Translations under genes and position numbers: made by a program | Shown: positions 1-64,000 of the stretch, piece after piece | Numbering within the stretch: the first letter of the stretch is position 1 | Layout of the letters: each line of letters begins with the position of its first letter | The notes under the pieces: generated by a model | What the model was told of the DNA's origin: nothing | Seen by the model: the letters and a program-made list of their open reading frames with translations, nothing else | The model's database searches: none | Assembly (NCBI GenBank): GCA_944327105.1 | Contig: CALVGN010000025.1 | Location: forward strand, 1 to 64,000 | Origin: an uncultured Erysipelotrichaceae bacterium | GTDB lineage: Bacteria > Bacillota_I > Bacilli_A > Erysipelotrichales > Erysipelotrichaceae | Direction: 5' to 3' | Length of the DNA: 64,000 nucleotides

Positions 1-154
1 AAACCTAGCCAACCTCTTCGACCTAATCTACATTACCTGTTCCTGTTATCGACTGGAATTGCCTTGTCGTGGCCAGGGGAGGTTGTCTCTGAAGTATTGA
101 TACCCATTCCTATTCACGAAGGCTCATATAATGTCACCTTTAATATATTTGTTT

Positions 155-1165
155 TTATTCATATACAAAATATACATTTCCATGTGCTCGGGTAATAGCA
201 ACGTATAATTTGTTACGAGTTGCTGGCTTCAGTGACAAAAGCTCCCCCGATGCATATGCCTTCGCAGTCGTCTTATTCAAATAGACACATACATCATTAT
301 GCTGGTCCTCACCTTTCGTTTCACCCCAGTTGAAGTGGTTGAAGCCAAAGGATGCTCCTTTTTGATAATGGAGTTTTACTATTCTGGGATCAGCAATTAT
401 ATGTTGTATTTGTCTTGGATCATGCACCAGCAGTATACTTGTATCATCATCTTCAGTCCTGTTTGAGTGTATCTCTATCCCTAGATTATCGGTTATATAT
501 CGGCATACAGTCGGGCTACATCTCCAGCTGTTTATCAATGATGTATTGTCACAGATAAAGCCTTTATCGGTAAACCGTTTTTCGTAATTCGCCTTAGACT
601 CAAATAGCTTTCCATTGACATTTCCATCCCGGCTGGTATCAAACGTATGCTGATAAAAATCTCCCACAAAAAGCTGACTCACGTTTGTTTCCATCAATTT
701 TTCCAGAAGGTTGAAATCTCTACCGGCAATATCTTGGACTTCATCCACGATAAATTCATCAAAGTATCTGACTATGCGATCTTGTATATCACCGATTACA
801 TTTTTTGCTTCGAGTATAAATGAGAGCCGGTTGCTGTATAGATAACCATTGTTTGTTATAAAATACGCTCTATCGGTCTGCCGGGCATAACGATTCTGAT
901 TTTCCTGATAAATGATTCCCCGCGCCTTTATTTCATCGGATAAGAACGGCTTATAACAGAAACTGTACAAAAATGAGAAATACCGCATCAGAACAATATT
1001 CTCCGGCCAGTCTCCTTCGAACTTATGAAGGATCTTCTGATATAGGTTCTCGTAATTAGCAATCGTATAAGTAATCACCAGGGAACGCTTATCACGGGAG
1101 AGTGAATTTACGATATGAGTTGTTTTACCGGAGCCAGCAGCGGCAAACATTACTGTCTTATCCAC
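155..1165 (-). CDS. Small UvrD/PcrA-like helicase (GajB-like)
   Basis: This is a superfamily 1 helicase-like NTPase of 336 aa. Walker A (AAAGSGKTT) is at residues 8-16 and the Walker B/motif II box (IVDEVQDI) is near 139-146. The C-terminus carries the UvrD motif VI region (KLYVAITRA) followed almost at once by the end of the protein. It is much shorter than PcrA/UvrD (about 700 aa) and shorter than typical GajB, so the 1B/2B accessory domains are mostly absent. Its start overlaps the end of the upstream OLD-type nuclease gene by 16 bases, which implies translational coupling. OLD-family nuclease plus UvrD-like helicase is the Gabija arrangement, and I infer an anti-phage role with that partner. 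It is the last gene of the defence operon; the 154 bases beyond it show no gene. Confidence 0.75.
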   Translation of the reverse strand: MDKTVMFAAAGSGKTTHIVNSLSRDKRSLVITYTIANYENLYQKILHKFEGDWPENIVLMRYFSFLYSFCYKPFLSDEIKARGIIYQENQNRYARQTDRAYFITNNGYLYSNRLSFILEAKNVIGDIQDRIVRYFDEFIVDEVQDIAGRDFNLLEKLMETNVSQLFVGDFYQHTFDTSRDGNVNGKLFESKANYEKRFTDKGFICDNTSLINSWRCSPTVCRYITDNLGIEIHSNRTEDDDTSILLVHDPRQIQHIIADPRIVKLHYQKGASFGFNHFNWGETKGEDQHNDVCVYLNKTTAKAYASGELLSLKPATRNKLYVAITRAHGNVYFVYE

Positions 1166-2715
1166 GCGATTGCCCTCTTTATATAATCCGGTACAGTCAA
1201 TGCTTTGTCTTTCATCAATAATCTGAAAGCGGCCTCCGTCTTATTGTTCAGCATAAACGCAACTGCATCCTGTCCGAATAATTCAAAACATACAGCTTTG
1301 TTACATGCCTCCAGAACAATCTCGAACGTTCTCATTGTGTTATCATTATCGAAGAACACCCTTATGTTTCTGTTTCCGGCAAACCCAGCGTACTTTTCAA
1401 TACAATTCTTCTGATAATCACTGTCATTATCAGTAATAACAGCGACCTTGCTCCCTGTCAGTTTCGATATTTCAAGATACCTCTTAAAGCTTAGGCCACG
1501 TACATCAATGACATGTACTTCATCTTCCTCCGGCGTAGCCCCTGTACATGCTTGATAGAATTTTTCCATCAGCATGTATTCTGCGGGGCCTTCCACCAGA
1601 AGTGCCTTACGAGCAAGAACGTACTCTACTATGCTCGCTGGTGGTGTCTTGGCAAAATACCTTGCCGTATCTTCACTAAGATCACTCAGCATAATCGGAC
1701 TTTTAGCAGACTCTTGATACATAATGAGCAGGTTGTTGATTTCAAGCCGCGTGCTGATCATGCTGCTATGTGTTGTAACAAAAAGCTGTCCCTCTTTTGC
1801 AGAAGCTACACGCTGAACAAGTCTCCGGAGGTTGACAGGACTTAAGTGATTCTCTGGTTCTTCGATCAGAATAACATCCACATTCTCCCCTGAACGTTCC
1901 AATGCGAAATCAGTTTTTATAAAGACCTGTTTCCCCGTGCCTTTGCTGTCTATGCCGATTTCATCTTCATAGATCATCAGGTCGCTTTCCAAGTCCATAG
2001 AAGACCCACTTTTCAGTCCGAATTTATAGTTTTTTTCACCCGGCACCCTTCCATTCAATCCTTGTAAGCTCTCCATCTGAAAGGTTGTCCTCATTTGCCG
2101 ATACTGGCTCTTATGGATAATACGTTCCTTTTCATTGGATTCTGTATACTGGAGATACATTCTCCGGACGAAATCACTTGTGGCAAATTCTGTACTCATC
2201 CTGGCGCTATCGATTATTATGCTGCGTAGTTTCTTTTTATACCCCGTATAAGGCTCATCCGCAAAGGTAGAGAACCTTACCGAATAATAGTCATAAGGGA
2301 AGTAATCCGAGTTTGCTTCAAGTGCGGCTCTGATCTCCGCTGCATAGTCGATATTAGGCTCACAAACAAGTCGAACTCCGTCACATATTCGTCTATCTGT
2401 ATTGTTTTTACCATTCATCGTATGATCGAACTGGCCGGCAAGATACAGCTCTATCCGCATGATTGGAAGGTTCTCAATGTTTCGTACACCCATGCCGAAC
2501 TGTTTTACGGCCTCAATATTAAGAAGCTTATCAATGCCGATCGCTTCAATTCTGCGCAGGTTACCGCTTGCAACGATATCAATAGCTTCAAGAATACTGC
2601 TCTTCCCAACCTCATTATCGCCAATAAGAATATTGATTCCGGGATTTGGAATGACAGTATAGTCAAGAAATCGTTTGTAGTTCTGCAAGCGTATTTTTTC
2701 TATCACTATACTCAT
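1150..2715 (-). CDS. OLD-family ATPase/TOPRIM nuclease (GajA-like)
   Basis: This 521 aa protein has an N-terminal SMC/RecF-like ATPase. Walker A (GDNEVGKSS) is at 32-40, and Walker B with signature (LIEEPENHLSP) at 283-293 is followed by the H-loop (TTHSS) near 314-318. The C-terminal half is a TOPRIM nuclease: the catalytic Glu lies in LLVEGPAE near 372-379 and the acidic cluster TDNDSD near 428-433. This is the class 2 OLD architecture, as in GajA, which nicks or cuts DNA under nucleotide control. The overlapping UvrD-like gene downstream supports a Gabija-like pair. It lies 55 bases or more downstream of vsr in the same direction, so it is probably co-transcribed with the DISARM operon but is a functionally separate module. 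Confidence 0.8.
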   Translation of the reverse strand: MSIVIEKIRLQNYKRFLDYTVIPNPGINILIGDNEVGKSSILEAIDIVASGNLRRIEAIGIDKLLNIEAVKQFGMGVRNIENLPIMRIELYLAGQFDHTMNGKNNTDRRICDGVRLVCEPNIDYAAEIRAALEANSDYFPYDYYSVRFSTFADEPYTGYKKKLRSIIIDSARMSTEFATSDFVRRMYLQYTESNEKERIIHKSQYRQMRTTFQMESLQGLNGRVPGEKNYKFGLKSGSSMDLESDLMIYEDEIGIDSKGTGKQVFIKTDFALERSGENVDVILIEEPENHLSPVNLRRLVQRVASAKEGQLFVTTHSSMISTRLEINNLLIMYQESAKSPIMLSDLSEDTARYFAKTPPASIVEYVLARKALLVEGPAEYMLMEKFYQACTGATPEEDEVHVIDVRGLSFKRYLEISKLTGSKVAVITDNDSDYQKNCIEKYAGFAGNRNIRVFFDNDNTMRTFEIVLEACNKAVCFELFGQDAVAFMLNNKTEAAFRLLMKDKALTVPDYIKRAIAWIRQ

Positions 2716-2777
2716 ATGTTCCCCTCAGCGGTCATAACACCTTTGCTTTCAAGCACTATAGTCTTTCAGATTATCAG

Positions 2778-3173
2778 CTAAAGAACGTAAGGTAAGTTCT
2801 TTCTGATGCCCCGCAGCTGGCATTCCCATACAACAAATACCCTCCAGCCTGCGGCGGTCAGCTCTTCTCTATGCAGCGAATCGTTCTGAACATTCTTATC
2901 AAATTTTTCCTGCCAGAATTCAATTCTTGTTTTAGGCGTATAGGCATATTTGCATCTAGGATGACGATGCCAGAAACACCCATGCACAAAGATGACTGCA
3001 TGATACTTTGGCAAAACGATATCCGGCTTCCCTAGTAGAGACGTGACACTTTTCCTGTATCGAAAGCCCTGGCTGAACAAATACATTCGTACCTGGATTT
3101 CTATGGAAGTATCTTTCCCTTTTATGCGGGACATGTTCCAGCTCCGCTTTTCCGGGCTCAAACTATCAGCCAT
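2778..3173 (-). CDS. vsr: Very short patch repair endonuclease (Vsr)
   Basis: This is a Vsr-family endonuclease of about 131 aa, the usual length. It nicks at T:G mismatches left by deamination of 5-methylcytosine. Visible family features are the N-terminal RSWNMSRIKGKDTSIE segment, the catalytic KPDIVLPKY strand, the metal/DNA-binding CFWHRH segment, PKTR, and the C-terminal GWRVFVVWEC. I chose the ATG at 3173 because GGGAG lies 9 nt upstream of it; the ATG at 3182 sits directly on that Shine-Dalgarno sequence. Vsr genes normally accompany C5-cytosine methylases, and one (15791-17071) is in the same operon, so the pair makes sense: the methylase creates the mutagenic base and Vsr limits the damage. 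Confidence 0.9.
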   Translation of the reverse strand: MADSLSPEKRSWNMSRIKGKDTSIEIQVRMYLFSQGFRYRKSVTSLLGKPDIVLPKYHAVIFVHGCFWHRHPRCKYAYTPKTRIEFWQEKFDKNVQNDSLHREELTAAGWRVFVVWECQLRGIRKNLPYVL

Positions 3174-3200
3174 TATTTCCATCTCCCGATTATCGCCAGG

Positions 3201-3860
3201 TCATACTTCGCTGAATACTTTTGAGAACGTCAACTTAGTAAAAACGTCTTCGATCTGCCTGGCGATCTGCTTTGACTCAATCAGCGTTCCCAGTTCGATA
3301 TTGCCCTGCTGGCCATGATAGGACAGATTTGCTGAAGTAATCAATGTCTGCCGCTGGTCTACCGAGATTACTTTCGCGTGCAGGGCTGCCATTTTATCTT
3401 CATCCTGGTGATAGTTATATACCTTCAAAAACCGGCCTTTGTAACGTAGAACCTTATCAAAATCCGGCTGCTTGTCCAGGTCATTGACAAAGAATTTTAC
3501 GAACACGCCCCGCTGGCTCTTCTGAATGATGGTATCGACCAGTTCAGAAAAATACGAGGACAAGGAGTATCCTGTAATCAGGATGTTCCTTTCTGCGCCA
3601 TTGATCATAGACTGCACAACATTCATGGTTGTTCTTGCGTTAATCGAAAATGATGGCGGTGCAGTTACAACTAAGGACACCTTGTCCGCATCTCCGGAAG
3701 TTATTGCATTTTCGAGGATCGATACCAGCTCTGCACATTCCGGATTCGACAATTCAGGGAAGCCCTTTTTTATCATAGGAACAGCGTTGGCTGTCCCGTT
3801 TGCCATATCGCTTTTAACAGTGTTAAAAAGGATTTCTTTGTTTATACTTCCACCTGACAT
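3201..3860 (-). CDS. drmC: DISARM PLD-domain protein DrmC
   Basis: This 219 aa phospholipase D-fold protein carries one HKD-type motif near residues 160-190 (LHAKVISVD followed by LITSANLS and GNIELG). One HKD motif implies a dimeric active site, as in Nuc-type PLD nucleases. Its start overlaps the end of drmB by 19 bases. The order DrmA-DrmB-PLD is diagnostic for DISARM, where DrmC is a core gene of this class; some published work found it dispensable for protection in one system. The reading frame is intact. Identity rests on the PLD motif plus position. Confidence 0.85.
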   Translation of the reverse strand: MSGGSINKEILFNTVKSDMANGTANAVPMIKKGFPELSNPECAELVSILENAITSGDADKVSLVVTAPPSFSINARTTMNVVQSMINGAERNILITGYSLSSYFSELVDTIIQKSQRGVFVKFFVNDLDKQPDFDKVLRYKGRFLKVYNYHQDEDKMAALHAKVISVDQRQTLITSANLSYHGQQGNIELGTLIESKQIARQIEDVFTKLTFSKVFSEV

Positions 3861-5590
3861 AGATCACTTACCAGCTCCTTGAAATATGAACATGCTTCCC
3901 GCCCAGGGATAGGAACCACCAGGCCACGATCCAGCATTCTGTTCCCGTTCTCACAAGCGGTCTCGGATATCATGCAGCAGGAGTGACAGGCTGCACCATT
4001 TGAATTCTTTCCAGCCGGAAGAGTGCTCATGCATTCCGGATCATTGGTGCAAACAAGCGCTTCCTGAAAAGCATCTCTCATCAGGCTTGTCATCTGTTCG
4101 ATAGTTCCCAGTTCCACCAGGCCTCCAAGCGATCCTTCCTGATCAGAGCTTCCGGTATAAAGCAGAATGCCGGCCATGGTATCACCAAAATAAATCCTTT
4201 CTCGAATCGCTGATGACGAGTAACCGGAGGACATCGACATCTGTTTTATCATCAGATGGGCAAAGGTATGCATGAGAACGTATACTGCGTCTCGTTTTAC
4301 CGTTACTGTCCAGCCTTTTGAATTACAGAATTCCTGATAGGAATCCTCATATTTCTGAGAAATAGCCTTGACCGTATCAGTGGCCAGCCATTTCTTTAAC
4401 GCGGCTTTATTAAATTCAATGAATATACCTTCTCCATTGACCTCTGCCGCCGGGAGCCATCTCTCTTGTTTTCCTTTACTGAGTTTAACAATATTCGGCT
4501 GTTCGTCTGCATCCGGATCAGGGGCATCCACTCTGGTAAAGCCCAGCAGTACTCTGACTTCCCTTAATCTTGTAACACGGATTATCCTGCTGAAATACTT
4601 TTTCAGATATTCTGGCAGAGCGTCCTCCTCCGCTTTGAAATGCTTCTTGTTGGATTCATATAACGGATCATCAAAATGAGTGATTGCGTTATATTCCATC
4701 TGCTTGATTTCTGTGTATTCCTTAATGTTATTCATGCGGCGTTGGAGTGCCTCATCAAATTCATTTCTTGGAAATGCAGAGAAATACATCTCATAGATCT
4801 TTGTTATTCCCGCATCACCCATGAGCTGCTTTGCCAGCTCAAAATCGCGAAGGTGTTCGTCGATCAGATTATAAAGAGGGTTAATCCAAGGCGGAATAGA
4901 AATAGCGCTTCTGCTTACTGCAAAGTAAACATTCGAGGCGCCGCGCTGTGAGGGAATAACCGGCTTTGCACATTTCTGATTCTTGACGCTCGGCCTGAAC
5001 GGATGATGTCCTGTGCATTTCACTCCATCAAAATTATCTCTCTGGGTAGCGCCGCTCATGCTCCTCTTTGCGCCGCAGGAACACTCAACCCACATGTCAG
5101 CAAGCGTAGATGTATTTCCTGTTGAATACATTTTGAGCGTGCCTTTGCAGTCCGTTTCACCTCTATGCACCCACCACTTCCAGGGAAAGTCGGACATATG
5201 CCCGTCTTCACATATCGTAATGAATCGAGAAGGATATGCAGGACGATGACATTCAGGACAGGTCACACCGTATTTCAGATATCTGTCCAGGTCGAAATTC
5301 TGACTTGCATCAAACAGCCTGCCACACTTGAGATTCGAGCATACATGCCAGTAAGGGAACGTTACAACCGGAATGTCTCCTGAAAAGCTTGTGCGAGGCA
5401 TATAGAAGCAATCCACTCCCAGATATGATGCCAGTCTTCCGTCGATTATCTTTTTTCCCTTGTGCTTCCAGTAGGAAATATCAAGAATCGTTACAGAATC
5501 CTTGACTGCATCCACAACGGAGCCAGGGCCAAACGTTGTAATGATCTGATTCGGACGAAGCTCTCCGAGTTTATTATTATCAAAAGCCAT
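3842..5590 (-). CDS. drmB: DISARM DUF1998 protein DrmB
   Basis: This is a 582 aa DUF1998 protein. The N-terminal half contains cysteine pairs for zinc (CSNLKCG near 85-91, CPEC near 115, then ICEDGHMSDFPW). The C-terminal half holds the DUF1998 core: MHTFAHLMIKQMS, the ERIYFGD/GILLYTGSSDQEGSLGGLVELG stretch, and a Cys cluster (CTNDPEC, CHSCC). In DISARM, DrmB forms a complex with DrmA that loads onto DNA and restricts phage. The gene starts one base after drmA ends and overlaps drmC, so the three core genes are tightly coupled. No frameshift or lost motif was seen. Confidence 0.93.
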   Translation of the reverse strand: MAFDNNKLGELRPNQIITTFGPGSVVDAVKDSVTILDISYWKHKGKKIIDGRLASYLGVDCFYMPRTSFSGDIPVVTFPYWHVCSNLKCGRLFDASQNFDLDRYLKYGVTCPECHRPAYPSRFITICEDGHMSDFPWKWWVHRGETDCKGTLKMYSTGNTSTLADMWVECSCGAKRSMSGATQRDNFDGVKCTGHHPFRPSVKNQKCAKPVIPSQRGASNVYFAVSRSAISIPPWINPLYNLIDEHLRDFELAKQLMGDAGITKIYEMYFSAFPRNEFDEALQRRMNNIKEYTEIKQMEYNAITHFDDPLYESNKKHFKAEEDALPEYLKKYFSRIIRVTRLREVRVLLGFTRVDAPDPDADEQPNIVKLSKGKQERWLPAAEVNGEGIFIEFNKAALKKWLATDTVKAISQKYEDSYQEFCNSKGWTVTVKRDAVYVLMHTFAHLMIKQMSMSSGYSSSAIRERIYFGDTMAGILLYTGSSDQEGSLGGLVELGTIEQMTSLMRDAFQEALVCTNDPECMSTLPAGKNSNGAACHSCCMISETACENGNRMLDRGLVVPIPGREACSYFKELVSDLCQVEV

Positions 5591-5591
5591 G

Positions 5592-8500
5592 TTATTCCTC
5601 CGTGTAATAGAACATATTTACAGAGCTTTCGACTTCCCGCATGGACTGCAAAGTAGCCTTCTCATCTTCCTCATGCGGCTTGTCATAAGGATTCATCAAC
5701 CGGTTATACCGTTCTGTACCGACCACATAATAGCGTAACGGTTTGGTCTGGGCTGCGCGAAGCTTCCACCAGTCAATGAATCTGTCGATCTCATCCTCCG
5801 CATCTGTCCGTGCTGAAGGCTTGATGATATTGAGCCTGTCAAGAATCAACGCCTTTACAGTTGCAATCTCTTCTGCCGTCAGTGTTCCAATCGCGGCAGC
5901 ATCGGGATTGTTTGCCATGGCCGGGAATTTCAGTCGGATAGCAGATATAATCAACGCATGAAGGACGCGATCCCTTGCTCTTGCCGAGAACGGTGTTGCA
6001 GTCGTTCCCTCAACAAATCTGTAAAGCTGAGAGTGATACCCTGTGAAGTTTTCATAGTGCGACAGGTCGCGCGGGCGGTACGCATTGTAAAGCGTCACAA
6101 CCAGCCCAGGAAAAGCACGGCCAATACGGCTTGTTGCCTGGATATATTCAGAGTTCTGTTTTGGTTGTCCGGTTACAACCATAAGTCCAAGACGATCAAC
6201 ATCCATACCGACTGCGATCATGTTTGTGGCAATAGCTGTATCCAGACAGTCTTTCGACTTGCAGGTTGTTTCCAGCTGGTTCAGCTTCTCAGGTATTTTG
6301 TATGAGGACATACGGGAAGTGATCTCCACATTATGATTCAAATACCGCTGCTTCTCCATGCCGTATTTGTTCTTTATCCTGTAAATTCTCTTCGGAATGT
6401 CGTCCTGGAGAAGACGCACAGCACCGCCAAGCTCGCGAATACTGTTGAAATAGCCCACAAGTGAGTAATAGGGATCAATCACATCCCCGTATTCATCCTG
6501 GAGTGATAATGTATAAGCCTCCTGCAGAATAATGGAATATACACGCAGCAATGCAGTCTTTACGGATTGTCCCGGTGCACAGACACCTACATATTTCCGG
6601 AAAGGATCTGTATCTACAGGAATCTCCCTGATGAAAAAGCTGTCTCCAATTTCAAACCCGTTTGGCGGGAACTGCGTTGTTTTCTTTCTGGCATACAGGC
6701 ACTTTGTCTGTGCTTCCGCATTCTTTATCGTTGCCGTTGAAACCACATATTTAGGCTTGATACCATCGTGGATGCACATATCCTCAATAATGGTCTCGTA
6801 AGCACCATAAACTGTACCAAGCGGACCGGTAATGAGATGCAGCTCATCCTGTATAATCAGTTCCGGCGGCAGGAACGGACGTATTCTTTCCAGCTTAGAC
6901 GCTGGCAGAGAACTTGTTTTGTTATGCCTTCCATGATCCGCACCAATGGCTACATACCCATCGCGGCTGCACTTGCGGTCAACTCTTCCGAATATGGCAT
7001 TTGTATTCACATCCCAAGGAAGTCTGGCAAATTTATCTACGGTAGACAGGATAATTGTCGGGCATTTGCCATATATCTCTTCGTCTACAAGATAAACAGG
7101 AATCGGGATTCTGTCATTTCTGTATCTGTAGAACTGGCAGTCCTTGTCAGAGCAGAAGATTTCAATCGACTTTCTGTCTGTGTCAATATTGAAGTTTTCT
7201 TCTTTCAGCGGTTTACCACAGAACGGACAGCTCAGCAGCTGTTTGTAAACATGATTCCGCGCACTTCTTGCTGCCTGCGGCGCATCCGCCTTTTCAATGA
7301 ACTCATCAAACTTGTTAGGTGTTACCCCGCCTCCAACCCAGAAACCGATACTGATCGATTCCTTTCCAAAACGCGGATATGCCTGGCGTCTGATCATTTC
7401 CGCCGCTACAACCATTTTCGTGATACGGTCACGCTGCTGCGTAGTAAGGAGGCGCAGTGTGTACCTGAGCATAACCGTGACGCCACCATCCAGGTTGTAT
7501 TCACCACTGTCAGTTGCCCTGAGCCTTCTGTTAGCTATGGCAAAAGCTATAAGTCCAAGATATGCTTCTGTTTTACCGCCACCGGTCGGGAAATAGAGAA
7601 GATCGACAATTTCCCGATCTTCATGTGTCGGGTCAACAATCCCTGCCAGGTTCATCAGAATAAAAGCAATCTGGAATGGCCGCCAGCCAAAATTATTGTC
7701 CGGGTTCTTCGGATTGATAAAATCCTGAAAACTGCACTCGATGCCGGCTCCGTGTTTCTTTGCGTAGTTCTTTATGCTGTTCTGAAGAAAGATAACACGG
7801 TTCATGAAGCAGAATGCTTCAAATGAAGTATCATCTGACTCAATGATATGGATACCCTCCCGGATACGCCTCAAAGCGTCCATGCAACGATCAACTACGA
7901 CATTGCCGATTTTCCCCTTGAAATCTGCATCCTTCATCCTTGGATTGTCGACAAGGGTGTTGTTGATCCAGTTCTCATAGGACTCGGCAAGCGTGTTCAG
8001 TTTCCCGATGGTATCTTCCTTTTTGGCTTTTGCCGACATGGTAAACGTCGAGAAAAAGTATCGGTCGAAACCATCAAGGGCAGCACTCACGCCAGGGAAT
8101 TCATATTCCGGTATGAATGCAGATCGGACAGATGTAGTTCTTCCGTCAACTGGTGTATCCCATACCGCAGCGCAGCCTCTGCCGCGTCCCAAGATAGGAC
8201 GTTGTTCAAAGTAGAATTCATCTGCCGCAAGGATTTTTCGGCAGATATGCTCCGCAACAAAAGCAGCAGACCCATCTTCGTCATATGCTTTCAACTCCAC
8301 CTGAAACATAACGGCTTCTACACTGCTTGCCGGATTCTTTCTTTTGTTTACGACATAGGCTGTAACAAGAGAGTAACCGCCTTTCAATGCAATCCGCGAT
8401 ACATGCACATGAACATTGGAATCGCAGACAAGCTGATATTCCTTTGTACGTCCGAAATCAGCAAAGTTGACATGAATCGTCTCCGCCATCGGGATGCGGG

Positions 8501-8915
8501 TATAGATTGCACGACTGTGTTCTTTTTCGTCTTTTCCCGTGTATTTCTCTGAAGATTTTGAATAGTCGCCCCAGGACACGTCTAGGTTGATACCCGGCAG
8601 ATTGCTCTGCACATAGAAACTGATACCGATAGAAGACGGTAGCTTGAAATGTGTCGTCGAAATCGGCTCGTTGTCATCATCCTCTCCGGCAGTAAAATCT
8701 TCTCCGTCTTCAAAAGCCATGTCGGCATCAACTTCCTGCTCACCGGCACCGGAATAATCTTCATCGTCGCTCTGTATATCAAGCATTCCAACCAGATAAG
8801 CATAACGAGGATTCTCTTCCAGAACCTCCTCAGCTTCTCTTGGGCCGATGAGATCAGTTCTTATGGCGTCAATGATTTTCTGTCTGACTTCTGAATACTT
8901 AAACCTGTCAGCCAT
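5592..8915 (-). CDS. drmA: DISARM helicase DrmA
   Basis: This 1107 aa superfamily 2 helicase has a long N-terminal region that is very acidic around residues 48-83. Walker A (FPTGGGKTE) is at 442-450, a Cys4 zinc element follows (CPFC near 575, then CSDKDC), motif II reads IIQDELHL near 693 (DELH in place of DEAH), and motifs V/VI include VGMDVDRLG and QATSRIGR near 905. This is the DrmA family: DISARM's large helicase, which partners DrmB. The start codon overlaps the stop of the out-of-frame Res tail by one base (TAATG), so drmA translation may depend on ribosomes terminating there. The Res frameshift upstream could therefore affect DrmA levels. Confidence 0.93.
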   Translation of the reverse strand: MADRFKYSEVRQKIIDAIRTDLIGPREAEEVLEENPRYAYLVGMLDIQSDDEDYSGAGEQEVDADMAFEDGEDFTAGEDDDNEPISTTHFKLPSSIGISFYVQSNLPGINLDVSWGDYSKSSEKYTGKDEKEHSRAIYTRIPMAETIHVNFADFGRTKEYQLVCDSNVHVHVSRIALKGGYSLVTAYVVNKRKNPASSVEAVMFQVELKAYDEDGSAAFVAEHICRKILAADEFYFEQRPILGRGRGCAAVWDTPVDGRTTSVRSAFIPEYEFPGVSAALDGFDRYFFSTFTMSAKAKKEDTIGKLNTLAESYENWINNTLVDNPRMKDADFKGKIGNVVVDRCMDALRRIREGIHIIESDDTSFEAFCFMNRVIFLQNSIKNYAKKHGAGIECSFQDFINPKNPDNNFGWRPFQIAFILMNLAGIVDPTHEDREIVDLLYFPTGGGKTEAYLGLIAFAIANRRLRATDSGEYNLDGGVTVMLRYTLRLLTTQQRDRITKMVVAAEMIRRQAYPRFGKESISIGFWVGGGVTPNKFDEFIEKADAPQAARSARNHVYKQLLSCPFCGKPLKEENFNIDTDRKSIEIFCSDKDCQFYRYRNDRIPIPVYLVDEEIYGKCPTIILSTVDKFARLPWDVNTNAIFGRVDRKCSRDGYVAIGADHGRHNKTSSLPASKLERIRPFLPPELIIQDELHLITGPLGTVYGAYETIIEDMCIHDGIKPKYVVSTATIKNAEAQTKCLYARKKTTQFPPNGFEIGDSFFIREIPVDTDPFRKYVGVCAPGQSVKTALLRVYSIILQEAYTLSLQDEYGDVIDPYYSLVGYFNSIRELGGAVRLLQDDIPKRIYRIKNKYGMEKQRYLNHNVEITSRMSSYKIPEKLNQLETTCKSKDCLDTAIATNMIAVGMDVDRLGLMVVTGQPKQNSEYIQATSRIGRAFPGLVVTLYNAYRPRDLSHYENFTGYHSQLYRFVEGTTATPFSARARDRVLHALIISAIRLKFPAMANNPDAAAIGTLTAEEIATVKALILDRLNIIKPSARTDAEDEIDRFIDWWKLRAAQTKPLRYYVVGTERYNRLMNPYDKPHEEDEKATLQSMREVESSVNMFYYTEE

Positions 8916-11553
8916 TATTCGTCCTCCTTCACGGCATGAGCCGTACCGAGCGTATATTTGCAGGTGTTTCCGGGATGAATGTTGTTATCGGAAACAAGCT
9001 TGTATTCCCATTTCTTTTGATCGGGGTCTGCCGTGGAAGCAAATCTGCACCAATTGATTCCTTCCCGCGCCTTGGAAACAACCTCATCAGAAGTCACCTC
9101 GTTCAAAGCCTTGACCTCAACCATGTATTTCCCTGCTGTCGTCTCAACCAGGAAGTCCGGATTATACTGCTGGCCCGCTTTCCAAAATAGACCAAGCTGA
9201 TTCAGCGACGGCTTGATCCAGCGGATAACATCCGGATCTTCCTCAAGGATTATTGAAAACTGAGCTCGGTATCATTGTCAAACGCATTTGTCGGATAATA
9301 TGATTTCTTATACCCGGTAAAGAGATACTTCTTGATGTTGCCCTTATCCGTGAACGGCTTCTCAAACCTGACTTTTCCGTCCTCCTTTACATTCTTTACA
9401 AACCGGCGGAACAGGATAAGATCTTTCTGAATGATATGGATATCCTGTGTTTTCCGATCCATATGCTCATAAATCTGCTTTCTGATGTCCGTTACAATCA
9501 GTGTTGCATACCGACGGACAATACGACGCTTGTTTTCCTCATCTCCAGGTATCTTGGCAAGGTACTGTTCAACAACGTTAATCACGAAGTCGGCATCGTC
9601 GTAGGAAAGCTCGCTGATGGCGTCCAGCAGCATACAGGCAAGCGTGTTCATGGCATCGTTCACTTCAAGAATCTGCGCATTCACCAGCGTAAGGAGCTGC
9701 TGGCTGATCGCATCAAATCGTTCAATCTTTGCCATGGCAACTTCAAAATCAGGAATAGTACGCTTTACCTCAAAACGGTTAAACTTCACTTCCGATGTTG
9801 TCTGCACCAGAATTTTCGGAACGGAAATAGCTTTTGCAGAGTATTTCGTTACGGCTTTTACGAATTCTTCTTTGGAAAGCGGCTGTTTCTCAGCTTTACC
9901 TTCCGGTTTTGAAGTGGCGGGTGCCGCCGTCTCAGTGCTTCCAGCGGGCATCACATCCGGCTGAATATCAAACAGTGTCAGCTGTCCCGGATCATCTTTC
10001 TTGTCTTTTTTCTGAACAGCCACGAAATTCTTCAGATATTCCTTGTAAATCTCAAGCTGTGTCTTCGGATTAAACACCTCAACAAAGGTTTTTACACCGG
10101 AGGCTGAAATAGCAAAGTCAAACAGCGATAACTGTCCATCGTCTACCCCCGCAGATACGTCCACTGATTCCGATGGTTCAACAGTGGATGAATCCAAATC
10201 GCGGTAGCGGAAAATATCACTGTTCTTTATTTCATCCACCAGTTCTCTGTAATGATCGTGAGCGACAATATCCAATGAATCTAAATCCTCGTTACCAGTC
10301 TGCTCACCAAACGGCAATCTCAGCCCACGACCAATCGTCTGCATGGCGAGAATGTCACTTTTTGCAGCGTTCAAGGGGATGATCGTAAACAGGTTATTTA
10401 CGTCCCATCCTTCCTTCAGCTTATATACGTGCAGTACAGTCTCGACAGGGTTTGACGCACTCTCAAAAGACAGAAGAAGACGGATATTCTCTTCTGATTC
10501 CTCCCCGGTCTGCTTTGAATGAATCTCGATGACTTTCCCTTTATATTTACCATTCTGGAAACTGTCACTGTCGATCAGAGCGCGTACTTTCTTAGCATGT
10601 TCCGTGTCCTTGCGGGCAATCAGCACGATAGGCTTTACATAGTCCAGATCGTTTTCATTGCAATATTCCCGCAATACAGTCTTACGATGCTCATGCAGGG
10701 TGAGACCATCACGGATTTTCATTTCCTCAATATCTTCCTGGCTGTACCCAGCAGTATTGGAACGTCCCATTACAACAGGAATCTTCAGATATCCCTCAAC
10801 GGCACCGTGGGCAAGATCATATGCGTAGATAACATTTGATGTGCTCTTCGGCGTTGCAGTAAACTCCAGTCCGAGAACAGGCTTCAAGTAATTGATGGCT
10901 TTCATGGATGCCGGCGCATAATAGCGGTGCGCTTCATCCATGCAGATGACCAGATCATCAAACTGAGCCAGTACATCAGCGAAAGATGCCCCCAGCGTCT
11001 CCTTGAATTTATGGAAGTTGAACTGTGTATCTGTCTTGCTGTTAAAAATCTTCCCTATGTCGAAGATGAACAGCTGGATTTCTGAAGTTCTCTCGATCTT
11101 CAGGGTCATCTGCTCAAACTTCAATGGATAAGTGTCGTAATTCTCCCCGTCATATACTTTCGGCCGTCCCATTTCGGCTTCCAGACCCTTGAAAATATAC
11201 TTCGGATGGTTTGGATTCGTTTCCTTACGGAGCTTGTCGTAGATTGTGTTGCCCGGTGTCAGGATAAAGAAATGCTTGTATCCTTTAGTCTTGTACAGAT
11301 AATAGATACAGGCTCCCATGAGCCGGGTTTTCCCGATACCGGTCGCCATGGCGTAACAAAACGAAGGGAAATCAAACTTCGCATTGATCTTCCTCTGCTT
11401 CTCACAGTATTCCGTCGCGACGGCCTCAACAGTGTCTTTGCTGTCTTTTTTATAATCGCAATGTGTGCTGATAGCATCGAGATAAGAGAGTGCCTCTTCC
11501 TGCGGAGTTCTGAGGCTCATTGCATATTTGATCTTGCTTACTGTCTCAGACAT
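8915..11553 (-). pseudogene. Type III restriction Res-like helicase-nuclease, frameshifted
   Basis: The 767 codons from 11553 encode a Res-type SF2 helicase: Walker A (MATGIGKTRLMGA), motif II (CMDEAHRYY), FTATPKS, KEGWDVNN and QTIGRGLRLP. The frame stops at 9250-9252 just after ELSFQ. Moving to the -1 frame at the TTTT run near 9258 restores a continuous family sequence (IILEEDPDVIRWIKPSLNQ, then NPDFLVE and MVEVKA) to the stop at 8915. The restored tail holds the PD-(D/E)XK nuclease motif, so the main product is a helicase without its nuclease. An ATG at 9124 lies after the PD half of the motif, so reinitiation there cannot rescue it. The slip site is not a classical heptamer; I read this as a mutation. 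Its partner mod is also broken. Confidence 0.8.
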
Positions 11554-13169
11554 TTACCGCACCTCGCTTTCAAAATCACACTTTTCAAGCAGATCCTTCG
11601 GAATATTCTTAACCTCTATGTTTGCAGGCAATACCATATCTGACTGTACTTTAATGCCGTAAATCAGCAAAGACTGACCTTCGGCAAGTCTCGCAGCCAA
11701 GGATTTCACATATGCTGCGTTAATAAACTCCATGGTAATGTGTATATAACGCTTTTCAGATGAATGTCCATGAAACACATCCTGCGGTTTATAATGAAAT
11801 CCTTCGATCTTACAAATAGCCTCACAGAGCATTTCGTAAGTGTAGGCAGGATTAATTTGGTAAACAGGCAACTTGTTATTCTTAATCAGAAGGCTTGGTG
11901 CCAATTCATAGAAATGGTATCCACCGCCGCCTTGCCAATTAACAGCTTTGCTTATTCCACCCTGCTCTCCATTAATCACCAAATCTAATCTCACCTTACA
12001 GTGTGTATATGCTTGTTCCCCCATTTCGATACCGATCCATCTACGCCTCATTTTCTGAGCAACAGCTATAGCAGTTCCTGAGCCGAGAAAACTGTCAAGA
12101 ACATAATCCCCCGGCTCTGTAGAGAGTTCTATGCAACGCTTTATTAGAGCTTCCGGTTTCTTTCCTTTCGGAAAATCAACACCACCCTCATTGTGAATAT
12201 TATTAGAAAGGATATCATCCCATAAACTTGTCAAAGGCTTTCCTGTAACATAAACACCATCAATCAGTTTTAGCTTGTTTGCATAGAAAAAAATCCTTTT
12301 CCCGCCTATCAATATAAAGTCAGAAAGCCCTTCTCTTTTCTGTACAAATATTTTTGAGGATCTTCTCTTGATAAATCGATATATCTCCGTGTTTCTTCTC
12401 CAACATTTTTATAGTCGGGATTAACGAATTGGATCACCGAATTACAATTAGCCATAACAAAGTCATCCAAGTCCGTTGGTTCGTCCTTGATTCGTTTTCT
12501 TGCTTCTTTTACGCTTACTCCTAAATGTTGAGCATAAGCTTCCGTAAGCGTAGTAAACCGCCACTCTTCACATGGAGCTTCACGGTTTATAATATAGTTT
12601 CCGTATCTTTTGTCCCGTTCTCCACGGTTGGTATAAATATGATTTGGACGCCATTGCGCTTTATCTTTTGCATAGATAATGATAAAGCTTGTTACGCTGA
12701 CTATTCCCTGATTGATAGCTTTATGACCCGTCGCCGATGCTTGTTTGAATGTAATAACAGCGATTCTATTGTGCCTTCCAAAGATTTCATCGAGAAGGGC
12801 TATAAGGTAGGGCATCTCGTTATCATCAATATGCACAAACATTGTTCCATCTTCAGATAAAAGAGAATGGAGCAATTTAGCACGTTGTCTCATTAAGTTC
12901 AACCAAATTGAATGTTCTATGCCGTCCTCATAGTTTTCAAAAGCCTGACCTGTATTGAAAGGAGGGCCGATATATATGCACTTAATTCTTCCACTAAAAT
13001 CTTGTTGAAGCGCTTGAAGCACAATCAAATTATCTCCATGAATAAGCATATTTTCACTCTGGAGATCACCGTATGATTTTTCTTTGTCTTAAAGCAAAAT
13101 CCTTGGTTCGACTGACGCCTCATCATATTTCCCAACCCACGTCAATTCACGCTTTCCTGTCTTTTGCAT
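11554..13169 (-). pseudogene. Type III Mod-like adenine DNA methyltransferase, multiply disrupted
   Basis: The ancestral gene appears to start at ATG 13169, with GGAG about 10 nt upstream. It encodes MQKTGKRELTWVGKYDEA, a usual N-terminus of beta-class N6-adenine methylases. Three lesions are visible. A TAA at 13089-13091 interrupts the frame at codon 27. The catalytic motif IV reads IGPPFNTG, with GGC (Gly) where DPPY/DPPF needs Asp. A surplus GA dinucleotide near 12339 (AAAGAGAAGGG) shifts the frame, which resumes as EGLSDFILIGGKRIFFYA. The second part (12312-11554) retains the SAM-binding LDSFLGSGTAIAVAQ. It occupies the position of the adenine methylase (drmMI) of class 1 DISARM, although its type III Mod character and the adjacent Res also fit an inserted restriction unit. 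Methylation by this protein is very unlikely. Confidence 0.88.
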
Positions 13170-13182
13170 AGATATCTCTCTC

Positions 13183-15801
13183 CTAGAATTTCAGGACGAT
13201 ATTAACCAGCAGTATCGGATTAATATCAAACTGTCTGTTGAATTCCTCGATTTCCCTTTCGCCTTCGGTCTTGAACCCAGTCCCTTTTTCGTGAAAGGAC
13301 TCCTGCAGCTTCTCAAGCGCTTTCGATTTCTCCGTAATCTTTTTCCGGATATCTATCTTTTCATAGAAATTGTCCGAGGCGCTTTCCTGTTCCTTCAGTG
13401 CTCTGATTTCAGCATCCATTTCCTGATAAGACGCTATCAGCTGCTCCATCTGGATTCTTTCCCAGTTCTCAATCTTTCTGCGGTTATATGCTTTGACAGG
13501 TTCTGTTTGATCCTGGTATCGTTTCAGCATTTCGGAAGTCAGCCTGTCATAGATCTTTTGATACAGCTCTATTTCGTCCGCTGTCGGTTTGAAATAACGG
13601 ACATCCATATCGTCAATCTTTTCCAGGGCCGGTATCAGATCAGCCTCGTCAAAGTCCACATAGTTTCCTTGTTCATCACAAAGGAGAATGACCGGAAACA
13701 GCAGCTTCACTGAATTGCAGAATGCTCCGACAAACAGAATTCCATGTGAGCCAAGAACCTGTTCTCCCCACTTGTCTACCTTCCAGTAATGCAGATTGCC
13801 GTCAACTTCCGGTTCACCGAAACCGTTCCAGTATTCTACCTCGCTCAAATACCGGGCAATATCATTCTTCGTACTGTCAAGCGCCTGCTCCTTCGCACCA
13901 CTGCTTTCAGTCAGCAGAAGCGTTCTCAGCTCACGCGCTTTCTTGTCACGTTTTGCGTTGAGTTTCCTATCCAGCTTGTCAAATGCCTTCTTGAACTCTG
14001 CCGTAGTATCACAGGTCTGATAAATCTGCAGCACCATTTTTTCAAAACTGGTTCCGGATTCCAAGGCACCCAGGGCAATATCGGATGCGCCGAACACGCC
14101 CTCGAACAGTTCAAACTTTTTTGCTAGGATATCATACACGCGCTGATCCGCTGCATTCTGGGTGTTCAGCAGGTTTATGGCAACGACATCATGTTCCTGT
14201 CCATAACGGTGGCAACGGCCAATCCGCTGCTCAATCTTCATGGGGTTCCAGGGCAGGTCATAATTGATAACCGTGTTGCAGAACTGAAGGTTCAAGCCCT
14301 CTGATCCCGCGTCCGTACAGATCAGGATTTTCGCATTGCTACGGAAGTAATCTACAATCGCGTGCTTGTACTCGACGCTGCGTCCATAATTGGCATTTCC
14401 AAAGTTTTTAACCTGCCATGTCCTGTATATTTTTTTTGTCATGGCATCGTCGAAGTCGCCGTTGAAAAGCAGTATGTCTTCTTCGTCATATCCGTATTTC
14501 CGCAGTTCTTCGACAATATATTTCTGTGTGCGTTTGGATTCTGTGAAAACGACAACCTTCTGCGAAATGCCTTGCTTCTGTTGCGCTTCAAAGGCTATGT
14601 CTATCGCAGCCTTTAATGCGACCACCTTTGCATTGGTCTTGATTCTCTTTGCAACATCTATGATGGTGTTTACTTCGTCAAGTTCAGCTTGGATGTACTT
14701 CTTCTGGATAACCGTATCTTCATCCTCAGTTTCCTCAAAGCCGGATTCATCAATCTCGTCTTCAACAAAGCTCCAGAACAAATCAAATCCTTCCTGAGCA
14801 TTTGCAGATTTGCTCCCTTCATACAGCTTTTCCAGTCTGGCTTTCAGTACCTCGAATGTCTCGATCAATGCGAAGCTAGAGGATGCGAGGAGCTTTCTGA
14901 TTACAAGGATAATCAGGCTTCGATTGGATGTCGGAATAGAGTAAAGGATATCCCGCTTCAAGAAATCATTTACCCTTTGATATAGCTCTATTTCATCTGT
15001 TGACAGAGCAAAATCGACTGTCTTGCAGATTCTTTTCTTGAAGTTCATATACTTCGCCACATCCCGGCGAAGAGTTCGGTAGAGGACAGGGGTCAGTTCT
15101 CTCTTGAGATCCGAATAATCCTCTCGCTCGATATAACGCTTGTTGAATACCTTCTCACTTCCAAAGATCCGGGGATCAATGAAAGAAATCAATCCGTGAA
15201 GATCTGTCAGTGAATTCTGGAGCGGCGTCGCCGTCAGCAGTATTTTGGGAATTCCTTTTGAAAGCTCATAAAGGTTTTTCGCTCTCTTGGTTCCGTGGAA
15301 AACATTCCGGAGATTATGCGCCTCATCAATGATGATGAAATCCCATTTTACTTCAGGGAATCTTTTCATCAGCTTTGATGAATAATCATAGGATGTCAGT
15401 ACGATCCGCACCTTGCTGGTATCAGTCAGCCGGCTTCTCCATTCTCTGCTTTCTTTTTCGACGGTAATCCGATCCAGAATGACAGATTCCAGATTGAATT
15501 TTTCCTCAAGTTCCAGTTCCCACTGTTTCCGCAGGGATGCGGGCAGTGCAATCAAAACCCTTTTCGCGCCTGACTCAAGAACATACTTTAATACGAGACC
15601 TGCCTCAATTGTTTTACCAAGGCCAACTTCATCAGCCAGAACTATTCCTCCTGTTTTCAATGCCTGAATGGCAACACAAAAAGCATTGATCTGATGAGGG
15701 TTCAATTCAATGTTAGCATCCAGCAGGAAATGAAAAGGAGAAGCTTCCAATTCCATTTTCTTGTATCTGCTATATTGCTCAAGAAGCAGGTTACTTTCCA
15801 T
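13183..15801 (-). CDS. drmD: SNF2-family helicase DrmD
   Basis: This 872 aa SNF2/Swi2 ATPase has Walker A (ADEVGLGKTIEAG) at about 55-67, motif Ia (ALPASLRKQWE), DEAH (IIDEAHNLRN) near 160, LLTATPLQN, and the C-terminal lobe SEGLNLQFCNTVINYDLPWNPMKIEQRIGR in which the arginine finger lies. The last 200 residues are charged and probably coiled-coil. I chose ATG 15801 because GGGAG lies 7 nt upstream; it overlaps the end of the cytosine methylase gene by 11 bases. In published DISARM classes an SNF2 helicase (drmD) marks class 1. Here it is paired with the C5 methylase typical of class 2. Confidence 0.88.
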   Translation of the reverse strand: MESNLLLEQYSRYKKMELEASPFHFLLDANIELNPHQINAFCVAIQALKTGGIVLADEVGLGKTIEAGLVLKYVLESGAKRVLIALPASLRKQWELELEEKFNLESVILDRITVEKESREWRSRLTDTSKVRIVLTSYDYSSKLMKRFPEVKWDFIIIDEAHNLRNVFHGTKRAKNLYELSKGIPKILLTATPLQNSLTDLHGLISFIDPRIFGSEKVFNKRYIEREDYSDLKRELTPVLYRTLRRDVAKYMNFKKRICKTVDFALSTDEIELYQRVNDFLKRDILYSIPTSNRSLIILVIRKLLASSSFALIETFEVLKARLEKLYEGSKSANAQEGFDLFWSFVEDEIDESGFEETEDEDTVIQKKYIQAELDEVNTIIDVAKRIKTNAKVVALKAAIDIAFEAQQKQGISQKVVVFTESKRTQKYIVEELRKYGYDEEDILLFNGDFDDAMTKKIYRTWQVKNFGNANYGRSVEYKHAIVDYFRSNAKILICTDAGSEGLNLQFCNTVINYDLPWNPMKIEQRIGRCHRYGQEHDVVAINLLNTQNAADQRVYDILAKKFELFEGVFGASDIALGALESGTSFEKMVLQIYQTCDTTAEFKKAFDKLDRKLNAKRDKKARELRTLLLTESSGAKEQALDSTKNDIARYLSEVEYWNGFGEPEVDGNLHYWKVDKWGEQVLGSHGILFVGAFCNSVKLLFPVILLCDEQGNYVDFDEADLIPALEKIDDMDVRYFKPTADEIELYQKIYDRLTSEMLKRYQDQTEPVKAYNRRKIENWERIQMEQLIASYQEMDAEIRALKEQESASDNFYEKIDIRKKITEKSKALEKLQESFHEKGTGFKTEGEREIEEFNRQFDINPILLVNIVLKF

Positions 15802-17071
15802 CAGTGTCTCCCTTATACAGCTGTTCAAAAATCCCCATTGCTATTCCTTTAGCCATCATTGGAGGTACTGCGTTCCCGATTTGAACGAACTGGGATGTTC
15901 TCGGCCCCTCGAAGAAATAACTATCGGGGAAGGACTGTATTCTTGCAGCTTCGCGTACAGTAATAGAACGATTTTGCTCTATATCTGGATGAATGAAATA
16001 ATGGCCATCCTTTGAAAGGTGGGCAAGGATTGTATGACAGCACTTCTCATCACCCTCAACAACTTTGAATCTGTCAACAAATGAATGTCGATTCTTATGC
16101 GTTTTCAATTCTTCAGGCAAGTCATTATAGTTAAGCCGTTGATGTCCATCATTCCACAGTTCTATAGCTCTTTTGTAAATCTGAATATCTCGGTCCTGGT
16201 TTGGCCTGCAATTATGAAGCGTCAGAACATCATCCTTCGTTCTGATGCCATAATCCAATACATATCTACTTGCTTTCGACTTGGCATATTTATCGGAACT
16301 CTCCCCCGGATGAAGCTTTGGTAAATCATCAAAGAGATCATTTACTACCGCATTCGCATTAAGCTCAATGAAGTCCGGATATTTCAACCCGCTCTGCTTC
16401 AGCCAGCCAACAATAATCATTCGGCGTCGGTTCTGAAGGACGCCAAAAGTGTGAGCATTCTGCTCACGGCATTCAATTTCATAACCAACACGCTTCAGAT
16501 ATTTTTGGATATTCTTCCATGTAGTTCCGCCATTGGCTGATTCAATTCCAGTTACATTTTCAAAGACAAACATTCGAGGTTGATAGCGTTTTAAGAACCG
16601 TGCATACAGTTTATAAAGATAGTTCCTCGGATCATCTTCCATGGGAACTTCCATATGACTGCTCTGTGCCCTTCCGACAAGTGAGTAGGCCTGGCAGGGT
16701 GGTCCGCCAACGATTACGTCAATCGTCGAGATGCCTCTGATTTTCATAATCCCATCAATGATTTTAAAGATAGCAGGTAGTGTCTCTTCGGACATTGTTT
16801 CATTGATGATTGTTTTGGTGATTGAAGCAGGAATATACTTCATGAACTCGTCACGGCCGATTTTTCCGGACAAGTATTTCTTATACGGAGTCAGATTATT
16901 TGTACCCTTTAGATAGTAATATGCACTTCTTGTTTCAAGAGTCTTGGCTGCAAATTCATTCATCTCCACATGTGCAACTGGCTTGAACCCTGCTTGAAGA
17001 AATCCTTCCGACAGGCCGCCGGCACCGGCAAACAAATCTATAAAACTGTAATTGGCGGTTACCCGTTCCAT
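15791..17071 (-). CDS. DNA C5-cytosine methyltransferase (DrmMII-like)
   Basis: All key motifs of the Dcm family are present: motif I (FIDLFAGAGGLSEGF) at about 10-24, motif IV with catalytic Cys (VGGPPCQAYS) near 130-140, motif VI (FVFENVTG), motif VIII (QNRRRMIIVG), and motifs IX/X (VREAARIQSFP, IGNAVPPMMA). An insert of about 80 residues lies between motifs II and IV. The ATG at 17071 has GGAAGGA 8 nt upstream and directly follows the stop of a truncated XRE gene, so I prefer it to the ATG at 17089. It is the first intact gene of the operon and should protect host DNA from DISARM. Since the adenine methylase is dead, it may be the only functional self-marking enzyme here. Confidence 0.9.
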   Translation of the reverse strand: MERVTANYSFIDLFAGAGGLSEGFLQAGFKPVAHVEMNEFAAKTLETRSAYYYLKGTNNLTPYKKYLSGKIGRDEFMKYIPASITKTIINETMSEETLPAIFKIIDGIMKIRGISTIDVIVGGPPCQAYSLVGRAQSSHMEVPMEDDPRNYLYKLYARFLKRYQPRMFVFENVTGIESANGGTTWKNIQKYLKRVGYEIECREQNAHTFGVLQNRRRMIIVGWLKQSGLKYPDFIELNANAVVNDLFDDLPKLHPGESSDKYAKSKASRYVLDYGIRTKDDVLTLHNCRPNQDRDIQIYKRAIELWNDGHQRLNYNDLPEELKTHKNRHSFVDRFKVVEGDEKCCHTILAHLSKDGHYFIHPDIEQNRSITVREAARIQSFPDSYFFEGPRTSQFVQIGNAVPPMMAKGIAMGIFEQLYKGDTDGK

Positions 17072-17075
17072 GTCA

Positions 17076-17245
17076 TTAGTCCTTCCCATGATACTTTACG
17101 CTTCTATGTGCGCCTTTTTTTGTACTGTCAACCGGATCAGGATAAATCTCCATGATGTCTCCAACGTTGCAATCCATGTTTAGGCAGATCTTCTCAAGTA
17201 CATCCACCATGACATTGCCACCGTTAGGTATCAAAATAATTTCTT
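17076..17245 (-). pseudogene. 5'-truncated XRE/Cro-type regulator
   Basis: On the minus strand an open frame ending at the TAA at 17076-17078 reads PNGGNVMVDVLEKICLNMD followed by CNVGDIMEIYPDP. This is the C-terminal half of the small Cro/C1-type repressors (YozG/HTH_26 kind), whose usual ending is a GxNV-TDVL-KIC-xLDC-xxGDIME-Y block. The frame runs into a stop near 17245, where the sequence turns AT-rich, and the recognition helices are missing. It ends 4 bases before the methylase start, where such regulators often control restriction operons. I infer it was the operon's own regulator, cut when the neighbouring cassette arrived. Confidence 0.75.
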
Positions 17246-17549
17246 AAATTACTGGAATACTGTGCTACAGCTATGAGTGATTGATCAAAATTAACCGTGG
17301 CAGACTTACGCTGGCTCTTTTTTCGTCTTTTATTGGTCGTTGACTGCCAGCAAAATATAAAAAATGGCCCAAAAATAATAATCACACCTGAAATCACTAA
17401 GATTTATTGCTTCATGAATAATTCAGGTAAGATAATAAAGATTGCTTCCAACCGGTTAGTAAATTACGATTTTAAATGCACCGATAAATACACATTTTCC
17501 TTTTTTAGTTTTATTGACAAAAGCTATTAATGCTTATTATTGCTTTTAA
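17246..17549. other. AT-rich spacer between two defence modules
   Basis: About 300 bases with no convincing gene on either strand. Base composition is clearly more AT-rich than the DISARM operon to the left and matches the cassette to the right. It separates the 3' end of the nuclease/immunity cassette from the truncated XRE remnant and must contain the junction between the two modules. Any promoter that now drives the DISARM operon should lie here or in the remnant; I could not pick a convincing -35/-10 pair. Confidence 0.5.
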
Positions 17550-17924
17550 TTACAAGACCTCATCTTGAGATCCAACTCTTTTAAATTCTCCATCTTCAAA
17601 TATAATTGACAATCCATGTTCTATATCAAACTTAAAATCACACATAACCGCGAATACGCTGTGATTTGAATTATGTTGAATAAAAATAGACTGAGGAATA
17701 ACATACTTAAAAATATTGGAAATACTCGAGTTTTGTAAATAACCGTTACTATTTAGAAAAACATAATTTCTTACATCACATAACACGGCATTGAGCTTCG
17801 ATTCCAATGAATTAATTTGATTTAAAGCATTTATTTGCTTTTCAGTTATCTCTTCGCCTTCATAGCATTCGACAGTTATTGGTAATTCAAATTCTCTTCC
17901 CCAAATATTTAAATCTTTATTCAT
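17550..17924 (-). CDS. Immunity-like partner of HNH nuclease (DUF6985-like)
   Basis: This is a small protein of 124 aa. ATG 17924 is the likely start because AAGGAAGTG lies just upstream. The frame stays open further upstream, but those codons lie inside the nuclease gene. The start overlaps the nuclease stop by 8 bases. Recognisable features are the N-terminal LNIWGREFELPITVECYEGE followed by EITEKQ, and the C-terminal NIFKYVIPQ, MCDFKFDIEHGLSIIFE and VGSQDE segments. These resemble small proteins often encoded after HNH toxins (DUF6985-like); I name this from memory of the pattern and cannot confirm it. No signal peptide or membrane segment is seen, so it acts in the cytoplasm. Gene order and overlap imply toxin-immunity coupling. 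Confidence 0.65.
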   Translation of the reverse strand: MNKDLNIWGREFELPITVECYEGEEITEKQINALNQINSLESKLNAVLCDVRNYVFLNSNGYLQNSSISNIFKYVIPQSIFIQHNSNHSVFAVMCDFKFDIEHGLSIIFEDGEFKRVGSQDEVL

Positions 17925-18576
17925 CAAAAACACTTCCTTTTTCAACTGATTTGTTATCACGCGCCCTACATTCAGCGCACCCCCCGCTATGTGTAAAAAA
18001 TGAATGTATTTCTTCCGGGACAAGGTTCATTGTTCGCATATCACACATCTCATGCCATATCCACCTGTTTTCTCTACGTAGGTCTCGCACCTCATGGGAT
18101 GTCCAATCCGCTCTTCCATCTTTCTGTTCCTGATTGAATTTTTCTGCCAATTTAGTGTCTGCTTGATGAAAATTATTCCCAAAGCCATATCTTTCGGATG
18201 ACATACTATCTATTTCTACTGTAGCAATCGAGCATTTTGAAAAGTCAGGCTCAGCTTCGCCATAATCAATTCCAACAAGACCAAATTCACTCAACTTCTT
18301 TATAGCCTCTCTTCCTTCAACAGTAAATTCCGATGGATTAAATTTTGAACATCCGCGTCCTGCAGTCCATTCACCTTTCTCGGAATTTACAGGGGTTCTA
18401 TCCAATCTGTCCTTAAAAGGAACATAATGAGTATCTTTCCTTTCGTTAATTTTATTTTCAAGAATCTGATCGGCCTTTTTAATATTCACATCCGTTCGCG
18501 GTTGTAATTCCAAGATTGTTAGCCTATTTTGTGCAATTTCATTTTGGTCAGTTTTAAATTTATCCATTGCTATCAT
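17917..18576 (-). CDS. HNH/Endo VII-fold nuclease (toxin-like)
   Basis: This 219 aa protein has a C-terminal HNH/Endo VII nuclease at about 170-205. The core WHEMCDMRTMNLVPEEIH followed by HSGG has the W-H-E, D, LVP, IH and H-x-GG spacing found in polymorphic-toxin nucleases (WHH/GH-E-like). The preceding region (residues 65-165) includes GRGCSKFNPSEF and a possible second His/Cys-bearing element. It lacks a signal peptide, LXG, PAAR or filament domain, so it is a stand-alone intracellular nuclease and not a classical secreted toxin. ATG 18576 follows the ATPase stop by two bases, with AAAGGGTG upstream. I infer DNA or RNA cleavage triggered or delivered by the upstream ATPase and GTPase, with the next gene as antidote. 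Confidence 0.72.
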   Translation of the reverse strand: MIAMDKFKTDQNEIAQNRLTILELQPRTDVNIKKADQILENKINERKDTHYVPFKDRLDRTPVNSEKGEWTAGRGCSKFNPSEFTVEGREAIKKLSEFGLVGIDYGEAEPDFSKCSIATVEIDSMSSERYGFGNNFHQADTKLAEKFNQEQKDGRADWTSHEVRDLRRENRWIWHEMCDMRTMNLVPEEIHSFFTHSGGCAECRARDNKSVEKGSVFDE

Positions 18577-18578
18577 TA

Positions 18579-21500
18579 CTACATCACCCTTTCATTCAGA
18601 AAAAATCTTTCAACATAATAAAGATACAGGTTTTCATAATTATGATTGCGTCTACTTTGTTCACTTAATAACAACGCCACTAGCAAATCCGTGTCTTGTT
18701 TAGAGAATTTCTCCAAGGATGGGAATAAAGATTTTCTGAAGGATTCATTCCACGAATCGAATGTTTGAGATTGCTTTGCCAATTCAAAAGCAGCCTCCGC
18801 ATTGAAGGTCTCATAAAGCAAATGCTTAAGTTTTTCAGTATAGGAACCCTCCGAGTTAAAAATAAGATTAAGGTAATCTTTCTTGATAACATCTGAAATA
18901 TTGGCTTTCAACACTTTCTGTTTCATGTCAATCAAATCGACATTTTCATTCAATCGATTAAAACCATAATTTGCTATTTTCTCTGCCAGACTGGAAATAA
19001 CATTATCGTCTCCAATATTCAAAGTTACCTCTTCATCGGGAGTGTATGAATATTCCGATTCATCGGCAATATTAGCTTTATCAACACTGCACAAAACCGG
19101 AAGAATCCAGTCATTTTGATAAATGGCTGCAACGCCGCGTGGTAACTTAGCGAGTTCTTGAATTTGATCATCATTTAAATTGGCAGATTTCCCAACAAGT
19201 AAACGATCATCAAGATCCGGAAGCCTTAGTATTATTTTGGTATTTGTATTTCGAATCACCGATAAATCAAGTAATCCCGGAGCTTGATCTGTAATGATAA
19301 AACCTTCGCCATAAGTACGCATTTCAGCAATCGAGTTGGACAACATCTCAACACTTTTGCCTGCTAAATTTCCACCATCTAAATTAGCACTAAAATCAAC
19401 ACGACGAAGCAAATTATGCGCTTCTTCAAGTACCGTAAGATGATGTAGACTCACATTCATTCCATTGGTTTTCGCGATTCGATATTCTTGTAATTTTAAT
19501 ACAAGCAATCCCATGATAAGCGATTTAGTTTCATTAGAGCCCACTCTGCTTAAATCGACAATTACATTGCAATCAAACAAATCTGCATCACTTATTTCGT
19601 CCGAGCCAAAAATCAATCCGTTAATCCCTGTAGTCAATGAAGTCAGACGAGTAAGTAACGAACCCTTATATGCGCCCTTGTTCTCTACGTCGTACTCGCT
19701 GGATTCAATAATCAATTTAATATTTCTAGCCACATCAATAAATGTAGGGAAAAGCGTTTCACTTAATGAGTTAGTTGAAGTAAGCAAATCCCATCCACAA
19801 TTCTTATATGATTGTTCGATGGCATTTTTCAAAACAGCAGGCATTGCAGCATACATTGGCCAACACACATTAAATATTTCAACAATACGATCCAAATGCT
19901 CCAAAACATGAATTTCACTCGGAAAACTGAAAGGATTGATTCGCAACAAAGGTGTTAATTTTGGATTTGTTCCAAAAACGGAAACGTCCGTATATTGTCC
20001 AAAAAGTCGCTTATATTCCCCCTTAGCCGGTTCGATTACCAAAAAAGGAATATTGTGCGCATGTGCCTCTAATAATATTTTATATATCGTATTACTCTTG
20101 CCGGATCCGGTACTTCCCGTAATAAATGCATGCGAATCTAAAGAATCTAAAGATATATCTACATCAGTCGATTCAGTATGATTCATGTGGAATATATGAC
20201 CTAGATGAATGGTGCGCTCTTGGTCATTCGCAGTGTTGTAACAAATAATATTTCTGCCAAATTCCGCGCATTCGATTACCGGCAATCCCACTACAGATTT
20301 TTTTGGAAAATTCAAAGAGTATGCGAGTTCATGGCCAGACAAAGACGTTGTTGCTCGAACAACAGAAGGATACACAAAATAAGTTGAATCTTCTGTAACG
20401 ATATTCGGACTCAACCCGAATATTGGATGACGCAATTCGAACAAATATTTACATATCTCCTTTGCCGATTCCTCAGACTCCTCTAAATCGCCTCGCCAAA
20501 CGTTTACAGAACCAGTCGATAAATAGGATTCGTTCCCTTGTGTCAACGCAAGATAAGAATGTGCAACGTTACTCGCAATATTATGATCTTCACTAATTAC
20601 ATATGCAGCAAAATCCCACATACCTAAAGCTGCGCTTTCATCAAAACGCTCCATTTGTTTAGTAAGAAGATCAAGTGCATGTTTGATATTAAAGTTTATA
20701 AAATTTTGTGTAATGCCTTCACTTTTGCCAATAGTTGCGGTTACATTCGAACTCCTCGCAAAGCCAGCACCGAAGTTAACTCCAAAATTAACTCCTCTGT
20801 TTGTTCCGACGGTCATCGCACTTGAATTGGTTATAGCTTTTCCAAGACCATTTGAGACAGTATTGGCAACACTAGAAACGATAGCCCTACCAGCTGACGT
20901 TCCAACTGTCGTAGCGATTGCCTTGCCAATTGAACTGCTCCGCGTTGTTCCTTGACTTGAACTAATACTTTCTGAACTAGAAGACGCCATTGAGTCAGAC
21001 ACAGAACTGGATATACCTTCTGAATAAGATGATCCTCCAGAATTTGAATAACCAACATTAATACCAGCATTAACCTTTGGCAAATTCGCACTTGCGTTAA
21101 CCCCGACATTAAAAGACTGATCTTGACTATATGCAACAGTTGCCGTTTCACCAAAACTGATTGTTTGACTTTGAGATAAGGATTGCGAAACACTTTGACC
21201 TTGTGTCTCATTAAAAGCCATAGAAGAATTAAATGAATCCGTACTCGATTCACTTACAGTTTGATTAATATTATCAGTAACACTTCTTCCAATATTTTGT
21301 GATTGTGAATAATTAACTGAATCAGTTGAGCCCTCGGAAGTAGTCATATTTAAGTTGTTACCGCCTTGTAATCCAGCACCAGCGCCAATATTCACAGATA
21401 CAGTTGCGGACGAACTTGTACCGCTTTGCTCATTGTACTGATAATTAGTGGTCCAATTGGAATATGGATACAATCCAGAATAGTATTGCGATAGATTCAA

Positions 21501-22256
21501 TTTTTGGGACTCAACATCCAAAATCGGCGTTGCAAGTAAAATCAACAAATATTCTTCTTCCGGCGAATCCGGGACAACTCCATCTAACAATTTTTCAATT
21601 GTCTGAACATTAAATTTTTCCGATTTTTCGGCAGGTATATTTGAAGCTATTGCTACAGAGTAAGATTTTTCAATATTCAGGCCTGGAATAAAACCGCCAC
21701 CATAATTTAAATCCCATTCTGCTCCAGGGAAATTCCCACGAATTGCCCCGATGATACGCTTTTTATAATTTTCAACATCGTTGTTATTATCAGCATTTTT
21801 TGTATTGATTACCGCCAAATAAACGTTTGTTAATTTCTGTGTCCTATGAAAAACAAGTGCAATATTGCATTCCTCGCTTTTTAGAACTTGATAAACATTA
21901 ACCAATTTCTCTAGGCTATTTTCGTTTTTATCAACAACCCACTTTGTGATATTCAGAAACCTGACATTGTGTTTGGAATCAAAAGGACGACCGCTATACT
22001 CATATGAGGACTCAACGGGGGAATATATGTCTTTTAACTGACTTAAGTATGCTTGATAAATTTCCACGCCTGCCGCGGCAATTAAACGCTTTGTAAATTC
22101 ATCCGCAGATTGGTCAGAAGGATCAGGTATCTCATTCAGATACATCTCACGCTGAACCATAACTCTACTAATCTGTTCTGGACTTAATGAAGAAAGCTTG
22201 GACACCACATCGGCGGCTTGACCGCCTATTTCCCGGATTTTATCTTTAATTCCCAT
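18579..22256 (-). CDS. HerA/FtsK-type ATPase with Ser/Gly-rich insert
   Basis: This is a protein of about 1225 aa. Residues 1-270 form an uncharacterised N-terminal domain. Roughly 280-515 is extremely rich in Ser, Gly, Asn, Gln, Thr and Val, with SQSQ and SSSS stretches and several GxxxG-like runs. The C-terminal half is a HerA/FtsK-like motor (DUF87 type): Walker A GSTGSGKS near 725, EPAKGEYKRLFG, Walker B LTVLEEAHNLL near 925, and a conserved region ending in IYQNDWILPVL. ATG 22256 is chosen because GGAAGG lies about 11 nt upstream; a frame to 22283 overlaps the GTPase stop. HerA motors translocate DNA or protein and usually act with a nuclease, here the HNH protein. The insert resembles surface or pore-forming low-complexity segments and has no obvious role in a soluble motor. 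Confidence 0.75.
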   Translation of the reverse strand: MGIKDKIREIGGQAADVVSKLSSLSPEQISRVMVQREMYLNEIPDPSDQSADEFTKRLIAAAGVEIYQAYLSQLKDIYSPVESSYEYSGRPFDSKHNVRFLNITKWVVDKNENSLEKLVNVYQVLKSEECNIALVFHRTQKLTNVYLAVINTKNADNNNDVENYKKRIIGAIRGNFPGAEWDLNYGGGFIPGLNIEKSYSVAIASNIPAEKSEKFNVQTIEKLLDGVVPDSPEEEYLLILLATPILDVESQKLNLSQYYSGLYPYSNWTTNYQYNEQSGTSSSATVSVNIGAGAGLQGGNNLNMTTSEGSTDSVNYSQSQNIGRSVTDNINQTVSESSTDSFNSSMAFNETQGQSVSQSLSQSQTISFGETATVAYSQDQSFNVGVNASANLPKVNAGINVGYSNSGGSSYSEGISSSVSDSMASSSSESISSSQGTTRSSSIGKAIATTVGTSAGRAIVSSVANTVSNGLGKAITNSSAMTVGTNRGVNFGVNFGAGFARSSNVTATIGKSEGITQNFINFNIKHALDLLTKQMERFDESAALGMWDFAAYVISEDHNIASNVAHSYLALTQGNESYLSTGSVNVWRGDLEESEESAKEICKYLFELRHPIFGLSPNIVTEDSTYFVYPSVVRATTSLSGHELAYSLNFPKKSVVGLPVIECAEFGRNIICYNTANDQERTIHLGHIFHMNHTESTDVDISLDSLDSHAFITGSTGSGKSNTIYKILLEAHAHNIPFLVIEPAKGEYKRLFGQYTDVSVFGTNPKLTPLLRINPFSFPSEIHVLEHLDRIVEIFNVCWPMYAAMPAVLKNAIEQSYKNCGWDLLTSTNSLSETLFPTFIDVARNIKLIIESSEYDVENKGAYKGSLLTRLTSLTTGINGLIFGSDEISDADLFDCNVIVDLSRVGSNETKSLIMGLLVLKLQEYRIAKTNGMNVSLHHLTVLEEAHNLLRRVDFSANLDGGNLAGKSVEMLSNSIAEMRTYGEGFIITDQAPGLLDLSVIRNTNTKIILRLPDLDDRLLVGKSANLNDDQIQELAKLPRGVAAIYQNDWILPVLCSVDKANIADESEYSYTPDEEVTLNIGDDNVISSLAEKIANYGFNRLNENVDLIDMKQKVLKANISDVIKKDYLNLIFNSEGSYTEKLKHLLYETFNAEAAFELAKQSQTFDSWNESFRKSLFPSLEKFSKQDTDLLVALLLSEQSRRNHNYENLYLYYVERFFLNERVM

Positions 22257-22263
22257 ATTAAAT

Positions 22264-24828
22264 TTAGCCTTCCACTTTTGCATTATCTTGCTTCCAATTC
22301 ATTTCGGTTACAATCGAATCGATGTACATATTCAAAATATTTCTTCTAAATTCAAGGTCCGTGATTCTTTTGGTTTCCTCATTGATAATAATTTGTTGAT
22401 TTTTCAAAGCATCACTGTATTCAATGATATTTTCTTCAATCAAGCCCAATAAGGAATCAGACCAATCTGTAAAAACCTTTTCATCCGAATTTTTATAAGT
22501 GTTGTAATACTCATCAATTTGATTATTTAGCGCATCATTAAAACGTTGGGATAATTTATTCAAATCCAACTTCGCCACAATTTTTAAAAATCGTTTAAGG
22601 AAGTCGTCCTCTTTAAATATCAAGTTTGCTTTTGCTTCAAGCGAGTTGGACTCAAATCTTTCAATAATATCAACCAACTTTTCTCTTTTTTCGTCAGTCA
22701 AAAAGGAAGTTTGAGAGATACGTTGTTGCAATTCTTTCTTAAATTCAGATTGCTTCGAAAACCAGTAGTCTGAAGAAGCCTGCGCTAATATCTTCTGAAT
22801 TTTCTCACCCTTCATGACAAAATCAGCTTTTACACGTTCGATTACATCTGCTGATGTATCCTTTTCTACAATAGCCTTTGCATCTTTCAAAGATTGTTTG
22901 GATGACTGCAACAATTCGAAGTCTCCTTTAAAGTCGTCAGCAAGCTTTGAAAGCTTTTCTAAATCAAACTCTTTGAATAAGCTTTTCAGATTTTGCATCG
23001 CATTTCTCTGAAGTAGATTTTTATTCTCGTCGATTTCCTGAGTTTTCGAATCAATTTTCGATTCATGAGCATTGACACGACGAGCCAAGTCCTCTGTTTC
23101 CTGAAGATATATCTTATCAATCATGTAATCATTCAATGAATACGTACTTTTCATGGCGCTATCATACTCATTAATATACTTTTCTTTCAGAGTTGCACTT
23201 AGGTCATTCAAGTCATCAATCAGCCTGGCTTTATCTGATTCAAGTTGTTCTATTATATGGAGTCTGTATTTTTCCCTTGTATCTTTTGCAATCTGTATAG
23301 TATTTAATACGGTTTCTACAATACGATTCAGTATTTGTTTTGCTTGTTCACATTTGTTATACGACGAATATTTGTTTGCAAAATTCATTACAGCTCGTTC
23401 AACACTGTACAATCCACTGTTTGCATATAAGGGATGCGGATTATCTTCGTTTATCTGATCATTTCGATGTTTGATCTGTTCGGGCAAAATGTCATAACGA
23501 TAAAGCCTCTTGTAAAAACGATTGCCCGGATTCGTGTATTTATCATATTGGTCAGCAAAAATTTCGGCATTATGATCATCTAAAAATCTGCCTTCATTTT
23601 TATAACCAAGCCCCATAATCGATGAAACAAAGTAAATCCCTCCAGCATACATTTTGCTTGGTATTGCCTGATTTAAAATTTTTGTTCGATCGGCATCGGT
23701 GAATTCTTTATTCAGATTTGCCGTATCTGCTTTGTTAACAATAATCATAGTGAATCGATTGTCTAACTCAGCCATATTGTTAATCGATTCGTATAAATCA
23801 TTATTATCAGTGCTATCGAGTGAATCGCGTTCAGAAACAAACATCGCCAACCCATTCGAAAGATTCTCCATTGCTTTCTGAAGAACATCTTTATGATTCA
23901 AATTTGAAACAGAATTTGATCCTGGGGTATCAAAAATGACAAATTTATTTGACACCAATCCCCAGATTCCATCTTCATCAAAAGGAGTTTCGATACTTAT
24001 TACATCTGACACCAATAGACCCACATCTTTATTGGCCCAATTGTTGATCACATCAATGCAACCCCGTATACGAACTGGAATCGAAGTACCACTTGCTTTA
24101 CTCAGAACATTATGAAGTTCACATAATAAAGCATCATCACCGTTCAATTCACTCTTAATCTCGTATGTCTTGCCCATTAAACGAATTGATACCGATTTAT
24201 CCGAATACAAGAAATGAATTTTACCTCGATCAATAAACTGTGAACGTGCAATCTTATAAATCTTAGCCGTTGTTGGTTCATCACTTGTTGGCAACAATTC
24301 ATATCCTATCATTGCATTTATGAAAGTTGATTTTCCAGAGCTATAATTGCCCATAATACAAATCGGGACTACATCATTGGTCGCGTCCAAAAATTTCTGA
24401 AAATCATTTTCTAGGAATTCTTTATCCGTGATACATTCACGCACTGTTGAATCAATTTTATTAAAAACCGCAATTATATCCGGAAGTATATCTCGCGCAT
24501 TCTCCAGGTACTTATCTGATTTAACTAAATTGATTTTATCTTGATATATTTCCTCTGCACAGAACTCCGCAATCTCATCATACTCGTCTTTTGTGCCTTC
24601 AAATGTGATAGTAATCATTTCATCCGCAATATAATAATCATCAATGATGATATCAACGATTTCTTTAACGACAAAAGGAAAAAAAGAAGTCATTAGCAAT
24701 CGACTGACCAATCGACTATTAGGATTATTAAGCGCATTAATATCTTTCCACTCCTTGGTAAAATCGTCCCACGACTGAAAGCAAGTCTTCTTTTGATATG
24801 GATTACTAATGATTTTTATATTGGCCAT
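22264..24828 (-). CDS. Dynamin-like GTPase
   Basis: This is an 854 aa dynamin-superfamily GTPase. G1 (GNYSSGKST) is at 160-168, G3 (FDTPGSNS) near 300 and G4 (VNKADT) near 366. Long predicted helices fill residues 500-850 (ESDKARLIDDL, HESKIDSKTQEIDENK, QNQQI-type heptads), as expected for the stalk of bacterial dynamin-like proteins. The N-terminal 130 residues are not recognised. ATG 24828 has AAAGGGG 9 nt upstream and is the first gene of the cassette. Bacterial dynamins act on membranes, and some protect against phage by limiting lysis. Coupling to a HerA motor and a nuclease is the unusual point. Confidence 0.8.
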   Translation of the reverse strand: MANIKIISNPYQKKTCFQSWDDFTKEWKDINALNNPNSRLVSRLLMTSFFPFVVKEIVDIIIDDYYIADEMITITFEGTKDEYDEIAEFCAEEIYQDKINLVKSDKYLENARDILPDIIAVFNKIDSTVRECITDKEFLENDFQKFLDATNDVVPICIMGNYSSGKSTFINAMIGYELLPTSDEPTTAKIYKIARSQFIDRGKIHFLYSDKSVSIRLMGKTYEIKSELNGDDALLCELHNVLSKASGTSIPVRIRGCIDVINNWANKDVGLLVSDVISIETPFDEDGIWGLVSNKFVIFDTPGSNSVSNLNHKDVLQKAMENLSNGLAMFVSERDSLDSTDNNDLYESINNMAELDNRFTMIIVNKADTANLNKEFTDADRTKILNQAIPSKMYAGGIYFVSSIMGLGYKNEGRFLDDHNAEIFADQYDKYTNPGNRFYKRLYRYDILPEQIKHRNDQINEDNPHPLYANSGLYSVERAVMNFANKYSSYNKCEQAKQILNRIVETVLNTIQIAKDTREKYRLHIIEQLESDKARLIDDLNDLSATLKEKYINEYDSAMKSTYSLNDYMIDKIYLQETEDLARRVNAHESKIDSKTQEIDENKNLLQRNAMQNLKSLFKEFDLEKLSKLADDFKGDFELLQSSKQSLKDAKAIVEKDTSADVIERVKADFVMKGEKIQKILAQASSDYWFSKQSEFKKELQQRISQTSFLTDEKREKLVDIIERFESNSLEAKANLIFKEDDFLKRFLKIVAKLDLNKLSQRFNDALNNQIDEYYNTYKNSDEKVFTDWSDSLLGLIEENIIEYSDALKNQQIIINEETKRITDLEFRRNILNMYIDSIVTEMNWKQDNAKVEG

Positions 24829-24995
24829 TTGAAGATACCCCTTTAATACTTAGTCCTAATTAAATTGATTATAGAGCATAAAGCTTGTCTATGTCCGTTA
24901 ATCACATTATATAGCACCAAACATCGTCTAACTGATGTACAGTTTAAAGATTTGCAACATATTTCATAAACCAAACTTTTATCGAGAATTGAACA
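24829..24995 (-). promoter_or_regulatory. Promoter region of GTPase cassette
   Basis: Read on the minus strand, this AT-rich gap has two -10-like hexamers (TATAAT in GCTCTATAATC about 50 nt before the start, and TATAAT in GCTATATAATG further up). A GACATA element lies 16 bases upstream of the nearer one, and AAAGGGG forms the ribosome site. The assignment is by eye. Confidence 0.4.
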
Positions 24996-25022
24996 GTGAA
25001 AACGGGATAACCCCGTTTTCAC
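24996..25022 (-). terminator. Hairpin after lipoprotein gene
   Basis: A perfect 11-bp inverted repeat (GTGAAAACGGG / CCCGTTTTCAC) around a 5-nt loop lies 30 bases past the lipoprotein stop. No long T tract follows on the minus strand, so it may be a weak terminator or a processing hairpin. Confidence 0.55.
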
Positions 25023-25052
25023 CCACTCATTTGCTACCTTAAATATTTATTG

Positions 25053-26423
25053 CTATTCACTCAGATCCATCGTGATGGTCTGATCATTCAATTCATAGGT
25101 ATCCCCGTCATAGTCAAATCTGAATTCAACATTGCTGATGGTATCTGGACTGATGCCGTTGGCACTAAGATCTTCACCATCAACCGAGAATTCCATGATT
25201 CCAAACAATCCTGGTTTCACTTCAACACTACCAAAGACGGTATCCATCATATAACCGTTAATGGACAAGGAATCATAATCAACCGAAGTATGGATGGTTT
25301 CACCACTTTTATTGTTGACCAAAAACATCAAATGAGTGCTTTCAAGAATATCGTCTTCATTGACCATTCCTTTGTAGATCAGATCAATAGCATCATCACT
25401 ATATACAATGGTTCCATCACCGTCATAACTGGTATCACCATTGGGATTGGTAATGATCAGATCACCGGTGGGACCGGTTTCATCATAATCCATATTCTCC
25501 GTACCAACAGTTACGGTAATGGTTGAAGGATTATTGGTCAAACCATAGTAAGGCAATAGCAATTCATTAACGACGTTGTCCAGTGTCATGGTCAATACCC
25601 CGACTTTTCCCGGATTGACTGTCGTGGTTGTCCATGTACCATCATGAGCACACACATCATTGAAATAGATATTACGTAACGATACCTTAACCGGTTGATC
25701 CGTGGTATTTACCGCTTCCAGTGTGAGTCCTTTTTTACCATCGGGATTGGTTATGATTACTTCGGATTGAATAGTTACCCCATTGATTTCCATAACAGTC
25801 TGATTATTGACATAATCGATGGTATAACCATATTTATTCTGGATACCTGCACTTTGGATATTTTCCACATATCCTTTGGTTTCAATCACCCCGTCATCCG
25901 CACTGGTTGAAATTTGAATCGGACCAGTATAGATAGAATTGTAATCTTCATCCGAGATATCAAATCCCACTTGTATCTGTTTGATCGTGTAAATGCCATA
26001 AAGCATCAGATTGTCATAAGAAAAATTCATAGCTTCATTGGCTACTTTATCCGGTTCTACATCTACATTGACATACCCATCCTCAACCATGTATCCATTT
26101 ACCGAATTGACACTGTATCCAATCGAACCTGCAACAAAATTCACCGGAATCTCACTGCTGTTTTCAAACGTGAGCATCAAATCCACACCATAGTTGCCAT
26201 ACACCAGTTCGTTAGCCGTGATCTTGATTCCATCCTGATCATATAGCACAGTTGGTTCAATCTTAGTACTACGATCAAGTTCATCCACTGATGCCTCCAC
26301 AACAACCGGTGTTGCTTCATTGGTTTCAACCACAGTCGTACTGGATTGATTAGAAGGCGTAGAAGCACAGCCGCTGCTGATCGCGATCAGCAACCCGCTG
26401 AGCAATACAAACAATTTTTTCAT
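25053..26423 (-). CDS. Lipoprotein with repeated beta domains
   Basis: A 456 aa exported protein. The start at 26423 gives a signal peptide (MKKLFVLLSGLLIAIS) with GAAAGGA 7 nt upstream, followed by a Cys in SSGC that fits a lipobox. The mature part contains at least three similar segments of about 110-120 residues, each with a GIKIT/DAIDL-type strand, V(N/D)G(Y)MV or SINGYMM, and a VxVxPxxxG turn, resembling DUF5067/immunoglobulin-like lipoprotein modules. It is anchored on the outer face of the membrane. It is the last gene of the regulator-kinase-lipoprotein operon and may be a sensor or output of the kinase; no enzyme motif is seen. One TGGTNNNACCA site lies inside (about 25537). Confidence 0.7.
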   Translation of the reverse strand: MKKLFVLLSGLLIAISSGCASTPSNQSSTTVVETNEATPVVVEASVDELDRSTKIEPTVLYDQDGIKITANELVYGNYGVDLMLTFENSSEIPVNFVAGSIGYSVNSVNGYMVEDGYVNVDVEPDKVANEAMNFSYDNLMLYGIYTIKQIQVGFDISDEDYNSIYTGPIQISTSADDGVIETKGYVENIQSAGIQNKYGYTIDYVNNQTVMEINGVTIQSEVIITNPDGKKGLTLEAVNTTDQPVKVSLRNIYFNDVCAHDGTWTTTTVNPGKVGVLTMTLDNVVNELLLPYYGLTNNPSTITVTVGTENMDYDETGPTGDLIITNPNGDTSYDGDGTIVYSDDAIDLIYKGMVNEDDILESTHLMFLVNNKSGETIHTSVDYDSLSINGYMMDTVFGSVEVKPGLFGIMEFSVDGEDLSANGISPDTISNVEFRFDYDGDTYELNDQTITMDLSE

Positions 26424-26469
26424 AGTCATGTCCTTTCGTTTCATGACCATAGTTTAATCTGACGATTCA

Positions 26470-29400
26470 TTATTCTGGTTTTCGCAATGTATCAATCAAA
26501 TCAATCTTAAAATTAGGATCTTCCGTACACCGATTGTATGCATTGATCCGTTGTTTCAATTGAGTAAAAGCCTTTAATCGATCCGTGCAGTACTCCATCA
26601 CCTGAAGTGAATAGTCTCTCAGTTGCTGAGCCAAAAGGAAAAAGGAGAGATTATTCCGATACGACAACGCACGATTTAACGCCTCCATGAGCCATTGAAG
26701 CGCACCATCTGCATCATTTGCTTCCATTAACATATTTGCCGATGGAATCATGATAGTATCGATATAAGCGCGATCACCTTCCAGTATCGCTTTGCCAACC
26801 TTGGCTGCTTTATCGATACATTGCCTGGTACGAAGAGGGTCCCAATCAATCAAAGCTTGATACCACCCACAGACCAACAGAAAATGCATGGCTTCATAGC
26901 AATCCGGCTGAAGATAAATGTCGATCAGCTGTTGGCATTCGTTGATCAAATCTTTTAAGACGTATTCGTCCATATCACCGGAACGCATCATGATGGTGAT
27001 TTGCGATAGCGTATTATTGATGTAAAGACATAATCGATCAGTCGAAATATATGATCTGGTTAATTCTCGAACATGATTGATTGCTTGAATCAATTTCAAC
27101 AGGATTTGATGCTCCTGCGCTGTTTGTGTATCATAATGACCATTCAGCAACGCATCCTGATAATGCCCATAAATATCCCAATATAAAGCTACGCAAAAAC
27201 AATCATTGCTTTGTTGACTGACGTGTTTCGCCTGGTTGAGCCATTCCACAGCTTCATTGTTAGAATCCAAATCCAATTTGGTCAGGACCATTAATCGATA
27301 TATTTCCATCAAACAGCGATAATCCATTGCTGTAGAAGGTTGGAAATGCGAGATGGCGAATTGTCCGAGTTCAAGAATCGAATCAATACGATCCTGTGGT
27401 AAAACCATCAGCACCTGATAGATTAAATTAAAGTAGTTATCATCACTTATGGTTAAACCATACCGTCTTAATCGATCCAATATACCCAGAACCGTTTCAA
27501 TCAAATATTGTTTTAATTTTTCCTTTCCAAAGGTTTGAATTCGGTATTGATCAACCGGGGACAATGATTGCTCTGCGTCCTGTTTCAGTGGGGACGACCT
27601 AAAACGAGACAATTCATTTGCAAAATAATGATACACTTTCTCTGATACACAATGGCAAAGTTGGCTCATCTGGCGAAGCATTGCTTCCTGAATCAACCGA
27701 TGCATCTGCACCATATCTTCATCAATTTCTAACCACCCGTCTAAAATCAAATCGTTGATATCATCTTTAGTTTCCAATTGATTGATCGCCTGCACATCCC
27801 GGATATCGATCCCCATTTGACATACGCTGCATACGGTCGCTAAAACAGCACGTTGCTTCTGCGTTAAATTTAAAAATTGAAACAGTGTATCCAAGATTTC
27901 AGCAATTTTGACTCGCATGATCTGCTCATCTTTTTCGTATGTCACTTTTTCCGCAGCAATCTCACTCAATGAAGAACGGCCGATCGACTCGGCTGCCTCA
28001 TGAACACTAATATGCGCATTGGCAATAAGCTTTGCGATCAACTCGATCAACAAGGTATGCGACTGACATTGACAAACGATTCGAGTGAAATCCTCGATTT
28101 CATCGGATTGGATCGGCTTCCCAAGATTTGCTTCAAATACAGCCCTCAACGAGCGCAAATCATCAATAGGCAAAATAGGAAGGCGAATGAATGCATTCGA
28201 TTCGATATTTTTTCGTGATATCAAGATAAGTTGGATATTCGTATGAATTAACCAATCCAACTCATTCAATGATCCATCAAAATCATCAATGACAATCAAT
28301 GCACGTTGATCCGCAAGCAATTTGCGAAGCAATGTCTTCTTTCTTGTCAACGCAGTACCTGAATCATCCAAAGCATCATATCCATCTATTCCATTAATTG
28401 AAATTTGTGTCCCATCGGCAATAGTCTTATCGATGCTGCCACGGTAATGCAGATATAAAATGCAGTCAAAATCCGAGCGATGTTTCGTTAAATAATATCG
28501 TACCAATGTACTTTTACCGATTCCGCCCATTCCGGATACACATACGCCATGGGTATTTGTTTGATTAAGCAGTTTACGCAGCTGATCGAGCTCATTTTGT
28601 CTGCCAAATACATATCGGGGCTCAACAATATTTGTCGAAAACACTCTAGGGATTTGGGGGTCTGCATATTTTTCTAAGTGATTTAACTCCCTTAGCACAT
28701 CTTCCGTTGACGAGTAACGATCAGCAAAATAAGCAGCAATCGTGTGATGAAAGAAATCAGTTAAGGCATCATAGAATCGATCATCGCAATAATCCAACGG
28801 ATACAAAATTGCATCACGGTCAAAAATCGAATCCATCTGACACTCAAAAGCCAGGGGTGTGCGTCTAAAAAGTAAGTAGAATAGCAATGCACCCACGCTA
28901 AACACATCCGAGTGCACCCCAAGACGGTCAATCTGACCCGTTTCCTGTTCGACCGGCGCAAATCCTTTTGTATAGGCAAAGCGAAAATCCGAAGGATTAT
29001 CCTTAGACCTTCGTTTTGAATTGATCGGCATCAGCGAATCAAAATCACAAAGTAAAATTTGAGTATCAAATCCTTCAACCAGTAAAATGTTATCTGGTTT
29101 TAGATCGAGATAAAGATATCCATGCGCGTGAATTCTCGATAGCGCATATGCGCACAATATCGTCAAATGGATACATTCCTTCAACGTTTGCGGATGATAA
29201 CTGGCTAAAGTTTTTTTTGAAGAATAACTGCAAACCGTATAGAGCGTATTGTTGGTTTCAAATAAATCCAACTGATTTACCAAATGCGCATAATTTGAAC
29301 CCGAATAGAACAAAGCATTTGTCAACGTAAAGTCCTGTTTGACTTTCCTTTTTTCCTGTAAAAAAACTGTCTGATCTGTTGTCGCAACAATTAAAGTTTG

Positions 29401-29637
29401 ATTGTTATCACGTACGATCGCCATTCTAAACGGATAGAATTCTTTAATGCGGTACCGTAGCTTGACATTATTGATGCTATAGCGAATCGCTTCGTAAAGA
29501 ATACTCGAACCGCCGCGGGAAATCTCACTTTCAATATAAAAGCTCAAACATTCACCTTGGTTGTTTGAGAAATCAAGTCTGGTTCCATTTTTCAAAGCCA
29601 CACGATGGTCCAAGCGATGCTCCGTTCTATCCTCCAC
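26470..29637 (-). CDS. Ser/Thr protein kinase fused to STAND (NB-ARC-like) NTPase
   Basis: A 1055 aa multidomain protein. Residues 35-320 are a Hanks-type kinase: SRGGSS glycine loop at 40-45, the ATP-anchoring Lys in RIKEFYP (K65), DLKPDN catalytic loop at 178-183, CDFD in place of DFG at 197-200, and a GFAPVEQ activation segment. Residues 340-620 are a STAND NTPase: P-loop SGMGGIGKST at 368-377, Walker B ALIVIDDF near 444, and ISRK sensor. The remainder is helical repeats, TPR-like. No transmembrane segment is visible. STAND proteins switch by ligand-driven oligomerisation, and fusion to a kinase suggests signal-dependent phosphorylation. Start is uncertain: GTG 29637 or a downstream GTG/TTG; GGAGG lies just after the first GTG. 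The gene lies between a regulator and a lipoprotein with short gaps. Confidence 0.8.
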   Translation of the reverse strand: MEDRTEHRLDHRVALKNGTRLDFSNNQGECLSFYIESEISRGGSSILYEAIRYSINNVKLRYRIKEFYPFRMAIVRDNNQTLIVATTDQTVFLQEKRKVKQDFTLTNALFYSGSNYAHLVNQLDLFETNNTLYTVCSYSSKKTLASYHPQTLKECIHLTILCAYALSRIHAHGYLYLDLKPDNILLVEGFDTQILLCDFDSLMPINSKRRSKDNPSDFRFAYTKGFAPVEQETGQIDRLGVHSDVFSVGALLFYLLFRRTPLAFECQMDSIFDRDAILYPLDYCDDRFYDALTDFFHHTIAAYFADRYSSTEDVLRELNHLEKYADPQIPRVFSTNIVEPRYVFGRQNELDQLRKLLNQTNTHGVCVSGMGGIGKSTLVRYYLTKHRSDFDCILYLHYRGSIDKTIADGTQISINGIDGYDALDDSGTALTRKKTLLRKLLADQRALIVIDDFDGSLNELDWLIHTNIQLILISRKNIESNAFIRLPILPIDDLRSLRAVFEANLGKPIQSDEIEDFTRIVCQCQSHTLLIELIAKLIANAHISVHEAAESIGRSSLSEIAAEKVTYEKDEQIMRVKIAEILDTLFQFLNLTQKQRAVLATVCSVCQMGIDIRDVQAINQLETKDDINDLILDGWLEIDEDMVQMHRLIQEAMLRQMSQLCHCVSEKVYHYFANELSRFRSSPLKQDAEQSLSPVDQYRIQTFGKEKLKQYLIETVLGILDRLRRYGLTISDDNYFNLIYQVLMVLPQDRIDSILELGQFAISHFQPSTAMDYRCLMEIYRLMVLTKLDLDSNNEAVEWLNQAKHVSQQSNDCFCVALYWDIYGHYQDALLNGHYDTQTAQEHQILLKLIQAINHVRELTRSYISTDRLCLYINNTLSQITIMMRSGDMDEYVLKDLINECQQLIDIYLQPDCYEAMHFLLVCGWYQALIDWDPLRTRQCIDKAAKVGKAILEGDRAYIDTIMIPSANMLMEANDADGALQWLMEALNRALSYRNNLSFFLLAQQLRDYSLQVMEYCTDRLKAFTQLKQRINAYNRCTEDPNFKIDLIDTLRKPE

Positions 29638-29688
29638 GTTTCAGGCACATTATAAACATCAAAAAGATAAATATGGTTTTACCACTGT

Positions 29689-30936
29689 CTACAGTGGGTT
29701 CTGTGCAAATACTTCTCCCATATAATACCGAAACGCCATCAACGGATGCCGGTCATTCAATGCCCATTTGAACAACCAATCATACGGATTGCCAGCATAT
29801 AATTCTGCATAACCCGCATCGGTTAAATATTTGTTGATCGTATACAGACAGCGCTCACTGTCCTTATAATTTGCTGGATAATCCACGTCTTCAGCAGAAA
29901 TGATCTTTTTAACCCAATAAGTATAAAAGACAAGAAAGATCAACATCTTCCGAACCAATTCATTACTTGCTATTTCTCCTCGAAACAAACGATCAATTGC
30001 ATGTTGATTTGGAAAACAATAACTTGCATTCAACGGCATTAAGACGTTCTTTTGGAGTATCGGGGACAAAGAACGATCATACCGACGTGCAACGATATCC
30101 TCCTGAAAGTAATCCAATCCGATGATCTGAGCGAAGATTGTCCAAGTCGAAGCGTTTGAATTTGCTGTAACTGGAACATCCGGATCATATTTGTTTTCTG
30201 TCAGCTCATTAGTGGATACAGAAATCAAATTTGATCTTAAATCCGGTATTTTTCGCGCAATCAATTGCCCTTCCTGATTGGCAAGACCATGATCACCAAC
30301 GATTTGTTGCCATAACTTCTGAATAAAGGAAATAGCGGTTGCATTATTATACGTAAAATCACTAATGTGGTCAGTTATATAATGAATCAAATCTTCTGGC
30401 TTATCGATCGAATTGATATACTCCAAAATCGTTTTGGTATAAAGAACATCACGATTTGGAATAAATACTGACTTTTTTACTTGAGGTATTTGATTGATCC
30501 ATTCGATAGCCTGCTGATATGAATAATGATTTTTCAACGCAAAACAATAAACTGCTTCTTCAATCACATGGCAATCTATTCCTCGTTCAAACATTACTGT
30601 AGCAAAAAAAGTATTGGTCAACTCAACAGACAGCTCAAGCGCAAAGCAGAACTGATAAGCTGTTTTACGTTCGATTTTCTTACCTGATTCAAACCATGAA
30701 CCAAGACCACGTGGGACTTTCATATCATGCTTGCTAAATTGAGTACGAATATAATTGATTCGGCCCCGGTTATCCAGTTGCTCATTACAAAATCCATATT
30801 GTGTAAGAAACAAAGTTAAAGCATTACCAAAATCTTTGAAAAGTTTGGCTATTTCAAGTAGGTTGCCCTCATACTCGTCATCCTCGAGTGATAGCGTTTC
30901 AGCCTTCGAATTTAATTCATCAATATAATTACCCAT
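29689..30936 (-). CDS. XRE-like helical protein upstream of kinase
   Basis: A 415 aa protein I do not recognise by name. Residues 60-120 look like a helix-turn-helix region (YIRTQFSK, GLGSWFESGKKIERKTAYQF, CFALELSVELTNTFF), followed by an ERGIDCHVIEEAVYCFALKN segment. Comparable blocks occur in uncharacterised Firmicute proteins. The rest is mostly helical. No signal peptide or membrane segment is seen. It precedes the STAND-kinase gene by 51 bases, so it may regulate the operon or be a kinase partner. No clear Shine-Dalgarno lies before ATG 30936. A 15-mer just upstream (30952-30966) recurs before the 43.9 kb operon. Confidence 0.55.
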   Translation of the reverse strand: MGNYIDELNSKAETLSLEDDEYEGNLLEIAKLFKDFGNALTLFLTQYGFCNEQLDNRGRINYIRTQFSKHDMKVPRGLGSWFESGKKIERKTAYQFCFALELSVELTNTFFATVMFERGIDCHVIEEAVYCFALKNHYSYQQAIEWINQIPQVKKSVFIPNRDVLYTKTILEYINSIDKPEDLIHYITDHISDFTYNNATAISFIQKLWQQIVGDHGLANQEGQLIARKIPDLRSNLISVSTNELTENKYDPDVPVTANSNASTWTIFAQIIGLDYFQEDIVARRYDRSLSPILQKNVLMPLNASYCFPNQHAIDRLFRGEIASNELVRKMLIFLVFYTYWVKKIISAEDVDYPANYKDSERCLYTINKYLTDAGYAELYAGNPYDWLFKWALNDRHPLMAFRYYMGEVFAQNPL

Positions 30937-31059
30937 ACCAGATCACTATTAAAATTTAACATATCGTTTTGAGAATCCCATTCGTTACCTCAAACCACTC
31001 CTATTATGCGACATGTTCGTAGCAGATTTGCAACTCAATTCATACAGCAATGCTTCCGT

Positions 31060-31515
31060 TTATCATTTCAACCATAGCACAATAAAGATGTATTCCCTTA
31101 AACTATTGGTTTTGCCCTTAATAACTAAAATACTTTATCTACGTCGCCATTTATATTGCAATTTATATCGCCATTTATATTGCCATTTTCATTGCCATTG
31201 GCAATGATCGGCATTTCCTGTGTATTTTCAATCGGAAATACCACCTTAATAAAGTGCTCAGCTACTTTAAATTGACTTTATAGGATATGCCTTCAATATC
31301 CTGCTCATGCCTGAGCCAAGTTGTTCCACTAAGCCGACATCCTTGAATACGCGCATCAGTTCCCTATTTCTGGGCATACTGCTGCAGCCGAAGAAATCAT
31401 CGATACTTTGTCCGGGAATAAATCCACCATAAGATGTCATCATGATTCTGTCACTGAAAATCTCAATTACCGGAGGTTTGTAATATTGTTCGGTTCCGTC
31501 ACATTGGTATCGATC
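31060..31515 (-). pseudogene. Remnant of AlbA/COG2865 ATP-binding regulator
   Basis: Reading the minus strand from 31500 gives DGTEQYYKPPVIEIFSDRIM, TSYGGFIPGQ, SMPRNRELMR and VGLVEQLGSGMSRILKAYP. This is the C-terminal ATPase-like part of COG2865 (AlbA_2) regulators. A TAA at 31267-31269 interrupts it, and a one-base shift continues with FKVAEHFIKVVFPIEN and then a low-complexity linker of Asn-Gly-Asn/Asp-Ile repeats. The stops at 31125-31127 and beyond show further decay. An in-frame stop also precedes the fragment. Only about 150 codons of the usual 450-500 remain. Confidence 0.85.
31151..31204. repeat. 12-bp imperfect tandem repeat
   Basis: Four to five imperfect copies of a 12-bp unit like GCCATTTATATT. 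They encode the Asn-Gly-Asn/Asp-Ile linker of the decayed AlbA-type regulator, so they are a coding low-complexity relic and not a regulatory array. Confidence 0.75.
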
Positions 31516-31547
31516 AAAGTGCTATGACCTCGCTCTTTTTGGCTCCA

Positions 31548-31805
31548 TCACCCTGATTCGCCTTCCTTAAAGGAATAGTGTAACGAGACATTGCACTCTT
31601 TTTCTAACTCTTTTTCAATTTCTTCAATGGACGGAAGACTGCTTCGCAGCTCCTCCGGCAATGACCTGGCAATTTGATTTCTCCATTCCGCTACACCAAT
31701 CGGATTCAGGTATCCAGCCAGAGAATACTCTACAACAGTTTTATTTTTGCCTTTAGTTAGTGGGAGAAGAATTCGTAAATAATATTTAAATAGCAGAAAA
31801 GTGAT
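31548..31805 (-). pseudogene. Remnant of YhcG/DUF1016 PDDEXK nuclease
   Basis: An open minus-strand frame ends at the TGA at 31548-31550 and reads KTVVEYSLAGYLNPIGVAEW, then SLPEELRSSLPSIEEIEKEL. The VEY-L, PIGVAEY and LPEEL--SLP-IEELE blocks are the C-terminal signature of YhcG (DUF1016) nucleases. The frame is closed upstream by a stop at 31806-31808, so the N-terminal three quarters, including the catalytic core, are gone. Confidence 0.75.
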
Positions 31806-31862
31806 TCATATAGTTGTTAACGTAGTACATTAATGAAGTCAGTAACACAATAGAAACATATT

Positions 31863-31909
31863 CCCTTAATCACTCGGTTTTCCCCTTAAAATCAGATATA
31901 ATTTAAGGG
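31863..31909. promoter_or_regulatory. Phased CCCTTAA operator upstream of fic
   Basis: Three boxes with starts exactly 20 bp apart: CCCTTAA at 31863 and 31883, and the inverted TTAAGGG at 31903. The ATG of fic is at 31931 and AAGGTGGG precedes it. The same three-box arrangement recurs just after the gene (32980-33026). Phasing of two helical turns fits a multimeric DNA-binding protein, possibly the Fic protein's own C-terminal winged helix. Confidence 0.6.
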
Positions 31910-31930
31910 AAAAGATTCTAAGGTGGGTTT

Positions 31931-32977
31931 ATGAGAGCATTCAATTATTCCGAAATGAAAAATATGAAGTGGGATTCTAATATTCTCGGTCTAATAGCCG
32001 CAATCTATAAACAAGTCGGCAAACAGGAACTTTATTTGAAGCAACGCTCGGATGAATTGGAAAAACTTATTGAAATCGCCAAGATACAGAGTACGGACGC
32101 CTCTAATGCCATAGAAGGCATTGTGACCACAAGTACACGAATCAAACAGCTTGTGCAGGAGAAAACAACCCCACGAAATCGAAATGAAATGGAAATCGCT
32201 GGTTATCGCGATGTACTAAATATCATCCATAAGAGCTTTGATGCTATTCCGATCACACAGAACTACATCCTGCAACTTCATAAAATTCTCTACAGTCATA
32301 TGAACAATCCTATGGCAGGCAGAACAAAAAACGTTCAAAACTATATCAACGCCACCTTCCCGGACGGTCATGTGGAGAATCTATTTACACCGCTCGCACC
32401 CTTTGAAACACCAGAAGCACTCGACAAAATCTGCGCGGAATACAATCGTGTCATTGGCAATATGGAAGTCGAGCCACTGATTATCATTCCGGTTTTCATC
32501 CACGATTTCCTATGCATCCATCCGTTTAATGACGGTAATGGCAGAATGAGTCGCCTGCTGACAACGCTTCTGCTCTACCAAAATGGATTCTATGTTGGAA
32601 AATATATTTCCCTGGAGACAAAAATCGCAAAGAACAAAGATTTGTATTACGATGCGCTCAGGCAAGCGCAGCTTGGATGGCATAATGGAACAGACGACCC
32701 TGTTCCGTTTATAAAATATCTGCTCGGCACTGTCCTTGCGGCATACCATGACTTCGAAGAGCGCTTTGCTTTAATTGAAACAAAACTGTCAGCTATAGAA
32801 ACAGTACGACGAGCTACAAAGAATAAAATTGGGCGTTTTAAGAAACAAGACATCCGTGAACTATGTCCTTCTTTAAGCATCAGCTCCATTGAAGGCGCAC
32901 TTCGTAAACTGGTTGCATCCGGCGAATTGATACGAGAAGGAAAAGGAAAAAATATCTGTTATTACAGAGCGAACTAA
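31931..32977 (+). CDS. Fic family protein (class II, winged-helix C-terminus)
   Basis: A 348 aa Fic-domain protein. The catalytic motif HPFNDGNGRMSR at 197-208 is complete, and the inhibitory helix motif SNAIEG at 58-63 fits (S/T)xxxE(G/N) upstream of the core, i.e. class II autoinhibition. Residues 285-348 form a winged helix (KQDIRELCPSLSISSIEGAL, LVASGELIREGKG). Fic enzymes usually transfer AMP to target proteins; the substrate is unknown. It is a lone plus-strand gene between decayed remnants, with AAGGTGGG upstream of the start. The flanking phased boxes suggest autoregulation. No TGGTNNNACCA sites lie in it, in line with acquisition. Confidence 0.9.
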   Translation: MRAFNYSEMKNMKWDSNILGLIAAIYKQVGKQELYLKQRSDELEKLIEIAKIQSTDASNAIEGIVTTSTRIKQLVQEKTTPRNRNEMEIAGYRDVLNIIHKSFDAIPITQNYILQLHKILYSHMNNPMAGRTKNVQNYINATFPDGHVENLFTPLAPFETPEALDKICAEYNRVIGNMEVEPLIIIPVFIHDFLCIHPFNDGNGRMSRLLTTLLLYQNGFYVGKYISLETKIAKNKDLYYDALRQAQLGWHNGTDDPVPFIKYLLGTVLAAYHDFEERFALIETKLSAIETVRRATKNKIGRFKKQDIRELCPSLSISSIEGALRKLVASGELIREGKGKNICYYRAN

Positions 32978-32979
32978 TT

Positions 32980-33026
32980 TCCTTAATAATCGTCATTTTC
33001 CCTTAAATATCCTGCGATTTTAAGGG
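32980..33026. promoter_or_regulatory. Second phased CCCTTAA box array downstream of fic
   Basis: TCCTTAA at 32980, CCCTTAA at 33000 and TTAAGGG at 33020 repeat the 20-bp phasing and orientation of the array before fic. The final base of the fic stop is 3 bases away. It could control a gene now lost on the minus strand (see the remnant at 33003-33178). Confidence 0.5.
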
Positions 33027-33178
33027 GAACTTCGCTTCCATATATGGTTTTAGAACGTCAATGTCCGGTTTTTTCTTTAGTAAATCGACCACTGACATGT
33101 AATAACCGATTATAAAGTTGATGTTCTTATTCAACAGAAGATTGCATAGAAAATTTTCAAGAGAATTTTTGGCCTGTC
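33003..33178 (-). pseudogene. C-terminal coding remnant of unknown gene
   Basis: An open minus-strand frame of about 57 codons ends at the TAA at 33003-33005. It reads NSLENFLCNLLLNKN, then INFIIGYYMSVVDLLKKKPD and IDVLKPYMEAKF, which has the composition and periodicity of a real helical protein. A TGA closes it upstream and no start is present. I cannot assign a family. The remaining bases to 33359 show no gene. Confidence 0.4.
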
Positions 33179-33359
33179 AACTTATCCATCAAAGAAACAT
33201 TCGTTTTCCACAGAATTTTTTAAATGACCCGTTGCACTATTGTATACTCAGGCCAACACTTGGCAATTTTTCACTGTATTTGATATCTCTTGGAGAAATT
33301 TCAAATAAGCCTCACTTATCTCGGAAAGATTTGGAGCGACAGGAAATATCTCCCTATCT

Positions 33360-34712
33360 TTATTTTTCCCATTCGCTTTCTATTATCCATTTTTCCTTCC
33401 TCTTCAGCTTCACGACACATTCACAATGATACGTCTGCGAAAACATATCCACTGGTTGAACCATTTCTACTGTGTAATATTCCTTAAGTAATGCACAATC
33501 TCTAGCTAAGGTACTTGGATTGCAGGATATATATACGATTCGTTTGGGGTTGAGCTTGACCAACGCATCAATGGTTGTACCATCACACCCTTTTCGAGGC
33601 GGATCCACGAATATGCAATCAAAATATATTCCTTGTTTAACAAAATAAGTAGCTGCTTCACCAGCGTCCATGCAATAAAAGAATGCATTGGTGATACCAT
33701 TGTGCAATGCATTGCTTTTTGCATTATCAATGCTAGAGGCCACCACATCCACACCGATCAATGATTTGACTTTCTCAGCAATTCCCAATCCAATGGTACC
33801 GGTACCGCAATATAGATCCAATATCGTTTCATCTCTATTGACACTGGCATAACCATAGGCAATCGAATATAATCGCTCCATTTGTTTGGTATTGACCTGA
33901 TAAAACGAATTCACACTGATGTCATAGGATAAGCCAAGACAACTTGCCTGGATACTGGTTTTACCATAGACCAATCGGTTATCCAATGATAAAACCACAT
34001 TGGATTCGTCTGGATGGATATTCAGATAAAAACTGGTGATCCCATTGGTTTTGACTAGATCCGTAATCGGTTGGATCAAGCCATCATCCAAATCCTTTTT
34101 AACGACTAATACCAGCATGATGTCCTGTTCAAACATCTTCAATACGACATGTTTGAATCCATCCTTAATCTGGGTTTGATCCAGCGCAGTCATCAGTTTA
34201 GGTAAAAATGCATTGGCAAAACCATGCTGGATCATACATGAATCAAAGTTGATCAAATCATGGGAATGGGGGCGGTAAAAACCATACGTCCAATGATCGT
34301 TTTGATAGAGAAGTGGCAACTGGACTTTATTGCGATAATGAAACGGACTTGGATTTTCAACCACATCATTTATTGGTACATCCAGATGTGCAATGTTTTG
34401 GAAACATTGGTGCACATGATGTTTCTTGAATGCCAATTGATGGGGATAATCCATATGCATCAATTGGCATCCACCACACTTGTGATAAACACCACATGGT
34501 GGGTCAACACGGTATGGCGATGGTTGGACCAATGATTCGATTTTACCAAAACCATAGTGTTTCAATACCTTGAGCACTTTGATTTTCGCCACCTCGTCTT
34601 TGATCAAACCCGGAATAAAAAAAACAAATCCATCGACTTTGGTCAAACCATAGCCCATCTCGTTATAATCGATACACGTCACGGTATATACATCATTCTT
34701 TTTTATGGTCAT
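33360..34712 (-). CDS. rlmD: 23S rRNA m5U methyltransferase RlmD/RlmCD
   Basis: A 450 aa RumA-type enzyme. An N-terminal TRAM/OB domain (residues 1-60) is followed by the 4Fe-4S ligands (CGVYHKCGGCQ), the SAM-binding LDLYCGTGTIGL near 310, DPPRKGCDG near 370, and the catalytic Cys loop ISCNPSTLARD near 400. It methylates uridine C5 in 23S rRNA. In Firmicutes this gene follows gatCAB in the same order as here. It probably has its own promoter because a hairpin lies just upstream. Confidence 0.92.
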   Translation of the reverse strand: MTIKKNDVYTVTCIDYNEMGYGLTKVDGFVFFIPGLIKDEVAKIKVLKVLKHYGFGKIESLVQPSPYRVDPPCGVYHKCGGCQLMHMDYPHQLAFKKHHVHQCFQNIAHLDVPINDVVENPSPFHYRNKVQLPLLYQNDHWTYGFYRPHSHDLINFDSCMIQHGFANAFLPKLMTALDQTQIKDGFKHVVLKMFEQDIMLVLVVKKDLDDGLIQPITDLVKTNGITSFYLNIHPDESNVVLSLDNRLVYGKTSIQASCLGLSYDISVNSFYQVNTKQMERLYSIAYGYASVNRDETILDLYCGTGTIGLGIAEKVKSLIGVDVVASSIDNAKSNALHNGITNAFFYCMDAGEAATYFVKQGIYFDCIFVDPPRKGCDGTTIDALVKLNPKRIVYISCNPSTLARDCALLKEYYTVEMVQPVDMFSQTYHCECVVKLKRKEKWIIESEWEK

Positions 34713-34719
34713 ACCATAA

Positions 34720-34764
34720 GGATACTAAAAATTCCCGGATTCACATCCGGGAATTTCAGTATCC
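34720..34764 (-). terminator. Terminator after 34767-35483 gene
   Basis: A strong hairpin, AATTCCCGGAT / ATCCGGGAATT, with outer arms GGATACT / AGTATCC and a 4-nt loop. It begins 3 bases past the stop of the upstream gene and has a T run on the minus strand, so it isolates rlmD from gatCAB. Confidence 0.8.
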
Positions 34765-34766
34765 TT

Positions 34767-35483
34767 CTATTCCGTTTCACCCTCGGTTTCTTCATCCGTT
34801 GGTTCGATGACTTCTTCACTACCACCTACCGTGACTGTACCATCTTCATTGACGCTATTTTCACTGGGTTCTTGGTTATACGTACCATCTGCCAGTGATT
34901 GGGCCAATTCAGCATCCAATGGTTCAGAAACTGTCTGTACCCGTGGTTCTTCCATGGATGAGCTCTTGTTAAGGATCACATACACATAATTGTCACTGTC
35001 CGCAAGATCCAGATCGTTATACACATGGATCTCCAGATCATACATCTTCATCCCGTTATTCTGGGAAAAATAGGTATTCATATCCAACACGGATCCAACA
35101 CTGCTGTAGGCTTGTTCAGCCAAGGATGTTGCGCCTTCGGCGCTGGTTGAATCATCGACATCCAGGTAAACCCGCAACGTTGCGGTTCGTAATTCCACCG
35201 TCGCCTCTTCCACACCACTAAGACTCGAAACAGCGGATTCAATGGAATTGATCTGATCATTAGTGATTTGTGGATCCAAATCATTGTCAAAGCGTGATCC
35301 GATCACCGGAGAATGCGTACCCAATTGAGCATGGATCAGTTCATAACCAACGATGATACAGGGGATGGCGAAAACGATCACACCAATGATGATGATCAAA
35401 CTCGCACGATCGATCTTTCTTTTTTTACCATTACGGACCACTTTCTTGGCCGGGGTCCGGTTCACTTGTTTTCTTTGGGTCAT
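34767..35483 (-). CDS. Single-pass membrane protein of unknown function
   Basis: A 238 aa protein with a basic cytoplasmic N-terminus (residues 1-26), one transmembrane helix (ASLIIIIGVIVFAIPCIIVG, about 27-47), and an extracellular domain of about 130 residues. A very acidic, low-complexity tail (DEETEGETE) ends the protein. Residues 70-130 (NDQINSIESAVSSLSGVEE, VELRTATLRVYLDVD) suggest an alpha/beta fold. It sits between gatB and rlmD where other Firmicutes carry different genes. I do not recognise it. Confidence 0.7.
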   Translation of the reverse strand: MTQRKQVNRTPAKKVVRNGKKRKIDRASLIIIIGVIVFAIPCIIVGYELIHAQLGTHSPVIGSRFDNDLDPQITNDQINSIESAVSSLSGVEEATVELRTATLRVYLDVDDSTSAEGATSLAEQAYSSVGSVLDMNTYFSQNNGMKMYDLEIHVYNDLDLADSDNYVYVILNKSSSMEEPRVQTVSEPLDAELAQSLADGTYNQEPSENSVNEDGTVTVGGSEEVIEPTDEETEGETE

Positions 35484-35529
35484 ATTTCTTTATTTCCTGT
35501 GTGCATTACTGTACCACACAATCGTGGTT

Positions 35530-36963
35530 TTAACCAATGCGCTGTTTCAATGATTCTACCATCATTTTATTGGCCAGACCTGGATTGGCTTGACCTTTGG
35601 ATAGTTTCATCACCTGACCGACCAAATAACCTAACGCACGATCTTTTCCACCGGCATAGTCGGAAATGGATTGCGGATTGGCATCCAATACGGCATCGAT
35701 CCATCCTTGGATCGCACTTGGATCACTCATCTGCTTCATTCCTTTGGCTTTAGCCAGTTTTTCAGCGTCCTGACCATTTAAGACATCTTCAAACAATTGT
35801 TTCGCTTGCTTGTTGGAGATTTCCTTGGTATCGACCATATTGATCAATTTGGCCAAACCATCCATCTTATCCTTGAGACTTGTCAGATCGATATCGTTTT
35901 TATTGGCATAGGCCAATACATCGGAAATCATCCAGTTGGCGGCCATTTTTTTATTGGTACAACCATTGGCCAATGCTTCAAAGCACGCACATAAGCCCAT
36001 ATTAGCCACCAATACATCCGCATCGTAATCACTTAGACCATATTGGTCGACAAACCGTGCTTTTTTAGCATCCGGCAATTCCGGTAAGTTATTCACGATC
36101 GCATCGATCCATGTTTGATCCAAGCGGATCGGGAAAATATTGGGTTCCGGGAAAAACTTGTAATCCACGTTGCCTTCTTTTTTACGCATCAACACGGTGG
36201 TTTTGGTGGCTTCATCAAAACGCCGTGTGGCTTGTTCGATCACCCCGCCATTATCCAAAATATCCTTTTGGCGGGCGATCTCATAATCGATGGCCTTTTC
36301 CACATTGGAAATGGAATTGAGGTTTTTGATCTCATTTTTGACGCCAAATACATTCGATCCTTTGGGTTTTAGGGAAACGTTGACATCACAACGCAACGAT
36401 CCTTCTTCCATCTTGACGTCCGACACGCCCAAATATAAAAGTGTCTGGCGTAAATTTTCGACATAACTGGCAGCTTCGGCACCGTTTTCCATATCGGGTT
36501 CCGATACGATTTCGATCAATGGCGTACCGGCACGGTTGAAGTCGATCAGTGTCGCATCGGATAAATGGAATTGCTTGGCGGTATCTTCTTCCATATGGAT
36601 GCGATTGATCCTCACCTTTTTGGTCGAACCATCGCTTTTTTTGATCAGAATATACCCATTGCGTCCGATTGGATGGAACTGTTGGGTGATCTGGAAGCCT
36701 TTCGGCAGATCCGCATAGTAATAATTCTTTCGATCGAATTTGACCAATGGATCGATGGTCAAATGCAAGGCAGAACAGGCCATGATAGCCATGCGGATCG
36801 CTTCCCGGTTGACACAGGGCATATAGCCGGGATGACCAAGGTCGACTTCATTGACACAGCTGTTGGCCGGCGCGCCGAAGTTGACCGGGCTTGCAGAAAA
36901 CATTTTGCTTTGGGTCTTGAGTTCACAATGGATCTCCAGACCGATCACGACATCGTATTCCAT
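35530..36963 (-). CDS. gatB: Asp-tRNA(Asn)/Glu-tRNA(Gln) amidotransferase subunit B
   Basis: A 477 aa GatB with the family start EYDVVIGLEIHCEL, the PANSCVNEVDLGHPG / MPCVNREA blocks, and a C-terminal YqeY-like tail (residues 330-477). The subunit phosphorylates misacylated tRNA for amidation. ATG 36963 overlaps the gatA stop by one base (TGATG), with AAAGGAGA upstream. Confidence 0.97.
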   Translation of the reverse strand: MEYDVVIGLEIHCELKTQSKMFSASPVNFGAPANSCVNEVDLGHPGYMPCVNREAIRMAIMACSALHLTIDPLVKFDRKNYYYADLPKGFQITQQFHPIGRNGYILIKKSDGSTKKVRINRIHMEEDTAKQFHLSDATLIDFNRAGTPLIEIVSEPDMENGAEAASYVENLRQTLLYLGVSDVKMEEGSLRCDVNVSLKPKGSNVFGVKNEIKNLNSISNVEKAIDYEIARQKDILDNGGVIEQATRRFDEATKTTVLMRKKEGNVDYKFFPEPNIFPIRLDQTWIDAIVNNLPELPDAKKARFVDQYGLSDYDADVLVANMGLCACFEALANGCTNKKMAANWMISDVLAYANKNDIDLTSLKDKMDGLAKLINMVDTKEISNKQAKQLFEDVLNGQDAEKLAKAKGMKQMSDPSAIQGWIDAVLDANPQSISDYAGGKDRALGYLVGQVMKLSKGQANPGLANKMMVESLKQRIG

Positions 36964-38375
36964 CAACGATCTCCTTTCATCGGTTCAAAACCACTGGCCT
37001 GTTCAATGGCACTGGCCAGATCCAAACACAATTGATCGCTAAAGGGTTTGGTCATGATATTGGTGGCAATGGGGCAGCCATGATCATAACCAAGCGGAAC
37101 GGTGATGCTGGGAGATCCGGTGAAATTACCTAAAATCAACCAGTTATCGGCGATCAAATACTGATCGGACAATTGATCAGCGGAATCGGTATCCATCTTT
37201 GGCGCAATAGTTGGGGCAGCCGGTGCCAGTAATCCATCGACGTGTTTGAATAAGTCCATTGTGGCATTGACCAATAGACGACGGATGCGTTGGGCTTTTT
37301 TGAACAATTTTTCCTGATTGGCTTCAAATAGACCATAAGAGCCGATGACAAAACGTTTACGGATCAATGGTCCCAATCCGTGGGTACGGGAGTTGATCAT
37401 CACATTGGTTGGATCATCCCCATCCATGCGCACACCAAAACGTAAACCATCTAAATTGGAATGGTTAGCACTGGCTTCACAATTGGCGATCAAATAATAG
37501 GAAGGTAAGAGGGTTTTCAATAGGGCTTCATCATAGTAAACAGTTTGGATGGTCGCACCATTGGCTTTCAATTTGTCTACCAATGCATTGAATTGATCCA
37601 AGATATTTTCATTATCGATACTGTCGATCACATTACCAATGATACCGATGGTTTTACCATGCAGATCACTGTTTAACAAATCCGCATAGGGTTCTGGTTT
37701 TTCATTGATACTGGTCATATCCCGATCATCCCGACCAGCCAACACTTCTAAACTGATCGCTGCATCTTTTACACTGGTCGTAAATACACCCACATGATCC
37801 AGTGATGAAGAATATGGAATGATCCCGTAGCGGCTAATGCGGCCATAGGTCGGTTTAAAACCGACCACGCCGCAATACGCTGCAGGTTTACGGATACTGT
37901 CACCGGTATCGGTACCGATGGCCATCGCGACGGCACCACTGGCCACCAATGCCGCCGAACCACCGGAAGAACCACCGGATATTCGGGTACGATCATACGG
38001 ATTCGCCACCGGTCCGGTACTAGCAGTCAAATTGGTCCCACCCATGGCTAACTCATCCATGCTGGATTTGACCATGATCAATGCACCGGCATTGATCAGT
38101 TTTTCCACGATCGTGGCATTGTATTGGGGAATATAGTTATCCAAGATATGACAGCATGCTGTGGTTTTCAGATCCTTGGTATTGACATTGTCTTTCAACG
38201 CAATGGGGATCGCTGCCAGTGGACCATCTTGATGGTGCAATGCTTCTTGGATCAAGGGATGATCATAGTCCACGAAGGTGACCACGTCATTGTATTTGTC
38301 CTGGGAATCATGACAGGATTGGTTTGCCTTTTCATAATTGGTTTTGGGATCACCATTTTTATAGTGTTCAAACAT
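36963..38375 (-). CDS. gatA: Asp-tRNA(Asn)/Glu-tRNA(Gln) amidotransferase subunit A
   Basis: A 470 aa amidase-signature protein. The catalytic Lys lies in IALKDNVNTKD near 74, and the signature SGGSSGGSAALVASGAV holds the Ser-cisSer pair near 150-170. It releases ammonia from glutamine for GatB. Start and stop overlap gatC and gatB by one base each, so the three subunits are made in coupled fashion. Confidence 0.97.
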   Translation of the reverse strand: MFEHYKNGDPKTNYEKANQSCHDSQDKYNDVVTFVDYDHPLIQEALHHQDGPLAAIPIALKDNVNTKDLKTTACCHILDNYIPQYNATIVEKLINAGALIMVKSSMDELAMGGTNLTASTGPVANPYDRTRISGGSSGGSAALVASGAVAMAIGTDTGDSIRKPAAYCGVVGFKPTYGRISRYGIIPYSSSLDHVGVFTTSVKDAAISLEVLAGRDDRDMTSINEKPEPYADLLNSDLHGKTIGIIGNVIDSIDNENILDQFNALVDKLKANGATIQTVYYDEALLKTLLPSYYLIANCEASANHSNLDGLRFGVRMDGDDPTNVMINSRTHGLGPLIRKRFVIGSYGLFEANQEKLFKKAQRIRRLLVNATMDLFKHVDGLLAPAAPTIAPKMDTDSADQLSDQYLIADNWLILGNFTGSPSITVPLGYDHGCPIATNIMTKPFSDQLCLDLASAIEQASGFEPMKGDR

Positions 38376-38659
38376 TATTTCACCACCTTCGGTACGACAA
38401 AATGGCCATCCCGCACCTTGGGTGCGTTGGCCAATGCCTGCTGTTGGGTAAATACATTGCTCACCTGATCATCACGGATGAAGGTGGTTTCATCATCGAA
38501 ACAATAGACCTGGGGTTCAACGCCATCGGTATCGATGGCGTTCATCAGATCCATCTGTTTCAATAAAGTATTGAATTCATTTTCAATATCCCTGACTTCC
38601 GCATCGCTTAACTCGAACATCAATTGATGGGCCAAGGCTTTGAAATCGATCTGTTCCAT
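38375..38659 (-). CDS. gatC: Asp-tRNA(Asn)/Glu-tRNA(Gln) amidotransferase subunit C
   Basis: A 94 aa GatC, which stabilises the GatAB dimer. The typical LAHQLMFELSDAEV start and the LMNAIDTDGVEP centre are present. AAAGGAAA lies 6-10 nt before ATG 38659. It follows ligA by 52 bases; a TGGTNNNACCA site and a TAGAAT hexamer lie in that gap. Confidence 0.95.
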   Translation of the reverse strand: MEQIDFKALAHQLMFELSDAEVRDIENEFNTLLKQMDLMNAIDTDGVEPQVYCFDDETTFIRDDQVSNVFTQQQALANAPKVRDGHFVVPKVVK

Positions 38660-38711
38660 TGAATTTCCTTTCTTTTCAAACGGTATTATTCTACACCATG
38701 GTCAAACCATG

Positions 38712-42399
<3,688 letters not shown>

Positions 42400-42403
<4 letters not shown>

Positions 42404-43623
42404 TCAAATTTGTCTCCGAGTTCCTGATAGATCAATGGTGCTGCTTCGATCCACAGATGATTCCATAATTCTACATCTTCATGTCGATCGCACATAATTT
42501 TCATGAACTTTAGGAATACACGTTGATTTAAACGATCAGGTATTTTTTTTACTACTTCGACGCTATAACCCAGTAAATATGACCGATTCCATTTTTCAAT
42601 AGCTTGTACAAATTTATTATCCCCATGAATTAATTGCCTGATAAAATCTTTTACTCGACTATCATTTGTCACACGAAAATAAGCGTATTTTAACAGTGTT
42701 GAACTCGCATTTCGTGGAACCTTATCAATATATTCATAGTTTCCGGATAAAAAAGCATATTTCAAGGCAACTGGAACGAATACAGAATTATAAAACAAAG
42801 TATTTTTAATGTTGGAACTAGCGGCCCCAAATACATCATAAGAATATTTTGAATCAAGCCAGGCACCAAGAACATATGTCACATAACACTCACAGATTGC
42901 AGAAACTTTATCAAGCTGAAATCTGTGAAGCATCATAATATTCGACTCTGCGAAATAATAATCCTCAAGCTTTAATTCATACGGTTTATTCAATGCCTTA
43001 TATACGAAAAACAACGAATCGATACCAGTAAAAGTTCGCAATGGCATTACCGTTCCAAACGGAGCGGAGTCGAGCATTGAATCATGTTTATCATTAGACT
43101 CTGGAATCGACTTCAATTGACACACTAAATATATAAAACGTTTCAATGTTAAATCAAAATTCCAAAAATTGATAATATCTAAATAATTGTTAAGTGCAAC
43201 GTAATCGTTACTGATATAAGCACAGTACAATAGTCTTCCTATTAGCCAAAGAGGAAACGTCAACCCATCCCTTAAATCATCAGAAGATATTTGAAGAATG
43301 CTGCGTTCGTCAATATCACCAAGCGTCTTCATAAATTCATCAATGATATCAATTAACTTATGATAAACACTTTCTATTAACTCGTTCGATTGTGTAAAGG
43401 ATAGATTCCTTCGTATCAAAAAAGCATTAAATTCACTATCGTAGACTCCTCTGCTTCCTGTCTCTATTGCACTGTAGACCGTTAAACTAACACCCAGATC
43501 TTTTGCATATGATGATTGCGTTTCATTATCTATGAATTGTCGTCGATAATTTAAGTAAAATCTTAAAATTTCCTTTTTACCATCGAAGGATAGCAAAATC
43601 GATTTGTATTCCAGTTTTTCCAT
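42400..43623 (-). CDS. XRE-type regulator with long helical C-terminus
   Basis: A 407 aa protein. The N-terminal HTH is clear: YRRQFIDNETQSSYAKDLGV then LTVYSAIETGSRGV at about 26-60, a Cro/C1 fold. The remaining 330 residues are helical and without recognisable motifs, reminiscent in shape of Rgg/MutR or PlcR-type peptide-responsive regulators but longer. It is divergent from the exported-peptide/ABC operon starting at 43936, so control of that operon is a reasonable inference. AT-rich codon use and absence of TGGTNNNACCA sites suggest transfer together with the operon. Confidence 0.65.
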
Positions 43624-43935
43624 GTCTAAATAGTACCGAAAATTATGTTGACTAAATCACAAACTTTTCCGAAATCACCCCTCAAGAATAATGGCTCTTT
43701 ATCTGTACTTTTCTTATTTTATGTTATTCTGTAAGCACAAAACAAAGTTCAGTTTCAAGAAACTTATTGATATATTCAACGAAATTAAAATTACCTAACA
43801 ATCGATATTTCGGAAAAATTTAACATATCGAAATACTGTAGAGGTAGTATAGTTAGGACGTAATCGATTAATCCTTAAAATTTCGAGAAGCACGTACTCC
43901 AAATTTATATAAATTACTTTCGATAGGAGGTAAGT
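43624..43935. promoter_or_regulatory. Divergent regulatory region of peptide/ABC locus
   Basis: This 312-base region lies between the regulator and the exported-peptide gene. It contains an 11-bp inverted pair, TTTTCCGAAAT at 43665-43675 and ATTTCGGAAAA at 43807-43817, with centres 142 bp apart, suited to looping or two-operator control. AAATTTAACATATCG at 43816-43830 is identical to a site at 30952-30966. A TAGTATAGT stretch near 43846 may be the -10 of the operon. A 35-codon plus-strand frame (43691-43798, hydrophobic start MALYLYFSYFMLF) exists without a ribosome site; I do not call it a gene. Confidence 0.45.
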
Positions 43936-44301
43936 ATGAAATCAAAAGTAATTTCAACCCTCAGTTTCCTTCTCGTAACTGGAATGGGAATTCTTTCGAT
44001 TGGAGCACTGGATACCAGCCCACGATATGCGATTGGTAAAGTATCCGGATTTTCCGATAACAGCGTTCCTGGACGTCTAAACGTCACATCGATTGTTCCC
44101 TCACCAATATCGACGACAGAACATCAATTTTCTGCTCTAGAATGTATCGACCAAAATTGCCCACCCGGTGAAGACTGTTACGATATTTTTATCAGAGCCT
44201 ATAGTGGGTGGAGTTCAACTGGTCAAAATTTGTCTAAGGTTGATCGTTCACATACTACGGGGAATCGTCAACCCCAGGTTGAAGGATATCGATACAAATA
44301 A
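43936..44301 (+). CDS. Exported small protein, putative bacteriocin precursor
   Basis: A 121 aa protein with a signal peptide (basic MKSK, then VISTLSFLLVTGMGILSIGA). The mature part has three Cys in CIDQNCPPGEDC and a SGWSSTGQNLSKVDRSHTTG tail. The start has GGAGG 8 nt upstream. Position, before a pair of FtsX-like membrane proteins and a small ABC ATPase, matches lactococcin-972-type bacteriocin loci, where the first gene encodes a secreted peptide. The sequence itself is not a convincing lactococcin-972 match, so the product may be a bacteriocin or another exported peptide. Confidence 0.5.
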   Translation: MKSKVISTLSFLLVTGMGILSIGALDTSPRYAIGKVSGFSDNSVPGRLNVTSIVPSPISTTEHQFSALECIDQNCPPGEDCYDIFIRAYSGWSSTGQNLSKVDRSHTTGNRQPQVEGYRYK

Positions 44302-44364
44302 CTACAATGTGCCAGATGAAAGCCAGTCTTTCTTCTGGCATATTCATTAATTTAAAATTATGTT

Positions 44365-45264
44365 ATGAAACATGTAAAACCATTTATCGTGATTAGTTTG
44401 ATTATCATCTGGACTTCCCTTAATTACTCACTATTGGGTCCAGTATTGGCTCGTTATCGTACTCTCGAATCTAACGGTTTCATAGAGGAGCAAGTCTATT
44501 TTAATTCTCGGTTAGATGTGCTGTTCGATTTCCATTCGTTTCAAGAAGTCGTAGATTACGCTAATGCAAATTACGACTCATATATCATTGCCGCTAAATT
44601 TAACAGAAAAAATATCGGTGTTTTTACAAAAAACTATAACTGGGAACCACCATTTTTAGTTTTATCAACTAATATAGATTCATCATATAGTGCTATAAAA
44701 AAATCAATTGAGGTCAACCCCGGTTATTCTAATGGGATTTGGAATTTATCTCAGATTTCGTTTTCGAATCTATTCGCGAATGAATTGGTAGCTCAAGATG
44801 GCGACGCTAATTGTGACATTTACTCAAACGTTCCACTAGGAAATAACTCTTACAAATATGACCCAACAAACGTTATTGATGCATATTTTGTTGTAAAACA
44901 GGTTCTATTTGCTATTGCACTGACACTTTTAATCATAATTTCCATTCGAACTGAATTCAAAGAACAATACCGTGAAATCGCCATTTATCGCCTACTTGGC
45001 ACTTCTGTTTGCCAAACCGTTCAACGATACACACTGCATTTATTTAATCAATTAGTACTCACCTGGGGCACTTCCATTTTGCTTGTCATGCTATTCGAAA
45101 TGAAGTTGCTTTTGATTCCAGAACTCCGTTCTTCTTTGTTAACTTTACCACTAATCCCGTTGATGATTATAATCGCAGTAACGCTATTGTCGTACACACT
45201 ATTACATTATCATCTCCGCCATGCTTATATAACCAACCTACTTGAAAGGTCAAAATATGACTAA
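44365..45264 (+). CDS. FtsX-like half-permease 1
   Basis: A 299 aa membrane protein with one N-terminal helix (PFIVISLIIIWTSLNYSLL), an extracellular region of about 140 residues, and three C-terminal helices (ALTLLIIIS, LVLTWGTSILLVMLF, IPLMIIIAVTLLSYTLL). The YREIAIYRLLGTS box after the second helix is the FtsX/MacB permease motif. In lactococcin-972-type loci one polypeptide of about 650 aa (DUF1430) normally carries two such halves; here the second half is a separate, overlapping gene. Confidence 0.7.
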   Translation: MKHVKPFIVISLIIIWTSLNYSLLGPVLARYRTLESNGFIEEQVYFNSRLDVLFDFHSFQEVVDYANANYDSYIIAAKFNRKNIGVFTKNYNWEPPFLVLSTNIDSSYSAIKKSIEVNPGYSNGIWNLSQISFSNLFANELVAQDGDANCDIYSNVPLGNNSYKYDPTNVIDAYFVVKQVLFAIALTLLIIISIRTEFKEQYREIAIYRLLGTSVCQTVQRYTLHLFNQLVLTWGTSILLVMLFEMKLLLIPELRSSLLTLPLIPLMIIIAVTLLSYTLLHYHLRHAYITNLLERSKYD

Positions 45265-46378
45265 ACGGCTTTTGATTCATAATTTCAACCATTATCTATT
45301 CCGTTTGTTGTTTCTTGTTCCTCTATTAGCGTTAATGCTTGTTCAGAATTATGAACTCATTGCTATTCTTAACACTTACGGTACCGCTTGGTTGCTCCCT
45401 TCCAGCGAGCAATACACGCATTATCAAGTACACCCAAAATTAAGTTACGAGGATCAGGGATATTATTATCGCTTGAATGCTCAAAATCTGAGTGATTTGT
45501 ACCAGACTATCAAATATGATTTCGACATCATCATGCAATATATATCTTATTCATCCACTGAAGAGATATTTGTCATGGATGTCGATTATTATAAACGTGA
45601 ATTCGACCCTTCCTTTACTATTGGACCAATTCCATGCGTATTAGAAGCACCTCAAGGATATAAAGGAAAAGAAGGCAGTCGATTAGGTCCAAAATGCGGC
45701 ACTAACACCATTGTTGCTTCAGAGTATGATGGCAGATATGTTGTAGATTTTGATCGTACTTCAGTTATCTTAATCGATGGATATCTTGAACCGAAATCAG
45801 AAGGCAATGAAATGGTTCTTTATCCGAATCGAGACACACTGGATATATTAATTAGCAACCAATATAGCGATGAACAACAGCAAACAATACTTGCAGATAT
45901 TCAAAACACATTTGAAAATTTCTATGCGCAACTGGACTTAAAAGGTGAGGCTAGCATTCTGTACAAAAACATTCAACCATACACCGTTATGGCATTACTC
46001 AAAGACGCCTGGCACTTTTCGGCCAACACTTCTATTCCGATTATTTTACTGGCAATCGCTGGGATATTTGTACTGGTGAATCTGTTGATCCAAACCAATC
46101 GCAATTACATCGTGATCTGCACATTGGTCTCCAAACGCAAAACTTATATTTATCTGCCGTTATATATCAGTTGTCTGATCATCGATTTGATCGCAGTGAT
46201 CATTGCAGTTGGTCTATTTACTCCGCTTACGGATATCCCGATCAAAGAAGCACCATTTATCACGATGATTTTAACCAGCGGATTACTATTGATCGAAACC
46301 ACCATATTCCTGATCATGACTCAAATCTATCGAGGGAACAAACTGGCTATGGACGTACGTGCTAAGGAGAGTGATTAA
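45257..46378 (+). CDS. FtsX-like half-permease 2
   Basis: A 373 aa membrane protein with the same layout as the preceding gene: N-terminal helix (LLFLVPLLALMLVQNY), an extracellular region of about 220 residues with two Cys (CVLE, KCGTN), then three helices (IPIILLAIAGIFVLVNLLI, YISCLIIDLIAVIIAVGLF, MILTSGLLLIETTIFLI). I start at ATG 45257 because GAAAGG lies 8 nt upstream. It overlaps the previous stop by 8 bases, so the halves are coupled and likely form the heterodimeric core of an ABC exporter or bacteriocin self-protection complex. Confidence 0.7.
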   Translation: MTKRLLIHNFNHYLFRLLFLVPLLALMLVQNYELIAILNTYGTAWLLPSSEQYTHYQVHPKLSYEDQGYYYRLNAQNLSDLYQTIKYDFDIIMQYISYSSTEEIFVMDVDYYKREFDPSFTIGPIPCVLEAPQGYKGKEGSRLGPKCGTNTIVASEYDGRYVVDFDRTSVILIDGYLEPKSEGNEMVLYPNRDTLDILISNQYSDEQQQTILADIQNTFENFYAQLDLKGEASILYKNIQPYTVMALLKDAWHFSANTSIPIILLAIAGIFVLVNLLIQTNRNYIVICTLVSKRKTYIYLPLYISCLIIDLIAVIIAVGLFTPLTDIPIKEAPFITMILTSGLLLIETTIFLIMTQIYRGNKLAMDVRAKESD

Positions 46379-46379
46379 A

Positions 46380-47024
46380 ATGCAATTATGTTGTAACCAT
46401 TTATCCAAATATTACACTCGCGATAAAAAAAGAATCCCTATCCTGAAAGACATTAACTTCTCCATGAGTGAACGCGATTTTATTGCGATTCAGGGACCGA
46501 GCGGATGCGGAAAATCCACATTGCTCAACATCTTATGTGGTTTGCTCCCATATGAAGAAGGGGAATATACAATCGATGGGCAATTGATCAATAACAATAG
46601 CGCAGCCGATCAATTGCGCGCTAAATCCATTGGTGTCGTCGTTCAAAATTACGCATTGCTTCCCTATGCAACCGTACTTGAAAATATCATGTTGGCCAAA
46701 AAGGATAAACTCCGTGCATTGGAGTTACTGAAATTGCTCCACATCGATCCACTGATGAAAATGAAGGTGGCTAAACTCAGTGGTGGTGAAAAGCAACGCG
46801 TTGCAATCGCCAGAGCGTTAATGATTTCACCACAGATCTTGATGATGGATGAGCCAACAGGCGCATTGGACAGTCAAAGTCGGGATGACTTGATGACATT
46901 ACTCACGGACTTGCATACCAATCATCATACGGGATTATTTTTGGTGACGCATGACCACATCGTTGCACAACATGCCACTACGATCATCCATATGAAAGAC
47001 GGGGAATTATCCCAAAATCAATAA
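46380..47024 (+). CDS. ABC transporter ATPase, bacteriocin-export type
   Basis: A 214 aa MacB/LolD-like ATPase. Walker A GPSGCGKST is near 38-46, Q-loop VVQNYALLPYATV, signature LSGGEKQRVAIARAL near 131-145, Walker B ILMMDEPTGALD, and H-loop VTHD near 193. ATG 46380 is chosen because AAGGAG lies about 10 nt upstream. It energises the two FtsX-like half-permeases. The short length and small-permease context fit the lactococcin-972 ABC group. A terminator follows. Confidence 0.88.
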   Translation: MQLCCNHLSKYYTRDKKRIPILKDINFSMSERDFIAIQGPSGCGKSTLLNILCGLLPYEEGEYTIDGQLINNNSAADQLRAKSIGVVVQNYALLPYATVLENIMLAKKDKLRALELLKLLHIDPLMKMKVAKLSGGEKQRVAIARALMISPQILMMDEPTGALDSQSRDDLMTLLTDLHTNHHTGLFLVTHDHIVAQHATTIIHMKDGELSQNQ

Positions 47025-47063
47025 GACGCAATCGCTTCTTCAGTGACGTCAATCACGAAAAGT

Positions 47064-47097
47064 AAACGGCACCGACTACCATCAGTCGGTGCCGTTT
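47064..47097 (+). terminator. Terminator of peptide/ABC operon
   Basis: A perfect 14-bp stem (AAACGGCACCGACT / AGTCGGTGCCGTTT) with a 6-nt loop, 40 bases past the ATPase stop. The minus-strand side may also end transcription of the convergent glycosyltransferase operon. Confidence 0.85.
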
Positions 47098-47208
47098 AAT
47101 GCTATTCAAGATTATCCATCGTTTATACCGTTCCAGTTTAGTCATAGGTGACTCAATCTATAATTCATGATAACGAATCTGTTAATCACTAAAAATTTAC
47201 CTTTGTAT

Positions 47209-48180
47209 CTATATCTCATCTTTTTTCAACCAACGAAACAACATGGCAAAACCATAGTAATTCCAGGAATAGACCATTCTGAAGTATTTGTTCTTCAAAC
47301 CCGGTTCACTTTTCAAATATTTATTGTGATGCCAGTTTGGATATTTATGATTCAATAGATCCCATCCTAACTTTAATGTAGCTTTGCGATCTTTTTTATC
47401 ATCGATGCGGGTGGAACGTAAAAAGGACGATCCTAAAAAGAAACGGATATGCATGTATTCCAATTCATCATGGTATTCCTTGGTCAAACCATGGGCATCA
47501 TACCAATCACTGATTCCCTGAAAGACATCGATCATGTTTTTGACGTGTTCATTATTGGTATGAGTGATGGAACCATGGGTCTGGATGTAATTGACCACAC
47601 ATTCATTAATGAATACCACGTTGGTTAACAATGGAGCCAGTGTACATAAAAAATATGTATCTTCATATCGATTCCCATCGGGAAAATGGATACCGTGATC
47701 GTTGATGAATTGTAGATCATATACTTTATTCCATAATGTATTGAACAGATGGATCAGCATGTCTTTGCCATATTCATACGGACCATCGTGGTACACGATG
47801 GTCTTTTTGGATGTGATCCAGTTGAAACTGGCACAAACCATCTGTGGTTTGGATTTTAATGCATCATGGAACAGATGACTGTAATCATCCGTGGCTTGAT
47901 CATCCGCATCCAAAAAACCGATATATGGGGTATCCACTTCATTCAAAAAACGATTTCTCACCGCGGCAATGCCGCGGTTTTCTTGATGGATCACACGGAT
48001 ATTAGGATACTTCGAAGCATAGGCATCGATGGTTGGACCACTGTTATCACTGGAACCATCATCAATGATCAATAATTTCAACTGTGGTTGCTGATCCACC
48101 AGGGATTCAATGGTTTGACCAATAGTATTTTGGGCATTATAACACGGGATACAGACCGTCAAAATGGGTATATCATTCAT
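47209..48180 (-). CDS. Family 2 glycosyltransferase
   Basis: A 323 aa GT-A enzyme. The nucleotide-binding start ILTVCIPCYNAQNTIGQTIE, IDDGSSDNS near 39, and the DxD-containing FLDADDQATDDY near 92 are present. It is likely cytoplasmic and membrane-associated, transferring a sugar to a surface polymer. The start overlaps the end of the polymerase-like membrane protein by 8 bases, and the LTA-synthase-like gene is directly upstream, so the three form a surface-glycopolymer operon. Confidence 0.88.
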   Translation of the reverse strand: MNDIPILTVCIPCYNAQNTIGQTIESLVDQQPQLKLLIIDDGSSDNSGPTIDAYASKYPNIRVIHQENRGIAAVRNRFLNEVDTPYIGFLDADDQATDDYSHLFHDALKSKPQMVCASFNWITSKKTIVYHDGPYEYGKDMLIHLFNTLWNKVYDLQFINDHGIHFPDGNRYEDTYFLCTLAPLLTNVVFINECVVNYIQTHGSITHTNNEHVKNMIDVFQGISDWYDAHGLTKEYHDELEYMHIRFFLGSSFLRSTRIDDKKDRKATLKLGWDLLNHKYPNWHHNKYLKSEPGLKNKYFRMVYSWNYYGFAMLFRWLKKDEI

Positions 48181-49828
48181 GACGTGCTCCCATTCTTCGC
48201 AATAACATGGCCATGATCATTGCCATAAATAACGATGTAATAAACTGATCCAGTACATGACCGCTCATGTATCCACTGCCAAAACCCAGTGCGATGCTTA
48301 ACGCATAAACTCCGTTTTCCAAATTGAAATGCTCTTTGAATTTACGCAATAACATCACCACACACGCCAGCGTGAGTGCGATCCATGGTCCACATACCAA
48401 AATAACGCCGATTGGACCAAAGGTATAAGCCTGTTGGATGAAATCCTGTTCAAGGACGATCGAACCATTCATGAACGTGGAATAACCCAATCCCATTGCC
48501 CGATTATACGTGGTCAAACAGGGGGAGGAGAAGTTACACCCATTAAAATAGATCGTCTGGGTCTCTTCCGGATTATCCGGATTGATCGGTAATTCGATCC
48601 TTCCATCATTCCATTTGTAGTTGAAGAACAGTTTCTCGATGTTACGACCACCGATCCGCTCTTCCAATGGTCGTACCAATATCATCTCTACCCAAAAATA
48701 CGGATCGATGCGATAGTCATAATAATCCAAGTAGTATTCCTTGCTAATGGATTGCGCGTAACGGGCACGGATACCATATTCTTCAAACATATGAATGTAT
48801 GCCGGATCGCTTTCTTTGACCACCGATACCCGCATGCCGGCCAGCTCCTGTTTGCCCATTTGGGCAGCACCGTTATTGGCCAATGCCAGATCGTTTTTGG
48901 CATCGATCTGTTGATTCTTCACAGCCGGTGAATACGGTAAGATCAATCCAAAGATCAATGTCGTCGCGATGGTATAAACCAGAATGATCCAGTTCCAATG
49001 TTCTTTTTTGAAGATGGTCATGACAAGTACCATCAATAAATACACGAGCGGGATCAATACCGCACCATACGTCGCCACACGGGTACCTAAGATCATCATG
49101 GATAAACTATGCACTAAGATCAATAAACCATACCCGACCTTGGTTTTACCATTGCTTGTTTTATGGAAGTAATAATAAAGCAATGGTAAGACCATAAACA
49201 TCAAGATACCAATGGTATTGCCTTCGGCAAAGAAGAACTTACTGGTGTAATACTTGGGGATCTCATGCGATTCATCAAAGATCTGGATGAACCATTGGAT
49301 GAAGTTTCCTTTGGTATATCCCACATACGTACTCAATCCAAAGGGAACGATATCTCCGATAAAGATCGGTAAAGCGGTGGTCAAGGAAATCACGGTGGTC
49401 ACGGTCTTGACCATCGATTCTTTCAATTCCAGTTTATAAAAGCAATACACCACTGCAAATGGTAAAACCAAGGTCAACACATACGTCAGTTCCTGAAATA
49501 CACTGAAGTAGTAATTGCTTGGCATGTATAACTTTGGAAATAAATCGATGGCATTGATGCAATGCAACACAAAATAGATGGTCAAGACCACCCCATACAT
49601 CCCACCAACGATCATGGTGGTTTTTTTACGTCGATCCAGAATAAATGTGGTCAAGACCAACAATGGAATGATGATGAACCGTAATATGGTCGATACTCTG
49701 GGGATACCCATACCATCCAACATATCCCCGATCAGATAATCCAGATCAAATACCGGTTGCAATGCCACTAAAATCAATAAGATGGTCAATACCACCTTCT
49801 CATTGATCTTCTGCTTGATCTTTTCCAT
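48173..49828 (-). CDS. Polysaccharide polymerase/ligase-like membrane protein
   Basis: A 551 aa protein with about 11-12 hydrophobic segments (VVLTILLILVALQPVFDL, ILRFIIIPLLVLTTFIL, LTYVLTLVLPFAVVYCFY, IGILMFMVLPLLYYYF, WIILVYTIATTLIFGLIL) and a large hydrophilic loop at about 310-460 before the last helices. This resembles the O-antigen ligase/Wzy group, whose large loop carries catalysis. AAGGAG lies before ATG 49828. It is probably involved in assembling the polymer made by the neighbouring glycosyltransferase; the exact role is not determined. Confidence 0.65.
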   Translation of the reverse strand: MEKIKQKINEKVVLTILLILVALQPVFDLDYLIGDMLDGMGIPRVSTILRFIIIPLLVLTTFILDRRKKTTMIVGGMYGVVLTIYFVLHCINAIDLFPKLYMPSNYYFSVFQELTYVLTLVLPFAVVYCFYKLELKESMVKTVTTVISLTTALPIFIGDIVPFGLSTYVGYTKGNFIQWFIQIFDESHEIPKYYTSKFFFAEGNTIGILMFMVLPLLYYYFHKTSNGKTKVGYGLLILVHSLSMMILGTRVATYGAVLIPLVYLLMVLVMTIFKKEHWNWIILVYTIATTLIFGLILPYSPAVKNQQIDAKNDLALANNGAAQMGKQELAGMRVSVVKESDPAYIHMFEEYGIRARYAQSISKEYYLDYYDYRIDPYFWVEMILVRPLEERIGGRNIEKLFFNYKWNDGRIELPINPDNPEETQTIYFNGCNFSSPCLTTYNRAMGLGYSTFMNGSIVLEQDFIQQAYTFGPIGVILVCGPWIALTLACVVMLLRKFKEHFNLENGVYALSIALGFGSGYMSGHVLDQFITSLFMAMIMAMLLRRMGARHE

Positions 49829-49831
49829 GGT

Positions 49832-51688
49832 TTACTCCTTTTTCAATTCAAATTCATCCACTGCAAGCGCCGCCTGACCGACCTGTAAGGCGGTCAGGCT
49901 TTGCTCACATAATCGAGCGATGGTCGTATCATCATATGTATCATCCAATAATACCGTGGTTGCGCTGGATGCATCATAATAAGCATGATCATCCAACCAC
50001 GAATAATCTGGAAAATACACGATTCCTTGGGTGGAATCATCCAATGCATCGACCCCGAATACCAGTTGATCATCGATATCGAATCCAAATAAATTCGCCA
50101 ATGTCGGATAGATATCAAAGGTCGACGTGGTTCGAGTTATGGTTCTAGCTTCCAATCCCGGTGTATAAATCAGCCAGGGCGTGCGATACTTTTCATATTT
50201 GGTTTTTCCATCAAAATAAATGGATTGGCCTTGTTCACTCATCCCATACGGATAGTGATCCCCAAATACCACGATCACCGTATCCTCCAATACCCCATCA
50301 TCTTGCAATGCATTTATTAAGTTGCCAATCGCTTTATCCAGATTATGCAACGCCGCATCATAGACCAAGATCTCACTGTTGGTATTTTCTGGTAACACCG
50401 ATTCCATATAAGATATTTCTTCACTTAACTCTTTCCGGTTTTTTTGATACGGCATATGACTAGTCGCCGAAATAATAAAGTCCATGAATGGTTGACTCGT
50501 ATCTGTCAATTGATAGGCTTGATCGAACAATTCCGTATCCAATGGCCAGTTATAGGCACTGGTCCATCCATCAAAGGTGGTCAGATCCAATGATTCATTG
50601 GCATAATAATGGTCAAAACCATAGGAAGGATGCAAGACGTCTCGATGGTAAAACGAACGATTCCAGGAATGAAACGATAACGGCGTATAGCCTTCATCTT
50701 TGAAAAAATGAGCCAAACCATTGTCATAGGTATTGGAAAAATAATGATTCGGGGTGGTACTGCCTTCGGTACTGGGCATCGCACCGGTCAATGCAATGAA
50801 CTCACTATCCGCTGTATTGGCATCAAACAAGGGGGCATAGTGGTTGGCAAAATAGATCCCTTTTTGACTCATTTGATACAAATTAGGTGTAATGGTTGGA
50901 TCCAAGGAATAAGCAGAAAAACTTTCCGCCAAGATCAATATGAGATTCTTGCCTTCAAAAAGACCGGTATATGCATTGGTTTGACCATGGTATCCATTGG
51001 TGGATAAATAATCCTGGACCATTTCTTCTGTGCCTTGATTACCAGATATAAACGTATTGTAAAAATCTTTACCCAAATACGAATAGATCCCAAAATATCG
51101 CACGGATAACGTTTTATTGTACAAGCGTTCATATAAATATTCATAGCTTCGCACATGAACGGGATAATCGGGATAGGAAGCGATGGTAAAACCACATCCA
51201 CCGATCATGCACACCAACGCACTCATCCAGGAAATCATGACTTTCCTGGAATGATGGATATGGGGATTGATCGGTAAGAAACGATGGTTCAACCATAATA
51301 AGAACAATAAGATCACACATGGTATAACCATTTGGAAACTGGTAAAGTTCATCACGGTGGCAGCACCAGTCGATACCGCGATCAATTCCGAAAGCATCGA
51401 GATCTTCGATAACGAAAAAAACGTCGAAAACACCTGATAATGCGCAATCTGGGCAAACCCATAGATGCCCATGGTCAAACCAAGAAATATACTGATCCAG
51501 TATTTATGTTTGATATTGACCATTGCCATCAAAAAGGCAATGGTCAATACAAAACAGATATTGAATATCACCGAATAGCGTTCAAATACCGGGATATTGA
51601 CCACGATCTTGATCATGGCATCCATCACCAGTAAATACACCATGGTCAAACCAATGGTAACACCATCCTGATAAATCCTTGTTTTCAT
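49832..51688 (-). CDS. LTA synthase-like phosphoglycerol transferase
   Basis: A 618 aa protein with about five N-terminal helices (to residue about 190) and an extracellular alkaline-phosphatase-fold domain. NLILILAESFSAYSL carries the metal-binding Glu, the nucleophile Thr is in DANTADSEF, HSWNRSFYHRD follows, and VVFGDHYPYG holds the Asp-His pair. LtaS-type enzymes add glycerol-phosphate from phosphatidylglycerol to membrane or wall glycans. I start at ATG 51688, which sits 7 nt after a TATAAT box with ATGACA 16 bases further up. No Shine-Dalgarno is present, so a leaderless mRNA is likely. Confidence 0.88.
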   Translation of the reverse strand: MKTRIYQDGVTIGLTMVYLLVMDAMIKIVVNIPVFERYSVIFNICFVLTIAFLMAMVNIKHKYWISIFLGLTMGIYGFAQIAHYQVFSTFFSLSKISMLSELIAVSTGAATVMNFTSFQMVIPCVILLFLLWLNHRFLPINPHIHHSRKVMISWMSALVCMIGGCGFTIASYPDYPVHVRSYEYLYERLYNKTLSVRYFGIYSYLGKDFYNTFISGNQGTEEMVQDYLSTNGYHGQTNAYTGLFEGKNLILILAESFSAYSLDPTITPNLYQMSQKGIYFANHYAPLFDANTADSEFIALTGAMPSTEGSTTPNHYFSNTYDNGLAHFFKDEGYTPLSFHSWNRSFYHRDVLHPSYGFDHYYANESLDLTTFDGWTSAYNWPLDTELFDQAYQLTDTSQPFMDFIISATSHMPYQKNRKELSEEISYMESVLPENTNSEILVYDAALHNLDKAIGNLINALQDDGVLEDTVIVVFGDHYPYGMSEQGQSIYFDGKTKYEKYRTPWLIYTPGLEARTITRTTSTFDIYPTLANLFGFDIDDQLVFGVDALDDSTQGIVYFPDYSWLDDHAYYDASSATTVLLDDTYDDTTIARLCEQSLTALQVGQAALAVDEFELKKE

Positions 51689-51723
51689 GGGATAAATTAT
51701 AAAGTTTGATTTAAAATTGTCAT
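51689..51723 (-). promoter_or_regulatory. Promoter of LTA-synthase-like gene (leaderless)
   Basis: ATGACA (51718-51723, minus strand), 16-bp spacer, TATAAT (51696-51701), then 7 nt to the ATG. This is the clearest consensus promoter in the window, and it places the transcription start on the start codon. Confidence 0.65.
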
Positions 51724-51852
51724 CCATTTATCAATATTCCCATGGTTAAACCATAATTCCACTGGTTTAACCATCCTGTAAGTGTTTTCACCCACTTCTT
51801 TCAATTAAGTTGTACAATGGTTTTACCAAGAAACAGGAGGATTTATTCAATC

Positions 51853-52998
51853 ATGATCATTCAATCCAACCGAGTTTACATCGGTAGCCAGTTCACCCCG
51901 ATGCAACTTGAAATCACCGATTCCAAAATCACCGCCGCCTATGCCTACGGCAGCAAACCCGTCGACAAAGACTATGGTGACAAGCGCATCGTCCCTGGTT
52001 TTATCGACGTCCACACCCATGGTGCCTATGGTTTTGACACCAATGATGCCAATGAAGAAGGCTTACGCCGTTGGATGAAAAACATCACCAGTGAAGGTGT
52101 CACTGGTATCTGCCCCACCACGATCACTCAAAGCCACGAGGTATTAAGCGGCGCGGTTTCCAACGTTGCCAAAGTCGTTGACGAAGGCTATGAAGGCGCA
52201 GAAATCTTAGGTATCCACTTTGAAGGACCATACCTGGATATGGTCAAAAAAGGTGCCCAACCTGAACAATACATCGTCAAAGGGACCATCGAAGAATTCG
52301 AACAGTATCAGCATGATGCCAATGGTCTGATCAAGATCATCACCATGGCTTGCGAACACGATGATGATATGGTGTTGACCAAATACTGTGCCACCCATGG
52401 TGTCAACGTATCCATCGGTCACTCCGGTATTGATTACAACACGGCATTGGTTGCCATCGCCAATGGTGCCCGTGGTATCACCCATACCAACAATGGGATG
52501 TCCATGTATTCCCACCGTGGTGGAAGCGGTGGTTTGTTGAACATCGCTTTGCGTTGCAAAGACATGTACAGTGAGATCATCTGTGATGGTCACCACGTCT
52601 CCTGGGCTGCATTGAATACCTTCTTTACCTGCAAAGGCAAAGACAAAGGTATCATCGTCACCGATTCCCTGTTAGCCAAAGGATTACCGGCCGGTACACA
52701 CTTTATGTTTGGCGGCAATGAGACCGAGATCTGGGAAGATGGAACCGCTCATGTCTGTGCCACCCAGGGATTGGCCGGCAGTACATTGCGTGTCAATGAA
52801 GCTTTACGCAACTTAGTTGAATATGCCATGGTTCCCTTCGATGTCGCATTGAATGCCTGCACGCTCAACCCGGCAAGTTATCTGAAAGTGGATGATCGCA
52901 AAGGTAAACTGGCGGTGGGTTATGATGCCGATATCGTGGTATTGGCGGATGATTATTCCGTGGTCCAGACGTATGCACGTGGCGTTGCTCAATTATAG
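51853..52998 (+). CDS. nagA: N-acetylglucosamine-6-phosphate deacetylase
   Basis: A 381 aa amidohydrolase. The metal-binding HTHGAYG is near 57, the HFEGPYLD Glu near 124, GHSG His near 189, THTNNGMSMYSHRGG near 208-222, and catalytic Asp in VTDSL near 270. It deacetylates GlcNAc-6-P in amino-sugar recycling. AGGAGG lies 12 nt before ATG 51853. TGTACAAT upstream may be the -10; it overlaps a TGGTNNNACCA site at 51818. Confidence 0.95.
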   Translation: MIIQSNRVYIGSQFTPMQLEITDSKITAAYAYGSKPVDKDYGDKRIVPGFIDVHTHGAYGFDTNDANEEGLRRWMKNITSEGVTGICPTTITQSHEVLSGAVSNVAKVVDEGYEGAEILGIHFEGPYLDMVKKGAQPEQYIVKGTIEEFEQYQHDANGLIKIITMACEHDDDMVLTKYCATHGVNVSIGHSGIDYNTALVAIANGARGITHTNNGMSMYSHRGGSGGLLNIALRCKDMYSEIICDGHHVSWAALNTFFTCKGKDKGIIVTDSLLAKGLPAGTHFMFGGNETEIWEDGTAHVCATQGLAGSTLRVNEALRNLVEYAMVPFDVALNACTLNPASYLKVDDRKGKLAVGYDADIVVLADDYSVVQTYARGVAQL

Positions 52999-53025
52999 AG
53001 CCCAACATTACGATCAGTAAATCAT

Positions 53026-53067
53026 GCATTCAAAAAAGATCGCGATGATCGCGATCTTTTTGAATGC
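53026..53067. terminator. Bidirectional terminator between nagA and 53082 gene
   Basis: A long hairpin: AGATCGCGAT / ATCGCGATCT core with flanking A-rich and T-rich arms (GCATTCAAAAA / TTTTGAATGC). It lies between converging genes, so it can stop transcription both ways. Confidence 0.85.
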
Positions 53068-53081
53068 TTCATTTCACGTTT

Positions 53082-53498
53082 TTATAATGCTTTCAACCAA
53101 CGGCTCAATGGTTCCAACCAAGATGCAATGGCTTCCATCAGATGATCCGGGAGCAGATGGAACAACCATGTTGAAAAGACATCCACGAGATTCAATAATG
53201 GATCCACCAACAATAACGCAATGGCGAGCATGAAAACGATACATAACAGCCACCCTTTGAATTGGTGTGCTTTCAAAGCGAAAAGCAGATGGAGCAGCAT
53301 CAATACCATGGTCAAACCAAGGCTGATCAATGCACTCATCAATGCCACGGTTTCACGAAACGGATATTGATTCACCGCATCGATCTGAACAAAATAATAC
53401 TGGTTGAAACTATACACAAACATGCCGAAAAGGATCGCTTCGAGCACGATCCAGATCCACGTTTTTTTATTGGTCAATATATCGCGGGATTTATTCAT
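53082..53498 (-). CDS. Small multi-pass membrane protein
   Basis: A 138 aa protein with three clear hydrophobic segments (TWIWIVLEAILFGMFVYSF, ALISLGLTMVLMLLHLLFA, GWLLCIVFMLAIALLLVDP) and an amphipathic C-terminus. I do not recognise it. TAAAAT lies 9 nt before the ATG and no ribosome site is seen. It is flanked by terminators on both sides and therefore monocistronic. Confidence 0.6.
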   Translation of the reverse strand: MNKSRDILTNKKTWIWIVLEAILFGMFVYSFNQYYFVQIDAVNQYPFRETVALMSALISLGLTMVLMLLHLLFALKAHQFKGWLLCIVFMLAIALLLVDPLLNLVDVFSTWLFHLLPDHLMEAIASWLEPLSRWLKAL

Positions 53499-53532
53499 GG
53501 CGTTAAGATTTTACAGGAAAATAGGAATAAGA

Positions 53533-53557
53533 AAAAGAGCCAGATAACAGCTCTTTT
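53533..53557 (-). terminator. Terminator of ptsH
   Basis: An 8-bp stem, AAAAGAGC / GCTCTTTT, with a T-rich run (TTTTTCTTATT) after it on the minus strand, 28 bases past the ptsH stop. Confidence 0.7.
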
Positions 53558-53584
53558 GTCTTTTTAAAACGTGTACGATCGCGA

Positions 53585-53851
53585 TTAACCGATAACTTTT
53601 TGAGTACGCAAAACTTCTTCGATCGTTTTCACTGCATCGTCTTCATCTTCACCATCGCAGCTGATTTCGATTTCGGAATTGGTCGGGATACCCAGACTCA
53701 TAACACCCATAATGGATTTCATGTTGACGCTGCGGCCGTTGTAAGCAACTTTGACCTCACATTTGAATTTGCTAGCAGCATTGACGGCAACGGTAGCCGG
53801 ACGAGCATGTAAGCCCACCGGATCGATCACGGTAACCTTGACTTGTTTCAT
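53585..53851 (-). CDS. ptsH: PTS phosphocarrier protein HPr
   Basis: An 88 aa HPr. The phosphorylated His15 lies in GLHARPAT and the regulatory Ser46 in NMKSIMGVMSLG, the Gram-positive arrangement phosphorylated by HPr kinase for catabolite control. ATG 53851 follows AGGAGG by 10 nt. Here ptsH stands alone between terminator and gap, without ptsI. Confidence 0.95.
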   Translation of the reverse strand: MKQVKVTVIDPVGLHARPATVAVNAASKFKCEVKVAYNGRSVNMKSIMGVMSLGIPTNSEIEISCDGEDEDDAVKTIEEVLRTQKVIG

Positions 53852-53938
53852 ACTGAAATGTTCCTCCTTGTATACCCTTACATGGTAGCACACTATTGAA
53901 GGGTTTGTTGCATAAAAGTTTGATAAGTTTTCGTATGG

Positions 53939-55246
53939 TTAGACCATGGTATCAATGGTAAAACCACGGGGTACGATGGTTGAATCCAGTGAAGCAAACT
54001 GGCTTTGGACTTCCGGTAATTGATTATCGTAGGGATCGATCCTTAAACACGGTACACTCGGTTTGAAATCATCCATAAATGAATGGTTATAAATAATATG
54101 ATACGCATCGATATGATCATAAAAGAATGCATGTTCCATGGCTCGACCATGCATATATGCTTCACTTCCCATCTGCGGATCACAATGGATCCATCCTTTT
54201 CCCTGAATGTAATAGGCCATCCAATCATGAATGGTCCAACCATCGGGATACACATATATCCCACTTTCAAATCGCGCCGGTATACCGGCGATACGACACA
54301 TGGTCACCATCAATAATGCATACATCCCACAATCCCCTTTATGCGTGGATAACATCTTATCCAACAGGGAATCGATTGTGATATACGAAGGCTGGAATTG
54401 ATACGTAAAATGGGTGGTGATGTAATCATAGATGATCCGTGATTTGACCAGATCAGACGTGATCGAACCACATAATGCATGAACCAATCCATTCAATGGT
54501 TCCTTAAAAACGATCTGGGGTGGACATTCATTCAGATCATTTTGACCATATTCCCCATTATCTGCAGTTGAACCATAAAAGCGATGGATCTCAATGGAAT
54601 AACTCAGCTCAACACGATCGAACGTATGATCATTGGTTTGAACCAAGGCATGATTGTTGTTACCAAACCCATTTCCAATGGAAACGATGGGCAATGTACT
54701 ATGACCAATGGATAAATTGGTCTGACCATCGTTTAATAACGGCAACGGAAACCAGATACTGACCGGTTGATCCACACGATATAGATCCACCCATTGCCGT
54801 ACTGTAAATCGTTTATGGTCCTTTCCATCATTGATCATGGTCATGATCATATCCGTTAGATCCTGATCCATGCACATCGATGGACATCGATGTGCATATC
54901 CGGGTGCACATTTGACGATCCCATTGACGATATTATGACGAAACATCATCTTTCCTTCGATCAAACGGGCATCGATATGATTTGCCTGGATCAATCGATC
55001 CATTTCTTCCATGGTAAAACCATCGATCATCGCACATTTTTCAAATGCCATTTCTTTGCTTAACGGATAATCCTTGACGATCTGATCCATCTGCAATAAC
55101 GCAAACTCCAAACGATCCATGAGCAAAGGATCGTTGGTTTCAACCAATCGATCCTTTACCAGCAGGGATGCTTTTTCAAAGCATCCCTGCTGGATCAATT
55201 CATCAATATCCTTTGGTAAAACCACACTCAAACATTTCAAATCCAT
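53939..55246 (-). CDS. Transglutaminase-like domain protein
   Basis: A 435 aa cytoplasmic-looking protein without signal peptide. The C-terminal half is a transglutaminase-like (papain-fold) domain: catalytic Cys in KGDCGMYALL near 305, His in TIHDWMAYY near 345, Asp in HCDPQMG near 360. The N-terminal half (residues 1-130) is helical and unassigned. The start follows the rlmH stop by one base, so it is probably co-expressed with walJ-htrA-rlmH. Substrate unknown; members of this fold also include proteases and peptide N-glycanases. Confidence 0.72.
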   Translation of the reverse strand: MDLKCLSVVLPKDIDELIQQGCFEKASLLVKDRLVETNDPLLMDRLEFALLQMDQIVKDYPLSKEMAFEKCAMIDGFTMEEMDRLIQANHIDARLIEGKMMFRHNIVNGIVKCAPGYAHRCPSMCMDQDLTDMIMTMINDGKDHKRFTVRQWVDLYRVDQPVSIWFPLPLLNDGQTNLSIGHSTLPIVSIGNGFGNNNHALVQTNDHTFDRVELSYSIEIHRFYGSTADNGEYGQNDLNECPPQIVFKEPLNGLVHALCGSITSDLVKSRIIYDYITTHFTYQFQPSYITIDSLLDKMLSTHKGDCGMYALLMVTMCRIAGIPARFESGIYVYPDGWTIHDWMAYYIQGKGWIHCDPQMGSEAYMHGRAMEHAFFYDHIDAYHIIYNHSFMDDFKPSVPCLRIDPYDNQLPEVQSQFASLDSTIVPRGFTIDTMV

Positions 55247-55247
55247 A

Positions 55248-55727
55248 CTATTTATGATACCGCCGATGATTTTTGATCATCAATCCTCGATAAATCTGTT
55301 CCACAGCCAATAAACGGACCATGGTATGTAAAAACGTATTATCACTCAATTTCCACCGTATATCTGCCCGTTTGATCACCGATGGATCATACCCATAACT
55401 GCCAGCAATGACGATGGTCAATTTACCGTTATACGAATGATTGGCTTTTTCGATCCACTCCACCATCGCTTCACTTGGATAAGATGAACCATGAAGATCC
55501 AATATAACCACCAATGCATCGGCATCAATGGTTTTTAAAATGGCTGAACCTTCTGTTTTCATGGCTTTTTCGATTTGAAATGGATCATCTTCATCCTTGA
55601 CCAATGCTGAAGGTAATTCACAAATCGAAAATTTGCGATCAAATCCCTGGATGCGTTTGGTGTAATCATCGATCAATGCGCTCAGATGCTTATCCTTGAT
55701 CTTTCCGATACAAATCAATGTGATCAT
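55248..55727 (-). CDS. rlmH: 23S rRNA pseudouridine1915 N3-methyltransferase
   Basis: A 159 aa SPOUT methyltransferase of standard length. MITLICIGKIKDKHL starts it, LDLHGSSYPSEAMVEWI is the central block, IVIAGSYGYD is near 105, and the C-terminal LLAVEQIYRGLMI, ending YHK, is the signature tail. I start at ATG 55727 (GGAG 6 nt upstream); an upstream GTG overlaps htrA. Confidence 0.95.
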   Translation of the reverse strand: MITLICIGKIKDKHLSALIDDYTKRIQGFDRKFSICELPSALVKDEDDPFQIEKAMKTEGSAILKTIDADALVVILDLHGSSYPSEAMVEWIEKANHSYNGKLTIVIAGSYGYDPSVIKRADIRWKLSDNTFLHTMVRLLAVEQIYRGLMIKNHRRYHK

Positions 55728-55729
55728 GA

Positions 55730-56821
55730 TCACTCCAATGTTACCGTATGATCGATCAATTCACCCATATGCAAAACCGTGACACGGATCACATCCTGCG
55801 GGGCATGGGAATACAGGATGGTTCTGAAATCTTTAAAGGTGGAAATGGTCGACCCATCGATGGATGTGATGATATCTCCGATCGCGATCCCGGCTTTTGC
55901 TGCAGCTCCGTCAGTGTTGATCGATACGATCAATATGCCTTCATTTTGATTCAACGGTACACCTAAATAATTTTTCTGATAGACCGTCAATTGCGAAACT
56001 TGGATACCGGAAATGCCTAACGATGGTCGGATCACATAACCATGGTCTTTCAACTGTTCCACAATGGGGATCATCTCATTGACCGGAATGGCAAATCCCA
56101 TCCCTTCCACATTGGTGCCGGAGGCACTGGAAAGCCGCATGGAGGTGATCCCGATCAATTCACCATTGAGATTGACCAATGCACCACCGGAATTCCCCAC
56201 ATTGATCGCCGCATCCGTTTGCAATGTCACCATATCCCAGTCGGTTTGACCATCATCATCCAAATCGACAGATATGGTGCGATTGGTTCCGGATATGATC
56301 CCAAAACTGGTCGAACCCTGATAATCCAGACCCAATGGTGAACCGATCGCAACCACAAATTCACCTTGGTGGACCAAGGAAGAATCACCCAAAGCAATGG
56401 GATTGACTTCAAAATCGACCATTACCGACAATAACGCCAGATCACAAAGCGTGTCGCTGCCCACTAAAGTGGCAGCCACACGCTGACCATTGGCAAACGT
56501 GACGGTTATGGTTTCACCATTTTCGATCACATGGGCATTGGTCACGATATAAATGGTTTGATCATCACTTTCAATGATCACACCTGAACCGGTGGAAGAA
56601 GTGATCCGATTTTCACTTTCAATGGCGACCACACTGCTGGCGACTTTATCCACTGTACTGGTCACATCACTATAAAATTCAGTGGTGGTACTGTGAATGG
56701 TATTGGTCAATACCTGTGGGGATTGATGTTGGAATTGATATAAAAGATAAATGATGCCGCCGATACAGGTGAGATTGGTGATCACCAATGCAACAATCAG
56801 TATTTTCCAGATTCGTTTCAT
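55730..56821 (-). CDS. HtrA-type membrane-anchored serine protease
   Basis: A 363 aa protease with one N-terminal anchor helix (KILIVALVITNLTCIGGIIY). The trypsin-like triad is His in IVTNAHVIE near 97, Asp in CDLALLSV near 128, and Ser in NVGNSGGALVN near 208, followed by one PDZ domain (about 265-360; GIAIGDIITSIDGSTI). It degrades misfolded exported proteins. In Bacillus the equivalent gene (yyxA) lies between walJ and rlmH, as here. ATGA overlap with walJ. Confidence 0.92.
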   Translation of the reverse strand: MKRIWKILIVALVITNLTCIGGIIYLLYQFQHQSPQVLTNTIHSTTTEFYSDVTSTVDKVASSVVAIESENRITSSTGSGVIIESDDQTIYIVTNAHVIENGETITVTFANGQRVAATLVGSDTLCDLALLSVMVDFEVNPIALGDSSLVHQGEFVVAIGSPLGLDYQGSTSFGIISGTNRTISVDLDDDGQTDWDMVTLQTDAAINVGNSGGALVNLNGELIGITSMRLSSASGTNVEGMGFAIPVNEMIPIVEQLKDHGYVIRPSLGISGIQVSQLTVYQKNYLGVPLNQNEGILIVSINTDGAAAKAGIAIGDIITSIDGSTISTFKDFRTILYSHAPQDVIRVTVLHMGELIDHTVTLE

Positions 56822-57546
56822 ACTTCTCCTTTACACGTGGATTGATTCTGATCCAATGTAACGATGGTCAGATCATCGCGATTCAATGGTTTTAATTCAC
56901 GGCTTAGCACATCCATCACCTTATTGGGATCATTGGCTTGTTGGGAAATATGCGCCGCCATGATCGTTGTGGTATGTGGTCCAACCATCATTGCAATGGC
57001 TTTTGCCCCATCTTCATTGTTCAAATGGCCTTCATCTCCCAATATCCGTGCTTTTAAGGGATAGGGTCGGTTGGTATCGAGCAACATTTGAATATCATGG
57101 TTGCATTCCACCATTAAATATGTGGCATCATATCCCAATTTCAAAACAGGGGAAGGCACATAGCCGGTATCGCTGATCATCATGATGGATTCAGTTAAAT
57201 CCATCAATTTGATGCCAAAAGTATAGGGTGCATCATGGCTTAACCAAAATGGGATCATGGTCATACCATGGATATCGTAGGTTTTCATGGATTCCACCAT
57301 GACCTGATGGGGAAGATCTGGATCCATCGTATAGATGGTCGTATCCATAAAATACGAAAGAAAACGCGTGTGATCACTATGCCGATGGGTCAATACCAAT
57401 CCATCCAGATGGTCGATACCATATTCTTGGCACAACCGGCGTATCCTGCTGATCCCGATCCCGCAATCGATCATGATATGGGTATCCCCACTGGATACGA
57501 TGGTACAATTTCCTTTCGATCCACTGCCGGCGTTGATGATTCTCAT
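56818..57546 (-). CDS. walJ: MBL-fold metallo-hydrolase WalJ (YycJ)
   Basis: A 242 aa metallo-beta-lactamase-fold hydrolase. It starts MRIINAGSGSKGNCTIV, with metal ligands LTHRHSDH near 52-59 and ECNHD near 145, and the GHLNNEDGA block near 166. It belongs to the WalJ family linked to DNA/cell-wall coordination. I choose ATG 57546 over 57552 or the TTG at 57567 because an extended -10 (TGATACAAT) ends 7 nt before it and would start transcription there. The other two starts lie inside or upstream of that promoter. Confidence 0.9.
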   Translation of the reverse strand: MRIINAGSGSKGNCTIVSSGDTHIMIDCGIGISRIRRLCQEYGIDHLDGLVLTHRHSDHTRFLSYFMDTTIYTMDPDLPHQVMVESMKTYDIHGMTMIPFWLSHDAPYTFGIKLMDLTESIMMISDTGYVPSPVLKLGYDATYLMVECNHDIQMLLDTNRPYPLKARILGDEGHLNNEDGAKAIAMMVGPHTTTIMAAHISQQANDPNKVMDVLSRELKPLNRDDLTIVTLDQNQSTCKGEV

Positions 57547-57562
57547 ATGCATTATTGTATCA
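57547..57562 (-). promoter_or_regulatory. Extended -10 promoter of walJ (leaderless)
   Basis: TGATACAAT on the minus strand (TACAAT at 57554-57559) leaves 7 nt to ATG 57546. It lies directly downstream of the terminator of the dnaB operon, so a new transcript must begin here. Confidence 0.55.
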
Positions 57563-57573
57563 ACCAAACTGTA

Positions 57574-57603
57574 AAAAGTGGGTGAAACACTTCACCCACT
57601 TTT
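57574..57603 (-). terminator. Terminator after M23 peptidase gene
   Basis: A 13-bp perfect stem (AAAAGTGGGTGAA / TTCACCCACTTTT) with loop ACAC, followed on the minus strand by TTTTTAC. It closes the yybS-gdpP-rplI-dnaB-peptidase operon. Confidence 0.85.
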
Positions 57604-57609
57604 ATGGTT

Positions 57610-59151
57610 TTACCAATCCAATCCGCTACAATCCAGAAATCCATCACAGGCATTGCCTGCCACATCATTGATCCATACACCCAGATGGACATGCGGTCCG
57701 GTGGTTTTACCAGTGGTACCGATCTGACCAATGACATCCCCTTTTTGAACCACCTGTCCCACTTCGACAAACGGTGCCTGGTTCATATGGTTATATTGAC
57801 TCTTCACTCCATTATTATGATTGATCAAACACCAATTCCCACGAATGGAATCATATCCGACATATTCCACGACACCATTATCCACCGCATAGATGGGTCC
57901 ATAACGATCATAATAATTCTGAATATCTGTTCCATTATGTCCAGAATATCCCGGAACGACCGGATCCCAAGCTACCCGAGACGTGATCCGGGGAACATCC
58001 ACCGGCCATCGCCACGTACCCGTCCCTACGGATGGGATCTCTCGGGAACCTTGACGAATAATGGCTTGCTGCGGCAGGATCGTGGTCTGCGAAGAAACTT
58101 CTTCAGCCTCCGCGACCATGCCATTGACCCAAGTTTCCCGTCGCAAGACATTTCGTGATCCATTGACTTCTTCCTGTTGGACTACCGATTCACCCAGACG
58201 AATGGTTTCATCTTCCACATAGATCGGTGAATCCGGATAAACGATTTCTTGTGTCAACGTTTCCTTGGTGACGGTCACATCAATGGGAGATTGCAACCAC
58301 GTCACACATAAAGTGGTCCCAACCGGCAGTACCTGGTCCACATCACGAATGGTTTCCGAATTGATGATCCGCAACCGTTCCGCATCCAATGCATAGCGAC
58401 TGGCTAAGGCGTAAATGGATTCATACGGCTGCACTTCGGTATATTCCAATTCGGAGAGTGTCCCGTATTTGAGATAGTAATACACTTGATCATAGCGCGT
58501 GAAGATTTCTTCGGCTTTGGCATAACTGGGGCGCAAGGAAATGGTTTGCTCGATCTCAATGGAAATGTCCCGCTCCCCATATTCGCTCAACGTTGCTGTG
58601 GTTCCACCATGGCTAATGATTTCCAGATCTTCACTGCCGACAAACAGAGCCAGATAGTCCACCAATGCCTGTTCGTACATATCGGTATTGGAAACATAAA
58701 TGGTGGCATAGGTGCCGTTGGCATCACTGAAATCCACTGCTGTGGTCGATAACATATATTCATCGACCGCTTCGATCTGGGCGATGATCTGTTCATCCTT
58801 GTTTTCGTAAATGAGAAAACTCGGTTCAGCCGTGATGGAAATGCGATTGCCAAAAACGATTTCGCTATTGGGAAAATCTTGTTGATAGCGTTGCGTATAG
58901 ATTTGATCCAGCAGTTGATTGGCTGGCTCCATACTGCTTAAATAACCGATCAATTGTCCATCGATCAGTACCTTGTAATTATTGGCTGCATTTTGCCGCT
59001 GGCCTTGTACCTGTTGGGCCACCACGGAATTGACGTTGAATTCACCCGCAGAAAGCGGCTGGGGTCGAAACAACGTTTTCCAATTCATCCCAATGGTAAT
59101 ACCCAGTGCCAACACAAAGCAAATACTGATTCCCAACCATTGCTTCTTCAT
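57610..59151 (-). CDS. LysM-G5-M23 cell wall endopeptidase
   Basis: A 513 aa exported protein with an N-terminal signal or anchor (MKKQWLGISICFVLALGITIGM). The middle has a LysM-like segment (YTEVQPYESIYALASRYALD) near 220 and a G5-like segment (TVTKETLTQEIVYPDSPIYVED) near 285. The C-terminus is an M23 domain with zinc ligands in SGHNGTDIQ near 395 and GPHVHLGVW near 485. It hydrolyses peptidoglycan cross-bridges. It overlaps the dnaB stop (TGATG). In Bacillus an M23/LysM protein also lies near dnaC (YycO/YebA-type neighbours vary), so the link to replication genes is positional only. Confidence 0.9.
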   Translation of the reverse strand: MKKQWLGISICFVLALGITIGMNWKTLFRPQPLSAGEFNVNSVVAQQVQGQRQNAANNYKVLIDGQLIGYLSSMEPANQLLDQIYTQRYQQDFPNSEIVFGNRISITAEPSFLIYENKDEQIIAQIEAVDEYMLSTTAVDFSDANGTYATIYVSNTDMYEQALVDYLALFVGSEDLEIISHGGTTATLSEYGERDISIEIEQTISLRPSYAKAEEIFTRYDQVYYYLKYGTLSELEYTEVQPYESIYALASRYALDAERLRIINSETIRDVDQVLPVGTTLCVTWLQSPIDVTVTKETLTQEIVYPDSPIYVEDETIRLGESVVQQEEVNGSRNVLRRETWVNGMVAEAEEVSSQTTILPQQAIIRQGSREIPSVGTGTWRWPVDVPRITSRVAWDPVVPGYSGHNGTDIQNYYDRYGPIYAVDNGVVEYVGYDSIRGNWCLINHNNGVKSQYNHMNQAPFVEVGQVVQKGDVIGQIGTTGKTTGPHVHLGVWINDVAGNACDGFLDCSGLDW

Positions 59152-60500
59152 CACGCACTCGCTCCGCTTGTTTCAAGGTTATATACCCCCGAGACATTGC
59201 CATTAAATGCAAGATTGATGCGTCTGGTCGCACCATTTCGATGCTTGGCAATGTTGATTTCGATCACTTCATTTCCGCCACTGGCTTCTGCCTTTTCCTT
59301 GGCTTCCTTGTTGTAATAGGCCTCACGATACAGCAGCATGATCACGTCCGCGTCCTGTTCCAATGCCCCGGATTCACGCAGATCACTCATCATCGGATGC
59401 TTGTCTTCACGCCCTTCCACATTACGGCTCAGCTGACTCAACGCAATGATCGGGACATTGAGCTCACGCGCCAGCGCCTTCAGATTTCGAGAAATATCGG
59501 AAACTTCCTGCTGACGGTTGTCGGTATAGCGGCCATTGCCTTTGATCAGCTGGATATAGTCGACCATGATGGCATCCAATCCGTCATCATTTCGCAATTT
59601 ACGGCATTTGACCGCCATTTCCGCCACGGTGATCGCCGGTGAATCATCAAAATATAATGCACAGTTTTTCAAGTTGGCTGCGGCTTCACTCAATGCGTTC
59701 CATTCCTGATTGTTCAAATACCCGTTGCGGATGTGATCATTGGGCACACCGGACTTATATGACAAAATACGCTGCATCAATTGAGCGGCCGGCATTTCCA
59801 GGGAAAAGAAAGCCACCTTGGATCCATTCATGGCCATATTGGCAGCGATATCCACCGCTACCGCGGTCTTGCCCATGGATGGACGTGCTGCCAAAATGAT
59901 CAGATCGCCTCGTTGAAACCCGTGCAAGGTGCGATCGAGATCTTTATATAATGACTTGATTCCCGTGATGCTGCTTTTGTTTTCGCTCATTGCGGAAATC
60001 TTTTCGATCACTTCATTCACGACGGTGGTCGAACTTTGAAAATCGCCACTTTTACGGTTACGCGTCACACCCAAAACGGCTTCTTCGCTTAATGATAAAA
60101 ATTGGGCTGCATCGTCCACATTGCCGCTCATGGCATCATTGCTGATCTTCTGACAGGTTTCGATCAATGCACGCAATTGTCTTTTTTCCTGCAGGATCTC
60201 TATATAGGATTGGGTATTGGTGGAACTGATCGCACAATCGCAACAACGATAGACATAGTCCACACCACCGATATTATTGAGTTCATTGTGTTCACGCAGG
60301 GTATCGATCACTAATGAGGCATCGATGACCTGGTGGGCACTATGGATGGTTTGGATGGCTTTGAACAAGGTTTTATTGGCCGGAAGATGGAAATCGGATT
60401 CATTCAATCCGCTTTGCAAGGCAAAAGTGGCGGATTGAACATCCACCATCATATTGCCCAATAAGGCCATTTCGGTTTCATAACTTGCCGGAATCTGCAA
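59151..60500 (-). CDS. dnaB: Replicative DNA helicase DnaB
   Basis: A 449 aa DnaB-type helicase (Bacillus DnaC). The N-terminal helical domain is residues 1-150; Walker A LAARPSMGKTAV is near 208, the FSLEMPAAQLMQRIL block near 232, Walker B IMVDYIQLI near 310, and the SQLSRNVEGREDKHPMMSDL region near 355. The start is a TTG at 60500 with AAAGGAGG 8 nt upstream; no ATG is suitably placed. It unwinds DNA at the fork. Confidence 0.96.
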   Translation of the reverse strand: MQIPASYETEMALLGNMMVDVQSATFALQSGLNESDFHLPANKTLFKAIQTIHSAHQVIDASLVIDTLREHNELNNIGGVDYVYRCCDCAISSTNTQSYIEILQEKRQLRALIETCQKISNDAMSGNVDDAAQFLSLSEEAVLGVTRNRKSGDFQSSTTVVNEVIEKISAMSENKSSITGIKSLYKDLDRTLHGFQRGDLIILAARPSMGKTAVAVDIAANMAMNGSKVAFFSLEMPAAQLMQRILSYKSGVPNDHIRNGYLNNQEWNALSEAAANLKNCALYFDDSPAITVAEMAVKCRKLRNDDGLDAIMVDYIQLIKGNGRYTDNRQQEVSDISRNLKALARELNVPIIALSQLSRNVEGREDKHPMMSDLRESGALEQDADVIMLLYREAYYNKEAKEKAEASGGNEVIEINIAKHRNGATRRINLAFNGNVSGVYNLETSGASA

Positions 60501-60537
60501 ACGATCGCCTCCTTTGTATCATGGTTGGACCATGGGA

Positions 60538-60993
60538 TCATTTGGTTTCTTTTGGTAATACCTGAACGGTGATCTCACCAATGACCCCTTTGAATAATTC
60601 CACATGGTATTTGGTGATACCAAATGCTGAAATGGGGGTTTTTTCCTCGAATTTCTTTTTATCCACACTGATATCGTATTGATTGCGCAGTGTTTCCACC
60701 ACATGCTTGGTGGAAATGGTCGAACACATCCGCCCTTCACTGCCTACTTTTTCATGAAAGACCAATTTGATGTTTTCTAATTTTTTTTGCACTTCCAGTG
60801 CTTTTTCTTTTAGCTCTTCTTGCTTGGCAGCGCGATCGGCCTGTTGCTTTTCCAATACTTTTTTTGCACCGTCGGTAAAAGGTACGGCTAACCCGCGTGC
60901 AACCAAAAAGTTACGGGCATATCCGTCAGACACGTCAACGACAGCATCTTTTTTGCCGACTTTACTGACGTCTTGTAAGAGAATCACTTTCAT
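60538..60993 (-). CDS. rplI: 50S ribosomal protein L9
   Basis: A 151 aa L9. The N-terminal MKVILLQDVSKVGKKDAVVD and GYARNFLVARGLA are diagnostic, followed by the connecting helix and C-terminal domain. It overlaps the gdpP stop by 4 bases. The gdpP-rplI-dnaB order is the conserved Firmicute order. Confidence 0.97.
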   Translation of the reverse strand: MKVILLQDVSKVGKKDAVVDVSDGYARNFLVARGLAVPFTDGAKKVLEKQQADRAAKQEELKEKALEVQKKLENIKLVFHEKVGSEGRMCSTISTKHVVETLRNQYDISVDKKKFEEKTPISAFGITKYHVELFKGVIGEITVQVLPKETK

Positions 60994-62945
60994 TCTTCGC
61001 TTTCCTCCTGAATTCTTACTTCGATGGCACGAACCAATTCATTGGTCAATGTCTTCATATCCACATCATTGCGTTGCGCTGCAGCGGCCGTTCGATGTCC
61101 ACCGCCTTTTAACGTTTCCATGATGCGTTGGACGTTGACTTTACCACCACTGCGGGCAGAGATGCCGATGGTCTTATCATCGAGTTTGGCCATGACAAAA
61201 CTGGCTTTGGCATCATCGATATCCAATAATCCATCGGCGATCTGGCTCATAAACGAACGAGATACGATCGAATCGATGGTAACCAGATAATATCCTGGTA
61301 AGATCGGTTTGGCCTGATGATAAAGATTGGTCTTGGCCTCAAACTGTTCATAACTGTCTTTTAAAATCTGATCGACCAAAGAACTGTCGGCTCTTAGATC
61401 CAATAATTTACTGGCTGCATCAAACGTGCGCTGGCCGGTCCGGTTTTTGAAGCGCTGGGTATCGACGACGATCCCGGTATACATCAATGTTGCGATCAAC
61501 GAATCCACCTTGACATGGTGGCCCATGTAACTGAAGAATTCGCAAATCAATTCACTGGCGGATGAACAACCGGATTCGATATAGACCATCACCGGTTTGA
61601 TCACTAAGTCTTCCGGACGGCGATGGTGGTCGATGATCACGACCTGTTTAGCGGATTTGACCACATTGAGTGCATTGGATTGGTTGATCGAAGAGTGATC
61701 GATCATCACTACAATGGTCGAATCATCCAATTCATTGAGTCCTTGCGATTCACTGATGAATTCAAAATGTGATTCCAGATATTCACTGTTTTCATCCATG
61801 AACGCTTTCAGCTTTCCCTCGATCCCGCCGGTTTTGGTCACGATCGAAACGGGTTTGTTCATGGATTGTACGATACTGGCCAATCCCAGTGCACTGCCGA
61901 TGCAATCAAAATCCGCTTCTTTATGACCGACGATGATCACATTGCGGCATCGGGCGATCATATCCCGCAAGGCATGGGCCATGACCCGGGCACGGACGCG
62001 ACTGCGTTTTTCACTGGCTTCACTGTTGCCACCATAAAAGACAACATCCTTGCCCATCTGTTTGATGGCGACTTGGTCGCCACCTCGTTGCTGGGCAAGG
62101 TCCATGGCTGAAACCAACGCATCATCCAATGCCATCACATCGGTACCACCAAAAGCAAATGCCATGGATAGGGTAATGGTAACTTCCAGTTCCAATGCCT
62201 GATCCCGCACTGTTTTTAAAATGGAAAAGCGATCATTGGTGGCCATGGCTTCATAATCCGCACGGGTGGCGACCAGATAATAGCGGTCATTGCGAATGCG
62301 TTTGACCACGAAATGATGTGATTTGCACCAGTTGATGATCTGCGTGCGGATCGTACCGTTTATGGTAGCTGCCATGGATTCATCTTCAAATCGGGTGGAT
62401 TCATCAAAATTATCCAGGTTGATCATCCCCACAACGACACTACCATCATGAGCGGCTTTGGCATTGATCAGTGATTCGGTGGTATCACTGAAAAACAAGA
62501 CTTGGGAATCCTCGCTTTTACTGATGCGATAGTAATGTTCGTCCAGGTTGACCGTGACTGCGTCACTGTCTCCTTTGATCAACTCATCGATCTCTGGTAA
62601 CCATTCCAATAACTTATGACCGATGCGGGAGTTATAACCCAAATCGGACAAATAATCACTCATCCAGGTGATGACGTAAAAATCATCATAAAACAATATT
62701 CCGGTATGACTGTAATTCAAGGCTTGGCTGTAACTGGGGGCAACCAGGGAGGATAATGAGGATAAAGATGCATTGGTAAACACATGCATCCGATTGAAAA
62801 TCATTGCCAGCAATAAGATCTGGGCCACTAAAAAGACAAGGGCAATGATGTTGATGGTCTGACCATAGATCAATGCAAAGACCAGTAAACCGGCTTCGAT
62901 GATACAGATCAGTATGGTCAACGTCATCAGACTCTTTCGTTTCAT
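60990..62945 (-). CDS. gdpP: Cyclic-di-AMP phosphodiesterase GdpP
   Basis: A 651 aa GdpP. There are two N-terminal helices (LTILICIIEAGLLVFALIYG, IIALVFLVAQILLLAMIF), a PAS-like domain (about 75-165), a degenerate GGDEF domain (about 170-300, RGGDQVAI in place of GGDEF), and a DHH/DHHA1 phosphodiesterase (HKEADFDCIGSALG near 345, VMIDHSSIN near 420, IIDHHRRPED near 448, GGHRTAAAA near 625). It hydrolyses c-di-AMP. No Shine-Dalgarno is seen; TAAAAT ends 7 nt before ATG 62945, so an internal, leaderless promoter is possible. Confidence 0.95.
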   Translation of the reverse strand: MKRKSLMTLTILICIIEAGLLVFALIYGQTINIIALVFLVAQILLLAMIFNRMHVFTNASLSSLSSLVAPSYSQALNYSHTGILFYDDFYVITWMSDYLSDLGYNSRIGHKLLEWLPEIDELIKGDSDAVTVNLDEHYYRISKSEDSQVLFFSDTTESLINAKAAHDGSVVVGMINLDNFDESTRFEDESMAATINGTIRTQIINWCKSHHFVVKRIRNDRYYLVATRADYEAMATNDRFSILKTVRDQALELEVTITLSMAFAFGGTDVMALDDALVSAMDLAQQRGGDQVAIKQMGKDVVFYGGNSEASEKRSRVRARVMAHALRDMIARCRNVIIVGHKEADFDCIGSALGLASIVQSMNKPVSIVTKTGGIEGKLKAFMDENSEYLESHFEFISESQGLNELDDSTIVVMIDHSSINQSNALNVVKSAKQVVIIDHHRRPEDLVIKPVMVYIESGCSSASELICEFFSYMGHHVKVDSLIATLMYTGIVVDTQRFKNRTGQRTFDAASKLLDLRADSSLVDQILKDSYEQFEAKTNLYHQAKPILPGYYLVTIDSIVSRSFMSQIADGLLDIDDAKASFVMAKLDDKTIGISARSGGKVNVQRIMETLKGGGHRTAAAAQRNDVDMKTLTNELVRAIEVRIQEESEE

Positions 62946-62965
62946 ACCATCTATTTTAAATCCAA

Positions 62966-63895
62966 TTACCTGGAATTGTCATCTTTGCCCTGTTGGTCAA
63001 CCCCATTGAAAACAGTAGTGGTACATCCAAGAAATCCGATACAGGCAAAGATGAACAATGCAATGGAGGGTAAAAAGATCAATACGATGATCATTAGCAC
63101 TGAGATCCATAATTTATTGGTGGTTCGACCATACCGACTGAGTGTGGTCACACCATAGATCGCCAATGCAAATTGAGCGATCATCCCCATCAAGGATACC
63201 AATGCATACATCGATGGATCCAAAGAAACATGATCCATCATTAGAAACAAGATATATCCACCCATGCCAAGATATCCCAATACTGGTTTGACCATTTTAT
63301 TCATGGTTTTGACCGGTTGAATATAAAAATGCAATCGATTCAATACGATCACCGCCAGGTAATAGCTAACAAAACCAGAGCATACACTTTCTAAAACGAT
63401 ACTGAACAGGATCACCGTTGGCATCATGGCCATCAATTCATCCATACCAAATCCACTGTAGGGTACCATTTCCAATACGGTGCTTGCCACAAATTCACTT
63501 TCTGCCATCAGATCATAACCAAAAATCGACGCAAAAACGACCATGGATAAAATATTCGCCACCAGTAAAACAATGACAACAGATAGATAGCGCACCACTT
63601 TCGATGATGGTTTGGCCATGAAATACCCCAAACCAATCCCGCTTAAAAATGCCGCAGATAACATGAATATATTCACCATACCCGCCGTGATCACACCAAT
63701 AAATACCGTGGCGATCCACACGATGATACTGTTCTTGTATCCATATTGGACGGTATAGATCGTTAAAGGCAGCGGTGCGATGAACAAGGTGATGACTTCT
63801 GCCCAACCGCCGGTAAATAGATTCAAGATATAAAACAAGCCCATGATGGCTGCACACATTGCACCATAACTGAGTGCTTTGGTATTCATTTTCAT
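62966..63895 (-). CDS. yybS: DUF2232 membrane protein YybS
   Basis: A 309 aa protein with about eight hydrophobic segments (AMCAAIMGLFYILNLFTGG, IIVWIATVFIGVITAGMV, LSVVIVLLVANILSMVVFA and others), typical of the YybS/DUF2232 family found directly upstream of gdpP in Firmicutes. Function unknown. TAAAAT at 63903-63908 (minus) leaves 7 nt to ATG 63895 with no ribosome site. The remaining 100 bases to the window end show no gene. Confidence 0.88.
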   Translation of the reverse strand: MKMNTKALSYGAMCAAIMGLFYILNLFTGGWAEVITLFIAPLPLTIYTVQYGYKNSIIVWIATVFIGVITAGMVNIFMLSAAFLSGIGLGYFMAKPSSKVVRYLSVVIVLLVANILSMVVFASIFGYDLMAESEFVASTVLEMVPYSGFGMDELMAMMPTVILFSIVLESVCSGFVSYYLAVIVLNRLHFYIQPVKTMNKMVKPVLGYLGMGGYILFLMMDHVSLDPSMYALVSLMGMIAQFALAIYGVTTLSRYGRTTNKLWISVLMIIVLIFLPSIALFIFACIGFLGCTTTVFNGVDQQGKDDNSR

Positions 63896-64000
63896 GCGTA
63901 ATATTTTATAACTTCATGCATCGAAATACCGAAAACATAATTCGAAGATCGAACAAATTAAAAAGTTTTGCGGAAATCATACATTTCAGACATAACAGTT

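Follow-up and report, generated by a model that had tools for sequence, protein, structure and literature searches.

The window, by which we mean the whole 64,000-nucleotide stretch of DNA that was analysed, contains a fic gene on the plus strand (31931–32977), encoding a Fic protein of 348 residues (PF02661, E 9.4e-17) with a winged-helix-like C-terminal domain. Class II Fic proteins carry an N-terminal inhibitory motif of the form (S/T)xxxE(G/N), and the sequence SNAIEG at residues 58–63 (32102–32119, plus strand) has this form, which places the protein in class II. The catalytic motif HPFx(D/E)GNGR is matched by HPFNDGNGRMSR at residues 197–208 (32519–32554, plus strand), and most of its residues are invariant in an alignment of 13 sequences (alignment A1). 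In an AlphaFold2 prediction of moderate confidence (mean pLDDT 77.3), the C-terminal domain (residues 288–346; 32792–32968, plus strand) has the order helix-helix-helix-strand-strand, with its third helix at residues 317–329. This is the order of a winged helix, and the domain assignment is supported but not proven, because a Pfam search gave no HTH family matching the C-terminus of Fic.

The closest solved relative of the protein is 8uqu (E 8.2e-72). Foldseek likewise gave 8uqu, SoFic, and the fold also matches 3eqx, 3zcn and 8cil. SoFic, which is a single-protein anti-phage defence Fic, is the best PADLOC model (E 5.4e-38), and the likeness extends to class II membership and to the matches with 3eqx and 3zcn, although the score of 66.5 bits against the NCBIfam equivalog for SoFic (NF046030) lies below the curated cut-off of 550.

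The gene is flanked on both sides by short boxes, CCCTTAA or its inverse TTAAGGG, at the positions that an earlier note on this DNA had given. The upstream boxes are all exact: CCCTTAA at 31863–31869 and 31883–31889 (as read on the plus strand; feature strand minus), and TTAAGGG at 31903–31909 (plus). Downstream, TCCTTAA at 32980–32986 (minus) has one mismatch, while CCCTTAA at 33000–33006 (minus) and TTAAGGG at 33020–33026 (plus) are exact. The heptamer occurs 11 times in the window, compared to 5.3 times (sd 2.0) in shuffled sequences, and none of 100 shuffles reaches 11. A direct pair of boxes with a spacer of 10–16 is found in the available sequence of the whole genome only at 31095 and at 31863.

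The upstream array sits on a promoter. If the TTAAGGG box at 31903 is taken as position 0, the candidate operator boxes are at −40, −20 and 0, with the −20 box inside the spacer between −35 and −10, and the 0 box abutting the −10 hexamer. The latter is a perfect TATAAT (31897–31902, plus strand) at the position that is the consensus in relatives. The −35 position (31874–31879, plus strand) is degenerate here, reading TCGGTT where the consensus of the relatives is TTGACT. The window promoter has neither the −73/−53 pair nor the +20 box of some relatives.

Two further heptamers, at 31095 and 31115, had been described as a partial third copy of the array inside a decayed regulator gene; both are exact, and they lie beside rather than in such a gene. 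The region around them (31041–31154, plus strand) aligns with the fic promoter region (31807–31932) over about 115 nt with a score of 97, the best of 300 shuffles scoring 78. Because of this alignment above the shuffles, the third copy is most likely a diverged and decayed duplicate of the fic promoter region. Two relicts on the minus strand stand between it and the fic promoter. One (31270–31521) is from a HATPase_c_4 gene (PF13749, E 6.7e-14; COG2865 was the label used in the earlier note), and the other (31551–31805) resembles the YhcG_C nuclease domain (PF06250, E 4.5e-07) at 30.3 bits, below the Pfam cut-off of 32.5. The proposed link of the arrays to COG2865-type regulator genes was not supported: neither relict gave a tblastn match in the other loci compared, and such genes were rejected as co-owners of the arrays.

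Elsewhere in the same genome (G000:C54:21040-22845) a sequence that matches the HATPase_c_4 relict (36% identity) is separated by about 0.9 kb from a distant match to Fic (27% identity), so that the two kinds of gene may be neighbours there. The window also encodes a 1,055-residue protein with protein kinase and NB-ARC/AAA domains (26470–29637, minus strand), which matches the PD-T4-6 and mads defence kinases. It is adjoined by a 415-residue protein with no match in the three libraries searched.

Relatives of fic were taken from one scan of a genome collection, as the best 80 of 363 matches; these have 79–89% identity and, to judge from their titles, come from many genera. Three had less than 160 nt of upstream sequence and were left out of the upstream count. 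At least one CCCTTA or TAAGGG box was found upstream of all the remaining 77, at least two in 73 and at least three in 62, while of 1,789 control windows taken from these loci only 3 had two boxes, none had more, and none of 480 intragenic windows had two. The 77 loci are kin and not independent draws, so these counts measure conservation rather than independent events. The earlier note had proposed that the pattern would be accidental if homologous fic genes lacked boxes. This is not what was found, and a chance origin was rejected on the conservation among fic relatives.

Boxes most often stand 20 bp apart, as 83 direct-inverted pairs and 24 direct-direct ones do. A common frame was made by anchoring on the TTAAGGG near the start codon, which was possible in 92 of 96 non-identical loci (the four without an anchor of 6 of 7 letters were left out); the box at 0 is therefore present by choice. 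With at least 6 of 7 letters required, boxes occur at −20 in 83 of the 92 loci, the positions −40, −53 and −73 are occupied in 41, 53 and 48 loci respectively, and a +20 box over the ribosome site is present in 14 of 90. TTGAC is found at −29 in 72 of 92 loci and TATAAT at −6 in 74 (one mismatch allowed), giving a promoter spacer of 17 bp that contains the −20 box and is followed, directly after the −10, by the 0 box. The two-turn phasing proposed earlier is thus sound as geometry, in that most loci have a box 20 bp before the anchor; the cooperative binding deduced from it stays conjectural.

A downstream pair, CCCTTAA-N13-TTAAGGG with at least 12 of 14 letters matching, was found 22–26 nt after the stop codon in 27 of the 96 loci, in 21 of them at base 23. 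Among 2,160 control windows the best value is 11 letters, seen in seven, so that none of them qualifies. Behind the pair there is a tail, AAGCATCT, in 16 of the 27 loci, compared to 3 of the other 69. By eye, this tail looks like the first arm of a putative terminator hairpin. The downstream array in the window belongs to this conserved kind, and has no terminator-like site directly after it.

Distant Fic relatives were collected as a set of 185 loci, some of them identical, from which matches with an incomplete frame or starting after residue 12 were excluded. In these the geometry is kept and the word is changed; by eye, the words include TCGCCTAA, TCTCCCAA, ATCGTCCA, TTTAGTCA and TCTGCATA, and among the matches listed there are about 12 box types with one geometry. 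The second fic relative in the genome of the window (G000:C3, 47%) also has a different word by eye. For an automatic count we used 64 promoters whose Fic proteins are less than 80% alike. An inverted repeat with starts 18–24 bp apart was found in 48 of these, compared to a mean of 10.7 and a maximum of 17 in 20 mononucleotide shuffles and to 5–13 in six intragenic sets; the other 16 promoters have no dyad. A third copy is also in the 20-bp frame in 28 of the 64 (shuffled mean 1.4, maximum 3; intragenic 0–1). Several of the automatic dyads seem to be off target (for example L005, L012, L031 and L235). Upstream of fic on an Acidovorax plasmid (L349) there is an array-like set, TTGGGG.../...CCCCA, which includes two direct copies 20 bp apart; the array design may thus reach Betaproteobacteria.

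The 40 clearest arrays were used to ask which part of Fic the box word follows, after 24 of the 64 had been dropped for having no dyad or a third copy with fewer than 5 of 8 letters. After control for the Fic domain, box similarity tracks the C-terminal domain (partial r 0.28, reached in 0 of 2,000 permutations); after control for the C-terminal domain, it does not track the Fic domain (partial r 0.04, 573 of 2,000 permutations). The third helix alone does not separate the two domains (partial r 0.20 for the helix and 0.25 for the Fic domain). The whole-domain comparison was run after the helix-only version, and is to that extent post hoc. Because the helix alone is undiscriminating and some of the automatic box calls are wrong, the covariation supports a link between box and C-terminal domain rather than proving it.

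Ten genomes have two candidate fic promoters, and in eight of these both promoters are in the set. None of the eight pairs shares the same box, although one box is ambiguous in G420, G460 and G463. No wider regulon was seen: the dyad pattern occurs in 33 of 296 genomes of the class, and in 7 of the 33 it is at a fic relative (5 of 30 loci that were fetched, plus G000 and G174). A reversed control pattern occurs in about 26 genomes by a hand count of the same 296-genome table, and a regulon beyond fic was rejected on this comparison.

We also looked at the genomic setting. Pairwise homology between loci mostly spans the gene and its promoter array. In 3,732 pairs with enough sequence it extends a median of 65 nt beyond the ATG on the upstream side, and in 4,268 pairs it ends downstream at about the stop codon, with a few pairs reaching 100–140 nt further and some reaching kilobases. 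Faster divergence outside genes contributes to this loss of homology near the arrays. In several loci the DNA in front of the array is the tail of a gene for the large subunit of terminase. Without selection, terminase is directly upstream of fic in 25 of the 185 loci (14 of 45 viral, 10 of 78 genome_contigs and 1 of 62 other genomes), a portal gene is downstream in 13, and both are present in 12. When loci were selected because they showed a terminase tail, all 10 had terminase as the gene before fic, and among downstream genes picked after viewing the first residues 7 of 8 are portal; two more proteins compared along with these eight are neighbours at other sites. A separately annotated phage record has the order terminase, fic relative (as a hypothetical protein), small genes and then portal.

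The reverse view was obtained from relatives of one such terminase (the best 80 of at least 600). A portal gene is within reach in 79 of these; 38 of the 79 junctions measure at most 90 nt, and 41 have inserts of 245–1,947 nt, two with a Fic gene. An extra gene inserted between otherwise adjacent phage genes is termed a moron. Because the terminase-portal junctions are often empty and otherwise carry various inserts, two of them with Fic, it is concluded that they form a moron slot with fic as one of its cargoes. The copy in the window (L003) does not belong to the 25 loci beside terminase, and the phage slot is one recurrent home of fic and not the sole one.

Sampling of the cargo at this junction (L267–L346) gave the toxin ParE (L267), the antitoxin RelB (L303), HTH_3 proteins (L276 and L344), a gene resembling PAPS reductase (L324) and an HTH_17-Fic protein (L317); the junction is a phage slot with toxin-antitoxin genes. 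In L212 the end of the terminase gene is duplicated, with one copy before fic and one after it (at about 3550–3760 of the locus), which hints at how the fic unit was inserted. A short terminase tail is found before the array at chromosomal fic genes in L034, L042, L047, L058, L065, L082, L092 and L102, and these tails are perhaps phage scars. In L175–L177, L182 and L183 a phage fic gene stands before long genes (736–800 residues) and not after terminase; in L175 the gene before fic encodes a tail protein.

What, then, recognises the boxes? One answer would be another regulator of the host or of a phage, with fic merely as its target. The link of box to Fic is correlative, and the test of it hangs on automatic box calls and on the domain limits chosen, which counts in favour of this explanation. 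We nevertheless hold it to be improbable in view of a box that differs between Fic subfamilies under a constant geometry, of co-resident promoters without a shared box (with the three ambiguous genomes noted above), of a dyad that is not a recurrent site elsewhere, and of the precedent of CccR discussed below. The downstream array might also be a promoter of similar build on the opposite strand, from which RNA antisense to fic would be transcribed, and its other strand does show the box order known from upstream (direct, inverted, inverted). However, the reverse strand of the downstream pair in relatives has no good promoter hexamers (mean matches over 27 loci of 3.6 for −10 and 2.9 for −35 out of 6, compared to 5.2 and 4.6 upstream in 92 loci). 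An antisense promoter was rejected for these poor hexamers, and we give it hardly any weight.

The earlier note had also suggested that the arrays could be the ends of a mobile unit that carried fic; as such they would be recognised by the recombinase that moved the gene. Part of this stands, in that some phages do have a fic unit with arrays between terminase and portal. Most homology between loci breaks off close to the arrays, and the best 80 of the 363 relatives come from many genera, as would suit a mobile unit. As recombination ends, however, the arrays are a very unlikely proposition. Relative to one another they are direct rather than inverted, the downstream pair is missing from 69 of 96 loci, and the box follows the C-terminal domain of Fic. 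Break points vary even among near-identical pairs, for example inside the terminase tail in L058 and L092, and no inverted terminal repeats were found at shared break points in the pairs compared. Because the two arrays share one orientation and the upstream one is the promoter region, in a fixed register, we consider them to be operators and not recombination ends.

The suggestion that the boxes are operators is supported, since they sit on a promoter, are conserved, and have a word that tracks the C-terminal domain. Very probably they are operator half-sites of Fic itself, which would bind them through its C-terminal domain and repress its own promoter; Fic is the most likely repressor because the box word follows that domain and because the box positions are conserved on the promoter. 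The sequence provides the position, phasing and conservation of the boxes, their covariation with the C-terminal domain and the recurrence of the array downstream, and from these we infer how the switch might work. A Fic dimer would bind an inverted pair, with starts 20 bp apart on the same face of the DNA, through its two winged-helix-type domains. On the −20/0 pair it would cover the −10 and the transcription start, and shut the promoter off. Extra boxes in the same frame (−40, the −73/−53 pair and, in some loci, the +20 box over the ribosome site) would allow more binding, possibly cooperative. Autorepression would then limit the amount of an AMP-transferase that may be toxic. The array of three boxes after the gene is most simply explained as an auxiliary operator, which might be looped to the promoter over the gene or act as a roadblock.

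Autorepression of this kind has a precedent in the Fic protein CccR from Yersinia pseudotuberculosis, which through its C-terminal HTH protects inverted repeats close to the −35/−10 of its own gene and represses its own expression (PMC9755527). According to the same source, Fic proteins of class II are very widespread, and little is known of their control. CccR and the proteins described here both combine a Fic motif with a C-terminal DNA-binding domain, which is predicted in our case, and in both the inverted repeats overlap the −35/−10 of the gene itself, with the −35 of the window being degenerate. The differences are that CccR is a T6SS effector and has a single pair, AGATAATCAT-N26, with 36 bp from start to start compared to 20 bp here, whereas the present loci, which come from Firmicutes and phages, have as many as six boxes set 20 bp apart in one frame, and some have a further array behind the gene.

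Other known systems are less close. The portion of the SoFic report consulted describes no array (PMC12249575). CbFic2 of Coxiella burnetii, seen above as the fold match 8cil, is a DNA-binding Fic enzyme, but is directed at the host, and a term search of the available text gave no array at its own promoter (PMC10628234). The phage units resemble phage morons (compare PMC6469090), each being an extra gene with its own promoter and often a terminator-like tail between otherwise adjacent phage genes; the window copy differs in that it does not adjoin terminase. Autorepression by a Fic-HTH protein (CccR) and the presence of SoFic-like proteins in defence are already known. Apart from CccR, the papers listed in searches of the open-licence literature (which excludes preprints) included none on Fic operators or on fic as a moron; in particular, none was seen there on a phased multi-box array, on a further array following the gene, on box words that vary across the family or on fic as a moron between terminase and portal.

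Autorepression by Fic could be extended to a bolder proposal, which we put forward as a rather unlikely one: that the operator specificities of Fic act like phage immunity groups, with one gene serving as toxin, repressor and exclusion marker and with its end arrays looped together. A resident Fic would silence an incoming fic gene with matching boxes, while a fic gene with foreign boxes would enter unrepressed and be briefly toxic. The variety of boxes among the fic genes at one phage slot agrees with this proposal, and so does the lack of a shared box in co-resident pairs, although one box is ambiguous in three of the eight genomes concerned and eight are too few to prove it.

As regards autorepression itself, the boxes reported in the earlier note appear to be the visible tip of a family of Fic operators, which has about 12 box types by eye and one geometry among the matches listed; some of the related fic genes are carried by phages together with a switch of this kind. 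In a Fic family with readable operators, the binding code of the C-terminal domain, the way in which the enzyme is controlled and the part played by the copies in phages all become directly testable.
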